From Flavobacteriaceae bacterium (lineage in GTDB: Bacteria; Bacteroidota; Bacteroidia; Flavobacteriales; Flavobacteriaceae): a stretch of DNA of 64,000 bases. How positions within the stretch are numbered: the first letter of the stretch is position 1; each line of letters begins with the position of its first letter. The stretch spans positions 1 to 64,000 of the forward strand of contig JANSXN010000005.1 in the NCBI GenBank assembly GCA_024742935.1, given 5' to 3'. Shown here in pieces: positions 1 through 64,000 of this stretch. The position numbers were made by a program, and so were the translations under genes. The notes below the pieces were generated by a model that saw only the letters and a program-made list of their open reading frames with translations, was not told the origin of the DNA and did no database searches.

Positions 1-138
1 CCTACTTATACAATGATACCCATTGAAACGGATACCTTTATTGCCGTAAGACAAGAATTCCCTTATCAGTCTGTTGAAATAACCATTAAGGAAAATTGTT
101 TGAAAATAAACGAAATAAAAGCTTGTTCTATTGAATAA
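1..138 (+). CDS. C-terminal fragment of a protein truncated by the window edge, function unknown
   Basis: Frame 1 is open from base 1 to TAA at 136-138 (PTYTMIPIETDTFIAVRQEFPYQSVEITIKENCLKINEIKACSIE*). Confidence 0.55.
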   Translation, partial: PTYTMIPIETDTFIAVRQEFPYQSVEITIKENCLKINEIKACSIE

Positions 139-300
139 TAAACACAACAGCTAACTACTTTTTAGGTTATAGTTCAAAGATCAGTTCATTTTATAAAGTG
201 AAATGCTTTTAAAACCGCAACTTCTCTTACACACAAACCGATGTTCGAAAGTTGAACCTAACCTGCTTGCATTGCAAATTATAACATTTACACCCAACTT

Positions 301-696
301 ATGAAAATAGAAATCGCAAAATGGATTGTAATTTTTTTTGGACTTTTTATCATAGTCGCCGGTTTGATAATGCTATTTAATCCAAAACGAGCAAGAACTA
401 TATTAAGGAAATTTGCAAGCACCAATTTTATAAACTATACCGAAATCACTTTACGAATGCTTGTGGGTGTAGCTCTTATATTATATTCAGATTTTTGTAA
501 ATTCCCGGAGCTATTTAAAATTTTAGGTTGGTTTATGTTTATTACTGCATTGATACTTTATCTTGTTCCAAGAAAATTACACCATAAATTTTCTACGAGA
601 AGTGCTGATATTATTAAACCAATTTATTTTAGATTCATCGCGCCTTTTGCTTTTGTGTTTGGCGGGTTGATTTTATATAATGTGAATTGGGTTTGA
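301..696 (+). CDS. small multi-pass membrane protein, hypothetical
   Basis: 131 aa ORF with about four hydrophobic segments. Confidence 0.7.
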   Translation: MKIEIAKWIVIFFGLFIIVAGLIMLFNPKRARTILRKFASTNFINYTEITLRMLVGVALILYSDFCKFPELFKILGWFMFITALILYLVPRKLHHKFSTRSADIIKPIYFRFIAPFAFVFGGLILYNVNWV

Positions 697-824
697 GCGC
701 AAACGACGTCAGGATGAATATGAATAGTTGCGCAACAAAGAATTGAAGTAATCAACAGTTTAAAAAAATTAATACATAGAATTTACGGTATTATTGAAAT
801 TGAACAATTGAAAAAAGCAAAATT

Positions 825-944
825 ATGAAACTGACACACAAATTGCCAATCACACTTAGCTTAATTCCTCTTCTCGTTATTGGCTGCTTAAATACCAATG
901 AGAAACCAAAAGCAGAAAATGAACTTAAGAATCAAACTCAATAG
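825..944 (+). CDS. short putative lipoprotein (39 aa), possibly a remnant
   Basis: ATG AAA CTG ... LIPLLVIGC lipobox, then TAG; the same frame stays open to 1058. Confidence 0.35.
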   Translation: MKLTHKLPITLSLIPLLVIGCLNTNEKPKAENELKNQTQ

Positions 945-1061
945 AATCAATCAATTAAATCAAGGTTCAATACAGATATTCCTGAAAAATTATTATTGTC
1001 AAACAAACAATTGGCTTTCATTTCTTCTATTAAAAAAAACAGAAAAACTAGCTGTTAAAGA

Positions 1062-2471
1062 TTAATTCCAGCCGCCACCTAAAACTCGATACAAGTTCAC
1101 GTAAGCATTCAAAAGTTCTCTTAGCGTTTCAGTAAAATTAAGTTCAGATTCAAATGCTTGACGTTGAGACTCTAAATACTCTAAATAACTAGTAACACCT
1201 TTATCATAACGCTCCCCAGATAAATATTGGGCATTTAAAGAGGCTGCCAAACGATCTTGCCTTGCTATGAGTTGTTCCTTTAAAGTTGAAATTTCAATCA
1301 AAGCATCTTCTACAGACCGAAAAGCTTCTAAAACCGTGCGCTCATAATTTAAAAGCGCTTGTTGTGTTTTACTTTCCTCTATATTGACCTGTCTTCGCAA
1401 ACGACCAGAATTAAACAAAGGTGTTAAAAAAGAACCACCCACATTCCAAGCCAGTGGCCCATCAGCAAGGGTTGATAATTCACTGGAGGCCACACCCAGC
1501 AGGCCTGTCAAGCTAATGTTTGGTAATAAATTGGCTTTGGAAGCACCTGTTAATGCATTTTGAGCAATTAGGTTTTGTTCAGCCGCAACAACATCAGGTC
1601 TTCTCAAAAGCAATTCACTTGGCAACCCTAAGGGAATTTTAATGTTTTTTTCAATATCCAGGAGTTTCGTTTGAGTTACAATTCTACCCGGATTAGAACC
1701 TGTGAGTAAACTAAGGCGGTGTTCTGTTTTTGCAATAAGGCGTTTCCATAGAGGAATGGCTTCAGCAGCAACAGCACGCTTAATTTGAGCTTGATTGACA
1801 TCAATTTCAGCAACAATTCCTTTATCAAAACGTTGCTCAATGATATTCAATACACTATCACGTAGCGCTAGATTTCGCTCAGAAATTTCCAAGCGGTTGT
1901 TGTAATCTAACAACAGAAAATAATTGGTAGCTACAGCGGTAACTAAACTCAATTTTGTGGCACGGTAGCCTTCTTCACTTTGCACAATTCTAGCTTTTGC
2001 CGCCTCATTCAAACGTCTGTATTTCCCCCAAAAATCTAATTCCCAGCTAGCAAAAGCTGTTGCATAAAAATTATTTTGAGTTTGTGGTAATAACACACCC
2101 TGAAAATTTCCACGAGAAGCACCTGCGTCTGCTCCAATAGCTGGTAGCATGGCAGCGCGTTGAACTAGGAGCCCATCTTGAGCTTGCAAGACCGTTTCTG
2201 CGGCTATATTCAAATCTTGATTATAAATAAGTGACTTTTGAATGAGACTGTCTAAGACTGTATCTTGAAAAAAACTAAAAAAGTTTAAGTCAGAAATCGC
2301 GTCTTTACTTAGGTCATTTGTGTTGATATTATTAGTTTCAGGAAGTGATTCATTTTCATAATAAAAATGATTGGGGACTTTGATTTCGGTGCCTTTATAA
2401 TTTTTTCCTGCTTTGCATCCAGCAAGAAACACAACCATGAAGCATATGATTATACTTTTAAATTTCATCAT
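1062..2471 (-). CDS. RND efflux outer membrane factor (TolC/OprM/NodT family)
   Basis: Lipoprotein signal; OMF motifs such as ASWELDFWGKYRRLNEAAKA and LRRPDVVAAEQNL; overlaps the upstream RND gene. Confidence 0.93.
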   Translation of the reverse strand: MMKFKSIIICFMVVFLAGCKAGKNYKGTEIKVPNHFYYENESLPETNNINTNDLSKDAISDLNFFSFFQDTVLDSLIQKSLIYNQDLNIAAETVLQAQDGLLVQRAAMLPAIGADAGASRGNFQGVLLPQTQNNFYATAFASWELDFWGKYRRLNEAAKARIVQSEEGYRATKLSLVTAVATNYFLLLDYNNRLEISERNLALRDSVLNIIEQRFDKGIVAEIDVNQAQIKRAVAAEAIPLWKRLIAKTEHRLSLLTGSNPGRIVTQTKLLDIEKNIKIPLGLPSELLLRRPDVVAAEQNLIAQNALTGASKANLLPNISLTGLLGVASSELSTLADGPLAWNVGGSFLTPLFNSGRLRRQVNIEESKTQQALLNYERTVLEAFRSVEDALIEISTLKEQLIARQDRLAASLNAQYLSGERYDKGVTSYLEYLESQRQAFESELNFTETLRELLNAYVNLYRVLGGGWN

Positions 2472-5400
2472 TAATTGTTTTAGGTTTTACGGTTCTGTTT
2501 TTTTCGTAACCTGCCAATTTACCAATCAAAACAAATAGCATTGGATACATCAAAACACCAATAAATGTAGCAACACCCATTCCACCCATCAGGGCTACAC
2601 CCATTACTTTTCTCGCTTCGGCACCAGCGCCGCTAGCTAGAAGAAGTGGCAGAATTCCTAATATAAATGCAAAGGTGGTCATCAATATAGGTCTAAAGCG
2701 TAAAGTGGCCGCTGCAGTAGCTGCATCAAACAAACTTAGTCCCTCATCAAATTTTATTTTAGCAAATTCTACAATCAAAATAGCATTTTTAGCAGCCATT
2801 GCAATGAGCATCACCAACGAGACTTGTGCAAAGATATTTGTAAGGTAACTTTCGCTAAAAAGACGTGCGATGTATAAAAACCCAAAGGCACCCATTAACG
2901 CAAAGGGTGTTCCCAATAGAATGGCTAAGGGCATGCTCCAGCTTTCATATTGGGCAGCTAAAATTAAAAAAACAAAGAAAAGTGAAAAAGCAAATACAAC
3001 AGATAACTGTCCTGACGCCTTTTTTTCCTGATAACTCATAGCATTCCAACTAAATGTCATATCTGATGGAAGCACCTCAGCGGCTACTTCTTCCAGTGCA
3101 TTGAGGGCTTCTGCAGAGCTATAGCCTGAAGCGGGTGTTCCAGTCACCTCTGCGGCTCTTTGCAAATTGAATCTCACGATATAATCTGGTCCTGAATCGT
3201 TGACCACATCAACAAATGAGGAGAGGGGCACAGACACACCATCTTTATTCTGTACATAAAACAATTCCAAACCTTTTTCATTTTGACGATACTCCGGTTC
3301 AGCTTGAACAAATGCTTTATAGAGGCGGCCATATTTTGTAAAGTCATTTACATAGGCACCGCCTAAAAAAGCTGCAAAAGTATTGTACACATCGTTGAGT
3401 GCTACATTAGATTTTAGTATTTTATCTTTGTTAAGCACTATTCTGCGCTGTGGTACATCTGCCTGAAAAGTGGTAAATGCCGATGCAATTTCAGGGCGTT
3501 TCTGAGCCTCTGCAATAAATTTATAAGTATTTTCTGCTAAATAAGCAGGTGATTTTCCACTTTTATCTTGAATCATTAAACTAAAACCTGAGCCATTACC
3601 CAATCCGGGAATTGCCGGTGGTCCAAAAGCCATTGCTTGCGCCTCAATAATTTCTTTAGATAAAACACCATTGGTGGCGGCTATAATCTCATTGGCAGTG
3701 CGCTCTCGTTCATCCCAATTTACAAGTTTTATAAATAAAAACGCATTATTGGGAATCATAGCGCCAGATAACATACTAAAGCCTGTAACTGCTGTCACAT
3801 ACTCAATATCTTCGTCTTCCATTAAAAGATTTTCAATATGTTTAACAACAGCATCAGTGCGTTGCAAAGAAGCAGCATTGGGAAGTTGAACATTCACAAA
3901 ATAGTATCCTTGGTCTTCTTCTGGAAGGAACCCGCTTGGTACTAGTTTACCAAAAATTCCCGCCGCAATAACGGTAATTATTAAATATACTACACCACGT
4001 TTAAGTTTTCCTGCCATCCCTGAAGTGGCTTTGCCATAAGTTTTTGTTCCTCGATCAAACCGGGTATTGAAATTTTTAAAAAACCGCCCAAGTGGTCCAT
4101 TAGACTCGGTAGGCTTTTTCATAAAAAGCGCGCACAATGCTGGGCTTAAACTCAATGCGTTGATGGAGGAGAATATGACAGAAACCGCAATGGTAATAGC
4201 AAATTGTTGGTATAACTTTCCTGTAATACCCGCCATTGCTGCTACGGGAACAAAAACTGCTATCATCACAAGAGTTGTAGCAATGATGGGGCCTGTAACT
4301 TCTCTCATCGCTGCAGATGTTGCTGCCTTTGGTTTCATGCCTTTTTCAATGTTTACTTGAACGGCCTCCACGACCACAATGGCATCATCAACTACAATAC
4401 CAATAGCGAGTACCAGTCCTAAAAGTGATAGCGAGTTTATAGTGAAGCCCAGCAGTGGAAAAAACATAAAGGCTGCAATAAGCGATACAGGAATTGCGAG
4501 GGTGGGAATGAGCGTAGCACGCCAATCTTGAATGAACAAGAAAACCACCAAAATAACCAGTATCAGTGCAATGATTAATGTTTCGATAATTTCATCTATA
4601 CCAGCCATAATGGGCTCTGTGGCATCTAGCGAAACTTCATAAGCTAAGTCCTGCGGAAACCCAACTGCCATTTCGTCCATAGCAGTTATAATGTCTTCTG
4701 CTAGCGCAACAGCATTGGTTCCAGGGGATTGGTAGATGGCTATTGCTGCGGCATCTTTTCCATTGGACCTTGATAAAGAACGGTAATTTTCTGTTCCTAA
4801 TTTAATTTCTGCAATATCTTTCATTCTAAGCTGACTGCCGTCTGGAAGCGTTCGAATAACAATATTTTCAAATTCTTCTTCATCAACAAGCTGTTCAGGC
4901 AACCTCACAGAGTATGTGAATTCTGTTCCCGGTGGGGCAGGCTCTGCACCAAATTGTCCCCCTGGAGCAACGACATTTTGTTCACGAATGGCGTTCATGA
5001 TTTCAGGAATTGAAATTCCAAGTTTTGCCAATCTATCGGGTTTTACCCAGATGCGCATAGAATAATCACTGGATCCTAAAACTTGCACGCGACCAACACC
5101 TTTTATACGTGCCAATTGGTCTTGTACATTAATAATAGCATAGTTACCTAGAAAATTTTTGTCGTAAGTTCCATTAGGAGAAGTAACAGACAAAATCATC
5201 AAGATACTTGACATTGATTTTTGTGTAGTAACCCCAATGCGTTTTACAGCTTCGGGAAGTTTTGGTGTTGCAGTTGCTACTCGTGTTTGCGTAAAAACGG
5301 TATTCATATCTGGGTCTGTACCCAAATCGAAAGTAATTTGAAGACTCATACTACCATCATTTGCATTGGTAGATTTCATATAGAGCATATTTTCTACACC

Positions 5401-5625
5401 GTTGATTTGTTGTTCAAGAGGTGTCGCCACAGAATTTTCTACCGTAGTTGAGCTTGCACCTGTAAAAAATGTACTTACTCTAACCACCGGTGGTGTGATA
5501 TCGGGATATTGCTCTACAGCCAATCCTAAAATAGAAACTCCACCAATAATGACCATAAAAAGAGCGATTACAATGGCAACTATAGGGCGTCTTACAAAGA
5601 ATACATCTTTTTGATTTTTCTCCAT
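2458..5625 (-). CDS. RND efflux inner-membrane transporter (AcrB/MexB, HAE1 family)
   Basis: 1055 aa; FVRRPIVAIVIALFMVIIG start, VLAIGIVVDDAIVVVEAV, GFLPEEDQGYYFV. Confidence 0.96.
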   Translation of the reverse strand: MEKNQKDVFFVRRPIVAIVIALFMVIIGGVSILGLAVEQYPDITPPVVRVSTFFTGASSTTVENSVATPLEQQINGVENMLYMKSTNANDGSMSLQITFDLGTDPDMNTVFTQTRVATATPKLPEAVKRIGVTTQKSMSSILMILSVTSPNGTYDKNFLGNYAIINVQDQLARIKGVGRVQVLGSSDYSMRIWVKPDRLAKLGISIPEIMNAIREQNVVAPGGQFGAEPAPPGTEFTYSVRLPEQLVDEEEFENIVIRTLPDGSQLRMKDIAEIKLGTENYRSLSRSNGKDAAAIAIYQSPGTNAVALAEDIITAMDEMAVGFPQDLAYEVSLDATEPIMAGIDEIIETLIIALILVILVVFLFIQDWRATLIPTLAIPVSLIAAFMFFPLLGFTINSLSLLGLVLAIGIVVDDAIVVVEAVQVNIEKGMKPKAATSAAMREVTGPIIATTLVMIAVFVPVAAMAGITGKLYQQFAITIAVSVIFSSINALSLSPALCALFMKKPTESNGPLGRFFKNFNTRFDRGTKTYGKATSGMAGKLKRGVVYLIITVIAAGIFGKLVPSGFLPEEDQGYYFVNVQLPNAASLQRTDAVVKHIENLLMEDEDIEYVTAVTGFSMLSGAMIPNNAFLFIKLVNWDERERTANEIIAATNGVLSKEIIEAQAMAFGPPAIPGLGNGSGFSLMIQDKSGKSPAYLAENTYKFIAEAQKRPEIASAFTTFQADVPQRRIVLNKDKILKSNVALNDVYNTFAAFLGGAYVNDFTKYGRLYKAFVQAEPEYRQNEKGLELFYVQNKDGVSVPLSSFVDVVNDSGPDYIVRFNLQRAAEVTGTPASGYSSAEALNALEEVAAEVLPSDMTFSWNAMSYQEKKASGQLSVVFAFSLFFVFLILAAQYESWSMPLAILLGTPFALMGAFGFLYIARLFSESYLTNIFAQVSLVMLIAMAAKNAILIVEFAKIKFDEGLSLFDAATAAATLRFRPILMTTFAFILGILPLLLASGAGAEARKVMGVALMGGMGVATFIGVLMYPMLFVLIGKLAGYEKNRTVKPKTINDEI

Positions 5626-5627
5626 AA

Positions 5628-6761
5628 CTATTCGCTTTTAAATTGCGATTCAAACTCTATGACCTCAGCCGTTACTTTGCTTCCTGACTTGGCACGCTGA
5701 AGACCCTCAAATACAATTTGATCATTTGGTGAAAGCCCTTCATTAATAATAAAATAGTCTCTATAAGCTTGTTCTATTTGAACGTCTACCTGTTCGACTT
5801 CTCCATTTTCTTTTATTCGCATCACAAAATAATTGCCCTGTACTTCATTAACACAACGTTGGGGCACTAATAAAGCGTCTGGAATGGTTTTTACAGCAGC
5901 ACGCACACGAGCAAATTGCCCGGGTCGCACAAGTCTATCTGGATTTGGAAATATTGACTGAATTAAAATGGTTCCGGTAACATTATTGACTTCTCTATTG
6001 ATGAAATTTACTTTTCCTTTATGCGGGAATAAGCTATTATCAGACAAAATGAGTTGCAATTGAGTATTTTGATTTTCCTTACTTGTTGTTGACTTTGAAT
6101 GATTTGCCCAAGCTAAATAATCACTTTCTGTTATAAAAAATTCAACCCTTAAGGAATCTACTGTAGAAACTGTATTGAGAATAACCGGATTGGGAGCTCG
6201 ACCCACAAACTCCCCAGTTCTAGCCATTGATTTTCCAATAATACCATCTACCGGCGATTTAATGCTGGCGTAACCCAATCGTATTTGAGCCAGATTAAGA
6301 TTTGCTTGTGATGCCACAACCATTGCGTCTGAGCCTTTTTTTTCAGCTATTGCGGCGTCTAAATCTTTTTTGCTTATCGCATTTATTTTAGAAAGAGGTT
6401 CAATACGATTCAAATCACTTATGGCTCTTTGATTGTTCACTTGACTTCTAGCTAGATCACTTTTTGCGGCATTTAATGCTTCAACAAGAGGATCTGGATC
6501 TACAACATAAAGCAAATCTCCTTTTTTGATAAAACTTCCTTCCTGAAATGCTATTTTTTCAATAAAACCCTCAACTCGAGTTCTAATAGGGATGTCATTA
6601 AACCCATAAACCTGACCCACAAAGTCTTTTTCTAAAACAACTTCTTGTTGTTTTAGTGAGACAACTTTAACTGAAGGAGGCGTGGAAATTACTTCTGGCT
6701 GATTGTTATTGCAGGAAACCAATATTATAAAGCAAACGAAAATGGAACGGTAGTAAAGCAT
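5628..6761 (-). CDS. RND efflux membrane fusion protein (AcrA/MexA family), lipoprotein
   Basis: Lipobox FIILVSC; biotinyl-lipoyl-like and barrel-sandwich motifs (GFIEKIAFQEGSFIKKGDLLYVVDP). Confidence 0.95.
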   Translation of the reverse strand: MLYYRSIFVCFIILVSCNNNQPEVISTPPSVKVVSLKQQEVVLEKDFVGQVYGFNDIPIRTRVEGFIEKIAFQEGSFIKKGDLLYVVDPDPLVEALNAAKSDLARSQVNNQRAISDLNRIEPLSKINAISKKDLDAAIAEKKGSDAMVVASQANLNLAQIRLGYASIKSPVDGIIGKSMARTGEFVGRAPNPVILNTVSTVDSLRVEFFITESDYLAWANHSKSTTSKENQNTQLQLILSDNSLFPHKGKVNFINREVNNVTGTILIQSIFPNPDRLVRPGQFARVRAAVKTIPDALLVPQRCVNEVQGNYFVMRIKENGEVEQVDVQIEQAYRDYFIINEGLSPNDQIVFEGLQRAKSGSKVTAEVIEFESQFKSE

Positions 6762-6889
6762 AGGGTAATTAATTTAAGTAAATCTAAAAATAGAAAATTT
6801 TGGTTATTAAAATGAGTTTTATTCAAAAATAAATACCAAAAAAAGTATGAAATAAATTAAAGCCTCTAATTTTTTAAATTTAAGACAAA

Positions 6890-7636
6890 TCATCCCCCCA
6901 TATACTCTATAAACCGGCTTTTATAACTCTCAGAAATTTCTACCTCAGCACCGTCGCTTAGAATTACTGAGCCGCCATTACTTTTAATATAAGAGGTCAC
7001 ACAATTCATATTGATAAGGTGTGAGCGGTGTACCCTTAAAAAAGGACTAGGAAGCATTTCCTCAAAATGCTTTAAAAAACGACACACCATTTTTTTACTG
7101 CCGTCTTTTAGATGAATGTCAGTAAAGTTCCCGTTTCCGCGTAAGCGAATGATGTCTTCCATTTTTACCACTTCAAAGCCTTCCAAGGTGGGAAGGATGA
7201 CTTGTTGTTTTTCCGGTAGAGGCTCCTTGATATTTTGAACGATGATCTGATTGCGGTTAAAAAGTAGGTTCTTGTTTATTTCTTCCTGCACTTTGTTAAC
7301 GGCAATAATCAATTCTTCAATACTCACCGGTTTGAGTAGGTAGTAAGCAGCACTTTGGTTCAGGGCTCGCAGCGAATATTCAGAAAAAGCAGTGACAAAA
7401 ATAGTTTCAAAGTGCAGGTCTTTACAGCCTTCCAAAACGTCAAACGCATTACCAAAAGGCATCTCTACATCAAGAAATACTAATTGTGGTTTCAATTCAT
7501 GCAGAAGTTTGATCGCTTCTTTGCTGTTTTGCGCTTCACCCAAAACCTCCACTTGTGGGCAGTATTTTGCCAGGTAGGTTTTAAGTGCCTCTCGGGCAGC
7601 TTGTTCATCTTCTACAATTACACTTTTTATGGCCAC
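6890..7636 (-). CDS. LytTR-family response regulator
   Basis: REC domain (IVEDEQAAREAL ... VFLDVEMP) plus C-terminal LytTR domain (FLRVHRSHLIN). Confidence 0.95.
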   Translation of the reverse strand: MAIKSVIVEDEQAAREALKTYLAKYCPQVEVLGEAQNSKEAIKLLHELKPQLVFLDVEMPFGNAFDVLEGCKDLHFETIFVTAFSEYSLRALNQSAAYYLLKPVSIEELIIAVNKVQEEINKNLLFNRNQIIVQNIKEPLPEKQQVILPTLEGFEVVKMEDIIRLRGNGNFTDIHLKDGSKKMVCRFLKHFEEMLPSPFLRVHRSHLINMNCVTSYIKSNGGSVILSDGAEVEISESYKSRFIEYMGG

Positions 7637-7647
7637 GGTTTTAGAAA

Positions 7648-9432
7648 TTAATTGAAAGTGAGGGTAACGCGGGTACCACTTGATTCCTTTAGGTTTTCGA
7701 TTTTAAATTGAATGTTTTGTTTATACAAGTCATTCAGTAATTCTATTCGTTCCCTCACATTGTTGAGTCCACGGGAAATGTGAAGTTTTTGATTTCCGGT
7801 TTTTATAGCCTTGCTTTTTTCCAACCCAATCCCGTTATCTTCTATAATAACCTTAATGTGATTGCCTTCTTGTAAAAAATGAAGTTTGAGAAATCCTTTT
7901 TCTTCTTTGTAACGCAAACCGTGCCAAATGGCATTTTCCAGCTGGGGCTGAATGAGCATACCGGGTATTTTTACAGCATCTGGATCCAAAGTTTCATCCA
8001 CACTAATTTCATATTCAAATTTGTCTTGAAAACGCAAATGTTCCAGATCGAGGTATTTCTTGAGTTGTTCAAGCTCATCGTTGAGTGTAATAAAATCTTC
8101 ATTAGAGGTTTCCATCATACTGCGCATCAGGTTGGAATAGGAGGTGAGGTATTTGTTGGCTTCGAGTTCGTTGTTTTGCGCAATAAACTGATTCACACTG
8201 TTAAGGCTGTTAAAAATAAAATGCGGATTCATCTCACGTCTTAACGATTGCAGTGCAATGCGTTTGTTTTTCTTTTGAATTGAATAAAGCGAGCGAGCAA
8301 TCCAGGCGAGTAACACCAGCATCGCTAATACTGAGAAGACAAGCACCAGATTAAAGGTGTTTGATTTTTCCAGAAGGGCATCTTTTAACTGCCGTTCTTT
8401 TTCCAATTGCAGTATTTTTTCTTCGGTGGAGGTAAAGAGTTTTGTGTCAACCAGCGAACTGTCTCTCATAATCAAAGTTTCAAAGTCTTCCAGAAAACGG
8501 TCGTGAAGTTTCAGTGACTGTTGTGTGTTGCCTTTGGATTCAAAAATAGCAGCGTGATTGATGGTGGTTTCTTTGGCAACATATGTTTTTCCAAATTGTA
8601 CCGCTTGGGTATAGGTTTCTTCAAGTAGCGATATGGCATTTTCTTCTTGGTTATTTTTGAAGTAGAGGTCTGCCAATTGTAGTTTTTGAGAGAGTATTTC
8701 GTCAATTTCGCCTCCGCTGATGGCTTGTTCCAGAGCGTTTTCTGTAATGGCGATGGCCTCATCCAGTTTGTTGTCGTCGGCATAGATGATGGCGACTTGA
8801 CGTTTGAGTCTTGCAGCTTCTGCGGGTTTTTCAGCGGCCAGCTCGATGGCTTTTCCGTAACTTTCGATAGCCTCTTCCTTGTCGTCTTTCAATAAATTGG
8901 TCTCTGCTTTTTGACGGTAAAGCTGGATTTGTTCATCACTTTCTGCATCGGCCTCCGCAAGTTCAATATTTGCATCAATATAATCCATTTGTGCACCGGG
9001 ATTGGCACGCTGCGTAACCCTGTTGGCATCGTTGAAATTCATTTGTGAAGCAGATGCTCCTTGTGCCTGATTGCCTGCCGAGCGAAAATTTGTAATGGCC
9101 TCTTTATATTTCTGTTGGCTCTCCTGAACTTGTGCAAGGCGACGCGTGAGTTGCACGACTTTTTCTGAATTGGTTTGTTTCTTATAAAGTTCCAGTGCAT
9201 TGTTAATATAGAATTCTGCACGGACAAAGTCACCTGTTTCTATGAGACCATCAGCCAATTCTTCATAGCTTTTTGCCAAGGCTTCCGGATTGTTTTCAGT
9301 TAATGACTTTTCTACTTTTTGTGCTTTTTTATTTAAAGATGAAGGGCTCTTGATACCCTTTAACGAGTCTTGCCCAAATAGTATGGATGGGGTAAAAACC
9401 AATAAAAAGAAAAAGTAAAAAAGCTGTTTCAT
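7648..9432 (-). CDS. LytS/YehU-type sensor histidine kinase with periplasmic TPR region
   Basis: Signal peptide, TPR-like repeats, one TM, His_kinase motif LRREMNPHFIFNSLNSVNQFI, HATPase motifs; adjacent to the response regulator. Confidence 0.94.
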   Translation of the reverse strand: MKQLFYFFFLLVFTPSILFGQDSLKGIKSPSSLNKKAQKVEKSLTENNPEALAKSYEELADGLIETGDFVRAEFYINNALELYKKQTNSEKVVQLTRRLAQVQESQQKYKEAITNFRSAGNQAQGASASQMNFNDANRVTQRANPGAQMDYIDANIELAEADAESDEQIQLYRQKAETNLLKDDKEEAIESYGKAIELAAEKPAEAARLKRQVAIIYADDNKLDEAIAITENALEQAISGGEIDEILSQKLQLADLYFKNNQEENAISLLEETYTQAVQFGKTYVAKETTINHAAIFESKGNTQQSLKLHDRFLEDFETLIMRDSSLVDTKLFTSTEEKILQLEKERQLKDALLEKSNTFNLVLVFSVLAMLVLLAWIARSLYSIQKKNKRIALQSLRREMNPHFIFNSLNSVNQFIAQNNELEANKYLTSYSNLMRSMMETSNEDFITLNDELEQLKKYLDLEHLRFQDKFEYEISVDETLDPDAVKIPGMLIQPQLENAIWHGLRYKEEKGFLKLHFLQEGNHIKVIIEDNGIGLEKSKAIKTGNQKLHISRGLNNVRERIELLNDLYKQNIQFKIENLKESSGTRVTLTFN

Positions 9433-9579
9433 GCTGATTTGAAATAATAATGTAAAGTAAAGAAATAAAAACGTTTTAATAAACAGGATTCACCAAGTCA
9501 AATACCCGTTTCACCATGTCTTTGGATTTCGGGGCATTCTTGAAGCTACTTTTACTCAAAATCTTTAAAAACATCTATC

Positions 9580-10725
9580 ATGAAAAAATTAATTTTAAGC
9601 ACCTTCGTTTTCCTTTTCGGAATTTTTTTCGCGCAAGCGGAAGTATCAAATGAATTTTCAACTTCAATCTCTAATGAGCTCAATTCTGGCGGAAGCATTC
9701 AGGTAGCTCTTTTACTGGATACCTCAAACAGTATGGACGGTTTGATCAATCAAGCGAAAGCCCGCTTGTGGACCATTGTAAATACTATGACCACGTTGCG
9801 TTACAACGGTAAAGCCCCTAAAATTGAAATCTCGTTGTATGAATATGGTAATTCAGGCTTGTCGAGTGAGTCTGATTATATACGACAAGTTGTGGGGCTC
9901 ACAAACGATTTGGATTTAATTTCTGAACATTTGTTTGCACTACGCACCAATGGCGGACTGGAATACTGTGGTGCCGTTATCAAGGATGCCACCAACAAAC
10001 TCGACTGGAATGCAGACAAAAATGCTATGAAGCTCATCTATATTGCCGGTAATGAACCTTTTGATCAAGGGAGTGTGAATTACAAAGAAGCCATCGCCGA
10101 TGCTGTTAAAAAGGGAATTTTTATCAACACCATTTTTTGTGGAAACAACCAGGAGGGCATTCGCACTCACTGGAAAGACGGTGCAGACAAAGGTAACGGG
10201 AAGTATTTTCATATTAATTCTGATGCAAGAGTGCGTTATATTATAACACCTTATGATGATCAAATCACAATTTGCAACCAGCGATTGAATACCACATACA
10301 TTGGTTATGGCAGCGCCGGAAGAGCTAAAAAAGAATCACAAATGCAACAGGATGCTGCTGCAGAAGGGATATCGACAGCCAACTATGCAGAACGCACCGT
10401 GGCAAAAGCAGGAGCGGTATATCGCAATGAAAGTTGGGATCTTGTAGATAGAGTGAATACAGACCCCAAAGCTCTTTCTAAATTAAAAGATGAAGAGTTA
10501 CCGGAAGAATTAAAGGGCAAATCACAAGCTCAAATAGAGGCTTTTGTAAAAGCGAAATCAAAAGAACGCGAGCAAATACAAAAAGAAATCGCCGAACTCG
10601 CTGTAAAACGGCAAGCTTATATTGAAAAAGAACAAGCTAAAGAAGGAACTCAGGATGATTTGGGGAATGCGATTGTTTCTTCCATCCAAGAAATTGCAAA
10701 ACTAAAGGGATTTAAAGTTTTATAA
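9580..10725 (+). CDS. secreted von Willebrand factor type A domain protein
   Basis: Signal peptide; MIDAS motif LLLDTSNSMDGLINQAK. Confidence 0.85.
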   Translation: MKKLILSTFVFLFGIFFAQAEVSNEFSTSISNELNSGGSIQVALLLDTSNSMDGLINQAKARLWTIVNTMTTLRYNGKAPKIEISLYEYGNSGLSSESDYIRQVVGLTNDLDLISEHLFALRTNGGLEYCGAVIKDATNKLDWNADKNAMKLIYIAGNEPFDQGSVNYKEAIADAVKKGIFINTIFCGNNQEGIRTHWKDGADKGNGKYFHINSDARVRYIITPYDDQITICNQRLNTTYIGYGSAGRAKKESQMQQDAAAEGISTANYAERTVAKAGAVYRNESWDLVDRVNTDPKALSKLKDEELPEELKGKSQAQIEAFVKAKSKEREQIQKEIAELAVKRQAYIEKEQAKEGTQDDLGNAIVSSIQEIAKLKGFKVL

Positions 10726-10750
10726 TGTTTTTGAAATAGGTAGTGAGTAA

Positions 10751-10782
10751 AAACCTGCAACTAAAGAGTTGCAGGTTTTTTT
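10751..10782 (+). terminator. Rho-independent terminator after the vWA gene
   Basis: AAACCTGCAACT-AAAG-AGTTGCAGGTTT, perfect 12-bp stem followed by a T run. Confidence 0.9.
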
Positions 10783-10826
10783 ATGATTAGAATACTGTTG
10801 AGCTAATAAGAGGGTAAGGAAAGGAT

Positions 10827-11604
10827 TTATTTATTAGGATAAAAATCGATGCGTTTTACATTGACTTCGGGTGCATTTTCATTGACAATTCGTTCAAAGG
10901 TATCCACATCTGCAAAGCCTTCTCTACCTCGGTAATGGTAAGGGATTACTGTGGTGGGTTTAATCGGCCACGGCAGATGCGGCACTTTCCACGGTCATAG
11001 TAAATGGTAAGTTCATGCATACAAATGCAAGATCGATGTCCTGGAGGTCTCGCATTTCAGGGATGTCTTCGGTGTCGCCCGAAATATAAACTTTGTAACC
11101 GTCTTTTTCAATGAGGTAACCGTTGCCACGCCCTTTTTCGTGAAATTGTAAGGCCTCTTCCCTAAGATTATACATTGGAATCCCTGTGATAGTAAATCCC
11201 TCTTTTGTAATGGTTTGGTCATTGTCGAGTTGAGTCACTCGTTCTTTAAGATTTTCTGGTAATTGATCTATCACTGCCTTGGGAGCGATGATTTGTGAAT
11301 TTTCTTTTGAAACTGCTTCCAGGGTTTCTAAATTCAGGTGGTCACCGTGAATATCTGTTACAAATATGATGTTTGCTTCTTTTTTTCCGGCGAAAGCTTC
11401 TTTTCCACCCACCGGGTCAAAATACAAGATTGTGCCTTCCCAATCCAGAACCATAGTCGCATGGGAAATGGGTTGAATGTCTATAGAAGGTGCTAATTGC
11501 GAAACTGTAGTAGTATCTTCAGTTTCCGGTGTTTTTTCTTTAGAGTTTTTACAGCCAAAAGCTGAAATTATTAAAAAAGCTAAAAAAAGGTTCTTCATTT
11601 TCAT
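10827..11604 (-). pseudogene. MBL-fold metallo-hydrolase with apparent frameshift near its 3' end (lipoprotein)
   Basis: ORF 10960..11604 ends ...SAASAVAD*; the adjacent frame continues KPTTVIPYHYRGREGFADVDTFERIVNENAPEVNVKRIDFYPNK* to 10827, matching the expected family C-terminus. Confidence 0.65.
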
Positions 11605-11664
11605 GGGTATCTAGTATTGGTTTGAAGCGTTAAAATACAATAAGTTAGAAAAAAGGAGTGTTAA

Positions 11665-12678
11665 CTAACTTATAAAATCAATGATAAAATAAGCTAATAA
11701 TTTGCCCACTTGTTTTTCATCGTCTGTGCCGGGAATTGGGGATGCCTCACAAAGATGTAAATAAGCAACATTATTATTTTTCGCAAAATAGCTTATAAAA
11801 CGACGGGCATCATTAACTAAAAAACCACTTGGAGTTTTTGCACTGCTTGGTATATTTTGAATACTGTCTAAATCCATTTCCAATCCAAATTTTTCACCTG
11901 CAAGTGTAAAGGACTCTGCTTCTTTCATTGCTTGCCCAAAAGCTTTGGTGCGTTGGGTTGCGATATGTTCAAACAAATTGTATGAAATCGTTTCTTTATG
12001 TTCGTGAAGCTTGTCAAAAACGGCTTGCGAATTGTAATTTTTTTGAAGCCCAAATACAAAGTAATGGTTGAGGAACCCTTCTTCATAGGCATATGAAAAA
12101 CCGTTTCCGCTGTGGCGATGTTCCAGAGGTCTAAAATCGGCATGGGCATCAAAATTAATGACACTAATAGGTTTTTGCAGAGCAAAAGAAGTGCCTTTGA
12201 TGTTTCCATAACTATTGTTATGACCACCACCAATGATTACAGGAACTTTTCCTGCTTTGACGATGTGCTCAACAACCGTTGCTACTTTTGTGTCAATTTG
12301 TGAAACAATGGTTCCCAGTTCTTCAAAATAGTGAGCATCTTCTTTGTCAAGTGTAACAGCTGCTTGTAATTGAGTGGCACAATCAATTTCGCCTAGAATA
12401 ATTAAATTTTCAGGAGTTGTAAAGTGATTGGCTTGCATATTTAAAAGCCCTTTTAGACAGGCATTCCAGGCGTTTTTTGTTCCTGCAACACCTGAATTTG
12501 CCAGTACACCAATATCCTCAGGAATGCCTAATAAAACATATTTTGCCGGAGTGGTTTTTAGTTCGTCAAGTTCTTGTATGGTCAATACAGACTCACCAAA
12601 CTTAACTTCCCGGTCTCTTTTGTTGATATATTTTTCAAGCGTTTTTTTATCGTAAATAATTAAGTTATTCATTATCAA
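11665..12678 (-). CDS. hutG: formimidoylglutamase / arginase-family ureohydrolase
   Basis: Arginase-family motifs VIIGGGHNNSYG and NFDAHADFRPLEHRHSGNGFSYA; hutI nearby. Confidence 0.85.
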   Translation of the reverse strand: MIMNNLIIYDKKTLEKYINKRDREVKFGESVLTIQELDELKTTPAKYVLLGIPEDIGVLANSGVAGTKNAWNACLKGLLNMQANHFTTPENLIILGEIDCATQLQAAVTLDKEDAHYFEELGTIVSQIDTKVATVVEHIVKAGKVPVIIGGGHNNSYGNIKGTSFALQKPISVINFDAHADFRPLEHRHSGNGFSYAYEEGFLNHYFVFGLQKNYNSQAVFDKLHEHKETISYNLFEHIATQRTKAFGQAMKEAESFTLAGEKFGLEMDLDSIQNIPSSAKTPSGFLVNDARRFISYFAKNNNVAYLHLCEASPIPGTDDEKQVGKLLAYFIIDFIS

Positions 12679-12762
12679 GGGAGTACTTTTTAAATTAATT
12701 TTGGCTTTTAAATGCTTGAATTTAGGAATTAAAGTTGGTAATTAAAATGACAACTGTCTATT

Positions 12763-15168
12763 TTATTTGTTTAAATAAACCCAACCTATAAGTGGTTTAA
12801 AATCAGGGTGGTTGAGGTTTAAAACATAATAATAAAGTCCGGAAGGAACCGGGCCGTCATAAAGCAAGCCTTCATTGGCAGCACCATCCCAAAACCCGGT
12901 CACGTTAGTACCTCTAAAAATTAGATTTCCATTTCTGGAATAAATGAGAAGCTCGTGCTCTGTAAAAATATTCAGCAGGCCTGATATTTCAAAGAAGTCA
13001 TTAATACCATCGTTGTTTGGAGAAAACCCTTCAGGAATCCAGGGTGGGCAATCTGTTGTGGCTATTTCAAACGAAGAGATGGTAAAGCAAACTTCAGTAT
13101 CAAGACGCACATAAATAACCTGTGGATTTCCCATACTTTGATAGTCTGAAGGGAAATAAATGGGGTTGATATTATCCATGGCATCCTCAAAGGAAGTGTA
13201 AAAGTTAACTTCGTCATTACTCCCTGCATTTATGAATTCATATTGAAGTGTTAAATCAAAAACAGCAAAACCAAACCCTTCATTACACAATTCCATATCA
13301 GGAAGTGGCGGTAAATCTGGAATAGTCTCAAAGTTTACTGTTGTGATATAGATGTTGTTTGTTTCGTCCAGTTCTTCAACAATCCCTGTACCATCACCCG
13401 TATCATCAACACTAAGTTTGAGTTCAAAAACATCAGGAACATTATCTGAAAGCAAGATTGTTGTTGTCATTTGAATTTGACCTCCCGCTGGAATCTGAAT
13501 GGGTGTTGCATCTGTAGCGTAAAGCTCTTCATCAATATAAAAGGCAATGGGTGTTTGGGCCGGTAAGGGCAAGGTTCCCAAAGTATTTGCGACTGTGTAA
13601 TTTACAATCAAATCCCTTTGTCTGCAAGCATTTAAATCGTTATTCAAAGCAATTGTTGCATCAGGGAGCGGACAACTAATAACTTCAATAAAAAAACTAT
13701 CTACTAAAAAGCAAGAACCATTATCAACTCTCACATAAATGGTTTGCGGATTTTCAATATTGACATAATTTTCAGGATTTTCAAAGGGGTTTTCATTGTT
13801 TTCGGCATCCTCTTCAGTGAGATGAAAGGTAATGGTGTTTGTAGGATCTATTTGTTCTGTGGACTGAGTTAAATCAAAAGTTTCAATCCCCACAGCATCG
13901 CATTGTTCCAAATCAATGAGTCCGGTTATTTCCGGAAAAATAAGTAGGATGATATTTGTACTATCTTCATTATTTGTTTCATCAATTTCTGTAACCACTC
14001 CACTGCCATTTCCAAGGTCATCAACAACAACTTTCAAAATAAATTCTTCAGGGACAGATTGTGGAATAGTTAAAGTGATTTCTTGTGATTCTGAGCCATC
14101 GATGGGAATCTCGTTAATAGTTGCCGTTGTTTCCAGAAGCGTGTTATTTGCATAAAAGGCAATGGGGGTATTTGCAGGGAGTATATCTGTACTGTTGATG
14201 TTATAAACGGTAAATTCCAAAAAGACCTCTCGATTGCCGCATTCTTCTCCGGCTATGAGGTTATCAATTTCAATAGTTGCATCAGGTAATTGACTATTTA
14301 GTACTGTGATAATGTTGTTAATCATTACAAAATCCTGACCTGAGGTAAGTGTAATTGTCGCCTGTGTGTCTCCAATCTGAATATTGTTTTGAATATCATA
14401 AAAATCAATATCCATATTCCATAACTCATCACTGTTGGTAAAACTGTTTGTACTGTTAAAGGCGTTGTTTGCAGGATTGAGAGGTGGATTACTTATAATA
14501 TTTCCATTCACCTGCAAGGTTTCATCCACAGCAATTGATGAATCACCTTCCCAGGCAAGAAACCCGATTTTGGCTCCTTGGTTGTCTATTACATTAAGAT
14601 TGTCCAATTGAAAGCTAAGTAAATTATTAAATGCTGAAACACTTTCAAGACCGTCATACACATTAAGTTGATTGAGTGGTAAACCCGGGTCTTCATAGAT
14701 CACTACAATAGACCAGCCGGCAAAATTGGTTCCTGTTGGGCAGTAGGGTGCTATAACATCAGTCAAATCCAGTTCTGATAGTGTATATTCTGTATTTCCT
14801 GTATTTTGTATAATGTTTGTTATGTCAGTGAATGCCGCAAAAAAGACTCTGTCTTCATCTATCTGGTCTGCAAAAGTTCGTTCTGCAGTAATGAGAGTCC
14901 CATTAAGTGCGACTTCAAAGTCTCCATCGCCGGAGCCTGCCCAATATAAATAAGCAGCAACAACGTTTTGAGATGGTTGAAGATCAAGAATAGCTGAAGA
15001 GCTTGTTAAAATGGTACAAGGGGCACCGGTTCCATTTTCTGTAGTATTCATAGTATTTCCAATAGCGATATAATCAAACCTTCCATTATATTGTTGGTAG
15101 AGTTCAATCTCTTGCGCATTTGAAATTAAAAAACTGAAAAGAAAAATTAAACGGAAAGCAGAGTTCAT
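12763..15168 (-). CDS. secreted cell-surface protein with CARDB-like repeats and T9SS type B sorting domain
   Basis: Signal peptide; repeated IEIDNLIAGEECGNREVFLEFTVYN-like units; C-terminal WIPEGFSPNNDGINDFFEISGL...NGNLIFRG. Confidence 0.88.
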   Translation of the reverse strand: MNSAFRLIFLFSFLISNAQEIELYQQYNGRFDYIAIGNTMNTTENGTGAPCTILTSSSAILDLQPSQNVVAAYLYWAGSGDGDFEVALNGTLITAERTFADQIDEDRVFFAAFTDITNIIQNTGNTEYTLSELDLTDVIAPYCPTGTNFAGWSIVVIYEDPGLPLNQLNVYDGLESVSAFNNLLSFQLDNLNVIDNQGAKIGFLAWEGDSSIAVDETLQVNGNIISNPPLNPANNAFNSTNSFTNSDELWNMDIDFYDIQNNIQIGDTQATITLTSGQDFVMINNIITVLNSQLPDATIEIDNLIAGEECGNREVFLEFTVYNINSTDILPANTPIAFYANNTLLETTATINEIPIDGSESQEITLTIPQSVPEEFILKVVVDDLGNGSGVVTEIDETNNEDSTNIILLIFPEITGLIDLEQCDAVGIETFDLTQSTEQIDPTNTITFHLTEEDAENNENPFENPENYVNIENPQTIYVRVDNGSCFLVDSFFIEVISCPLPDATIALNNDLNACRQRDLIVNYTVANTLGTLPLPAQTPIAFYIDEELYATDATPIQIPAGGQIQMTTTILLSDNVPDVFELKLSVDDTGDGTGIVEELDETNNIYITTVNFETIPDLPPLPDMELCNEGFGFAVFDLTLQYEFINAGSNDEVNFYTSFEDAMDNINPIYFPSDYQSMGNPQVIYVRLDTEVCFTISSFEIATTDCPPWIPEGFSPNNDGINDFFEISGLLNIFTEHELLIYSRNGNLIFRGTNVTGFWDGAANEGLLYDGPVPSGLYYYVLNLNHPDFKPLIGWVYLNK

Positions 15169-15227
15169 AAGGTTGGTTTTTCCTGAAGTCTAAATATACA
15201 AAAATGATAATAGGAAATTACAAACAC

Positions 15228-15256
15228 AAAAAAAGTCCCTGTAAATACAGAGACTT
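15228..15256 (-). terminator. terminator downstream of tRNA-His
   Basis: AAGTCTCTGT-ATTT-ACAGGGACTT hairpin (one mismatch) followed by a T run on the minus strand. Confidence 0.7.
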
Positions 15257-15264
15257 ATATTCTG

Positions 15265-15339
15265 GGTGGAAGACCGGTCTCGAACCGGCGACCTCTAGAA
15301 CCACAATCTAGCGCTCTAACCAACTGAGCTACAACCACC
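15265..15339 (-). tRNA. tRNA-His (anticodon GTG)
   Basis: Cloverleaf on the minus strand: GGTGGTTGTAGCTCAGTTGGTTAGAGCGCTAGATTGTGGTTCTAGAGGTCGCCGGTTCGAGACCGGTCTTCCACC; loop TTGTGGT. Confidence 0.95.
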
Positions 15340-15431
15340 ATTTTAGCTTTAGGAATCTTCAATAAAAAGTTGTCCTTAAAGCGGATGCAAATTTAATTGA
15401 AAATCGTTTCATTTTCAAAACAAAACAATGA

Positions 15432-16148
15432 TTATTTTATGTCAAAAACTGAATTGACAGTAATTGCACGCTCTACAGTAAATCCTTCAGCATATTCCAC
15501 ACCTGCTAATCGTCCCAAATCTCTTGCCCTGTATGTGATGCTTTCCAAAAAGTTCTTGCTGCTTATCGGTGTATCTGGCTCATTTGTTTTTGGATCAAAA
15601 AACTGACTTTCATAAGCCATCACTGCTTCCATTTTCTTTTCTATAAACCCGGTAACATCGATGACAAAATCAGGACTGAGGTTTTTCCATTGAATGTAAT
15701 GATAAACAGCTTTGGGTCGCCAGGCATTTTGTTTATTTCCCTCAAAAATAGTTTCAATCTTTCTTAAACCACTTAAAAAGCAGGCATCACTAACAAGTTG
15801 GCTCCCTTTTGGGTGATCGATGTGCCGGTCATCAATAGCATTACAAAACACGATTTCAGGTCTGAATTTTCTGAGAATTTTGATTACTTCGAGTTGAGAT
15901 GATGTGTTGTTTACAAAAAAGCCATCAGAAAACTCCAGATTTTTCCGAAAGGTAACGCCCAGAATTTCTGCGGCTTTAGCAGCTTCCTTATCCCTAATTT
16001 CAGCAGAACCTCTAGTGCCCAGTTCACCACGTGTTAGGTCAAGTATACCGACTTTTTTACCAACTGCAATTTCTTTAGCAAGTGTTGCCCCGCAACCCAA
16101 TTCCACATCATCAGGATGTGCGCCTATGGCGAGTATATCTAGTTTCAT
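15432..16148 (-). CDS. bshB1: bacillithiol biosynthesis deacetylase BshB1 (PIG-L/LmbE family)
   Basis: MKLDILAIGAHPDDVELGCGATLA...LDLTRGELGTRGS; the ORF track extends two codons to 16154. Confidence 0.92.
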   Translation of the reverse strand: MKLDILAIGAHPDDVELGCGATLAKEIAVGKKVGILDLTRGELGTRGSAEIRDKEAAKAAEILGVTFRKNLEFSDGFFVNNTSSQLEVIKILRKFRPEIVFCNAIDDRHIDHPKGSQLVSDACFLSGLRKIETIFEGNKQNAWRPKAVYHYIQWKNLSPDFVIDVTGFIEKKMEAVMAYESQFFDPKTNEPDTPISSKNFLESITYRARDLGRLAGVEYAEGFTVERAITVNSVFDIK

Positions 16149-16156
16149 ATCCATTG

Positions 16157-16178
16157 CCCGCGAAGGCGGGTATCTCGT
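16157..16178. repeat. short palindromic repeat, REP-like
   Basis: CCCGC-GAAG-GCGGG followed by TATCTCGT; a related copy lies at 56893. Confidence 0.5.
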
Positions 16179-16202
16179 TAATTTAGTTTGACTTAGGACT
16201 GC

Positions 16203-16290
16203 AAGACGTAAGACATAAGACTAAAACAAAACTTACTGATGATATAAAACCCTTTTTTGTCTTAAGTCTTACGTCTTAAATCTTATGTCT
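16203..16290. repeat. inverted-repeat intergenic element
   Basis: AAGACGTAAGAC (16203-16214) is the exact reverse complement of GTCTTACGTCTT (16266-16277); AGACATAAGA (16211-16220) of TCTTATGTCT (16281-16290). Confidence 0.75.
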
Positions 16291-17468
16291 CATTTACAAG
16301 CCTTCAACGCCTGTTCAATATCTGCAATTAAATCTTTTTTCTCTTCAATTCCAACTGAAAAACGCAATAAGTTTTCTGAGATGCCTTGTGCAATGCGCTC
16401 TTCTTCACTTAATAATGCGTGTGACGTTTCACTGGGTAATAGTATTGTGGATTCAACACCTGCCAAACTCATTGAGGGTTTTATGAGTTGAAGTGCATTC
16501 ATAAACTTTTTCGCATCAAGTGTATCCTCAAGTTCAAAAGAAAGCATACCTCCATATCCGCGCATTTGTTTTTTTGCTATCTCAAAATCCGGATGTGATT
16601 TCAGGCCAGGGTAATAGACTTTCGAAATATCGGGATGGCTATCCAGAAATTTAGCCAGGCGTTTGGCATTTCGGTTTTGAGCTTTGACCCTGATACCCAT
16701 CGTTTTAATACTACGTTCCAAAAGCCAAACAGTATAATCACTCAGATTGCCCCCCAGGTTTTTACCCATATGAAAAATGCGTTCGATGTGTTCTTCTGAA
16801 GCCGCCACTGCCCCGGCAAGAATATCGCTGTGTCCGCCCATATATTTTGTGGCGCTGTGAATCACGATATCAATTCCAAAATCAATGGGGTTTTGATTGA
16901 CCGGTGAAGCAAATGTATTATCAATCATCGTCACTATATCGTGCTTTTTAGAAAGCTTAGCGACCATTTCTATATCTGTGATGGTCATCAAGGGATTTGA
17001 TGGGGTTTCAATGTAGATTACTTTTGTATTGGGTTGTATTTTTTCGGCGAAAGCTGCTTCAGACAAATCGTTTGTAAACGAAAACTCAATTCCAAATTTT
17101 TCAAACTCTTCAGTAACCAAATTAAACGTCCCACCATAAAGTGTTTTTTGAAGCAAAACGTGGTCCCCTTGTTTTAAAAAGGCGAGAAGGGAAGTACTTA
17201 CAGCCGCCATACCACTGCCAAAAATTAAAGCGGCTTCTGTATGCTCCAGTGCAGCTATTTTTAGTGACAGAGCCTGCTGGTTTGGGGTGTTAAAGTAACG
17301 TGGATATCTTTTCACATCCACATCTGTAAAAGCGTACGAAGTGGACATATAAAGTGGTGAAACAGCGCCTTTGAATTGAGTATCCTCTAGTTCGCCGGTG
17401 TGTGTACATATGGTGTTGATGCCAGGTTTAGAAATGTTGCTCATTGTTGGTTTTTTAAAGAGTAGCAA
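16290..17468 (-). CDS. PLP-dependent trans-sulfuration enzyme (cystathionine gamma-synthase/methionine gamma-lyase family)
   Basis: Cys/Met-metabolism PLP motifs YFNTPNQQALSLKIAALEHTEAALIFGSGMAA, IVIHSATKYMGGHSD. Confidence 0.92.
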   Translation of the reverse strand: MLLFKKPTMSNISKPGINTICTHTGELEDTQFKGAVSPLYMSTSYAFTDVDVKRYPRYFNTPNQQALSLKIAALEHTEAALIFGSGMAAVSTSLLAFLKQGDHVLLQKTLYGGTFNLVTEEFEKFGIEFSFTNDLSEAAFAEKIQPNTKVIYIETPSNPLMTITDIEMVAKLSKKHDIVTMIDNTFASPVNQNPIDFGIDIVIHSATKYMGGHSDILAGAVAASEEHIERIFHMGKNLGGNLSDYTVWLLERSIKTMGIRVKAQNRNAKRLAKFLDSHPDISKVYYPGLKSHPDFEIAKKQMRGYGGMLSFELEDTLDAKKFMNALQLIKPSMSLAGVESTILLPSETSHALLSEEERIAQGISENLLRFSVGIEEKKDLIADIEQALKACK

Positions 17469-17621
17469 GTTACTAAAACTCCTCCTTTTTTGTGGGCATT
17501 AACAAAAATATAATCTTTGAATTTTATGAATTGACTATTACAAAGTTCAAAGAAATAAAACAAAACTTGTTACTTAGGCTCATATTTCTAACTTTGTATT
17601 TCCAACCTTCTAATTTAAACC

Positions 17622-18851
17622 ATGACGCACCTCATCACAAACATCAAAGAATTAATTGGTATTACTTCAAAGCCTATTTTGATTGGTGATGAAATGAAAC
17701 TTCTTCCAACCATTAAAGATGCTTTTTTAGTTATTGAGGATGGCCTAATTTCAGATTATGGAAGTATGAAAGATGTGCCGGCATCTCATTTTGATAAAAT
17801 AACAAATGCTTCCGGAGCCTTAGTTTTGCCTTCCTGGTGTGATTCTCATACTCATATTGTGTATGCCGGTAACCGCGAACAGGAATTTGTTGACAGAATC
17901 AACGGATTGAGTTATGAGGAAATTGCAAAAAGAGGTGGCGGTATTTTGAATTCTGCAAAAAAGCTACAAGAAACAAGCGAAGATGATTTGTATGAACAAA
18001 GTGCCAAGCGACTTGAAGAGGTTATGTTGTTGGGAACAGGAGCTATTGAAATTAAAAGTGGCTATGGGCTCACTACTGAAGCCGAGCTGAAAATGCTACG
18101 CGTCATCAAGCGTTTAAAACAAAACTACCCCATAGCGATCAAAGCAACTTTTTTGGGAGCACATGCCATTCCGTCTAATTTTGCTAAAAAAAGCGACAAA
18201 TATATTGACTTGCTCATCCAGGAGATGTTGCCACAAATCGCAGCCGAAGAACTCGCAGATTATATTGATGTTTTTTGCGAAACAGGGTATTTTACTGTTG
18301 ATGAAACCATCAAACTCATGCAGGCAGGAAAGGAGTTTGGTCTCAAATCAAAGATTCATGTGAACCAGTTTACCGCCATTGGCGGAATAAGAGCCGCTGT
18401 TGAAAATGGTGCTTTGAGTGTGGACCACCTTGAAGTGATTCTCCCCGAAGATATAGAAATGCTAAAAAAGGGAGCTACGATACCTGTGGCTTTGCCTTCC
18501 TGTTCTTACTTTTTAAGCATTCCCTATACACCGGCAAGAGAACTAATGAATGCGCAACTACCCTTAGCTCTGGCAACTGATTACAATCCAGGTTCGACAC
18601 CCAGCGGAAATATGAATTTTGTAGTGGCAACAGCCTGTATCAAAATGAAAATGACTCCAGAAGAAGCCATCAATGCCGCTACCATCAATGGTGCAGCGGC
18701 AATGGAGTTGTCTCAAACCCACGGAAGTATTGCCAAAGGCAAAGTAGCCAACTTAATTTTTACCAAGCCCATTCCTTCCTATGGGTTTTTACCTTATTCG
18801 TTTGGGAGCAACCACATAGATAAAGTGATGTTGCTGGGGAAGTTTATTTAG
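17622..18851 (+). CDS. hutI: imidazolonepropionase
   Basis: LPSWCDSHTHIVYAGNREQEF...ATDYNPGSTPSGNM. Confidence 0.95.
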   Translation: MTHLITNIKELIGITSKPILIGDEMKLLPTIKDAFLVIEDGLISDYGSMKDVPASHFDKITNASGALVLPSWCDSHTHIVYAGNREQEFVDRINGLSYEEIAKRGGGILNSAKKLQETSEDDLYEQSAKRLEEVMLLGTGAIEIKSGYGLTTEAELKMLRVIKRLKQNYPIAIKATFLGAHAIPSNFAKKSDKYIDLLIQEMLPQIAAEELADYIDVFCETGYFTVDETIKLMQAGKEFGLKSKIHVNQFTAIGGIRAAVENGALSVDHLEVILPEDIEMLKKGATIPVALPSCSYFLSIPYTPARELMNAQLPLALATDYNPGSTPSGNMNFVVATACIKMKMTPEEAINAATINGAAAMELSQTHGSIAKGKVANLIFTKPIPSYGFLPYSFGSNHIDKVMLLGKFI

Positions 18852-18861
18852 TTGTTTTCCA

Positions 18862-19698
18862 CTACAAATCTCTTTTCTTCACAACCACATATGAAAGGTA
18901 TATAAAAATAAATGTCCATGCTAAAACAATGAGGATATTTTCCCAGTGCACGGCATAACTTTTTGTAAAACCTTCACCCAACTGGGATGCGGCAGATTTT
19001 ATGGCTCCAATGCGTGAAAAGGGCTCCACGATAAGATTGGACATCGATTCCAATGGAAAGAATTGAGCGATGTTTTCTGCGGTTTCAGTGCCTTTAAAAA
19101 AGCGCCATTTAAATAAACCATAAACAATAGTCTCAAAAATGGTCCAAATCAATAGAAATCCCAATGCAAAAGCAGAACGTTTCACTAAAACTCCCAAAAA
19201 TAAACAAAAGGAGAAGAACCCCAATAGCTTGATGAAATAGGCGAGGAGGTATTCTAGATTGCTAAAAATGATGCCTATTTCTGTAAAATCTGAGAAACTC
19301 AACCCGAGAATCATAGAAACAATAAACACAAATAATGTTGAAATAAAAGCAAAACCGGCAACAGTAATAAATTTAGAGAGTACAAATTCCTTTTTGCTTA
19401 AACCGTCAATAAGATTTTGTTTAAGTGTGCGATGGCTGTATTCATTGGCCATCATTGATACAATCACAATAGCCAGAAATATTTTTAGAATAGCCGCGAT
19501 ATACGTATTAAAATGCCAGATATATGGAAAATTAAAAATACCCTGATCTGCCACTCTAAAGTTGATATTCCCAAAATTAAATTCGATGGAAGCTATCAAT
19601 GCAATAAATGTAATCAGCACAAAATAGACGATGGAAATCACCTTAGCCGATTTGTTATAACGCAGTTTGTGTAGTTCTATGGAAAGAAGACGTAGCAT
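18862..19698 (-). CDS. ABC transporter permease
   Basis: ABC-2 type multi-TM protein; adjacent to the ATP-binding subunit. Confidence 0.85.
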   Translation of the reverse strand: MLRLLSIELHKLRYNKSAKVISIVYFVLITFIALIASIEFNFGNINFRVADQGIFNFPYIWHFNTYIAAILKIFLAIVIVSMMANEYSHRTLKQNLIDGLSKKEFVLSKFITVAGFAFISTLFVFIVSMILGLSFSDFTEIGIIFSNLEYLLAYFIKLLGFFSFCLFLGVLVKRSAFALGFLLIWTIFETIVYGLFKWRFFKGTETAENIAQFFPLESMSNLIVEPFSRIGAIKSAASQLGEGFTKSYAVHWENILIVLAWTFIFIYLSYVVVKKRDL

Positions 19699-19702
19699 AG
19701 GT

Positions 19703-20602
19703 TTAGTTTAAAGATTTTGTGAGTTGTAAAAATTGTTCTTCAAGGCTTTCTTTTCGGTGCACAAGATGTGACAAGGCAATGCCTTTTTCAAAAAGATATT
19801 TGTTGAGTTCTGAAGGCGCCATTGGGTTTTTTAAGTAAGCAATTAAAAACCCGTTTTCTTCTTTCACCGAAGCAAAATCAGGATGATTTTCCAACGCTGT
19901 TTTTAAATCGACTTGATTTTCGCTTTTAAGCGTAAAAAAACCGTGACTGGCATTCATACCATCCACAGTGCCTGAATATAATTTGTTTCCCTGACGTAAA
20001 ATAACCACATGAGTACACACTTTTTCAACTTCATCCAACAAGTGTGACGCAAGAAGTATCGTGGTGCCATCTGCTGCAATTTTTTTGATGATTTCTCTAA
20101 TCTGATGAATTCCCTGAGGGTCCAAGCCGTTTGTGGGTTCGTCGAGAATTAAAATTTCAGGGTCATTGAGCAATGCAGAGGCGATCGCCAAACGTTGTTT
20201 CATTCCGAGTGAAAAAGTACTGAACTTGCTGTTCTTTCGCTCCAGCAAACCCACCAATTCGAGTTTCTCATCAATTTTGTCTTTAGGGACTTCTTTTATT
20301 TTACAAACCAACTCCAGGTTTTGTGAGGCGGTCATAAAGGGATAAAAATTGGGTCGTTCAATGATGGCTCCCACTTTTTTTAGTGCGTTGTGGGTGGAAT
20401 CACTTCCATCAAACCAGTGAAAGTTACCTTGGGTTTTATTGACCACATTGAGCACCATACCCAGTGTGGTTGATTTTCCGCTTCCATTAGGGCCCAGAAT
20501 ACCATAAACATTGCCTTTTTCGATGGTAAATGATAAATCCTGAACGGCTTTGATAGGGCCAAAATGTTTGGTTAGATTTTCAAGTGTAAGTATGGTTTCC
20601 AA
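19703..20602 (-). CDS. ABC transporter ATP-binding protein
   Basis: Walker A GPNGSGKST, signature SLGMKQRLAIA, Walker B ILILDEP. Confidence 0.95.
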   Translation of the reverse strand: METILTLENLTKHFGPIKAVQDLSFTIEKGNVYGILGPNGSGKSTTLGMVLNVVNKTQGNFHWFDGSDSTHNALKKVGAIIERPNFYPFMTASQNLELVCKIKEVPKDKIDEKLELVGLLERKNSKFSTFSLGMKQRLAIASALLNDPEILILDEPTNGLDPQGIHQIREIIKKIAADGTTILLASHLLDEVEKVCTHVVILRQGNKLYSGTVDGMNASHGFFTLKSENQVDLKTALENHPDFASVKEENGFLIAYLKNPMAPSELNKYLFEKGIALSHLVHRKESLEEQFLQLTKSLN

Positions 20603-20716
20603 AATTGATTAATTTTAAGGATTGTTTGTATATGACTTTATTTCTTTTATATTGTTACATTAATTTCAAACGAGTTCAACAATAAAGATACTGTTTTTGA
20701 ACACAATCAAAATCTA

Positions 20717-21796
20717 ATGGAAGAAAAGTTAATGTCAAAAAAGAAACCTTCCTTTCCTGTAAAGGATTTTCTTTTTCAATATTTAAAAAGATACAATCGT
20801 GATATGACCATTCCGGTGTTTTATGACGATTTACTCCGTTTTACAGGGTCTGTTGCTGTATACGACAAGAATGATGAAGACACCTTGTGGGTGAGTGTCT
20901 ATTTTTCTGACTCTGAGCGAGAGGAATTGGTTCACAATCTAAAACAGGTTTATACCATTCTTTTTTCTGATGGGGGTGATGATGTTACAGAATTTTTGAG
21001 CGTTGATGCTATTGACTACTGTACTTTTGGAAATTCAAAACCCTTTCGCATAAAAATAAGAAATATTCTCAATGACAATTACACCTATTTTTATATCAAA
21101 AGAGCCGATGCCTCCCGTATTTATGGGCTTGAACTCGAGCATGCATTGTCGCCAAACAGAATCAATTTTGTAGTACACGGAGATACCTTGATTGAAGAAC
21201 ATATTGCCGGAATTCCCGGTGATGTGTTTATCGAAAATGAACTCGATAATCTTGATGGGTATGGAAAAACCCAAATCGCAAAAGAATTTGTAAAGTTTAA
21301 TGAACGTTGCATGATGCTTTTGCTGGGGGATATGCGCTCATATAATTATGTGATTGTACCCACACACGATTTTGATCATGTTAAATATAAAATAAGAGCC
21401 ATTGATTTTGACCAGCAATGCTATGAAGGAAATTTAAAAGTGTATCGCCCTCAGTTTTTTAAGGAAAATTTTAAAATGGTTGATTTAGTAGCATCCAAGC
21501 TGCACGAAACCTCCATCGAGCAATACCGAAAAGAAGAACGCTCTTTATTAGCAAAAAGAATTATCTCCTCTCAAAGCCGTTTGAGAATGCTTATAAGGTG
21601 TATGATGAAAGACCAGATTTCTTCAACTTCAAACCTCAAAGAGCTAAGAACTCAGTTGTATGAACTCACTTATGATATGAAATTTAAACGTTGTAAATCA
21701 ATGGGTCAAATTGTCAAAACAGCCCTTGAGTTTATCAAACGAAATTATGAGACGGTAAACACTAAAAAAGTGGCAGAAATAAAGGCAATGCAGTGA
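20717..21796 (+). CDS. conserved hypothetical protein; possible divergent kinase/APH-like fold
   Basis: 359 aa ORF; motifs EHIAGIPGD, LLLGDMRSYNYVIVP, IRAIDFDQQCYEGN. Confidence 0.75.
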   Translation: MEEKLMSKKKPSFPVKDFLFQYLKRYNRDMTIPVFYDDLLRFTGSVAVYDKNDEDTLWVSVYFSDSEREELVHNLKQVYTILFSDGGDDVTEFLSVDAIDYCTFGNSKPFRIKIRNILNDNYTYFYIKRADASRIYGLELEHALSPNRINFVVHGDTLIEEHIAGIPGDVFIENELDNLDGYGKTQIAKEFVKFNERCMMLLLGDMRSYNYVIVPTHDFDHVKYKIRAIDFDQQCYEGNLKVYRPQFFKENFKMVDLVASKLHETSIEQYRKEERSLLAKRIISSQSRLRMLIRCMMKDQISSTSNLKELRTQLYELTYDMKFKRCKSMGQIVKTALEFIKRNYETVNTKKVAEIKAMQ

Positions 21797-22855
21797 TTAG
21801 GTTTTCTGCTCTTTGTTGAAATACACCAAATAATAATACATTTGTTTCTCCTCATCCCAGCCTTTTTCAATAAAGCGTTCAGCAGATTCCGGATTGATAA
21901 AATCCATTTTTATCTGAATATTGGTATCTAGATTAATCACATTTTTAATGCTTTTTCTTGCGGCAGTCACAGCATTATTGGCAATCGGAAAATTTGAAAT
22001 ATCTTCAATGTGGTACTTAGGAGCCTTTTCTTGTTTGTAATGCCTAAACTCCGGATGTAAATCCGGATTGTCAATCACTTCGTTCATAAAGTTGGTTTCC
22101 TCAAACTCATCATTTTTCGCAAAATAGTTCACACTTCGGTTCATAAATAGTACCTCCTGTTGTTTGTCTTCTGAAGGAAGTACCACATCACGGGCAAAAT
22201 CCTGGCAAAACTTCAAGTATTTTTTGGTATAAAAAATTTCGTCTTCAAAAAGTGAAACCCCCAGAAAGCTTTCTAACCAGTAACGCGTGTCATATTTATT
22301 GGAATCAACAGAAAGAATTTTATAACCTTCTTCTTTTTTGGTGTTGAAAATCAAACAACCTTTATCCAGTTTATTCAAGTTAATACCCTGCTGAAGAATA
22401 AGATCTAACTGATTTTCCTTTTCCTCAAAAAGCAAAAAATCCTGTTTGATTTCAGATTTAAAAATCCCGATACCATCCACTTTTTCATTGTCAATTTGCA
22501 TATTCTCCAGATAGGCCACATACACTTCGCCGCTTTTAATATGAGGATGCTGTGATTGCTCATAGAGGTGTTTTGCAATTTCCAAACTCAAAGCATGCGA
22601 CTCAATTGGGTTGTCAAAAAGATTTGAAACCAAATTGAATAAAGGGTGAAACTCCAAATCCTGTTCGTGCTTAAACTGATAATAACTCTCTTCTTTGTCC
22701 CTGAATGGTTTAAAGAAAAATTCCTTGATGAGAGGAGTTAATTCGTCATCCAGCTTGTAAGGACTTTGTGATAAAATCACAGATTCATTTCTGCTTTTGT
22801 TTCCCACTTTATGGATAGAAAGTGATTCGATTTGGGTGTTGTATAAATTGATCAT
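21797..22855 (-). CDS. nucleoid-associated protein, NdpA/YejK-like (37-kDa nucleoid-associated family)
   Basis: 352 aa; overall NA37-like organisation (IESLSIHKVGNKSRNE..., internal GIGIFKSEIKQDFL). Confidence 0.8.
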   Translation of the reverse strand: MINLYNTQIESLSIHKVGNKSRNESVILSQSPYKLDDELTPLIKEFFFKPFRDKEESYYQFKHEQDLEFHPLFNLVSNLFDNPIESHALSLEIAKHLYEQSQHPHIKSGEVYVAYLENMQIDNEKVDGIGIFKSEIKQDFLLFEEKENQLDLILQQGINLNKLDKGCLIFNTKKEEGYKILSVDSNKYDTRYWLESFLGVSLFEDEIFYTKKYLKFCQDFARDVVLPSEDKQQEVLFMNRSVNYFAKNDEFEETNFMNEVIDNPDLHPEFRHYKQEKAPKYHIEDISNFPIANNAVTAARKSIKNVINLDTNIQIKMDFINPESAERFIEKGWDEEKQMYYYLVYFNKEQKT

Positions 22856-23031
22856 TATATTGTAATGCGTTGATTGAGTGTTTATTATAATTCAGTCTAT
22901 TGCCGAAATTTAGAATTTTAAAAATACCATTTTTTACTTGGGCTCAAAGAAAATAGCACTTTAGTTATTAACCATTTTTGTTTAATTTCTTAATTTTTTT
23001 GTAAAACAATTTTTTATATTAAAAATTCAAA

Positions 23032-23039
23032 TATATTTG
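23032..23039 (+). promoter_or_regulatory. Bacteroidetes-type -7 promoter element of the his operon
   Basis: TATATTTG matches TAnnTTTG; 19 nt before the leader ATG. Confidence 0.6.
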
Positions 23040-23058
23040 CATCATCAAACTTTTAAAA

Positions 23059-23112
23059 ATGAAATTAATCACTTTACATCACCATCATCATTCTGGCCAA
23101 CAGGCGAGCTGA
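23059..23112 (+). CDS. hisL: his operon leader peptide MKLITLHHHHHSGQQAS
   Basis: 17 codons with five consecutive His codons directly upstream of an attenuator hairpin and hisG. Confidence 0.93.
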   Translation: MKLITLHHHHHSGQQAS

Positions 23113-23143
23113 TGATTCTATGTAGTGATTTTACATAAAATTT

Positions 23144-23176
23144 AAAACCCGTCTGAGTATCTCTGACGGGTTTTTT
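23144..23176 (+). terminator. his attenuator terminator
   Basis: AAAACCCGTC-T-GAG-TAT-CTC-T-GACGGGTTTTTT. Confidence 0.93.
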
Positions 23177-23222
23177 CATGACTTCCCTTTTGGTTTTACT
23201 CAGACACAACTAAAAAGATAAA

Positions 23223-24080
23223 ATGAGTAAACTAAAAATTGCCATCCAAAAAAGTGGCCGCTTGAGTGAAAAATCCATCAAGCTCATTCAGGAGTGTGGA
23301 ATCAAGGTTTCAAATGGTGAGCGTAAACTCAAATCTGAGTCCTCAAATTTTCCTATTGAAATCCTCTTTTTGCGTGACGACGACATCCCGCAATATGTGG
23401 AACAAGGCGTTGTAGATATTGGAATTCTCGGCGAAAATGAAGTCTGGGAAAAAGAAAAAAACGTAACCGTCGTTTCAAAACTGGGTTTTGCTAACTGTAA
23501 GCTTTCACTTGCCATTCCAAAAGATGAAATCTATACAGATAGTTCCTATTTTTCCGGAAAGCGTATTGCAACTTCCTATCCCAACATCCTTCAAAGGTAT
23601 TTTGATGCTAAAAACATTACAGTCGAAATTGAAGAAATTGGCGGTAGTGTTGAAATTGCCACAGGAATTGGCCTCGCTGATGCTGTTTTTGATATCGTAA
23701 GCACCGGAAGTACCCTTTTAATGAATGGACTCAAGGAAGTGGAAGTGGTTACAAAAAGTGAAGCGGTACTAATCTCAAACACAAAATTAAGTAACGAAAA
23801 ACAAGAAATACTTGACCGGCTTCTCTTTAGAATCAATGCCGTTAAAAACGGAAGCGATCACAAATACATCCTTCTTAACTGCCCTGTTAAAGCCCTCGAT
23901 CAAATCACCCAACTAATTCCCGGAATGAAATCACCCACCATTTTACCTCTGGCCAATAAGGAATGGTGCAGCTTACATTCAGTGGTAAAAGAAGATGAAT
24001 TCTGGGACGTCATAGACCAATTGAAAGCCCACGGTGCAGAGGGAATTCTTGTTGTCCCAATTGAAAAAATGGTACTCTAA
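23223..24080 (+). CDS. hisG: ATP phosphoribosyltransferase
   Basis: KLKIAIQKSGRLSEKS...DAVFDIVSTGSTL; first gene of the his operon. Confidence 0.97.
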   Translation: MSKLKIAIQKSGRLSEKSIKLIQECGIKVSNGERKLKSESSNFPIEILFLRDDDIPQYVEQGVVDIGILGENEVWEKEKNVTVVSKLGFANCKLSLAIPKDEIYTDSSYFSGKRIATSYPNILQRYFDAKNITVEIEEIGGSVEIATGIGLADAVFDIVSTGSTLLMNGLKEVEVVTKSEAVLISNTKLSNEKQEILDRLLFRINAVKNGSDHKYILLNCPVKALDQITQLIPGMKSPTILPLANKEWCSLHSVVKEDEFWDVIDQLKAHGAEGILVVPIEKMVL

Positions 24081-24094
24081 AAAAATAGATTCAA

Positions 24095-25384
24095 ATGAAA
24101 AAAATAAAATTTCCCAAGCCTGAAACCTGGCCCGAATTGTCAAAGCGACCTTTGATTGATTTTACATCGATTTCAGATACGGTTCAAAAGGTATTTCAGG
24201 CGATTAAAAATAATGGAGATGGAAGTGTAAAAGCATATACTAACCTGTTTGATGGAGTAGAACTTGAAAAACTTCAAGTGTCTCAAGACGAAATCAAAAA
24301 AAGTCTGGAGAGAGTGCCTGAAGATTTAAAACAAGCCATCCAGCTTGCTGCTGCAAACATTGAAAAATTTCACAGAACGCAAATTGATCAACCACAAAAA
24401 ACAGAAACCACAACAGGTGTTGTTTGCTGGCGTGAAAGCAGGCCCATAGATCGAGTAGGTATTTACATTCCCGGAGGAACAGCACCCTTGTTTTCAACAG
24501 TATTGATGCTCGGTATTCCCGCAAAAATTGCCGGATGTTCCGAAATTGTTTTATGCACTCCGCCAGATAAGAACGGAACTATCAATCCAACAATTTTATA
24601 CACCGCTCAACTCATAGGAATCACAAAACTCTTTAAAGTTGGTGGTATTCAAGCGGTTGCTGCTATGACATTCGGGACCGATAGTATTCCCCATGTAGAT
24701 AAAATTTTTGGTCCCGGAAATCAATATGTCACAGCTGCCAAGCTACAAGCACAGAATTATGGAGTCGCCATCGATATGCCTGCCGGACCCAGTGAGGTAC
24801 TGGTTATTGCAGATCAAAGTGCTGTTCCTTCATTTGTTGCAGCCGATTTGCTTTCTCAGGCAGAACATGGAACCGATAGTCAGGTGATTTTGCTTTCTGA
24901 TCATGAACAAATCATCGATGCTGTGCTTAAAGAAGTCACCATCCAAATGGAAGCGCTTCCGCGAAAGCAATTGGCTGCACAAGCCTTGTTGAGTAGTAAG
25001 GCTATTCTACTTAAATCAGTGGAAGAATGCATTAATTTTAGCAATCAATATGCTCCTGAACACTTGATTTTAGCCATTGAAAACTATAACGAAGCTATCC
25101 CCAAAATCACAAATGCAGGCTCTGTTTTTCTTGGTAATTACAGCTGTGAAAGTGCCGGCGATTATGCCAGCGGGACCAATCACACCTTGCCCACAAACGG
25201 CTATGCCCGCAATTACAGCGGTGTTTCGCTGGACAGTTTTGTCAAAAAAATCACCTTTCAGGAACTTAGTTCACAAGGAATTAGAAACATAGGCCCTGCC
25301 ATCGAGCTCATGGCCGAAGCAGAACAACTGCAAGCACACAAAAATGCAGTCACCTTACGTCTTAAAGCTTTACAAAATGGATAA
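24095..25384 (+). CDS. hisD: histidinol dehydrogenase
   Basis: VGIYIPGGTAPLFSTVLM, DMPAGPSEVLVIAD, SAGDYASGTNHTLPT. Confidence 0.97.
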   Translation: MKKIKFPKPETWPELSKRPLIDFTSISDTVQKVFQAIKNNGDGSVKAYTNLFDGVELEKLQVSQDEIKKSLERVPEDLKQAIQLAAANIEKFHRTQIDQPQKTETTTGVVCWRESRPIDRVGIYIPGGTAPLFSTVLMLGIPAKIAGCSEIVLCTPPDKNGTINPTILYTAQLIGITKLFKVGGIQAVAAMTFGTDSIPHVDKIFGPGNQYVTAAKLQAQNYGVAIDMPAGPSEVLVIADQSAVPSFVAADLLSQAEHGTDSQVILLSDHEQIIDAVLKEVTIQMEALPRKQLAAQALLSSKAILLKSVEECINFSNQYAPEHLILAIENYNEAIPKITNAGSVFLGNYSCESAGDYASGTNHTLPTNGYARNYSGVSLDSFVKKITFQELSSQGIRNIGPAIELMAEAEQLQAHKNAVTLRLKALQNG

Positions 25385-26402
25385 TATAGAGAATTTAGTA
25401 AGAGAAAACATTCGCAAACTGAAACCGTATTCCAGTGCGCGTGAAGAATTTAGTGGAACTAAAGGCATTTTTCTGGATGCCAATGAAAATCCGTTTGGCG
25501 AGTTCAATCGGTATCCGGATCCGTATCAAAAACAGTTGAAAGAAAAATTGAGTCAATACAAGGAGATTCCATCAAAAAACATCTTTATAGGGAACGGAAG
25601 CGATGAAATCATCGATCTGGTTTTTCGTATATTCTGTGAGCCGGGTAAAGATAAAGTGATCACTTTCCCACCTACCTATGGTATGTATGAAGTCTCTGCA
25701 GCAATCAATAACGTGGAAGTAATAACCGTCCCTTTAACTATTGATTTTCAAATAGATTTTGAAGCCTTCAATAAACAAATAGAGACAAATGAAAACATCA
25801 AAATTGTGTTTGTGTGTTCACCAAACAACCCCACCGGAAACAGCATCAACAAAATCGAAAAACTGCTGAAATCAAATACCATCGTGGTCGTAGATGAAGC
25901 CTACATTGACTTTTCAGATCATCCTTCACTTCTTGGGAAATTTTTGAATTTCCCCAATTTGATTGTCCTGCATACCTTTAGTAAATCCCTTGGTTTGGCA
26001 GCAGCCAGAGTGGGCGTAGCCTATGCAGGTGAAGACATCATCAAGCTGATGAATAAAGTAAAACCACCTTACAATGTGAGCACCCTAAATCAAAAAGCCG
26101 CACTGAAGGTACTTAAAAATCATGAAGCTACGAGAAGACATCTCGACCTGATTTATAAAGAAAGAAAACGGGTTTTTAAAGCCCTTTTGAAACTGGAGCG
26201 AGTCATTAACATCTACCCATCAGATGCCAATTTTCTTTTGGTGGAACTTAAAGATGCCACTGCAGTTTACAACAAACTGGTTGAAAAGAATATCATCATT
26301 AGAAACAGAACTAATGTGGTCAAAAACTGCGTGCGCATCACCATTGGAACTTCTGAAGAAAACAACCAATTAATCAAAGAACTTAAAATGCTAAGTATAT
26401 GA
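25377..26402 (+). CDS. hisC: histidinol-phosphate aminotransferase
   Basis: [15 protein letters not shown]... LDANENPFG ... [16 protein letters not shown] at 25377 preferred over the track start 25344. Confidence 0.96.
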
Positions 26403-27490
26403 AAAAAATACTCTTTATAGACCGTGACGGTACACTTGTCATTGAGCCACCGATAGATTATCAGCTCGACAGCCTTGAAAAACTGGAGTTTTATCCGGGT
26501 GTGTTTCAGTACCTGGCGCGCATCGCTGCAGAACTCGATTTTGAATTGGTGATGGTCACCAATCAGGATGGCTTAGGAACGTCATCTTTTCCTGAAGACA
26601 CCTTTTGGCCCGCACAAAATAAAATCATTCAGGCCTTTGAAAATGAAGGGATTTATTTTTCGGAAATTTTGATTGACAAATCCTTTCCTGGGGACAATGC
26701 ACCCACCAGAAAACCGGGAACTGCACTACTCACACATTACATCAAAGGAAATTATGATATGGAAAATTCCTATGTTATAGGCGACCGAATGACAGACGTG
26801 CAACTTGCAAAAAACCTGGGTTCAAAGGCTATTTTTATTTCAGAAGGGAATAATGAAGATGCTATATTAAATACAACTTCATGGAGTGAGATTTACACCT
26901 TTTTGAAAGCGCTTCCGCGAAAGGAAACGGTGCTGCGCACCACAAATGAAACCCAAATCAGTGTCACAGTCAACCTCGATGGCTCCGGGAAAAGCAGTAT
27001 CAGCACTGGACTCGGTTTTTTTGACCATATGCTGGAGCAAATCGCTAAACATGGAAATCTGGATTTGAGTATTCAAGTGCAAGGCGATTTACACATCGAT
27101 GAACACCACACCATTGAAGATGTTGCCATCACTTTTGGTGAGGCGTTTTTAAAGGCTTTGGGTTCTAAAAAAGGCATTGAGCGTTATGGATTTTTATTGC
27201 CTATGGACGACTGTTTGGCACAGGTGGCAATTGATTTTGGCGGCAGACCCTGGTTGGTTTGGGAAGCAGATTTTAAACGTGAAAAAATAGGAGAGATGCC
27301 CACCGAAATGTTTATGCACTTTTTCAAATCCTTTAGTGACCACGCAAAATGCAACCTGAATATCAAAGCCGAAGGAGAGAACGAACATCACAAGATTGAA
27401 GCAATTTTTAAAGGGTTTGCGAAAGCGATAAAAAACGCCGTTTCAAAAACTGAAAATTATTCCATACCCAGCACAAAAGGTACTTTATGA
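26399..27490 (+). CDS. hisB: bifunctional histidinol-phosphatase / imidazoleglycerol-phosphate dehydratase
   Basis: N-terminal HAD (LFIDRDGTL) plus C-terminal IGPD ([27 protein letters not shown]). Confidence 0.97.
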
Positions 27491-28065
27491 TTGCGATACT
27501 AAAATACAATGCAGGAAACACCACTTCGGTTAAAAACGCTGTGGAACGACTGGGCTTTACCTGTCTGGTTACCGATGACCTTGAAATCATTCAAAAAGCA
27601 GACAAAGTCATCTTTCCCGGAGTGGGAGAGGCAAGTACCGCAATGGCTTATTTGAAAGAACGAAAGCTTGACATCCTTATAAAATCACTACAACAACCCG
27701 TTTTAGGTATTTGTTTGGGCTTGCAATTGCTTTGCAAACACAGCGAAGAGGGAGACACGACCTGTATCGGGGTTTTTGAGGTTGAAGTAAAGCGGTTTCC
27801 AAATGTTATCATCGTTCCGCATATGGGATGGAATGTAATGGTTTTGAAGGATAATAAACTACTCAAAGGCATTTCAGAAAATGACGATGTGTATTTCGTT
27901 CACAGCTATTATGCTGAGGTTTCAGACGATACCACAGCAATCTGTAACTACGGAGTTCCGTTTAGTGCCGTGATGCAAAAAAATAATTTTTACGCCACCC
28001 AGTTCCACCCTGAAAAATCAGCCGGAGTAGGGGAGCGCATCCTTAAAAACTTCTTGAACCTATGA
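27487..28065 (+). CDS. hisH: imidazole glycerol phosphate synthase, glutamine amidotransferase subunit
   Basis: GICLGLQLL triad region, [13 protein letters not shown]. Confidence 0.97.
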
Positions 28066-28775
28066 GAATAATCCCAGCCATAGATATCATCAACGGAAAA
28101 TGTGTAAGACTCTCAAAAGGAGATTATACAACACAAAAAACATATAGTGAACGACCGCTTGAAGTAGCCAAATCGTTTGAAGACCACGGCATCAAATACT
28201 TGCATCTCGTCGATTTGGACGGCGCACGATCCAAACACATTGTCAATCATAAGATGCTGTATCAAATCGCCTCAAAAACAAATTTAAAAATCGATTTTGG
28301 TGGCGGCCTGAAATCAGATGCCGATCTAAAAATTGCTTTCGAAAATGGTGCCAGTCAAATTACCGGAGGAAGTATTGCAGTTTCAAATCCCGAAGTTTTT
28401 GAAAATTGGTTACAGTTGTATGGTGCCAAAAAAATCATTTTAGGCGCAGACGCCAATAACCGAAAAATTGCTACCCACGGATGGAAAGAAACTTCTACAC
28501 TTGATGTGATTGAATTTATTAAAAACTATGAATCCAAAGGCATCCAACAAGTGATTTGTACAGATATCGCTAAAGATGGCATGCTGCAAGGGCCTTCTTT
28601 TGAGCTTTACGCTGAAATAGTGAATGAAACTAAGGTTCAACTCATCGCCAGTGGAGGTGTTTCAGAATTTAATGACCTTATAAAACTAAGAGAGCTGGGT
28701 TGTGAAGGCGTTATTTTGGGAAAAGCGATATATGAAGGAAAAATTACGTTAAAAGAATTAGAAAAATTATGCTAA
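28062..28775 (+). CDS. hisA: ProFAR isomerase
   Basis: [22 protein letters not shown]. Confidence 0.97.
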
Positions 28776-29527
28776 AAAAGAGAATAATACCTTGTCTTGA
28801 TATTGCTAACGGAAGGACTGTAAAAGGAGTTAATTTTATTGATATTCGGGATGCCGGTGATCCTATTGAACTCGCCAAACGCTATGTTGAAGAAGGTGCA
28901 GACGAACTCGTTTTTCTCGATATCACAGCTACCCTTGAAAAGCGCAAAACACTGGTTGCGCTTGTTACTGAAATTGCATCGGCGATCAATATTCCCTTTA
29001 CAGTTGGAGGTGGAATCAATACGCTTGAAGATGCTAAAGCTGTCATTCTCGCAGGCGCCGATAAGGTAAGTATCAACAGTGCAGCCATCAGAAACCCCGA
29101 GTTGATTTCAGAAATCTCAAGCCATTTTGGCAATCAATGTGTGGTAGTGGCAATGGACGTAAAAAACACAAATGGCGCGTGGAGCGTATTCAGTCACGGC
29201 GGTAAAACACCCACTGGTCTCGATGCTTTGGAATGGGCACTGGAAGCAGAACGTCGCGGTGCCGGTGAAATCTTGCTCACCTCTATGAACAACGACGGTA
29301 CCAAAAACGGTTTTGCCATTGATATAACAAACACCATTAGTAGAGCACTGAAAATCCCAGTGATTGCTTCGGGTGGAGCCGGGATGATGGTTCATTTTAA
29401 AGAAGTGTTTCAGCAAACAAAAGCCGGTGCTGCTCTGGCAGCGAGTATTTTTCATTTTGGAGAAATACCCATTCCGCAACTCAAAAAATATTTACAAACT
29501 CAAAAAATACCTGTAAGATGTCTATAG
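28769..29527 (+). CDS. hisF: imidazole glycerol phosphate synthase, cyclase subunit
   Basis: [22 protein letters not shown]. Confidence 0.97.
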
Positions 29528-30105
29528 ACTTTTCAAAAACAGATGGCCTTGTCCCTGTCATAATTCAAGATTTTGCCAGCAATCAGGTCTTGATGCTTGG
29601 TTATATGAATGAAGAAGCTTTCGCCAAAACGAAACAAGATTGTAAAGTTACTTTTTTTAGCAGAAGTAAAAATCGGTTGTGGACGAAAGGGGAAACCTCC
29701 GGCAATTTTCTGCTAGTAAAAGAAATGTTGATTGACTGTGACCAAGACACCCTACTCATTAAAGCCGAACCCCAAGGACCCACTTGCCACACAGGAAGCA
29801 AAACTTGCTTCAAAGAAGAAACTGCCAAAGGGTTTCTCTATCAGTTAGAACAAACCATTAAAAAAAGAATAGAAACTGGTGATGAAAAATCATACACACG
29901 CGATTTGGTTCAAAAAGGCATCAACAAAGTCGCCCAAAAAGTGGGGGAAGAAGCCATTGAGCTCATAATAGAGTCCAAAGATTCCAATGAGGATTTGTTT
30001 AAAAATGAAGCAGCAGATTTGTTATTTCACTATTTGATATTGCTCAAGGTGAAAGGGTTTTCATTAGAAGAAATAGAACAAGTACTGAAATTAAGGGCAA
30101 AATAA
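29518..30105 (+). CDS. hisIE: bifunctional phosphoribosyl-AMP cyclohydrolase / phosphoribosyl-ATP pyrophosphatase
   Basis: [20 protein letters not shown]-terminal His[14 protein letters not shown]. Confidence 0.97.
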
Positions 30106-30143
30106 ATTTTTAAAAAAATGATGGGATTTTAAAATCACTTAGC

Positions 30144-30151
30144 TATATTTG
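30144..30151 (+). promoter_or_regulatory. Bacteroidetes-type -7 promoter element of the trp operon
   Basis: TATATTTG, identical to the his box; ATG of the leader is 9 nt downstream. Confidence 0.6.
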
Positions 30152-30160
30152 TTTTTCAAT

Positions 30161-30226
30161 ATGAGAAACTCAAATCAATACAACGCTTGGTGGTGGCAAT
30201 CTAAATCCCGAATAGGATTCAGGTAG
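30161..30226 (+). CDS. trpL: trp operon leader peptide MRNSNQYNAWWWQSKSRIGFR
   Basis: 21 codons with three consecutive Trp codons (30188-30196), followed by an attenuator and trpE. Confidence 0.93.
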   Translation: MRNSNQYNAWWWQSKSRIGFR

Positions 30227-30260
30227 TTGTGCCATGTTTTTTTGTAACCAAAATAAACCA

Positions 30261-30288
30261 AGCCCGCTGAATCCAGCGGGCTTTTTTT
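30261..30288 (+). terminator. trp attenuator terminator
   Basis: AGCCCGCTG-AATC-CAGCGGGCT, perfect 9-bp stem, followed by a T run. Confidence 0.95.
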
Positions 30289-30321
30289 ATGCCAAAAAAT
30301 CGAGAATTTAAGAAACATACA

Positions 30322-31713
30322 ATGACATTTACTTTTAAAACAAACATCAAAAAAACACTCAGTGACACCCATACTCCGGTGGAAGTCTATCTCAAATTCA
30401 GGGATAAATATCCCGGTTGTTTTTTGCTGGAAAGTTCTGATTACAAAAGCAAGGAGAACAGTTTTTCTTACATCTGTTTGCAGTCAATCGCTTCGTTTTC
30501 TGTGGACAAAAACCTGACTACAGTTAGATACCCCGGTGAGCCAAAGCAGGTGCTAAAAACCAATGAAACCAAAATTCCGGAAGCGCTGAATGCTTTTGTA
30601 AAATCATTTAAAACTGATGAGCAGGAGTATGATTTTGTCACCAGCGGACTCTTTGGTTACACTTCTTATGATGCCATCCCGCTGTTTGAGGAAATCGACT
30701 TTACCAATCAGGATTTTGACCTACCACTTATTGAGTACCATCTTTTTAAATACATCATTGTCTTTAACCATTTCAACAATGAACTTTTTCTTGTCGAGCA
30801 ACAAGCACAAGGCGAAAATTCTCAGTTATCAGAAATTGAAGACCTATTAAATCACCGCACTATCACACAGTTTAAATTCTCAATCGTTGCCGAAGAAACC
30901 TCCAATTTTAACGATGCTGACTTTTTAAGTAAAATCAATAAAGGCATTGAACATTGTCACAAAGGCGATGTGTTTCAGGTGGTGCTTTCGCGAAAGTATT
31001 TCCAAAAATTCAAAGGAGATGAGTTTAATGTTTACAGAGCATTAAGGTCTATAAACCCTTCGCCATACTTGTTTTATTTTGATTTTGGAAACTTTAAAAT
31101 TTTCGGCTCTTCGCCAGAAGCCCAACTCACTATTTCTAATCAAAAAGCCATCATCAATCCCATAGCCGGCACCTTCAAGCGTACCGGAAACACCGTTGAA
31201 GATGCTCAAATAGCCGAAGCCTTAAGCAATGACCCTAAAGAAAATGCAGAACACATTATGCTGGTGGATTTGGCAAGAAATGATTTGAGTAAAAACAGTA
31301 CTGCAGTAATCGTTGATAGTTTTAAGCAGGTGGAATATTATTCACACGTCATTCATCTGGTTTCTAAAGTAAGTGCCACTTTAGATAAAGATTACAACCC
31401 CATAAAAATTTTGGGAGACACCTATCCAGCAGGTACTTTGTCAGGGGCGCCCAAGCACAGGGCGATGCAAATCATTGATGAGAACGAGCCGCATAGCCGC
31501 GGTTTCTATGGTGGAACAATCGGCATCATTGGTTTGAACGGTTCCTTTAATCACGCTATCTTTATCCGTTCATTTTTGAGCAGGAAAAACACCTTAACCT
31601 ATCAGGCAGGTTGTGGTATTGTTGCTAAGTCAGTTCCAGAAAGTGAACTTATTGAAGTAGAAAATAAATTATCAGCCCTACGTAAATCCTTAGAACTCGC
31701 TAAAACATTATAA
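30322..31713 (+). CDS. trpE: anthranilate synthase component I
   Basis: Chorismate-binding motifs NPIAGTFKRTGNT, YPAGTLSGAPKHRAMQIIDE; the track start 30289 abuts the terminator T run, so ATG 30322 is preferred. Confidence 0.95.
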   Translation: MTFTFKTNIKKTLSDTHTPVEVYLKFRDKYPGCFLLESSDYKSKENSFSYICLQSIASFSVDKNLTTVRYPGEPKQVLKTNETKIPEALNAFVKSFKTDEQEYDFVTSGLFGYTSYDAIPLFEEIDFTNQDFDLPLIEYHLFKYIIVFNHFNNELFLVEQQAQGENSQLSEIEDLLNHRTITQFKFSIVAEETSNFNDADFLSKINKGIEHCHKGDVFQVVLSRKYFQKFKGDEFNVYRALRSINPSPYLFYFDFGNFKIFGSSPEAQLTISNQKAIINPIAGTFKRTGNTVEDAQIAEALSNDPKENAEHIMLVDLARNDLSKNSTAVIVDSFKQVEYYSHVIHLVSKVSATLDKDYNPIKILGDTYPAGTLSGAPKHRAMQIIDENEPHSRGFYGGTIGIIGLNGSFNHAIFIRSFLSRKNTLTYQAGCGIVAKSVPESELIEVENKLSALRKSLELAKTL

Positions 31714-31714
31714 A

Positions 31715-32278
31715 ATGAAAATACTGGTTATCGATAATTATGACTCCTTTGTGTACAACATAGTTCATTATTTGGAGAATTTGGATGTAAAACAAGTACA
31801 CGTTGTTAAAAATGACAAGTTTGAGCTCGATTTAATCAATAGCTATGATAAAATTGTTTTGTCACCCGGTCCGGGCATCCCAAAAGACGCCGGTTTGATG
31901 CCTCAGGTGATTCGTGAATTTGGAGCCACAAAACCCATACTTGGAGTTTGTTTAGGACATCAGGCCATCGCCGAAAGTTTTGGCGGCATGCTCCATAACT
32001 TAGAAAGTCCGTTGCACGGAATTGCTTCTCAGGTTGAGGTCATTCAAGAAGATTATTTATTTAAAAATATTCCAAAGCAATTCCATATTGGGCATTACCA
32101 TTCGTGGGTAGTAAAACCGCAATTACCAATCGGTTTAGAAGTTTTAGCAAAAGATGGTTACGGAAATATCATGGCTTTAAAGCACAGCAGTTTTGATTTG
32201 CGCGGTGTCCAGTTTCACCCGGAATCTGTACTTACAGAACACGGTCACCAATTGCTTGAAAATTGGATAAAACAATAA
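31715..32278 (+). CDS. trpG: anthranilate synthase component II (glutamine amidotransferase)
   Basis: MKILVIDNYDSFVYNIVHYLE, GVCLGHQAIAE, GVQFHPESVLTEHG. Confidence 0.96.
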   Translation: MKILVIDNYDSFVYNIVHYLENLDVKQVHVVKNDKFELDLINSYDKIVLSPGPGIPKDAGLMPQVIREFGATKPILGVCLGHQAIAESFGGMLHNLESPLHGIASQVEVIQEDYLFKNIPKQFHIGHYHSWVVKPQLPIGLEVLAKDGYGNIMALKHSSFDLRGVQFHPESVLTEHGHQLLENWIKQ

Positions 32279-32287
32279 AAAGAGCAG

Positions 32288-33280
32288 ATGAAAGAAATAC
32301 TAGAATACCTCTACCAGCACAAAACCCTGACAAAAAAAGAGGCAAAGCAAATCCTGACGGATATCGCTTCAGAAAGATACAATCATTATGAAGTCACTTC
32401 ATTTTTAACGGCATTCATTATGCGCAACATCACGATTGAGGAGTTGAGGGGCTTTCGTGAAGCATTGGTTGAACTGGCTATCAAAGTTGATTTGTCAGAC
32501 TACAACCCGATGGATGTTTGCGGTACCGGCGGGGATGGTAAAAACACCTTTAATGTTTCTACACTCACTTCCCTTGTGGTTGCGGGAGCGGGAATTCCTG
32601 TTGCCAAGCACGGTAATTATGGGGTGTCCTCCATTTCGGGCTCTTCCAATGTGCTGGAAGCGATGGGCGTTGTTTTTCATACAGATGAATCCAAACTCAA
32701 GCAGCAACTTGAGAAAGCAAATATCTGTTTTATGCACGCCCCATTATTTCATCCTGCCATGAAGTTTGTGGCTCCCGTGAGACGCGAACTGGGAGTAAAA
32801 ACCTTTTTCAATATGCTGGGTCCTTTGGTGAATCCGGCACGGCCAAAAGTACAAATGACCGGGGTGTTCAGTATGGAACTCGCGCGGATGTATCAGTACC
32901 TTTTTCAGGAGGAAGAGATGCAATATGCTATTGTCTATGGATTGGATGGTTATGACGAAATCACCCTGACTTCAGAAACTAAAATCATTACCCATGAGGA
33001 AGAATACATCACAGACGCTGAAGGCTTCGGTTTTGAAAAAGTGACACAACAAGCGATTCACGGCGGTGATACGATTGAAGAATCGGCCACTATTTTTAAG
33101 ACCATCCTTGACGGAAAAGGTACCCGGGCCCAGAACAATGTCGTTCTTGCAAATGCTGCTGTTGCTATTTCGTGTTATCAAAACAAGCTTGACAGAGAAA
33201 CTGCATTACAACTTGCTGAAGAATCACTTCTTGGAGGTAGAGCAAAACACACACTCAAAACATTAATTGCATTGCAATGA
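32288..33280 (+). CDS. trpD: anthranilate phosphoribosyltransferase
   Basis: DVCGTGGDGKNTFNVST, KHGNYGVSSISGSSNVLEA. Confidence 0.96.
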   Translation: MKEILEYLYQHKTLTKKEAKQILTDIASERYNHYEVTSFLTAFIMRNITIEELRGFREALVELAIKVDLSDYNPMDVCGTGGDGKNTFNVSTLTSLVVAGAGIPVAKHGNYGVSSISGSSNVLEAMGVVFHTDESKLKQQLEKANICFMHAPLFHPAMKFVAPVRRELGVKTFFNMLGPLVNPARPKVQMTGVFSMELARMYQYLFQEEEMQYAIVYGLDGYDEITLTSETKIITHEEEYITDAEGFGFEKVTQQAIHGGDTIEESATIFKTILDGKGTRAQNNVVLANAAVAISCYQNKLDRETALQLAEESLLGGRAKHTLKTLIALQ

Positions 33281-34068
33281 ACATACTCGACACCATAAAA
33301 CAGTACAAAATTAAAGAGGTTGCACGGCAAAAAGCTATGTATCCCATACAACTGCTTGAACAAAGCATCTTCTTTGAAAGCCCTTGTGTCTCTTTTTCGG
33401 GCTATGTGGCAGACCCAAACCGTAGCGGGATTATCGCCGAGTTCAAACGAAAATCTCCATCAAAGGGCGATATCAACAAATATGCAAATCCGGAAGAGGT
33501 GACCATTGGTTATATGCAGGCCGGTGCAGCCGCATTGTCTGTGCTGACTGATGAACATTTTTTTGGCGCCAAAAAAGAAGACTTATCCACAGCCCGCCGT
33601 TTCAGCCTTTGTCCCATACTCAGAAAAGAATTTATAGTGGACGAGTATCAAATTATTGAAGCCAAATCCCTGGGAGCTGATGCAATCTTACTGATTGCTA
33701 AAATGATTTCGGTACAAGAAATTGAAAACTTTACGGCACTTGCACACCAATTAGGAATGGAAGTCTTGCTGGAAACCCATACAGAATCTGAGGTTTTGAG
33801 TCATAGCGAAAGCGAGGCCGATGCTTTTGGGATCAACAACAGAAACCTGACCACATTTGAAGTTTCTGTTGAAAACAGTATTCGTTTGTCAGAAATGCTA
33901 CCCAAAACAAAACTAAAAATAGCTGAAAGTGGCATCGATTCCATAGATACCATCAAACAACTAAAAGTTAACGGATTTGAAGGGTTTTTAATTGGTGAAT
34001 ATTTTATGAAACACAGCGATCCCGGGGCGAGGTGTAAGGAGTTTATAAGAAGTTTGTCACTCGCTTAA
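33277..34068 (+). CDS. trpC: indole-3-glycerol phosphate synthase
   Basis: IIAEFKRKSPSKGDI, LRKEFIVDEYQI, INNRNL. Confidence 0.96.
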   Translation: MNILDTIKQYKIKEVARQKAMYPIQLLEQSIFFESPCVSFSGYVADPNRSGIIAEFKRKSPSKGDINKYANPEEVTIGYMQAGAAALSVLTDEHFFGAKKEDLSTARRFSLCPILRKEFIVDEYQIIEAKSLGADAILLIAKMISVQEIENFTALAHQLGMEVLLETHTESEVLSHSESEADAFGINNRNLTTFEVSVENSIRLSEMLPKTKLKIAESGIDSIDTIKQLKVNGFEGFLIGEYFMKHSDPGARCKEFIRSLSLA

Positions 34069-34086
34069 ATATTTACTTAAATAATA

Positions 34087-34125
34087 CCACAGAGTTACAC
34101 AAAGAAGCGCAAAGTGACACAGAGG
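34087..34125. repeat. CACAGAG/CACAAAG-type degenerate repeat in the trpC-trpF gap
   Basis: CCACAGAGTTACACAAAGAAGCGCAAAGTGACACAGAGG; repeated (C/G)(A/G)CA(G/A)AG units. Confidence 0.5.
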
Positions 34126-34148
34126 AATATAAAATCGAATTTAGTGAT

Positions 34149-34784
34149 ATGAAAATCAAAATTTGCGGACTTAAAGAATTGCATAACATACAACAGGTTT
34201 CAGAAGCAAACCCAGATTATATGGGATTTATATTTTACCCAAAATCAAGCCGGTTTGTGGGTTATGAATTTTCAAAAACTACTTCGGCTGAAATACCTGA
34301 TAACATCATAAAAACAGCTGTATTTGTGAACGATAGCATAGAAAACATATCGAAAATTGTTCAGAAATATGAGTTTAAAGCAGTACAACTACACGGCCAT
34401 GAATCACCGGAAACGTGCAGGCAACTGAAATTTCAGAACCTGATTGTGATCAAAGCCTTTGCGATGGATGACTCTTTTGATTTTGCTGCGATGCATCCTT
34501 ATGAAAACCAATGTGATTACTTTTTATTTGACACTAAAACCAATCAATATGGCGGAAGTGGGCAAACCTTCAACTGGGAACTTTTGGAGAAATACAATTC
34601 AGAAACCCCATTCTTTTTAAGCGGCGGATTGGGCGTTGAAAATCTGGAAGCGGTTTTAAAACTTAAACATGATAAACTTTATGGGCTTGATTTCAACAGC
34701 AGGTTAGAGGATAAACCCGGTTTAAAGAACATACCATTGATTAATAAAGTACTTGATACCATTAAAAATTATGAACACATTTAG
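34149..34784 (+). CDS. trpF: phosphoribosylanthranilate isomerase
   Basis: [36 protein letters not shown]. Confidence 0.95.
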
Positions 34785-35955
34785 TCCGACAAAAGAGGGG
34801 TTTTACGGTGAGTTTGGAGGTGCTTTTGTACCCGAAATGCTGTATCCCAATGTGCTGGAACTTCAAAACCGTTACCGGGAAATCATTGAAACAGATGCCT
34901 TTCAAAAGGAATTTAGTGAACTTTTACGGGATTATGTGGGTCGGCCCACACCGCTGTTTTATTCCAAAAACCTTTCAAAAGAACATGGGGCACATATCTA
35001 TCTGAAACGCGAAGATCTCAACCATACCGGAGCACATAAAATCAACAACACCATCGGGCAAATTCTGGTCGCAAAAAAATTAAACAAGAAACGCATCATT
35101 GCCGAAACCGGTGCCGGTCAGCACGGTGTTGCTACCGCTACCGCCTGTGCCTTGATGGGACTGGAGTGTGTTATTTATATGGGTGCGGTTGATATTGAAA
35201 GGCAAAAGCCCAATGTGGACAGAATGAAGCTGCTGGGTGCTGAAGTCGTTTCCGCCACGAGTGGGAGCAAAACCCTCAAAGATGCCACCAATGAAGCCAT
35301 CAGGGCGTGGATTAACAACCCGGTGGATACGCATTATATCATCGGTTCGGTCGTGGGACCCCATCCTTATCCGGATATGGTAGCGATGTTTCAATCGGTG
35401 ATTAGCGAAGAAATAAAATTACAACTAAAAGAAAAAACAGGCAGCGAAAATCCTGATTATGTCATTGCTTGCCTTGGCGGCGGAAGTAATGCCATTGGTG
35501 CCTTTTACCATTTTATAGATAATAACAAAACAAAACCCATTGCAGTCGAAGCCGGTGGGGAAGGGGTGTATTCAGGAAAAACAGCCGCTACGATTGCATT
35601 AGGTAAAAAGGGTATTATTCACGGCAGTAAAACCTACCTGATTCAAACCGAAGACGGTCAAATAGTTGAACCGCATTCCATTTCTGCAGGTCTCGACTAT
35701 CCCGGGATTGGTCCTGTACATGCCTATTTGAACGATACAAAAAAGGCAACTGTGGTTTCTGTAACCGATGAGGAAGCCTTGGAAGCAGCGCACGAACTTT
35801 CCCAAAAGGACGGCATCATTCCGGCTTTAGAATCGGCACACGCTTTGGCTTATTTGAAAAAAATGACCTTTAAAAAAGAGGATGTGGTTGTGATTAACCT
35901 TTCCGGAAGAGGGGACAAGGACCTGGCGACTTACCAAAAACATTTAAAACTATGA
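34771..35955 (+). CDS. trpB: tryptophan synthase beta chain
   Basis: [32 protein letters not shown] 34771 preferred. Confidence 0.97.
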
Positions 35956-36725
35956 GCGTAAGACTAACAACACTTTTCGAAAAAAAGAAAAGCAACATCC
36001 TTTCTGTTTATTTCACAGCGGGTTATCCTGAAATTAATGATACCTTGAAAATTGTCAAAAACCTGGATGCAGCGGGAGTCGATTTTATTGAAATAGGGAT
36101 GCCTTTTTCAGACCCACTGGCAGACGGGCCCGTGATTCAGGAAAGCAGTCAAAAAGCAATCCAAAACGGAATGACTATCAATCTGCTTTTTGAACAGTTA
36201 ACAGATTTGAGAAAGCAAACCCAAATCCCGGTGGTGTTGATGGGGTATTTGAACCCGGTGATGCAGTATGGCGAGGAAGCCTTTTTATCAAAATGTGCAG
36301 AAGTGGGTATTGACGGACTTATTTTACCCGATTTACCTATGGAGATTTACAATCAGGATTGGAAGGTTTTAACTAAAAAATTTGATATTTCAAACATATT
36401 CTTGATAACGCCTCAATCTTCAGAAGAAAGAATCAAAGCCATAGACAACGCCTCAAACGGTTTTGTGTATGTGGTATCTTCAAACAGTATTACGGGCACC
36501 AATAAAAAGTTTGACCGTCAAGCGGAATACTATAACAGCATCAAACAAATGAATTTAAAGAATCCCACACTGATTGGTTTTGGAATCCACGATAGTGAAA
36601 CTTTTAAAGAGGCTTGTCAGTACAGTAATGGTGTTATAGTTGGAACGGCTTTTATTAAACACATTTCAAAGCAAGGAATATGTAAGGATTCAATTTCAAG
36701 TTTTGTGGTGCAATTAAAAGGCTAA
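35952..36725 (+). CDS. trpA: tryptophan synthase alpha chain
   Basis: [19 protein letters not shown]. Confidence 0.97.
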
Positions 36726-36791
36726 AAAAATATTTTTAAAGAAAAGCAAACCTAAACTTGAGTTTGGTACTTGTGGTTTGGATTTTTTCAA

Positions 36792-37160
36792 TTAATCATC
36801 CTCCACAAAATCATCAAGGTCGCGACGGTCTTTTTTGGTGGGACGGCCGGTGCCTCTTTTGCGATAATGGTCTTTTGAATATTTCAGGAGTTCCAGCTTT
36901 TCAAGGTTTTCTTTGGGGGTTATGTCTTTTCGGTAGATGTCTACCAGTTTGGCTCCCAGTCTGGACTCAGGGACATCGAGTACTTCAATAATATAATCAA
37001 CCTGATCTTTGCGAATCTGGATTTGATCACCGGGATAGACCTCTCTTGATGGTTTGATGTTATCACCTTTGATCTTTACTTTTCCTGTTTTACAGGCATT
37101 GGTTGCAATACTTCGAGTTTTAAAAAAACGCACACACCAAAGATATTTGTCCACTCGCAT
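36792..37160 (-). CDS. S4-domain RNA-binding protein (Hsp15-like)
   Basis: MRVDKYLWCVRFFKTRSIATNACKTGKVKIKG. Confidence 0.9.
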   Translation of the reverse strand: MRVDKYLWCVRFFKTRSIATNACKTGKVKIKGDNIKPSREVYPGDQIQIRKDQVDYIIEVLDVPESRLGAKLVDIYRKDITPKENLEKLELLKYSKDHYRKRGTGRPTKKDRRDLDDFVEDD

Positions 37161-37239
37161 ACAGGTGTTGTTTAAAATTAGTTAATATGTTTACAAAAAT
37201 AAGAGAATATTGTATCTTGCACCACTAAAATTTCACAGA

Positions 37240-38154
37240 ATGAAAATTGCATACAGATTACTTTTTTTTCTATTAATTGTGTTAGTTGGATTGATATCTT
37301 GTAATAAAGACGATGGCGACGGTGTTATTATCGTTCCAGAAAGAGACCGGGCTGAAGAAGCTCTGGTAGCTAAAGCCGAAATTGAGGAATTTCTTCAAAC
37401 ACATTTTTATAACTATGAAGATTTTGAAAACCCACCTGCAGGTTTTGACTATAAAATTGTATTTGGAAAAAGAGAAGGAGATAATGCAAATAAAATTCCT
37501 TTGATTGATCAGGTTTCCTCAAAACAAGTCATAGATAGAGTCAAGCCTGAAGTCACATACACGCTATACTACCTGAATGTGTCACAAGGAGAGGGGGATT
37601 CTCCAAATTTTGCTGATGAAGCTCTTGTAACTTTCAAGGGACAATTTTTAGACTTAAATGCATTTGATGCATCAGACTCTCCGGTAAAATTTGATTTAAC
37701 AGCAGTAGTTCCAGGTTTTCAAGAAGCTATGGTTGAGTTTAACAGCGCTACTAGCTTTACAGAAAACCCTGATGGGACTTTAAATTTTGAAGGATTTGGT
37801 GTAGGTGCTGTTTTTGTGCCATCAGGTATTGGGTTTTGGTTGAATTCTCCTGCTGGAATACCTGTTTATTCTCAATTAATATTTACATTTAATTTGCTTG
37901 ATGTAACAACAGGGATTGATCATGACGAGGATGGCATCCCTTCATCTATGGAAGATTTAAATAATAATGGATTTTTGGGAGATGATGACACTGATGAAGA
38001 TGGAATACCAAATTTCTTAGATACTGATGATGATGGAGACGGTTTTTTAACCCGTGACGAAATAATCATAAATCCTGATGGAACAATCGAGTTTCCTGAC
38101 ACAAATGAGAATGGTATCCCAGACTATTTGGATAATACTTATCCTAATTCATAA
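37240..38154 (+). CDS. lipoprotein with FKBP-type PPIase-like domain and acidic Ca-binding (TSP3-like) C-terminus
   Basis: Lipobox VGLISC; C-terminal DHDEDGIPSSMED...DTDEDGIPNFLDTDDDGDGF repeats; ATG 37240 preferred over TTG 37210. Confidence 0.75.
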   Translation: MKIAYRLLFFLLIVLVGLISCNKDDGDGVIIVPERDRAEEALVAKAEIEEFLQTHFYNYEDFENPPAGFDYKIVFGKREGDNANKIPLIDQVSSKQVIDRVKPEVTYTLYYLNVSQGEGDSPNFADEALVTFKGQFLDLNAFDASDSPVKFDLTAVVPGFQEAMVEFNSATSFTENPDGTLNFEGFGVGAVFVPSGIGFWLNSPAGIPVYSQLIFTFNLLDVTTGIDHDEDGIPSSMEDLNNNGFLGDDDTDEDGIPNFLDTDDDGDGFLTRDEIIINPDGTIEFPDTNENGIPDYLDNTYPNS

Positions 38155-38168
38155 ACGATATATTAATT

Positions 38169-38196
38169 AAAACTGCTCAAAAGGGCAGTTTTTTTG
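38169..38196 (+). terminator. Rho-independent terminator
   Basis: AAAACTGC-TCAAAAGG-GCAGTTTT plus T run. Confidence 0.8.
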
Positions 38197-38269
38197 TTTA
38201 CAATCTCTTATAGTTTCTTGCGTTTACATAATTTTCAATACTTTTACTAACAATTGAAGAAAGTAAACC

Positions 38270-39445
38270 ATGAACTACATCCTTTTTGATGGACCAGAAC
38301 GCAACAATCTCTTGCCTTTCACTTATACAAGACCCGTTGCATTAGTAAGAATTGGAGTTTTGAGCTTACGCGAAAAATGGGAAAAGATTCTTGAAGCATC
38401 CACATCTTTTGAGACAGAAAAGTATCTTTCTCATAAATTCCAAATAGTAGAACTTGAAAAAAATATCAAAATCAATCCGGCATTTATACCCTCTGAAAAT
38501 CTTGCAGGAATTGTTAAAAACCTAAAGGAGAATCAGGCCCTTTTTTTTGAAGACCAACCCATTGCGTATTTTTATTCAATAGGACAAGAAGTCAATTTTG
38601 ACACCTTTGAAATAATTCAATATGCCCACGATGATATTTTAAAAATTACTCATACCTGGGATATTTTTCGTTTAAACGGTGAAGCAATCATAAGGGATTT
38701 TAAGTTACTTACCAAAGGAAGAACTTCTCAACCCATACCCGATAGTGTTTTTTGTGTGAATAAAGAGCAAATCTTCCTGGAAGAAGGCGCTAAAGTAGAA
38801 CTGGCATCCCTCAATGCAAGTTCTGGCCCCATATACATCGGTAAAGATGCCGAAATTATGGAAGCCTGTGCTATTCGTGGACCGTTTGCATTGTGTGATT
38901 ATTCCACTTTGAAAATGGGTGCTAAAATTTATGGCCCCACCACCATAGGTCCACACAGTAAGGTGGGCGGTGAGGTAAACAATTCGGTAATTTTTGGTTA
39001 TTCAAACAAAGCACATGATGGGTTTTTAGGAAATTCAGTCATTGGTGAGTGGTGCAATCTGGGTGCAGACACAAACAACTCAAACTTAAAAAACAACTAT
39101 GCCGAGGTGCGACTTTGGAATTACAACACAGAAAATTTTGCCCGCACCGGTCTTCAGTTTTGCGGATTGTTGATGGGTGACCATAGTAAATGTGGTATCA
39201 ATACCATGTTCAACACAGGAACGGTGGTGGGAGTGAGTGCCAATATATTTGGTAGCGGATTTCCACGGAACTTCATTCCTAGTTATAGTTGGGGCGGTGC
39301 ATCGGGAATGACTACCTTTAAAACAGATAAAGCATTTGAAGTGGCCCGTGAGGTAATGAAAAGACGCAATCTGGAGTTTACAGAACAAGATGAAAAAATA
39401 ATGGAGCACGTTTTTGAAATTACAGCTAAGTATCGTAGAAGTTAA
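38270..39445 (+). CDS. GlmU-like sugar nucleotidyltransferase/left-handed beta-helix protein
   Basis: Hexapeptide-repeat C-terminus (YIGKDAEIMEACAIRGPFALCDYSTLKMGAKIYGPTTIG). Confidence 0.8.
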   Translation: MNYILFDGPERNNLLPFTYTRPVALVRIGVLSLREKWEKILEASTSFETEKYLSHKFQIVELEKNIKINPAFIPSENLAGIVKNLKENQALFFEDQPIAYFYSIGQEVNFDTFEIIQYAHDDILKITHTWDIFRLNGEAIIRDFKLLTKGRTSQPIPDSVFCVNKEQIFLEEGAKVELASLNASSGPIYIGKDAEIMEACAIRGPFALCDYSTLKMGAKIYGPTTIGPHSKVGGEVNNSVIFGYSNKAHDGFLGNSVIGEWCNLGADTNNSNLKNNYAEVRLWNYNTENFARTGLQFCGLLMGDHSKCGINTMFNTGTVVGVSANIFGSGFPRNFIPSYSWGGASGMTTFKTDKAFEVAREVMKRRNLEFTEQDEKIMEHVFEITAKYRRS

Positions 39446-39492
39446 TTATAGATATCAACAAATAAAGGCATCATAGAATCATCATCAACCAA

Positions 39493-40461
39493 ATGAACTA
39501 TAAAGTAACCAGATACCAACCCGAACACAAACAAAAATGGGATGAATTCATAAATCGTGCTAAAAATGCCACTTTTTTATTTCATCGGGACTTTATGGAC
39601 TATCACAGTGAACGGTTTGAGGATTACTCATTGATGGTCTTTTCAGAAGAAAAGCTCGTTTCAGTTTTACCGGCTAATCTAAATGGAAACGAAATATATT
39701 CTCATCAGGGATTGAGTTATGGGGGGTTTATTTTCTCAAAAAAAAGCAGTCTTCAGGAATGTATATCTATCTGTCAAGAAACTTTAAAATTCCTTTTAGA
39801 CAATAGAATATTGAAGCTAAACTTGAAGTCAGTTCCAATTATTTACCAAAATCAAATTTGTCAGGAATTAGAGGTGCTTGTATTTTTTCTTGAAGCAAAG
39901 TTAACAAGAGTTGACACTTATTTTGTGATTGATAATAGTGAAAAATACAAACCCAACAGAAATAGAAAAAGAGCCATAAACAAAGGAAACTCAAACGGAA
40001 TAGTTGTAAAAAAATCAATAGATTTTGATGTCTTTTGGAACACCCTATTGACACCCAACTTACAAAATAGGTTCAATGTAAAACCAACACATTCTCTACC
40101 TGAAATCGAGCTTCTCTACAATCGATTTCCTAAAAACATTATTTTTTATGGAGCCTATGAAAACAATCAAATGAAAGCAGGGGCAGTTATTTTTGAAATG
40201 AATTCAGTAGCACATTTTCAGTATAGCTCAGGAGATGAGAATAGAGATGATGGGGCGCTTGATTTACTTTTTGACTTTATTATTAAACAATATAAACACA
40301 AAAAGTATGTTAGCTTTGGTACAAGTAGTGAGGCAAATGGTAGTAAAATCAATAACGGACTTGCTTATTGGAAAGAAAGTTTTGGTGCCAAGAGTATCGT
40401 TCAAAACTTCTATGAAATACAAACTTCAAATTATAAAAAACTAACAAATAGATTTGTGTGA
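39493..40461 (+). CDS. GNAT-family N-acetyltransferase-like protein
   Basis: Acyltransferase-like architecture (FFYGAYENNQMKAGAVIFEM...); next to the aminotransferase. Confidence 0.65.
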   Translation: MNYKVTRYQPEHKQKWDEFINRAKNATFLFHRDFMDYHSERFEDYSLMVFSEEKLVSVLPANLNGNEIYSHQGLSYGGFIFSKKSSLQECISICQETLKFLLDNRILKLNLKSVPIIYQNQICQELEVLVFFLEAKLTRVDTYFVIDNSEKYKPNRNRKRAINKGNSNGIVVKKSIDFDVFWNTLLTPNLQNRFNVKPTHSLPEIELLYNRFPKNIIFYGAYENNQMKAGAVIFEMNSVAHFQYSSGDENRDDGALDLLFDFIIKQYKHKKYVSFGTSSEANGSKINNGLAYWKESFGAKSIVQNFYEIQTSNYKKLTNRFV

Positions 40462-41615
40462 TACCCTTTTTAGACCTCAATAAAATCAACACTCGTTTTA
40501 AAACTGAATTTCAAGATGTGTTTCAGCAATTTCTCGATTCAGGGTATTATATTCTGGGAAATCGTTTACAGGAATTTGAAGATGCTTTTGCAAATTATTG
40601 CGGAACAAAACATTGCATTGGCGTTGCTAATGGTTTGGAGGCTTTGCGACTTATTTTAGAAGGATATAAAGTACAAGGTAAAATTAAAGAAGGGGATGAG
40701 GTTATCGTTGCTGCCAACACTTATATCGCTACCATACTCGCTATCAAGCAAGCCGGTTTGAATCCTGTTTTAGCAGAAGCAGAAACAGCTACTTATGGTT
40801 TTGATATTTCTCTTTTAGAAGATGCACTTACTCCAAAATCAAAAGCAATTATGCCGGTGCATTTATACGGTCAAATCACCAATATGGATGCCGTCAACGC
40901 TTTCGCGAAAGCAAATCATTTATTGGTTATTGAAGATGCAGCGCAGGGGCATGGGGCAAAATTTATATTAAAAGCACCAAATCCCAAGCACCAAATTCCA
41001 AAATCAGCTTTCGATAAGACTCAAAACCTTTTTAAGGCCGGAAACTTAGGCGATGCTGCGGGATTTAGTTTTTATCCAACAAAAAACCTGGGAGCATTGG
41101 GCGATGGCGGAGCGGTTACTACCAATGATGATGCGCTTGCTGAAACCATAAGGAAACTTCGTAATTATGGTACAACCACAAAGTATGTAAATGACTTGCC
41201 GGGTTTCAATTCGCGATTAGACGAGCTTCAGGCGGCTTTACTAAACATCAAATTAAAGCAACTAGACCAAGACAATAACAAGCGACAAGAAATAGCAAAA
41301 ATCTATCTCACGCAACTTTCCAACCCAAAAGTCATCTTACCCATAGTGCCTCATTTTGATGCCCACGTGTTTCATCTTTTTGTAGTAAGGGTTACAGACA
41401 GGGATAAATTTATGAATTATATGAATGAAAATGGTGTGGGAACATTAATTCATTACCCCATTGCGCCCCACAGGCAAAAAGGGTTAAGCGAATTAAACCA
41501 TCTAAGTTTTCCGGTAACTGAAATGATACATACTACTGTAGTGAGTATTCCCATAAGTCCTGTGATGACTGATGAGGAGGTGAGGCAAGTAGTTGAGTTA
41601 GTTAATAGTTATTAA
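40458..41615 (+). CDS. DegT/DnrJ/EryC1/StrS-family sugar aminotransferase
   Basis: MIPFLDL...GVANGLEALRL, IEDAAQGHGA, GFSFYPTKNLGALGDGGAV. Confidence 0.94.
   Translation: MIPFLDLNKINTRFKTEFQDVFQQFLDSGYYILGNRLQEFEDAFANYCGTKHCIGVANGLEALRLILEGYKVQGKIKEGDEVIVAANTYIATILAIKQAGLNPVLAEAETATYGFDISLLEDALTPKSKAIMPVHLYGQITNMDAVNAFAKANHLLVIEDAAQGHGAKFILKAPNPKHQIPKSAFDKTQNLFKAGNLGDAAGFSFYPTKNLGALGDGGAVTTNDDALAETIRKLRNYGTTTKYVNDLPGFNSRLDELQAALLNIKLKQLDQDNNKRQEIAKIYLTQLSNPKVILPIVPHFDAHVFHLFVVRVTDRDKFMNYMNENGVGTLIHYPIAPHRQKGLSELNHLSFPVTEMIHTTVVSIPISPVMTDEEVRQVVELVNSY
40974..41001. repeat. tandem 14-mer repeat inside the aminotransferase CDS
   Basis: GCACCAAATCCCAA / GCACCAAATTCCAA, one mismatch. Confidence 0.8.
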
Positions 41616-41617
41616 AT

Positions 41618-41640
41618 ATTTCAAATTTGACATTTGAAAT
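41618..41640. repeat. perfect 9-bp inverted repeat between aminotransferase and flippase
   Basis: ATTTCAAAT-TTGAC-ATTTGAAAT. Confidence 0.7.
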
Positions 41641-41648
41641 ACCTTTTT

Positions 41649-43133
41649 ATGAATGAAGACCGTAGTGCATACCGTCAGGTTTTTAAAGCCACTTCACTTT
41701 TTGGCGGGGTGCAGGTATTTCAGATACTCATTGCTGTAATACGATCCAAAGTCATTGCTGTTTTGCTGGGTCCTTTTGGGATGGGTATTTCGGGATTGCT
41801 GTTCACCACATTAAATTTTATCAGCGAGCTTACCGGTGCGGGTTTGGACCGCAGCGCCGTTAAAGACGTGTCTGCCGCTTTTGGTAAAAAAGATGAACAG
41901 AAAATTGTCAAGGTACTTGGAGTTTTGAGACGGCTTGTTTGGTTTACAGGAATTCTTGGAGCAGTTTTAACATTCGTTTTAGCACCCTTTCTAAGCCAGT
42001 GGGCATTTGATTCTACTGATTTTACACTGGCATTTATCTGGATTGCTTTTGCTATTTTACTGAAGCAATTGGCTTACGGAAATCTGGTGGTGTTACAAGG
42101 TTTGAGGAAATTAAAATCCCTCGCCAAAGCCAATTTGATGGGAAGTGCTGTGGGACTTGTCATAGTTGTGCCGCTGTATTATTATTTTAGAATTGATGCC
42201 ATTGCACCTGCCATTTTGATTTCATTTTTAATGACCTTTTTATTTAGTTGGTATTACGCAAAAAAGGTGCGTCTTCAACCGAAAAAAGTAACAACCAAAG
42301 AAGCATTCAGTCAGGGAAAGGAAATGATAAGGCTGGGTGTGTCAATGAGTGTTAGTAGCCTTTTGGTAGCTTTAGGAATGTTTTTGGTTCAACTTTTTGT
42401 GAGTAACACAGGAGGAGTAAATGAAGTGGGTTTTTATCATGCAGGAATCGTGATTATCAACTCCTATGTGGGAATGATTTTTAGCGCAATGTCAACTGAC
42501 TATTACCCACGGCTGGCCGCAATTGCAGACGATATCATCAAGATAAGGGAAACTGTTTTGCATCAAGCTTATATTGCAGTTTTGTTGATAACGCCCATCA
42601 TTGTGTTGTTTCTGATTTTTGCAGAGGTTGTGATTCAACTACTGTATTCAAGTAAGTTTTTACCAATGGTGGGATTTGTAACCTGGGCTATTCTTGGTAC
42701 ACTTTTCAAAGGTGTTTCTTTGTGTATGGGCTATATTTTTGTTGCTAAAGGAGATTCAAAGATATTTATTAAAACAGCAGTTCTGTTTAACGTTTTGTTG
42801 TTGGTTTTCAATATATTTGGTTATTATTATGGAGGTTTGGTTGGTTTGGGGATTAGTTTTTTGGCGTATTATATTCTACATTTCTTTTTAATGAATTACA
42901 TTACAAATGCCGTTTATAAATTTTACTTTCCCATTTCTTTTTATGGTCTTTTCTCTGTATGCTTAATACTCTGTTTTGCTACTTTTATGACTACTTTTCT
43001 GGAAAGTGAAGGTCTGAAATATATAATTTTTACACTATTATTTGTAGCTGCTTCGTCCTTGTCTCTTTATCTATTAAATAAAAAAATGGATATTTTGGGT
43101 GCGATGGGGAATTTTATAAAGTTTAAAAAATAG
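41649..43133 (+). CDS. O-antigen/polysaccharide flippase (Wzx-like)
   Basis: Polytopic MATE/Wzx-like protein; ATG 41649 preferred over TTG 41634. Confidence 0.88.
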   Translation: MNEDRSAYRQVFKATSLFGGVQVFQILIAVIRSKVIAVLLGPFGMGISGLLFTTLNFISELTGAGLDRSAVKDVSAAFGKKDEQKIVKVLGVLRRLVWFTGILGAVLTFVLAPFLSQWAFDSTDFTLAFIWIAFAILLKQLAYGNLVVLQGLRKLKSLAKANLMGSAVGLVIVVPLYYYFRIDAIAPAILISFLMTFLFSWYYAKKVRLQPKKVTTKEAFSQGKEMIRLGVSMSVSSLLVALGMFLVQLFVSNTGGVNEVGFYHAGIVIINSYVGMIFSAMSTDYYPRLAAIADDIIKIRETVLHQAYIAVLLITPIIVLFLIFAEVVIQLLYSSKFLPMVGFVTWAILGTLFKGVSLCMGYIFVAKGDSKIFIKTAVLFNVLLLVFNIFGYYYGGLVGLGISFLAYYILHFFLMNYITNAVYKFYFPISFYGLFSVCLILCFATFMTTFLESEGLKYIIFTLLFVAASSLSLYLLNKKMDILGAMGNFIKFKK

Positions 43134-43137
43134 AGTT

Positions 43138-44070
43138 CTAATTAAAGTCCTTCCATTTTTTAAGGTCCAAATCTGTTCTCATTTTTAGAAGTGCGATATC
43201 CTCTTTATATAATTGAAAAAGCCACTCACGCTGTTCTTTAGAGAGTTTGGGGAAGCGCTCATTTGTTTTTGTAAGGTTTAAAAATACTTCTGAAATATTT
43301 TTTTTATACTTCCTTCTGAATTTTTTTGGAAAGAAATGTTTGACCACATCCCTGAATTTGTTTTTACTCAAAGTAAGTACCCTCAAATTTTTATAGATTT
43401 TCGGAAATTTTGTTTTTACCGTTACATTTGATTTTATTTCGGGAATTTCATCAAGTTTTGAAAGGTTCAAGAAATCAAAACACTCATTTAAAGTTTGCAA
43501 TTGGTTTTCTTTTAAGTCTTCAAAAAGAATTATTTTAATTTGGTTCTCATCAAAGGTATCATAAAACTTTGAAATCCATTTCCCGTATAGGCTATATTGA
43601 TAATAGTTTTTAACAATGCGTTCCGGGAGAAGGTCTTCGGGCAGAGGTTCTTTTTGGTAATTTTTTAGAATTGCATCCTCAAAGTTGTCATCTTCACTTC
43701 CCAGGCTTTGAACATAACAATAATGTGAATATGTTCTGTCGATAGGGTTACGCAGTATAAAAATGAATTTTGGTTTGTACTCTTTAATTGAAAGAATATT
43801 TTCTTTAAGAACCGGAAAGTAAAAGTAACCGGTGCTTGACTCGCCATAATATGTATGCTTTTCTTTTAAATTAAAGTTTTCCAGGTAACCGGAAATCTCA
43901 ATTTGAGAATTCTCTGACAAACTTTTGTTTGTCCAAAAATGAGGTTCCTTGTTCTTAGACATACAAATTTCAGGATGCAGATTTAAAAGATCGTGCAAGC
44001 TACTGGTACCTGATTTTGCGGCACCGGGGATGAATAAATTTACGATGGTTGGACTTTTCATTTTTAACAT
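43138..44070 (-). CDS. sulfotransferase domain protein
   Basis: PAPS-binding-like FIPGAAKSGTSSLHDLL and FILRNPIDRTYSHY. Confidence 0.9.
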   Translation of the reverse strand: MLKMKSPTIVNLFIPGAAKSGTSSLHDLLNLHPEICMSKNKEPHFWTNKSLSENSQIEISGYLENFNLKEKHTYYGESSTGYFYFPVLKENILSIKEYKPKFIFILRNPIDRTYSHYCYVQSLGSEDDNFEDAILKNYQKEPLPEDLLPERIVKNYYQYSLYGKWISKFYDTFDENQIKIILFEDLKENQLQTLNECFDFLNLSKLDEIPEIKSNVTVKTKFPKIYKNLRVLTLSKNKFRDVVKHFFPKKFRRKYKKNISEVFLNLTKTNERFPKLSKEQREWLFQLYKEDIALLKMRTDLDLKKWKDFN

Positions 44071-45224
44071 TTATTCCAAACTTCAAAATATTTTTTTGAT
44101 ATGTTAATATAGTTGTGCTCTCTTTCAATGAAGTTTTTTGCATTTTCACTAATTTGACAGATTTCTGAAGGATTCTCTATCAACCAACTCAATTTTTCAA
44201 CAATAGCATCGACATCGGGAAGGGCGTTGATGCACACTTCATCCTCTTGTAAATCGTAGTGCTCGAGAAACTCTTTTTCTGCACCTGTTAAGACAACTTT
44301 GCCTCTGGCCATAGCTTCTAATGCATTGTAACCTTGGTCATAAGCATACACTTGGTCTAAAAGGATGTGAGCGTTTTCATAATGTTTGAGATATTCTTGA
44401 TAGGGTATATCTTCAGTAATAATAATTTCTATTTTTTCAGGATATATTTTTTGAATTTTAATGAGCGCTTTCTCAAAAAAATCATTCCCTTTTTTGTAAA
44501 AGTTTCCACGGTTGATTCCGTGAAAAATTACAATTTTATCTTTAACAAGGTTATTTAAATAAAGTAATTTATCTGTATTTACAGGATTTGGTAGAAGGCC
44601 CAAATATTTTGTATGCCCTTTAAGCGGAATGTGATAATCCAAATCTGAAGCTATCACACCTTCTATATTTTTATAAACAAAATCATGGAGATCTTTGAAT
44701 TCCGGCTTTAAATATTTTAAAAAGTGAGCAAAGGATTTTTCTGGAACTTTTCCTTCAAAAAAGGGTGTGAGTATAGAGTATTGAAATTTTTTATCAAAAG
44801 CATATTTTACACTTATATGGTCTGTTCCGCAAGAAAGCAGAAAGAGCTTTTTATTATTTTCTTTTAAAAATGTGATGATTTGTTTTTCATAGTGCGGTTC
44901 AATTCCCAGCGGGCTTTCATTGATAAACTGAACAACATCAAAGCCTTTTAGCTCTTCAGAAAAGCTAAAAAATTGGTTTTTAAGGTTAACAGATGTCAAA
45001 TCAATTTTTAAAAGTCTGTAAATGAGTACTTTTATTTTTTTTTGTAGTCCTTTTTGATACTTTCGCTTTAGCAGTATATCTGCAGGAAAATTTTTGAAGT
45101 AATCTCCTGTACCCACAAGTGTGACTTCGTGTCCCAAAGTAATCAACCCTTCCTTTAAAGAGTTGTGTAATCTGCTGTATTCACCCACCAATAAAATCTT
45201 CATAAATAACTTATATTTACGCAA
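44064..45224 (-). CDS. glycosyltransferase (GT-B, GT4-like)
   Basis: ILLVGEYSRLHNSLKEGLITLGHEVTLVG; C-terminal GYNALEAMARGKVVL. Confidence 0.85.
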   Translation of the reverse strand: MRKYKLFMKILLVGEYSRLHNSLKEGLITLGHEVTLVGTGDYFKNFPADILLKRKYQKGLQKKIKVLIYRLLKIDLTSVNLKNQFFSFSEELKGFDVVQFINESPLGIEPHYEKQIITFLKENNKKLFLLSCGTDHISVKYAFDKKFQYSILTPFFEGKVPEKSFAHFLKYLKPEFKDLHDFVYKNIEGVIASDLDYHIPLKGHTKYLGLLPNPVNTDKLLYLNNLVKDKIVIFHGINRGNFYKKGNDFFEKALIKIQKIYPEKIEIIITEDIPYQEYLKHYENAHILLDQVYAYDQGYNALEAMARGKVVLTGAEKEFLEHYDLQEDEVCINALPDVDAIVEKLSWLIENPSEICQISENAKNFIEREHNYINISKKYFEVWNKC

Positions 45225-45267
45225 TGATTATTTCACCAAAAATACTATAAAAATTGAGCATTAACCT

Positions 45268-46350
45268 ATGAAGGTAGCTATAGTTGCAATTTCATTGTCA
45301 AAAGGAGGCGCAGAACGGTCAACGGCTTTGTTATCAAAAATGCTTGTTTCAAAAGGAATAGACGTGCATTTGATAACTTTGACAGATGCAGTTGATTATG
45401 ATTTTTCTGGAAAGCTATTCAATCTGGGACGATTTAAAACAGACAGTGATACAGGTTTAGATAAATTTAAACACCTAAAGCGATTAAAAAATTACATTAA
45501 AGAAAATAATTTTGATTTTATTATTGACAATAGAACCAGAGGGTCAGCTTTTAAGGAATTTCTTTATTTAAATTATATCTACAGTAAACAAGAGGTAATT
45601 TATGTTGTGAGGAGTTTTCATTTAGCCAATTATTTTCCAAAAAATAAATGGATTGCATCTCAAATGATAGAAAGAGCTGCTAAAGTAGTGGGTGTTTCCA
45701 AAGCAATTTCTGAAGAAGTAAACCAAAAGTTCAACACCCAAAAAGCTGAGACGATATACAACCCGTTACCTGAATTTGATGACATTGAAATTAAAAAACC
45801 AGACAAACCTTTTATTTTATTTTTAGGAAGAATTGAAGAAGATGTCAAAAATTTCACTTTACTTTTAAAAGGATATCAATTATCAAAACTCTCAGAAAAT
45901 GGAGTACAACTAAAACTTTATGGAGATGGTAAAGACAAAAAAGCACTACTTAAGATGATCGAAGATATGGATTTAACAGCACAAGTTTCAGTTCATCCAT
46001 TTACACCTAACATCTATGGGGTTTTAAAAAATGGGTTATTTTTGACGCTTACGAGCCGCTATGAAGGATTTCCTAGAGTGTTGCTTGAGGCTTTGTCTGT
46101 AGGTACACCGGTTCTTTCAGTAGATTGTAAAAGTGGACCCGATGAAATTATTATTAATGAGCACAATGGTTTGCTTATAGAAAATTTTAATGAACAAGCA
46201 CTCGCAGATGCGATGAATCGTTTTATATTTGATACAACACTTTATCAAAATTGTAAAGCAAATGCGGTATCCAGTGTACAACATTTAAAACAAGAAAACA
46301 TAGCACAACAGTGGTTAAACTTAATGAGAAATGCAAAACCAAAGAATTGA
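45268..46350 (+). CDS. glycosyltransferase family 4
   Basis: LSKGGAERSTALLSKML; LTSRYEGFPRVLLEALSVGTPVLSVDCKSGPDEII. Confidence 0.93.
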   Translation: MKVAIVAISLSKGGAERSTALLSKMLVSKGIDVHLITLTDAVDYDFSGKLFNLGRFKTDSDTGLDKFKHLKRLKNYIKENNFDFIIDNRTRGSAFKEFLYLNYIYSKQEVIYVVRSFHLANYFPKNKWIASQMIERAAKVVGVSKAISEEVNQKFNTQKAETIYNPLPEFDDIEIKKPDKPFILFLGRIEEDVKNFTLLLKGYQLSKLSENGVQLKLYGDGKDKKALLKMIEDMDLTAQVSVHPFTPNIYGVLKNGLFLTLTSRYEGFPRVLLEALSVGTPVLSVDCKSGPDEIIINEHNGLLIENFNEQALADAMNRFIFDTTLYQNCKANAVSSVQHLKQENIAQQWLNLMRNAKPKN

Positions 46351-46750
46351 TTCTATTGAACTCTTAGAAATTTCAAAAATTTCTGACCCAGACGGTCGTG
46401 GGAATCTGTCAGTGATTGAAAAAGGAACCTTGCCTTATGAGGTTAAACGGGTTTATTATTTATATGATGTGCCCAGTGATGCCACGCGTGGCGGTCACGC
46501 TCATCTTGAATTGCAACAGTGTTTAATTGCCCTTAGCGGAAGTTTTGATGTACTTCTTGATGACGGCAAAAATCGCACAAAAGTACATTTAAACAAACCC
46601 AATAGAGGTTTGATTATTCCCAGTGGAATATGGCGGGAATTGGAAAATTTTTCTTCCGGAGCCGTGTGTCTTGCCCTTGTTTCTGATGTCTATAAAGAAG
46701 AAGACTACATAAGGGATTACAAAGACTTTGTTTTTTATAAAACTAAGTAA
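46331..46750 (+). CDS. FdtA/QdtA-family cupin, sugar 3,4-ketoisomerase-like
   Basis: DPDGRGNLSVIE...VKRVYYLYDVPSDATRGGHAH. Confidence 0.88.
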   Translation: MQNQRIDSIELLEISKISDPDGRGNLSVIEKGTLPYEVKRVYYLYDVPSDATRGGHAHLELQQCLIALSGSFDVLLDDGKNRTKVHLNKPNRGLIIPSGIWRELENFSSGAVCLALVSDVYKEEDYIRDYKDFVFYKTK

Positions 46751-46785
46751 TTTACGGCTATAAACGAAAAAAATCTATTTTCATA

Positions 46786-47715
46786 TTACTTAAACGCACT
46801 CAACCGAATCCCAAACCGTTCAAAAAAGTTTTTCAAACTGTATAAAAATCGGGTGCTTTTTGGCGAAAGCCGAAGTAAAAGGCGTTGTTTTTTATTGAGA
46901 TTCTTTAAATTTATTTTTTCAAAATTGCGCTTAAAACCATCTCTGTCGTTAATTAACTTAGCATAAATGGCAAGTGAAAACCGATTTAGATCCAGAAACT
47001 TTTTTAAAGGAGGGTTATCAGCTTCCAAATGACTATAATTAGAAAAATCTGCTTTATCATCCAAAGAATTTGCTGATCGAAACAGGCTGTCTTCAATGAT
47101 ATAATAACTTGAACAAATACGATTACTAAATACTACTTTATAGTTTAATCCGATGCGAATGTACAAATCGGTATCCTGCTCAATCTTTATGGAATGGTCA
47201 TAATAACCAACCTTATCAAATACTTCTTTTTTTAACACGGTACTCGAACTGTGAAGAATAGATGCTTGACTACTTGCTTTAAAATAATTTAAAATACCCT
47301 CTTTTTCAAAGTTTTTTGGTAGCGAGTATGGTTTAGGGAAGGATTTATTGTTTTTTATGATTTCCTGTGCTGTAGCAAAAACAGATTCATCTGGGTATTT
47401 TTCAATCAAACGATTTTGTTCTTCCAAATAATGCGGAAACCAAAAATCATCAGCATCAAGCAAAGCAATATAAGGGGCAGATGCTTTTTTAATTGCAGCA
47501 TTTCTACCTGCTGCTGCGCCCTGGTTTTCCTGATAGAAATAGTGAATTTTTTTATCTTCAAATGTTTTGATGATTGCTTCACTGCCATCAGTTGAGCCGT
47601 CGTTGACTATAATGATTTCAAAGTCTGTTAAGGTTTGATTCAACACAGACTCTAAGGTTTTGCCTATGTGTTGCTCTTTATTGTAAACGGCTATGACGAC
47701 TGAGAATTTGGGCAT
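46786..47715 (-). CDS. glycosyltransferase family 2
   Basis: FSVVIAVYNKEQHIGKTLESVLNQT...LDADDFW. Confidence 0.94.
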   Translation of the reverse strand: MPKFSVVIAVYNKEQHIGKTLESVLNQTLTDFEIIIVNDGSTDGSEAIIKTFEDKKIHYFYQENQGAAAGRNAAIKKASAPYIALLDADDFWFPHYLEEQNRLIEKYPDESVFATAQEIIKNNKSFPKPYSLPKNFEKEGILNYFKASSQASILHSSSTVLKKEVFDKVGYYDHSIKIEQDTDLYIRIGLNYKVVFSNRICSSYYIIEDSLFRSANSLDDKADFSNYSHLEADNPPLKKFLDLNRFSLAIYAKLINDRDGFKRNFEKINLKNLNKKQRLLLRLSPKSTRFLYSLKNFFERFGIRLSAFK

Positions 47716-47727
47716 TTTCTATTTAAA

Positions 47728-47755
47728 GTTCAAGGTTTAAGGTTCAAGGTTTAAG
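47728..47755. repeat. perfect tandem 14-mer repeat
   Basis: GTTCAAGGTTTAAG x2, followed by GTT. Confidence 0.85.
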
Positions 47756-48624
47756 GTTGCGAAATAATACAATCGATACAAATCAAATAAAAACAAGGAT
47801 GGACTGCTGCTTTTCAGGTTCTTCAGTATGGATTTTTCAAATGTTTTTATGGTTTTTATAAAGAGATTCAGTGCTCCATTTTTTTTTAAAGTTTGATAAG
47901 CTTTTTGAATGGGTCTGTAATCATCAGGGATCTTGTTTTCTTTTTCAAATTGGTATAAAGACTTCAATCCTTTTTCGGTTTTCCTGATAAAGCTTTCGCT
48001 GCTTTCCAATCCAAGATGAACTATTGGGTTGTTAATGTGCAAAACTGCTACTTGCATTTTCTCTAGGTTTTGAGCAAAAAGTACATCCACGCCATACACA
48101 TTCTCGTGAAAATCATTAGCTTTTAAAAATACACTTTTTTTAATCAAAAAACACTGAGATATAATGGAAAGATAAGGCATTTTTTCACGTTCTGAAACCG
48201 GTTTTGCCTCTCGTGCTTTCCCATATTTCCAACGCAATATCTTATCGCTTTCAGGTTTTTTATTTTCGTAAGAAATACCGCCAAAAACGACATCGGCTGT
48301 TTGGTTTTCAACTTTAAACTTTTTGATAAAATCTTCATTTCCGGGTAGCACGTCGGCATCCATAAAGAGTAAGTAGTCAAACTGAGCTCGTTCAGCAAGT
48401 GCCTGCCTGGTTGCGGTTCTGCCTTTGTTTACTGTATTTTGTAAATAATAACAGTTTGCTGATTTTTCAATGGATTTATTAGCTTCTGTAATTTCTGAAT
48501 TTGGGGAGCAATCATCAAGAATTAGAACTTCAAAAGGAAAGGATACATTTTTTAATTGGTTAGAAAGGCTTTCTACGAGACCTGTAATGTTGTAGTTGTA
48601 TGTGGGTATCAGGATGGAAAGCAT
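47737..48624 (-). CDS. glycosyltransferase family 2
   Basis: LSILIPTYNYNITGLVESL...LILDDCSPN...FMDADVLP. Confidence 0.92.
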   Translation of the reverse strand: MLSILIPTYNYNITGLVESLSNQLKNVSFPFEVLILDDCSPNSEITEANKSIEKSANCYYLQNTVNKGRTATRQALAERAQFDYLLFMDADVLPGNEDFIKKFKVENQTADVVFGGISYENKKPESDKILRWKYGKAREAKPVSEREKMPYLSIISQCFLIKKSVFLKANDFHENVYGVDVLFAQNLEKMQVAVLHINNPIVHLGLESSESFIRKTEKGLKSLYQFEKENKIPDDYRPIQKAYQTLKKNGALNLFIKTIKTFEKSILKNLKSSSPSLFLFDLYRLYYFATLNLEP

Positions 48625-48633
48625 TTTAATGGA

Positions 48634-49317
48634 TTAAACCGTCTTTTGCACGACCTCAAATATCTGGTTTTCATCACATTTTAATGTTTTTGAAGGATAT
48701 TTCAGTAAGAGTGCATAATCGTGTGTGGCCATCAGGATGGTATTACCGTTTTTGTTGATTTCCTGCAGAACCTCCATTACCTCAACAGACGTTTGGGGAT
48801 CGAGGTTACCCGTGGGTTCGTCAGCGAGGATGAGTTCAGGGTCGTTTAAAAGTGCGCGCGCAATTGCCACACGTTGCTGCTCACCACCTGAAAGCTGATA
48901 AGGAAACTTAAAGCCTTTGGTTTTCATAGCAACTTTATTCAAAACTTCTTCCACTTTACTGTCCATCGCTTTCTTATCTGTCCAGCCTGTAGCTTTAAGC
49001 ACAAACAATAAATTCTCATTGACCGTTCTATCATTGAGCAGTTTAAAATCTTGAAACACCACGCCCAGTTTTCTGCGTAAAAAAGGAATGTCATTTTCCT
49101 TTAGTGTTTTTAAGTTAAAATCTACAATTTCTCCTTCACCTTCCATTAATGGTATATCACCATAAAGCGTTTTCATAAAACTACTTTTACCGGTGCCGGT
49201 TTTACCAATGAGATAAACAAACTCTCCTTTTTCTACAGATACATTTACCTCAGAAAGTATTAAAGACTCCCGCTGAAAAATAGAGGCATTTTTTAAATAT
49301 AAAACAGGTTTTGACAT
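48634..49317 (-). CDS. ftsE: cell-division-type ABC ATPase (FtsE-like)
   Basis: [50 protein letters not shown]. Confidence 0.85.
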
Positions 49318-49496
49318 AGTGATGAGTAGCTTTACAGCGAAATTACAAGATATTTTCTTTATGAGAACGAAAAAGATTGGAAAATCATATTTTGAAGTAT
49401 TAAGATAATAGTATTAAGACCTAAGACTTGAAGTATTTATTGATTCAAATTTGAAACTTTAAACTCAAAAGCTTATAAACCCTAAAACCATTACTC

Positions 49497-51434
49497 TCAA
49501 TCCCTGTTAATACGCATTTTTCTTTGTGTTCTGTAAAGGTTAGTTCTAACGGTGATTGTGATTGTTTCATTTACAATTTCCTGTAAAGGAATTTCTGCTA
49601 TTTCTGTTTTCTTAAATGTCTTTTTGAAAATTTCTTTATCGGTTTCAATAGTTACAATATAATCTGAGTCAATAACTCCCTCAATTGGCGTCACCTTTAT
49701 TCCTTTAATGGAATTATCTGCTTTGATTTCATATGGGGCATCATATTTTGGTGAATTAGAAATAGAATCGCGTTCTATTTTTGGGCGTTTTTTTGGAGGC
49801 TTTGGAAAGCATTCTTCTGTGGGAAGAGTGGAGTCTATACTCAATTTTACAAATCCATTTGCATCGGGCTTTAAAGTGGTTCCCGGTTTTAAAAGTATAC
49901 GTTTGCGGGCTTTAAAGTCAACGGTTGTCGAGTCTCTAAAAGTTTGGTTTGAGATGTTAATTTGATAAGGTGATGAGAATAATTTAAAATCAAAACGGTA
50001 AAAGTCTCTACCTGATACATCAACGATTCCTTTGTTTAGTTGCATCTCATGTGCCATTTTTACGGCTCTATATGCATCAACTCTACCGGCACCCAATTGC
50101 ATTTTAAAGGGCTCGTTACCAGGAAGGTTTTCAATATCTGCCGAACTCAGCTTAAGAATGCTCTCGACCTCTGCACTTGCCAAACAATAATTTGCAGACC
50201 AAATGAGTCCAATAACGCCTGTTACAAACGCCGCTGAAGCTGAGGTCATACCCACAAACAGTTCATCCTCATAACCACACTCGGGTCTTCCCATATTAAA
50301 AGTTTCAGCAGGTGCAGAAATATCTACAGCCAGATTGTGTTGAGCACCAAATTGAGCATTGAGGGGCGTAACTTCATCAAAATAACCATCCCTTTTCATT
50401 TTTAACCGTCTAACGTGTGTGTCTTTGAGTTTATTTGCGATTCTTCCATATTTTTCATCATTGATAATACAATCCTCATAATGACCACAATCCCCAAAAA
50501 CCTTAGTCACAGAAATCACCCGTTTGTAAGAAGCCGGGTAGGCATAATTGGAGGCATAATCTCTTAAGTATTGGTTGCATTTTTTTGAATTTCCGGCGCT
50601 GGAAACAATGATAATTCCCTCATCATACCATTCATTGATGCGCTCTTGCACATTTTGATGATAAGCACCAAACCCACAAAGGGCCCAACTTGTATTGATT
50701 ACTTTTGCTCCAGCATCAACAAGTTCTTGGATATATTCAAAACGACCATACCCTGTTGCAATGAGATCACAATCTGAACAAATGCCGGGAATTCCATAGC
50801 CATTGTCTGCTCTTGCTCCAATAATAGAGGCAATACCGGTACCGTGATAACAAACTGTTCCACCTGTTTTTTTGTAGTATTTCAAATAATTACTCACTCT
50901 TCCGGCCAAGTCGATATTGGTTGAGTCTATCCTGCCATCTGAAATGCCAATCACCACTTTTTTATCACCTCTTGTTATACCCCAGGCTCCGGGAGCATTA
51001 ATTAAGTCAAGCCCGGTCATTGGATATGGGACTCCCAAATTTTCTACCGGACTGGTGGTGCCATAATCATTTGGGTAAAACGCATTTGGAGTTGGAAAAT
51101 ATTGACCAATTTGAGTGTATTTATTGGGTTGTTGATTTTGAAGTTGCCCCAAAAGGACATCACTGTTTGTAGTAACTCGGTAAACATTTTTGAGATTTTC
51201 CTTTTGAGTATTTGGAAAAGCAGGTTGAAATGAATAAATGTTATGCCTTGCAAAAATTTGAGTTTCCTTCTTACTACTTGGGTTTTCAATTTTCAGCGTG
51301 CCGTTAGTTTGTGTTGTGATTTTTAAAGACTCCGGATTTGAAATTGTAACGTGGTAATGATACAACTCATTTTGATTTTGTCCGTATACAACAAAACCAA
51401 AAAATAGAAAAAGGATAAGAGAGCATTTATTCAT
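49497..51434 (-). CDS. S8 family (subtilisin-like) serine peptidase, secreted
   Basis: Asp region VVIGISDGRID, His region CYHGTGIASIIGA, Ser region GMTSASAAFVTG; start at 51434 gives signal peptide MNKCSLILFLFFGFVVYG. Confidence 0.88.
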   Translation of the reverse strand: MNKCSLILFLFFGFVVYGQNQNELYHYHVTISNPESLKITTQTNGTLKIENPSSKKETQIFARHNIYSFQPAFPNTQKENLKNVYRVTTNSDVLLGQLQNQQPNKYTQIGQYFPTPNAFYPNDYGTTSPVENLGVPYPMTGLDLINAPGAWGITRGDKKVVIGISDGRIDSTNIDLAGRVSNYLKYYKKTGGTVCYHGTGIASIIGARADNGYGIPGICSDCDLIATGYGRFEYIQELVDAGAKVINTSWALCGFGAYHQNVQERINEWYDEGIIIVSSAGNSKKCNQYLRDYASNYAYPASYKRVISVTKVFGDCGHYEDCIINDEKYGRIANKLKDTHVRRLKMKRDGYFDEVTPLNAQFGAQHNLAVDISAPAETFNMGRPECGYEDELFVGMTSASAAFVTGVIGLIWSANYCLASAEVESILKLSSADIENLPGNEPFKMQLGAGRVDAYRAVKMAHEMQLNKGIVDVSGRDFYRFDFKLFSSPYQINISNQTFRDSTTVDFKARKRILLKPGTTLKPDANGFVKLSIDSTLPTEECFPKPPKKRPKIERDSISNSPKYDAPYEIKADNSIKGIKVTPIEGVIDSDYIVTIETDKEIFKKTFKKTEIAEIPLQEIVNETITITVRTNLYRTQRKMRINRD

Positions 51435-51903
51435 GTTCCAGAGTTTCAATCCTTTTTGATAATGTGTCAATTTGTTTTTGTTGTGCAATAGTATGAAGAG
51501 TCAATTCCTCAATTTTTTCAAGAAGTAAAAGATTCATTTCTTTAAGAGAGAGACCGTTTTGGTCAATTTCTTTAGCTGATGGTATTTTTGGTAAATGAAG
51601 GTGTTCTTCAATGAATTGCTCGATTTCGCTCAGCGAAAGAAATTCATACGCCGGATTCAAAATTGAGGTTCCTGTAAAGAATTTTTCAAAAACATAATCG
51701 GGTGCTACAGCTCCCTCAAGGTCAATCACTACTTCCTGAGTGTGAATAGTTCCTTTTACAGTAAGCATGGCATCAGGAGTTTTTGTGTTGATGCCTATAA
51801 AACCGTTTTGGGCTTCTGTAATATTTTTAAAAGTGGCATTACTTTGGCTATAGCTATAAGCGATCGAACAAAATACAAAAAGGATGAGGATGGTTTTTTT
51901 CAT
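51427..51903 (-). CDS. secreted tail-fibre-like coiled-coil protein
   Basis: Signal peptide; GFIGINTKTPDAMLTVKGTIHTQEV; C-terminal heptad-rich region. Confidence 0.75.
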   Translation of the reverse strand: MKKTILILFVFCSIAYSYSQSNATFKNITEAQNGFIGINTKTPDAMLTVKGTIHTQEVVIDLEGAVAPDYVFEKFFTGTSILNPAYEFLSLSEIEQFIEEHLHLPKIPSAKEIDQNGLSLKEMNLLLLEKIEELTLHTIAQQKQIDTLSKRIETLEHE

Positions 51904-52073
51904 ATAGGAGTTATTAAATGGAATGAATCTGAAAATTAGGTTTCTAAAACGAATCTACAACCGAAAGCCCAATTTACAAAAATCAAAAGCAACATTAACA
52001 AAATTCTCACGTTTAAAATGAATAAAATAATTTGAGAATCCAATATCTTTGGTCAACGATAAACTCACACACT

Positions 52074-55000
52074 ATGATTAAAAAGCACATCATTCTACTT
52101 GGCTGTTTTTTTCTTTTTACCACAGCTGTTTCTGCGCAACAATCGGCTGTTTATACAAATGATTTTGCGGCTTTTCAAAATGCATTGACACTCTTTCAAA
52201 ACAAACAATACAGTGCTGCTCAGTCACAATTTTTAAAAATCGAGAGAGCTACTACAAATGAAAGTATCAAAGCAGATTGTGCATATTATGCTGCAAATGC
52301 CGCTGTAAGAATGAATCAACAAGGAGCTGAACAAATGATGGAAGATTTTGTTAAAAATTATCCCACAAGTACAAAAAGAAACAATGCCTTTATGGAAGTG
52401 GGAACCTATTATTTTGAAATGGGAAGGTATCCACAAGCGATGAAATGGTTTGATAAAGTTGATGAAAGCAATTTGAGTTTTGCTGAACGTGATAGTTTTT
52501 ACTTTCAAAAAGGATATACTTATTTTCAAAACAAACGCACCACCGAGGCTAAAAAATACTTCAACCGTATCACCACTTCAAAAGAATATGGAGCTCAGGC
52601 AAAATATTATTTGGGTTATATGGCCTATGAAGGAGATGATTATCAACAAGCTACTCAATATTTTGAAGGTGTTACAGGTGATGAACGATTATCTGAAAAT
52701 CTGTCCTACTTTCAGGCAGATATGAATTTTAAATTGGGCAACTTTGAAGAAGCCATCCGGTTGGGAAAAGATCAATTTGGTAAATCAAATGCTCAGGAAA
52801 AATCACAACTTTCAAAAATAATTGGTGAGAGTTATTTCAACCTGGGACAATATGAAGCAGCCATACCTTATTTAAGTGAGTACAAAGGCTTGCGCGGAAG
52901 GTGGAACAACACAGATTATTATCAATTAGGCTATGCATACTATATGCAAAAAGATTATGTAAATGCCATTTCTGAATTCAATAAAATTATAGACGGTCGC
53001 AATGCAGTTGCTCAAAATGCTTATTACCACTTGGGCGATTCCTATCTCAAACAAAACAAAAAACAACAAGCACTCAACGCTTTCAAAAACGCTTCAGAAA
53101 TGAGTTTTAGCGCTCAAATACAAGAAGATGCTTTTTACAATTATGCCAAATTGAGTTATGAGATTGGTAATGCATACACCTCGGTGCCTCAAGTGCTTAC
53201 AGCATTTTTGGAGAAATACCCACAAACAAATAACAAAACCGAAATTGAAGATCTCCTCATAGACTCATATATTACTTCAAAAAACTACAAAGCTGCGCTC
53301 GATTTACTGGAAAACAACAAAAATTTCAATAATAAACTAGCTTTTCAAAAGGTTGCCTTCTTACGCGGATTGGAACTATATGACGAACGAGACTATTCAC
53401 AAGCAAAAGCACATTTTGAAAAGTCACTCAAAGAGCCTCGAGATGTCAAATATACTGCGAGAGCCACTTTTTGGAAAGCAGAAAGCGATTATCATTTGAA
53501 TAATTTTGAGCAGGCACTCATTGGGTTTCGGCAGTTTCAACAACTCCCCGAAAATAAGAACACCCCCGAATCGAGAAACAGTAGCTACCACCTAGCTTAT
53601 ACGCAGTTTAAAATAAAAAATTATGCAGAAGCCATTAGCGGTTTCCAAAACTTTTTAGCACAACCGGGTATCGATCCTGTTCGTCAAAAAGATGCCAACC
53701 TGCGTCTTGCAGACAGTTATTTTGTAAGTAGTCAATATTGGCCGGCAATGGAAAGCTATAACAAAGTAATTGCTGCCGGTGGAGCAGAGGCAGATTATGC
53801 GGCATTTCAAAAGGCGATTAGTTATGGATTTGTTGATAGAACTGCTACTAAGCTGGAAGAACTTACCGCCTTTGATAGAAACTTTCCCAATTCAAGTTAC
53901 CGGGATGTGGCTTTATATGAATTAGGAAATACACATCTAGCCCAAAATAAAAATACCGAAGCCATCACTGCTTATGATAAACTCATAAACAATTTACCAC
54001 GAAGCAGCTATGTGCCGAAAGCATTACTCAAAAAAGGTTTGATTCTCAACAACACCGAAAAACTTGAACAATCATTAACCGTGTTTAAAAAAGTAGCAAA
54101 TCACTATCCATCTTCACCTGAGGCCATTCAGGCGGTTTCTTCAGCTAAGTTGATTTATATCGATTTGGGAAAAGTAGATGAGTATGCTCGTTGGGTACAA
54201 ACACTTGATTTTGTTGAAGTAGCAGATGCCGAGCTCGATCAGGCATCCTTCACCGCAGCAGAAAATAAATATTTACAAAATGACCCTCAAGCTGTTTCGC
54301 TTTTAGTAAAATACATTTCAGATTTTCCTAATGGTATTCACAGTTTGCCGGCAAACTTTTACCTGGCTGAGCGCTATTTTTCCGGGAACCAAAAAGACAA
54401 GGCAATAGCAAGCTACACTTTTGTGATTTCCAGAGAACGCAATGAATATACAGAACAGGCTTTAGTGAGAGTCACCCAAATTTACCTTGAAAAGAATGAT
54501 TATTCAAAGGCATTACCACTTCTCGAGAGACTTGAAAAAGAAGGAACTAAAACACAAAACATCATCTATGCTCAATCCAATTTGATGAAAGCTTATTATG
54601 AAGCAAAAAACTATGGGCAAGCTGTAGTTTTTGCCGAAAAAGTACTGAAAGATGCAAGTTCAGACCCTCGCGCCAAAAATGACGCACACAGTATAATTGC
54701 TCGATCTGCAATCAAAACCGGTGATGAAGCCAAAGCAAAAAATGCTTATGCTGAAGTTCTAAAAACAGCAAGTGGTTCGCTGGCGGCTGAAGCCTTATAT
54801 TATCAAGCTTATTTTGAAAATAAATCAGGCTCATACCAGCAATCAAATGCAACTGTACAAAAACTGGCAAAAGACTATTCCGGCTTTAAAAACTGGGGAG
54901 GAAAAGGATTGATCTTGATGGCAAAAAATTTCTATGCCCTAAAAGATGCTTTTCAAGCGACCTATATTTTGGAAAGTGTGATTAAAAACTTTGCAGATTT

Positions 55001-55094
55001 TCCTGAGATAGTCGAAGAAGCAACCACCGAACTTAACAAAATAAAAGCCCAGGAAGCCAAAACAAACGCTTCAGTAGAAACCGGGGAGAATTAG
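52074..55094 (+). CDS. large secreted TPR-repeat protein
   Basis: Signal peptide MIKKHIILLGCFFLFTTAVSAQ; many TPR repeats over about 1000 aa. Confidence 0.92.
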   Translation: MIKKHIILLGCFFLFTTAVSAQQSAVYTNDFAAFQNALTLFQNKQYSAAQSQFLKIERATTNESIKADCAYYAANAAVRMNQQGAEQMMEDFVKNYPTSTKRNNAFMEVGTYYFEMGRYPQAMKWFDKVDESNLSFAERDSFYFQKGYTYFQNKRTTEAKKYFNRITTSKEYGAQAKYYLGYMAYEGDDYQQATQYFEGVTGDERLSENLSYFQADMNFKLGNFEEAIRLGKDQFGKSNAQEKSQLSKIIGESYFNLGQYEAAIPYLSEYKGLRGRWNNTDYYQLGYAYYMQKDYVNAISEFNKIIDGRNAVAQNAYYHLGDSYLKQNKKQQALNAFKNASEMSFSAQIQEDAFYNYAKLSYEIGNAYTSVPQVLTAFLEKYPQTNNKTEIEDLLIDSYITSKNYKAALDLLENNKNFNNKLAFQKVAFLRGLELYDERDYSQAKAHFEKSLKEPRDVKYTARATFWKAESDYHLNNFEQALIGFRQFQQLPENKNTPESRNSSYHLAYTQFKIKNYAEAISGFQNFLAQPGIDPVRQKDANLRLADSYFVSSQYWPAMESYNKVIAAGGAEADYAAFQKAISYGFVDRTATKLEELTAFDRNFPNSSYRDVALYELGNTHLAQNKNTEAITAYDKLINNLPRSSYVPKALLKKGLILNNTEKLEQSLTVFKKVANHYPSSPEAIQAVSSAKLIYIDLGKVDEYARWVQTLDFVEVADAELDQASFTAAENKYLQNDPQAVSLLVKYISDFPNGIHSLPANFYLAERYFSGNQKDKAIASYTFVISRERNEYTEQALVRVTQIYLEKNDYSKALPLLERLEKEGTKTQNIIYAQSNLMKAYYEAKNYGQAVVFAEKVLKDASSDPRAKNDAHSIIARSAIKTGDEAKAKNAYAEVLKTASGSLAAEALYYQAYFENKSGSYQQSNATVQKLAKDYSGFKNWGGKGLILMAKNFYALKDAFQATYILESVIKNFADFPEIVEEATTELNKIKAQEAKTNASVETGEN

Positions 55095-55149
55095 GTTTCA
55101 AGTTTCAAGTTTTTAAATTTAACAATAAACAATAAACCACATCAAAAAT

Positions 55150-56886
55150 ATGTCATACAAAACCTCAAGATTTTACTTAGTAATGTCACTTCTTTTTACA
55201 GTGACATCCATCTATGCTCAAGACCCTATTGGGACAGAGGTCATCAATGTAGTGAAGCCCTACACACCCACTGTTTCTGATGCTTTTAAAATCAAGGAAA
55301 CACCAAATATGCAAGACTCGCAAAACGAAGAAAAAAAGGAAGTACAATACAGTATATTTTCAGTACCGGTAGCCTCTACTTTTACACCTGCAAAGGGGAA
55401 AGCAACAACAGTAGAACGCAAAAGGCCTGAGAAAATATTCACAAATTATGCGACTTTAGGTTTTGGGAGTTACACTTCTGTTCTTGGCGAATTTTACAGC
55501 CGTTTTGAAGTAAATCGCGATGATCAAGTTGAACTTTTTTTTAAACACAATTCTTCACAAGGTGGGATTGATGAGGTACTGTTAGATGATTATTTTTACA
55601 ACACAGCACTGGATGTAAATTATAAAAGCAATGGTCGATTTATGAACTATACTTTTGGTGCCGGAATTTTGCATCAGACCTATAACTGGTATGGTCTATC
55701 ACCCGAGTTTAGAGCAGAAAATCAAGTTCAAATCGTTGAGGACGCCGGTGTCAATCATTCTTTTTATGGATTAGCACTCAACGGAAATTTTAAAATGCAG
55801 GATTCGCCATTTTCAGGTGGAGATGTGCTCTTAAGATACTTTGGTGACTCATACAGCTCTTCCGAAATTAATTTTATTGCCAAACCCGAGTTTCTCTTTG
55901 ACCTGGGCGGTCAGGACGTGGGAGTTAATGTTGATGTAAATTACCTTAACGGAAGTTTTGATAAAAGTTTTTTTGATCCTCAAAACGATATCAAATACAG
56001 TTACCTCAATGCCGGACTTCATCCATTTATCAAGTTTCAAAACGATGATTTTTCAGTAAACTTAGGCGCTCAGGTTGTTTTTGGCTTGGATACAGAAAAC
56101 AGTGAAAGTGATGTGTTTATTTATCCTAAAGTTACCACATCTTACAAGCTTGTGGATGAATATCTAACGCTTTATGCCGGCGCCGATGGTGGTCTGGATC
56201 AAAACTCATACTACGATTTTTCACAAATAAATCCGTTTGTATCTCCAACACTTTTTGTGGCACCCACAGACAGACAATACGAGGGTTTTGCGGGTGTTAA
56301 GGGAAAATTCACAAACGCTGTGAGCTACAATTTAAGAGGCAGTTATACCAGCGAAATCAACAAGCCACTTTTTCTGTCTAATCCATTAATAAGTGTATCT
56401 CAAAACCCTGAGGGATATGAATTTGGAAATTCCTTTGGGGTGATTTATGACGATGTCAATACTTTGGAAGTTTTTGGCGAATTACAAGCGGAGGTTACAA
56501 CAAACGTCACTGTGGGAGTCAATGCAAGTTTTTTTAATTACAGTTTAGACTTCCAACCTGATGCATACAACCTGCCGGAACTCAAAGCAACCGTTTTTGC
56601 TAATGCGGCTTTTACAGAAAAAATATATGGCGGATTGAGCTTGTTTTATGTAGGTGAGCGCAAAGACTTAATTAGTTTTGACCCCTTATTGCCCGTTCAA
56701 CCCATTGAAAAAACACTGGATGGCTATGTAGATTTAAACCTGCACGCAGGCTACCATATCAATCCGCAACTCACAGTATTTTTAAAAGGAAGCAATCTTT
56801 TGAGTGATACATATGAAAAATGGTTGAACACGCCTGTACAAGGAATTCAAGTGTTGGGCGGTGCTACATACAAGTTTGATTGGTAG
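55150..56886 (+). CDS. TonB-dependent receptor-like outer membrane beta-barrel protein
   Basis: Signal peptide; beta-strand-rich; C-terminal TVFLKGSNLLSDTYEKWLNTPVQGIQVLGGATYKFDW. Confidence 0.75.
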   Translation: MSYKTSRFYLVMSLLFTVTSIYAQDPIGTEVINVVKPYTPTVSDAFKIKETPNMQDSQNEEKKEVQYSIFSVPVASTFTPAKGKATTVERKRPEKIFTNYATLGFGSYTSVLGEFYSRFEVNRDDQVELFFKHNSSQGGIDEVLLDDYFYNTALDVNYKSNGRFMNYTFGAGILHQTYNWYGLSPEFRAENQVQIVEDAGVNHSFYGLALNGNFKMQDSPFSGGDVLLRYFGDSYSSSEINFIAKPEFLFDLGGQDVGVNVDVNYLNGSFDKSFFDPQNDIKYSYLNAGLHPFIKFQNDDFSVNLGAQVVFGLDTENSESDVFIYPKVTTSYKLVDEYLTLYAGADGGLDQNSYYDFSQINPFVSPTLFVAPTDRQYEGFAGVKGKFTNAVSYNLRGSYTSEINKPLFLSNPLISVSQNPEGYEFGNSFGVIYDDVNTLEVFGELQAEVTTNVTVGVNASFFNYSLDFQPDAYNLPELKATVFANAAFTEKIYGGLSLFYVGERKDLISFDPLLPVQPIEKTLDGYVDLNLHAGYHINPQLTVFLKGSNLLSDTYEKWLNTPVQGIQVLGGATYKFDW

Positions 56887-56892
56887 CCAAAT

Positions 56893-56915
56893 CCCCTCGA
56901 AGGCAGGGATCTCGT
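56893..56915. repeat. second copy of the CGAAGGCrGGkATCTCGT element
   Basis: CCCCTCGAAGGCAGGGATCTCGT, compare 16157-16178. Confidence 0.5.
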
Positions 56916-57092
56916 CCATCAAAAGCAAAAAAGTAAATTCATTTCATTTCAAAAAGCACAGTAATGAGTATTTACCTCATGTGTTTTAGCACCTAGCACC
57001 TCACAATTTCCGCGTTAACCATTTTTCCAATAACCATTTTCCCAGTCTCTCTAAAATCCTTATTTTTACCACCCAATCAATCCTTTAAAACA

Positions 57093-58718
57093 ATGAAACC
57101 TTTTTTTTTATTTCTTTCAATCCTTTTTTTAATTTCTTGCAATGAAAAGCAAGTTGCAGATCTTTTGGTTATCAATGCAAAAATCTACACAGTAAACGAT
57201 AGCTTTGAGAAAGCCGAATCTTTTGCAGTTCATAATGGAAAAATTATTGAAGTGGGAACTTCTTCCGCTTTAAGCGAAAAATATAACGCAACTGAAACCT
57301 ATGACTTTTCCGGAAAAACAATCGTTCCAGGGTTTATAGACGCACACGCCCATTTTTATGGTTTGGGTCTCAACCAGCGTGTTGTCAATCTTGTGGGTGC
57401 AGAAAGTGTTGACGAAATGATTGAAAGGGTTGTGGATTTTCAGGAAGAAAAGCAAGTTGATTTTATTGAAGGTCGAGGCTGGAATCAAAATCTTTGGGAA
57501 GTAAAAGAATTTCCCTCAAAAGAAAAGTTGGATGAATTGTTTCCTGACACACCGGTAGCTCTTACCCGCATCGACGGTCACGCCTATCTGGTGAATCAAA
57601 AAGCCCTAGATCTAGCAAACATCACCACTAAAACAAAAATAGACGGCGGACTCGTCGAAGTAAAGGATGGAAAATTAACCGGAATTTTGATAGATACTGC
57701 TATGGGACTTGTCAATGCCATTAAGCCGGAGGTAAGTGAGAGTGACAAAAGACAGGCCTTGAAAGATGCTCAGGAAATTTGCTTCTCTTATGGGTTAACA
57801 ACAATCAATGATGCAGGTTTGGATAGAGGAGTGATTGAATTGATAGATAAAATGCATAAAAATGACCAACTGAAAATGCGCATTTATGCGATGGTTTCAA
57901 ACAGTCCTGATAATTTAGATTACTATCTTAATAAAGGAATCATAAAAACTGATAAACTTAACGTGCGTTCAGTAAAAGTATATGGAGATGGTGCTTTAGG
58001 TTCACGTGGGGCGGCATTAAAACAACCTTACTCAGATGATCCTCACAATCACGGTTTGTTTTTGACGCCAGTAAACGAAATTGCAAACCTTGCCAAGAGA
58101 ATAGCAGCTTCAGACTATCAAATGAACACACACGCAATTGGTGATTCTACAGCTTTGGTTGTTATGCAGGCTTATACGGAAGCATTGGGCCCTGCAAATA
58201 ACCGCCGCTGGAAAATTGAACATGCTCAGGTAGTTTCTATAGCTGATTTTGACTATTTTAAAAATGGAATTATTCCTTCTGTGCAACCCACACACGCCAC
58301 CAGTGATATGTACTGGGCAGAAGATCGGGTGGGAGCTGAACGAATGAAAGGTGCATATGCTTATAAAACCCTTCTTGATAAAGCCGGTAAAGTTGCGCTT
58401 GGAACTGACTTTCCGGTGGAGCATGTGAGTCCGTTTTATACTTTTTATTCTGCTGTAGCCCGAAAGGATTTAAACCAATATCCAGAGGGTGGTTTTCAAA
58501 AATCAGATGCTTTGTCACGTGAAGAAACCCTAAAAGGAATGACACTCTGGGCAGCTTATTCCAACTTTGAAGACCACGAAAAAGGAAGTATTGAAGTGGG
58601 GAAATTTGCTGATTTTATCATTCTTGACAAAGACATAATGACTTGTGATGAAGATGACATTCCAAACATTGAAGTAGAAGCGACTTTTGTTGGTGGTAAA
58701 ATGGTATATAGCAAATAA
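57093..58718 (+). CDS. amidohydrolase family protein (YtcJ-like), lipoprotein
   Basis: Lipobox LFLISC; PGFIDAHAHFYGLG, ALGTDFPVEHVSPF. Confidence 0.92.
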   Translation: MKPFFLFLSILFLISCNEKQVADLLVINAKIYTVNDSFEKAESFAVHNGKIIEVGTSSALSEKYNATETYDFSGKTIVPGFIDAHAHFYGLGLNQRVVNLVGAESVDEMIERVVDFQEEKQVDFIEGRGWNQNLWEVKEFPSKEKLDELFPDTPVALTRIDGHAYLVNQKALDLANITTKTKIDGGLVEVKDGKLTGILIDTAMGLVNAIKPEVSESDKRQALKDAQEICFSYGLTTINDAGLDRGVIELIDKMHKNDQLKMRIYAMVSNSPDNLDYYLNKGIIKTDKLNVRSVKVYGDGALGSRGAALKQPYSDDPHNHGLFLTPVNEIANLAKRIAASDYQMNTHAIGDSTALVVMQAYTEALGPANNRRWKIEHAQVVSIADFDYFKNGIIPSVQPTHATSDMYWAEDRVGAERMKGAYAYKTLLDKAGKVALGTDFPVEHVSPFYTFYSAVARKDLNQYPEGGFQKSDALSREETLKGMTLWAAYSNFEDHEKGSIEVGKFADFIILDKDIMTCDEDDIPNIEVEATFVGGKMVYSK

Positions 58719-58725
58719 GAATACC

Positions 58726-59520
58726 TTATTTTCCTCCTTTTGCCTGAAGATCCTCAATACATAATGGGTCTAAGTTGCTATCCATGGATTTACTTAAAAG
58801 TGCTGATGTGATTGCGGCTCTACCACCTGAAGTTTCAAAATACATCAGACAATCTTCAATCATACAGTGTTTGCTGTTTTGTGTATCTTCATGTTCCTGA
58901 TGAATATCGTCCAATTGGAGGTTGATCAATCCCAATAAATGACCAAACTCATGGTTTAATGTGGTTCTTTCAGCAATTGGAATATTGATTCCGTTTGAAA
59001 TAGCAATGTCCATGATGGTTTTTTTGTATATAACAATAGAGGTGTTTCGGTAAGCAGAACCTAGTGTAACTCGGTTGGGTGTATCGTTGCTTGAACTTTT
59101 ATTTGAGAAAAAGATATAAACTGCCAGGTTGTTTCCATCGTTATAATTAATTCTGTGTTCCTCCTCAATGCTTATTATCTTATTAATATTGAAAGAAGAG
59201 CCTTCAGGAGTAGGAATCACATTTTGTACTATAGTAATTTCACCCGGTTTGTGGAGCCGCTCTTCCAAAAAGTTAACTAAATTATCGATGGTACCCGTTT
59301 CAGGCTGAAAGCCTTCGGGATAGACAAATTCAAGAGTAAGACTTGAAAAATCAGTATCTCTTAAAAAATCTTCAGCTGAAGATCCTGTGGCTTGTTTGTT
59401 TGCTAACTTAGGGTCTTCAGGAGGATTGTTATCCTCTTTTTTACACGCAGTAAGTAAAAAAATTGCAATAAAACTAAATACTATTCGTGAGTGATTGATT
59501 TTAAAAATGGGGTTTATCAT
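58726..59520 (-). CDS. putative zinc metalloprotease lipoprotein
   Basis: Start MINPIFKINHSRIVFSFIAIFLLTAC at 59520; HEFGHLLGL zinc-binding motif. Confidence 0.75.
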   Translation of the reverse strand: MINPIFKINHSRIVFSFIAIFLLTACKKEDNNPPEDPKLANKQATGSSAEDFLRDTDFSSLTLEFVYPEGFQPETGTIDNLVNFLEERLHKPGEITIVQNVIPTPEGSSFNINKIISIEEEHRINYNDGNNLAVYIFFSNKSSSNDTPNRVTLGSAYRNTSIVIYKKTIMDIAISNGINIPIAERTTLNHEFGHLLGLINLQLDDIHQEHEDTQNSKHCMIEDCLMYFETSGGRAAITSALLSKSMDSNLDPLCIEDLQAKGGK

Positions 59521-59566
59521 AAAGAAACTTTTATTTTGAATACAACTCAATTTATGTACGATTATT

Positions 59567-60271
59567 TTACAGTGAGAGTTTTGCAAGATAATCATAATGG
59601 ACGCCTTCTGCAATTTGGTCACATTTTAAACCCGCCTCATTAGCAAGTTTTTTAAGTTTATCAAAATCGAGATACAACCACTCAAATAGGTCTGACTCTT
59701 CCCCTTTGTAAGTCATTTTAAAGGTGAGCTCACCATAGTATTCCTTTTCGGTGGAAACCCAAACACCCCCATCGTCATCAACGTCAAACATATAAATGAG
59801 ATCGCTGGAGTCGATAAGGATTTGTCCACCCGGGTTGAGAAGGTTTTTAAGATGATTTAAATAGTGTGGGGCTTTTTCCAGGTTTTGAAAAATACCGGTA
59901 CCGTTCATTAAAAGTAGCACGGTGTCAAATTTTTCAGTTATATTGAGTAAACGTAACATTTTTGCATCGTTAACACCTCTAAGCTTACAAACTTCAATAG
60001 CACCTTTAGAAACATCAATTGCGATTACTTCAAGACCTTTTTCTTGTAAATAAAGCGCATGACTACCTGCACCGCAGCCTACATCAAGAACTTTTCCCTT
60101 CGCAAGGTCTAGTGCTCTCTGCTCTATTTGGGGCATTTCTTCATAATCTCTGAAAAAATAGGGTAGAGGTAGCACGTCCTCTTCTGAAATGTTGGTTTCA
60201 GTAAGGATATCTTCAGTATATCTTTTATGAAAATAATCCAGCAAGGCTTTGCCTAAAATGTCTTTTTGCAT
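59567..60271 (-). CDS. class I SAM-dependent methyltransferase
   Basis: KVLDVGCGAGSHALYLQEKGLEVIAIDVS. Confidence 0.93.
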   Translation of the reverse strand: MQKDILGKALLDYFHKRYTEDILTETNISEEDVLPLPYFFRDYEEMPQIEQRALDLAKGKVLDVGCGAGSHALYLQEKGLEVIAIDVSKGAIEVCKLRGVNDAKMLRLLNITEKFDTVLLLMNGTGIFQNLEKAPHYLNHLKNLLNPGGQILIDSSDLIYMFDVDDDGGVWVSTEKEYYGELTFKMTYKGEESDLFEWLYLDFDKLKKLANEAGLKCDQIAEGVHYDYLAKLSL

Positions 60272-60330
60272 AAGTCAAATATACTGTTTTTAAGAATTTG
60301 ATAAATAGGTTTTTAATCTACTTTCTTACA

Positions 60331-60367
60331 AAAAAAAGCAGCCCTTTTTTAAAAAGGGCTGCTTTTT
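60331..60367. terminator. bidirectional-looking hairpin terminator
   Basis: AAAAAAAGCAGCCCTTTTTT-AAAAAGGGCTGCTTTTT. Confidence 0.85.
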
Positions 60368-60383
60368 CGAACTAAAAAATAAA

Positions 60384-63017
60384 TTATTGTTTGACCGTAG
60401 TGATTTTAGCATTACCCATCGCGGGGGCAATTTGCACCATTTTTTCAGTTTGATTTGTTTGTTTGTTGACCCAAAGTGTTGTGATGTCATTTGGATTTTC
60501 AACAGCTTTTATTTCAACTACATAGCAATCAGAATCATTGAACATTTCAGAGCCCGTTACTTCAAGCTTCATCGTTTTTGCTTTGGCGGTCATCAAGTCG
60601 GGCATTTCAAAACCTAATTGATAGCCTTCTTTTAACGGAAGTGCTGAAATAACAATATCCATAGCTGCTCCATCCACTATATAAGCTCCTTTAAATGGAA
60701 TTTCCATGGCATTGCCTTGGATTTCCATCGAAGCTTTTTTGTCTGAAAATGTCATGGGTATGGTCATTCCCATCTGGTTGATGGTTCTGCTCAAAGGTTT
60801 CAAGTCTTCCGAAAGCACTACTAGGTCTTTAGTTTCTCCCATCATTGAGGTAGAGACTTCATTTATACTCCAGTTTGCACCGTCTTTTGAAACGGTACGT
60901 TCTTTAGATGCCTCGATATTTTGCCCTTGCACTTCGACATTCATTTTATAATTATGAGTTCCCACCTGCAAATTGTTTTTTAAAACGGGGAGTTCATTTG
61001 ATATTACAATTTCTTCTGCTTCTTCATAGGTTACACTATTGATATCAATACGCATTTCTTCAAGTCTTTTGGCGATGTCCTCAGGCATGTCTTCCTGATA
61101 ACGACCTCCAAGAATAGGTGCCAAAAAGCGTTCGATTTCTGCATACATTGCCATATTGTTAACTGGCTTTGCAAACCCATGCCCTTCGTCATCAGCTAGG
61201 ATGTAGCTCACGTGTTTACCACGATCCCTGAGGGCAATCACAATTTGGTCTGCTTCTGCTTGTTTCACCCTGGGGTCGTTTGCTCCCTGAATGATTAACA
61301 AGGGACGATCAATCTTATCAGCTTTAAATAATGGACTTGCTTCTTTAATTAGTTTTTGGCCTTCTTCAGTGTTAGGGTCTCCCACCATACCATACAAAAA
61401 GGCTCTTCCGGCTTCCCAATAGGCAGGGACAGACTCCAGAAGTGTGAAAATATTACTCGGGCCAACAATATCAACACCAGCAGCATAAACATCTGGAGTG
61501 AACGCCAAACCGGCAAGGGTGGCATAACCTCCATAGCTCCCTCCCATAATAGCCACTTTGTCTTTGTGTGCTATACCTTCATTGATTAGGTGTTTAACTC
61601 CCCAGGTGATATCGTCTTGCATTAATTTTCCCCATTGCAAATCACCGGCATTGAGAAACTCTTTTCCGTAACCACCACTGGCTCTAAAATTGGGTTGTAA
61701 AACGGCATAACCTCTGTTTGCTAAAAACTGAACGGTAGAACTATAGCCCCAAAAGTCTCTGGGACCTTTTGGACCTCCGTGCACCAATACAACTACTGGT
61801 AGATTTTTTGCTTCTTTTCCTGCCGGTACCGTTAAGTATGCCGGTATGGTAAGACCATCACTACTTGGGTAACTTATTGGAGTCATTGGAGCAAGGTGTT
61901 GCTCAACATCTTTTAGTTTGGGTCTGGGTGTGTATTGATGGATGAGTTCTCTTGTTTCAGAATCAAAGAAATAAGAGTCTGAAGCATATTTATCACCCCA
62001 TACATTGATTAGGAATTTTTTCTCATCATTAGTAGCACTTTGAATACTCACTTCTCTTCCTGGAAACTGCTCAAGAAGGAAGTTGAAATCTGCTTCTCTT
62101 TTTTTATTTTTAAAATACCTACGCGTTTTATCGTCTGTATAACTGGTAGATATGATTTCCCGAGTCAATTGGCTTACTGACAAGCCTCCAAAATCAACAC
62201 GGTTTTCAGGATCACTTTCTATTTTTGTTTTCTTTTTTGTTTTTGGATCCATCAAGAAAAGAGTGCTTAGGTTTAAGTCACCTGTATTGGAAACTAGGTA
62301 CAACTCTTTATTGTCTGGTGTCCAACTTGCAATATAAGCTTGTTCTGTTACGGTTGTTTCATAAATAGGTGTGAGTTTGTCTCCATCTCTATAAAGCATA
62401 ACAGTATTTCCTTTTTCGTCTGTTCTTGAAACAACTCTTAGTTTCTCATCCCAGTCAAAATTATAACCAGTAATACGGTCGTTGTTTTCTTGTATTAAAG
62501 TGAGTTTTCCGGTGCTAATTTCTAATTGATAGAGATCGTGCCAAGCCTTGTCACGGTCGTTTAGACCAATCATTAAGATGTCTGGATTGTTTCTGCTCAC
62601 CATATTGATGCGCGCTTGAACGTCCTTTAATGGAGTCAAGTTTCTGGATTGAGGAAAGGACTCTTTACCTGCATCTTTAGGGTTTACAGCAAAAATATTA
62701 ATATTTTCATCACCATCTTCATCCTTAGCATAGAGTATGTATTTACTATCGTAAGTCCAAAAATAACCATACAATGGTCTTTTACTGTTGGTAAGAGGCT
62801 TTGCGTTTTCAAAAGGCTCGTCAAAACCTTTTACCCAAACATTCATGATTCCATCATATTCTTTCATAAAAGAAATATAATTTCCATCAGGACTTAATTG
62901 TCCCGAAGAAATTTCAGGGTTTCCAAAAAATACTTCGCGGTCTATAATAGGGGATTGCCCATAACTAAGCAAAGTAAAGCAAAATGCAATACACATGAAC
63001 AGAAGTTTTGTTTTCAT
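60384..63017 (-). CDS. S9 family peptidase (prolyl oligopeptidase-like) with C-terminal extension
   Basis: Catalytic [35 protein letters not shown]; about 210 aa beyond the hydrolase domain. Confidence 0.93.
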
Positions 63018-63157
63018 AATCTTATTAGTTTTTTTAATAACCAGTTAGTCAATTTAGAGTTAAATTTGTTACACTTTTTTGACTGAAATTAAAAGTCAAT
63101 CGAATTTATAAAATTTAATAGTATTGTTTGATTTAAAACTTGCAAAATTTCTTTAAA

Positions 63158-63658
63158 ATGGAAGAAATCCTGAAACAACTCCCCTCGCGAGCAAAAGATA
63201 AGAATAGCGAACATAAAAAGTTTTTTACCAAGCTAAAAAAAAAGCCACCCAAAAATCTGGATTTGGTGATGCAACAATTGCATGTTGAGGAGTTTAGTCA
63301 AACAGATTGTTTATCATGTGCCAACTGTTGTAAAACAACAGGTCCTTTGTTTACTGATAAAGACATTGAGCGCATCGCCAAACATTTTAAAATGAAACCA
63401 CAGCAGTTTATAGATACATTTCTTCGTGTCGACGAAGACAAAGATTATGTGTTGCAAAGTGTGCCGTGTACTTTCCTGGGGTCCGATAATTACTGTTCCA
63501 TTTATGACGTGAGACCCAAAGCTTGCCGCGAATTCCCACATACTGACCGAAAAAAATTCCATCAGATTTCAAACCTGACTTTAAAAAATGTAGCCATTTG
63601 CCCGGCAGCGTTTAACATAGTGGAGAATATGATGCGTGTTTTAGATATTAAAAAATAG
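63158..63658 (+). CDS. YkgJ-family cysteine cluster protein
   Basis: DCLSCANCCKTTGPLFTDKDIERIA ... PCTFLGSDNYCSIYDVRPKACREFPH. Confidence 0.9.
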   Translation: MEEILKQLPSRAKDKNSEHKKFFTKLKKKPPKNLDLVMQQLHVEEFSQTDCLSCANCCKTTGPLFTDKDIERIAKHFKMKPQQFIDTFLRVDEDKDYVLQSVPCTFLGSDNYCSIYDVRPKACREFPHTDRKKFHQISNLTLKNVAICPAAFNIVENMMRVLDIKK

Positions 63659-63707
63659 AACAAAGAAAAGAGACTGTACCCAGATTTGGAATTTGTTATT
63701 TGGAAAT

Positions 63708-64000
63708 TTATTCCAGCGTAGTAGCAATATAAACCAATTCAAAAAGAATCGCCCAGTTTTTTATAAAGTGCATGGCTTCCAGCATGACCATTTCCCTTTT
63801 TTTAACTGTCCAGAATTTGTGTAACATAAACGATGCCACTGCCAGAAAAACACACAATGCGATGATACCTTCAATTATAAAGTAACCGCTGATAAGAGTT
63901 AGACCTCCGGCAACTAATAAAATACCACTTAAAATAACCATCAACTTAGGCGCAATTAACGATCTGTTAGCGGCATATTCTTTTAAAATATGTGTGTTGT
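63708..64000 (-). CDS. DoxX-like membrane protein, N-terminus beyond window
   Basis: The frame stays open through the edge (NTHILKEYAANRSLIAPKLMVILSGILLVAGGLTLISGYF...), so the track start 63944 is internal. Confidence 0.6.
   Translation of the reverse strand, partial: NTHILKEYAANRSLIAPKLMVILSGILLVAGGLTLISGYFIIEGIIALCVFLAVASFMLHKFWTVKKREMVMLEAMHFIKNWAILFELVYIATTLE

Follow-up and report, generated by a model that had tools for sequence, protein, structure and literature searches.

The interval between hisIE and trpE in the Planktosalinus genome raises the question of whether the trpEGDCFBA operon that it precedes is switched by tryptophan supply through its own transcript and, if so, how such a switch is set in motion and where it came from. 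A preliminary description had proposed a leader-peptide attenuator at this site, and all coordinates and letters that it gave for the elements within 30144-30322 agree with a direct reading of the DNA. The elements and their gene setting in the window (the whole stretch of 64,000 nucleotides that was analysed) are collected in Table 1. The leader ORF encodes 21 residues from ATG 30161 to TAG 30224-30226 and does contain the three tandem Trp codons attributed to it. For trpE, the start at 30322 is the most likely one, since alignments with homologues begin near residue 12 of the longer ORF; the alternative ATG abuts the terminator. The names trpG to trpA were assigned from sequence similarity together with gene order. 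A second leader-peptide attenuator candidate is located upstream of hisG (23032-23173; fold z -5.95).

Table 1. Features of the trp attenuator, its gene setting, and the related loci named in the text
Feature	Position or loci	Strand	Basis or remark
Bacteroidota sigma-A -7 box TATATTTG	30144..30151	+	consensus TAHHTTTG; predicted transcription start about 30156-30157
Leader peptide ORF MRNSNQYNAWWWQSKSRIGFR*	30161..30226	+	A at -3, without Shine-Dalgarno; conserved in relatives
Three tandem Trp codons, putative stall site	30188..30196	+	TGG codons read in sequence
1:2 (protector/pause) hairpin	30190..30235	+	RNAfold; core AATCC 30204-30208 / GGATT 30215-30219
Antiterminator 5' strand GGATTCAG (segment 2)	30215..30222	+	within leader ORF; exact complement of 30267-30274; pairing kept in relatives
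Antiterminator 3' strand CTGAATCC (segment 3)	30267..30274	+	spans terminator 5'-arm end, loop, first 3'-arm base
Intrinsic terminator AGCCCGCTG-AATC-CAGCGGGCT + T-run	30261..30288	+	hairpin 30261-30282; sequence, folding, relatives
trpE	30322..31713	+	start 30322 preferred over ATG 30289
trpG, trpD, trpC, trpF, trpB, trpA	31715..36725	+	ORFs; order common to relatives
his operon (hisG to hisIE), immediately upstream	23223..30105	+	ORFs, gene order
-7 box of hisG leader candidate	23032-23039		
hisG leader candidate ORF MKLITLHHHHHSGQQAS	23059-23112		five His codons
hisG leader candidate terminator AAACCCGTC...GACGGGTTT	23145-23173		
Native trp site (yceI-trxB)	L218, L219, L229, L230, L231		
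NWWH leaders upstream of trpE	L035, L037-L040, L042, L043, L046, L047, L052		
Tandem trp leaders	L055 (Myroides albus), L057 (Fulvivirga lutimaris), L061, L086, L103, L216 (G204, G204:C26)		
Further tandem relative	L240 (G219)		

The leader region before trpE is very probably a ribosome-mediated transcription attenuator for trpEGDCFBA, a reading in which promoter position, ribosome occupancy, and the response to tryptophan are deduced from the sequence. Transcription would begin near 30156 at a sigma-A promoter of the Bacteroidota type, and a ribosome would load on the nearly leaderless AUG and trail the polymerase. When charged tRNA-Trp is scarce, the ribosome would stall at the Trp codons and leave GGATTCAG free to pair with CTGAATCC; the terminator would then be blocked and the operon transcribed. 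With plentiful tryptophan, the ribosome would reach the TAG at 30224 and cover segment 2, and the terminator would end transcription. In a leader that is not translated, the 1:2 hairpin would sequester segment 2, which makes termination the predicted default.

The pairings behind this scheme can be read directly and folded. GGATTCAG is the exact reverse complement of CTGAATCC, as had been claimed, and the terminator hairpin followed by T residues is borne out by both the sequence and RNAfold. Antiterminator and terminator are mutually exclusive, since CTGAATCC takes in the terminator 5'-arm end, the loop, and the first base of the 3' arm; folding agrees. For 30156-30290, RNAfold predicts both the 1:2 hairpin and the terminator (z = -3.9), and none of 200 shuffles was as stable. 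The antiterminator forms at -13.5 kcal/mol once segment 1 is removed and the RNA is cut at 30274, and its 8-bp score is matched by 0.5% of leader-end base shuffles. The terminator is thermodynamically favoured over the antiterminator, so that control must be kinetic. For the pause hairpin of the preliminary description, the coordinates are right (including the outer arms, TGGCA at 30194-30198 and TGCCA at 30230-30234) and the fold is predicted by RNAfold, but the stability of this hairpin alone does not exceed that of shuffles (z = -0.8 for 30156-30258). Within the 2.63-Mb genome, TGGTGGTGGCA occurs twice, at the attenuator and inside a secG-like coding sequence; the latter copy was rejected as another attenuator, being coding DNA. 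DNA similar to the attenuator was not found in plasmids.

Relatives retain all attenuator elements. Among 110 sampled Flavobacteriaceae regions upstream of trpE, almost every one from a genus of its own, 104 carry a Trp-run leader ORF, and a hairpin-plus-T terminator follows each (locus L034, where the leader region reads N, was left out); most other Bacteroidota trpE loci sampled likewise carry such a leader and terminator. Covariation between homologues, the absence of which had been named beforehand as refuting the attenuator, is present. The helix between leader end and terminator loop scores 16.6, against 13.8 +/- 0.3 with leaders swapped between loci and a maximum of 14.8 in 1000 swaps (79 distinct loops; distinct sequences only, one mismatch or bulge tolerated). 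Its letters differ by lineage: where this locus has GGATTCAG/CTGAATCC, common Flavobacteriaceae have CGTGAA/TTCACG, a freshwater Flavobacterium group has TGGAA/TTCCA, and Cytophagales-type loci have GTGAACAGC/GCTGTTCAC and TGAATCGG/CCGATTCA. Within the window's own clade, antiterminator covariation is only moderate: the 12 distinct sequences score 15.4 against 13.4 +/- 0.85 when swapped, a real score that the top swap out of 1000 (15.9) surpassed. The terminator stem is 99.5% paired among 21 relatives in the clade, with two-sided changes at 7 of the 9 pairs (36 cells with such changes against 9.1 expected in shuffles), and sliding the stem partners drops pairing to 25-57%.

These comparisons bear on whether the hairpin is merely the terminator of the his operon, with the short ORF arising by chance and trpE transcribed from a constitutive promoter of its own. 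The hairpin is indeed a strong terminator some 155 bp downstream of hisIE; this explanation is nevertheless very improbable, as Trp-run leaders precede trpE also where no his operon lies upstream, and the loop-to-leader pairing covaries. The conserved elements and the covariation across Bacteroidota support control of the trp operon by a leader-peptide attenuator, as originally put forward.

Both TRAP-like proteins and T-boxes act on trp operons in Firmicutes, and a Trp-responsive protein of the former kind or a T-box could in principle govern the terminator here, the leader peptide being incidental. The Trp codons, however, are the most conserved leader bases in the aligned relatives (no change occurs in the first two TGG codons across 21 of them), and neither the T-box nor any other regulatory family reaches its Rfam cut-off at the locus, which leaves this kind of control a still slighter chance than a simple his terminator. 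The leader might also work mainly through translation or RNA stability instead of termination, given that leader ORFs are able to act through reinitiation (PMC4833913). This is equally hard to credit: the leader stop lies 95 nt before the trpE start with the terminator in between, and the stem, which T residues follow, has been maintained through two-sided changes.

The attenuator proposed here is of a kind already known in Bacteroidota. Among the likely cis-regulatory RNAs that Weinberg et al. (2010, PMC2864571) listed for Bacteroidetes is Rfam RF01692 ("Bacteroid-trp"), the motif was noted upstream of the Flavobacterium psychrophilum trp operon (PMC6414381), and the transcriptome of that species holds clues of leader-peptide attenuation for amino-acid operons (PMC9723704). 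The window shares with RF01692 the Trp-codon leader, terminator, and antiterminator upstream of trp genes in a member of the Bacteroidota, as well as a terminator loop that falls within the antiterminator 3' strand. Its score against the model is 22.2 bits (E 4.5), below the cut-off of 49, and the alignment stops inside the terminator. The cut-off is passed by none of 20 loci from the window's TrpE clade and by 11 of 20 other Bacteroidota loci, ten of which are Flavobacteriaceae. The locus is a divergent relative of Bacteroid-trp and not a member by the curated test. Segment 2 also differs in position: here it is part of the leader ORF and comes right ahead of the stop codon, while the corresponding CGTGA of common Flavobacteriaceae leaders contains the stop. 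Second weak RF01692 matches (in G042, G201, G009, G015, and G204:C32) have no Trp leader on reading and were taken as noise.

The likeness to enterobacterial trpL that had been pointed out stands for the regulatory logic. The window and the enterobacterial leader (RF00513) share the 1:2 / 2:3 / 3:4 arrangement and a similar GCCCGC...GCGGGC terminator, and the window scores 33.7 bits against RF00513 (cut-off 41), mostly from the terminator, which is read as resemblance and not as membership. The closest known system, however, is the Bacteroidota family of 2010, and initiation differs from that in E. coli: the leader here has no Shine-Dalgarno sequence and a near-leaderless predicted 5' UTR, besides WWW in place of WW and a host of a different phylum.

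A clade-built RNA model (R1), made without the leader start and without trpE, finds further Trp leaders before trpE, trpB, or trpD in other Bacteroidota families. Many weak matches to it (about 30-37 bits) have no Trp leader and were taken as chance terminators. Trp-run leaders are also found upstream of trpB (L269) and trpD (L271), which suggests that each part of a split trp cluster has an attenuator of its own. Leaders of the freshwater Flavobacterium group, whose trp genes follow the his operon, have His in place of the third Trp codon (NWWH).

The TrpE tree places the window's protein in a clade of 26 loci (SH-aLRT 100) that is separate from the usual TrpE of Flavobacteriaceae; the protein of the congener G202 falls with the latter. 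Within this clade, a his operon lies directly upstream of trp in Planktosalinus and in the freshwater Flavobacterium group. The site between yceI and trxB is occupied in G202 (L219, G202:C73) by an ordinary trp operon, which has an RF01692 leader. At the same site in G201 (L218, G201:C79), the leader is intact, trpE is broken, and trpG is the sole other trp gene left, while G000, G042, and G203 have no trp genes there and only a small gene. These arrangements are best explained if a transferred operon, arriving with an attenuator of its own and now lying behind the his operon, took the place of the native one, the order of events being the one that the remnants suggest.

The start of the leader transcript adds a feature absent from the preliminary description. 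A gap of 9 nt separates the -7 box TATATTTG from the leader ATG. Transcription in F. johnsoniae starts 4-5 nt past this box (PMC6847099), and the same spacing predicts a 5' UTR of about 3-5 nt here, an estimate drawn from the box-to-AUG distance. In the 102 leaders of the family that have such a box no more than 40 nt away, this distance is 4-5 nt in 32, the family peak, corresponding to a predicted 5' UTR of 0-1 nt, and at most 12 nt in 65; a second group has 14-21 nt. Of 62 protein-coding ORFs taken for comparison from the same DNA (at least 150 aa, box within 40 nt), only 9 have at most 12 nt, and most of the 62 fall at 17-34 nt (Fisher P about 3e-10, an optimistic value since relatives share ancestry). 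The leader mRNA here would be leaderless or nearly so, unlike those of ordinary genes, which is new as a prediction. Leaderless mRNAs make up 5.5% in F. psychrophilum (PMC9723704), and 5' UTRs shorter than 10 nt about 3.7% in Bacteroides thetaiotaomicron (PMC7366714). A report of near-leaderless trp leaders in Bacteroidota was not found in the literature searched, most subscription journals being outside its scope. The Trp attenuator trpL of Sinorhizobium meliloti, the RNA of which begins at the leader AUG (PMC7298713), provides a precedent outside Bacteroidota; the likeness lies in the described RNA start, and that host, unlike the present one, is an Alphaproteobacterium.

At six loci, two Trp leaders stand in series before trpE, with one terminator after the first and another after the second. 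Four of the six have a single -7 box, before the first leader only; a consensus -7 box was not found at L055 and L216. Tandem attenuators, two of them ORF-based within one leader, are known for Salmonella mgtCBR (PMC3641672). Both cases stack two such units; they differ in operon and regulation, both units carrying Trp runs here. Tandem attenuators for trp, new as a prediction for some relatives, were not found reported in the searchable literature. On balance, it seems fairly likely that trp attenuators of Bacteroidota, a phylum lacking Shine-Dalgarno signals, are preferentially leaderless or nearly so, the AUG meeting a ribosome on leaving the polymerase, and that several lineages stack two complete attenuators in series behind one promoter.

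The covariation now confirms a Bacteroidota class that the papers found mention only as a computed motif, and an entire branch of Bacteroidota trp attenuators escapes the Rfam model. The apparent horizontal acquisition of an operon together with its attenuator, leaving the genus's usual trp site empty, is new as a prediction. The predicted near-leaderless feature, checkable in existing transcription-start maps, concerns how attenuation could be timed without Shine-Dalgarno initiation. With the tandem loci, nature has provided cases in which serial attenuation could be tested: if the reading is true, two attenuators in series would steepen the response.
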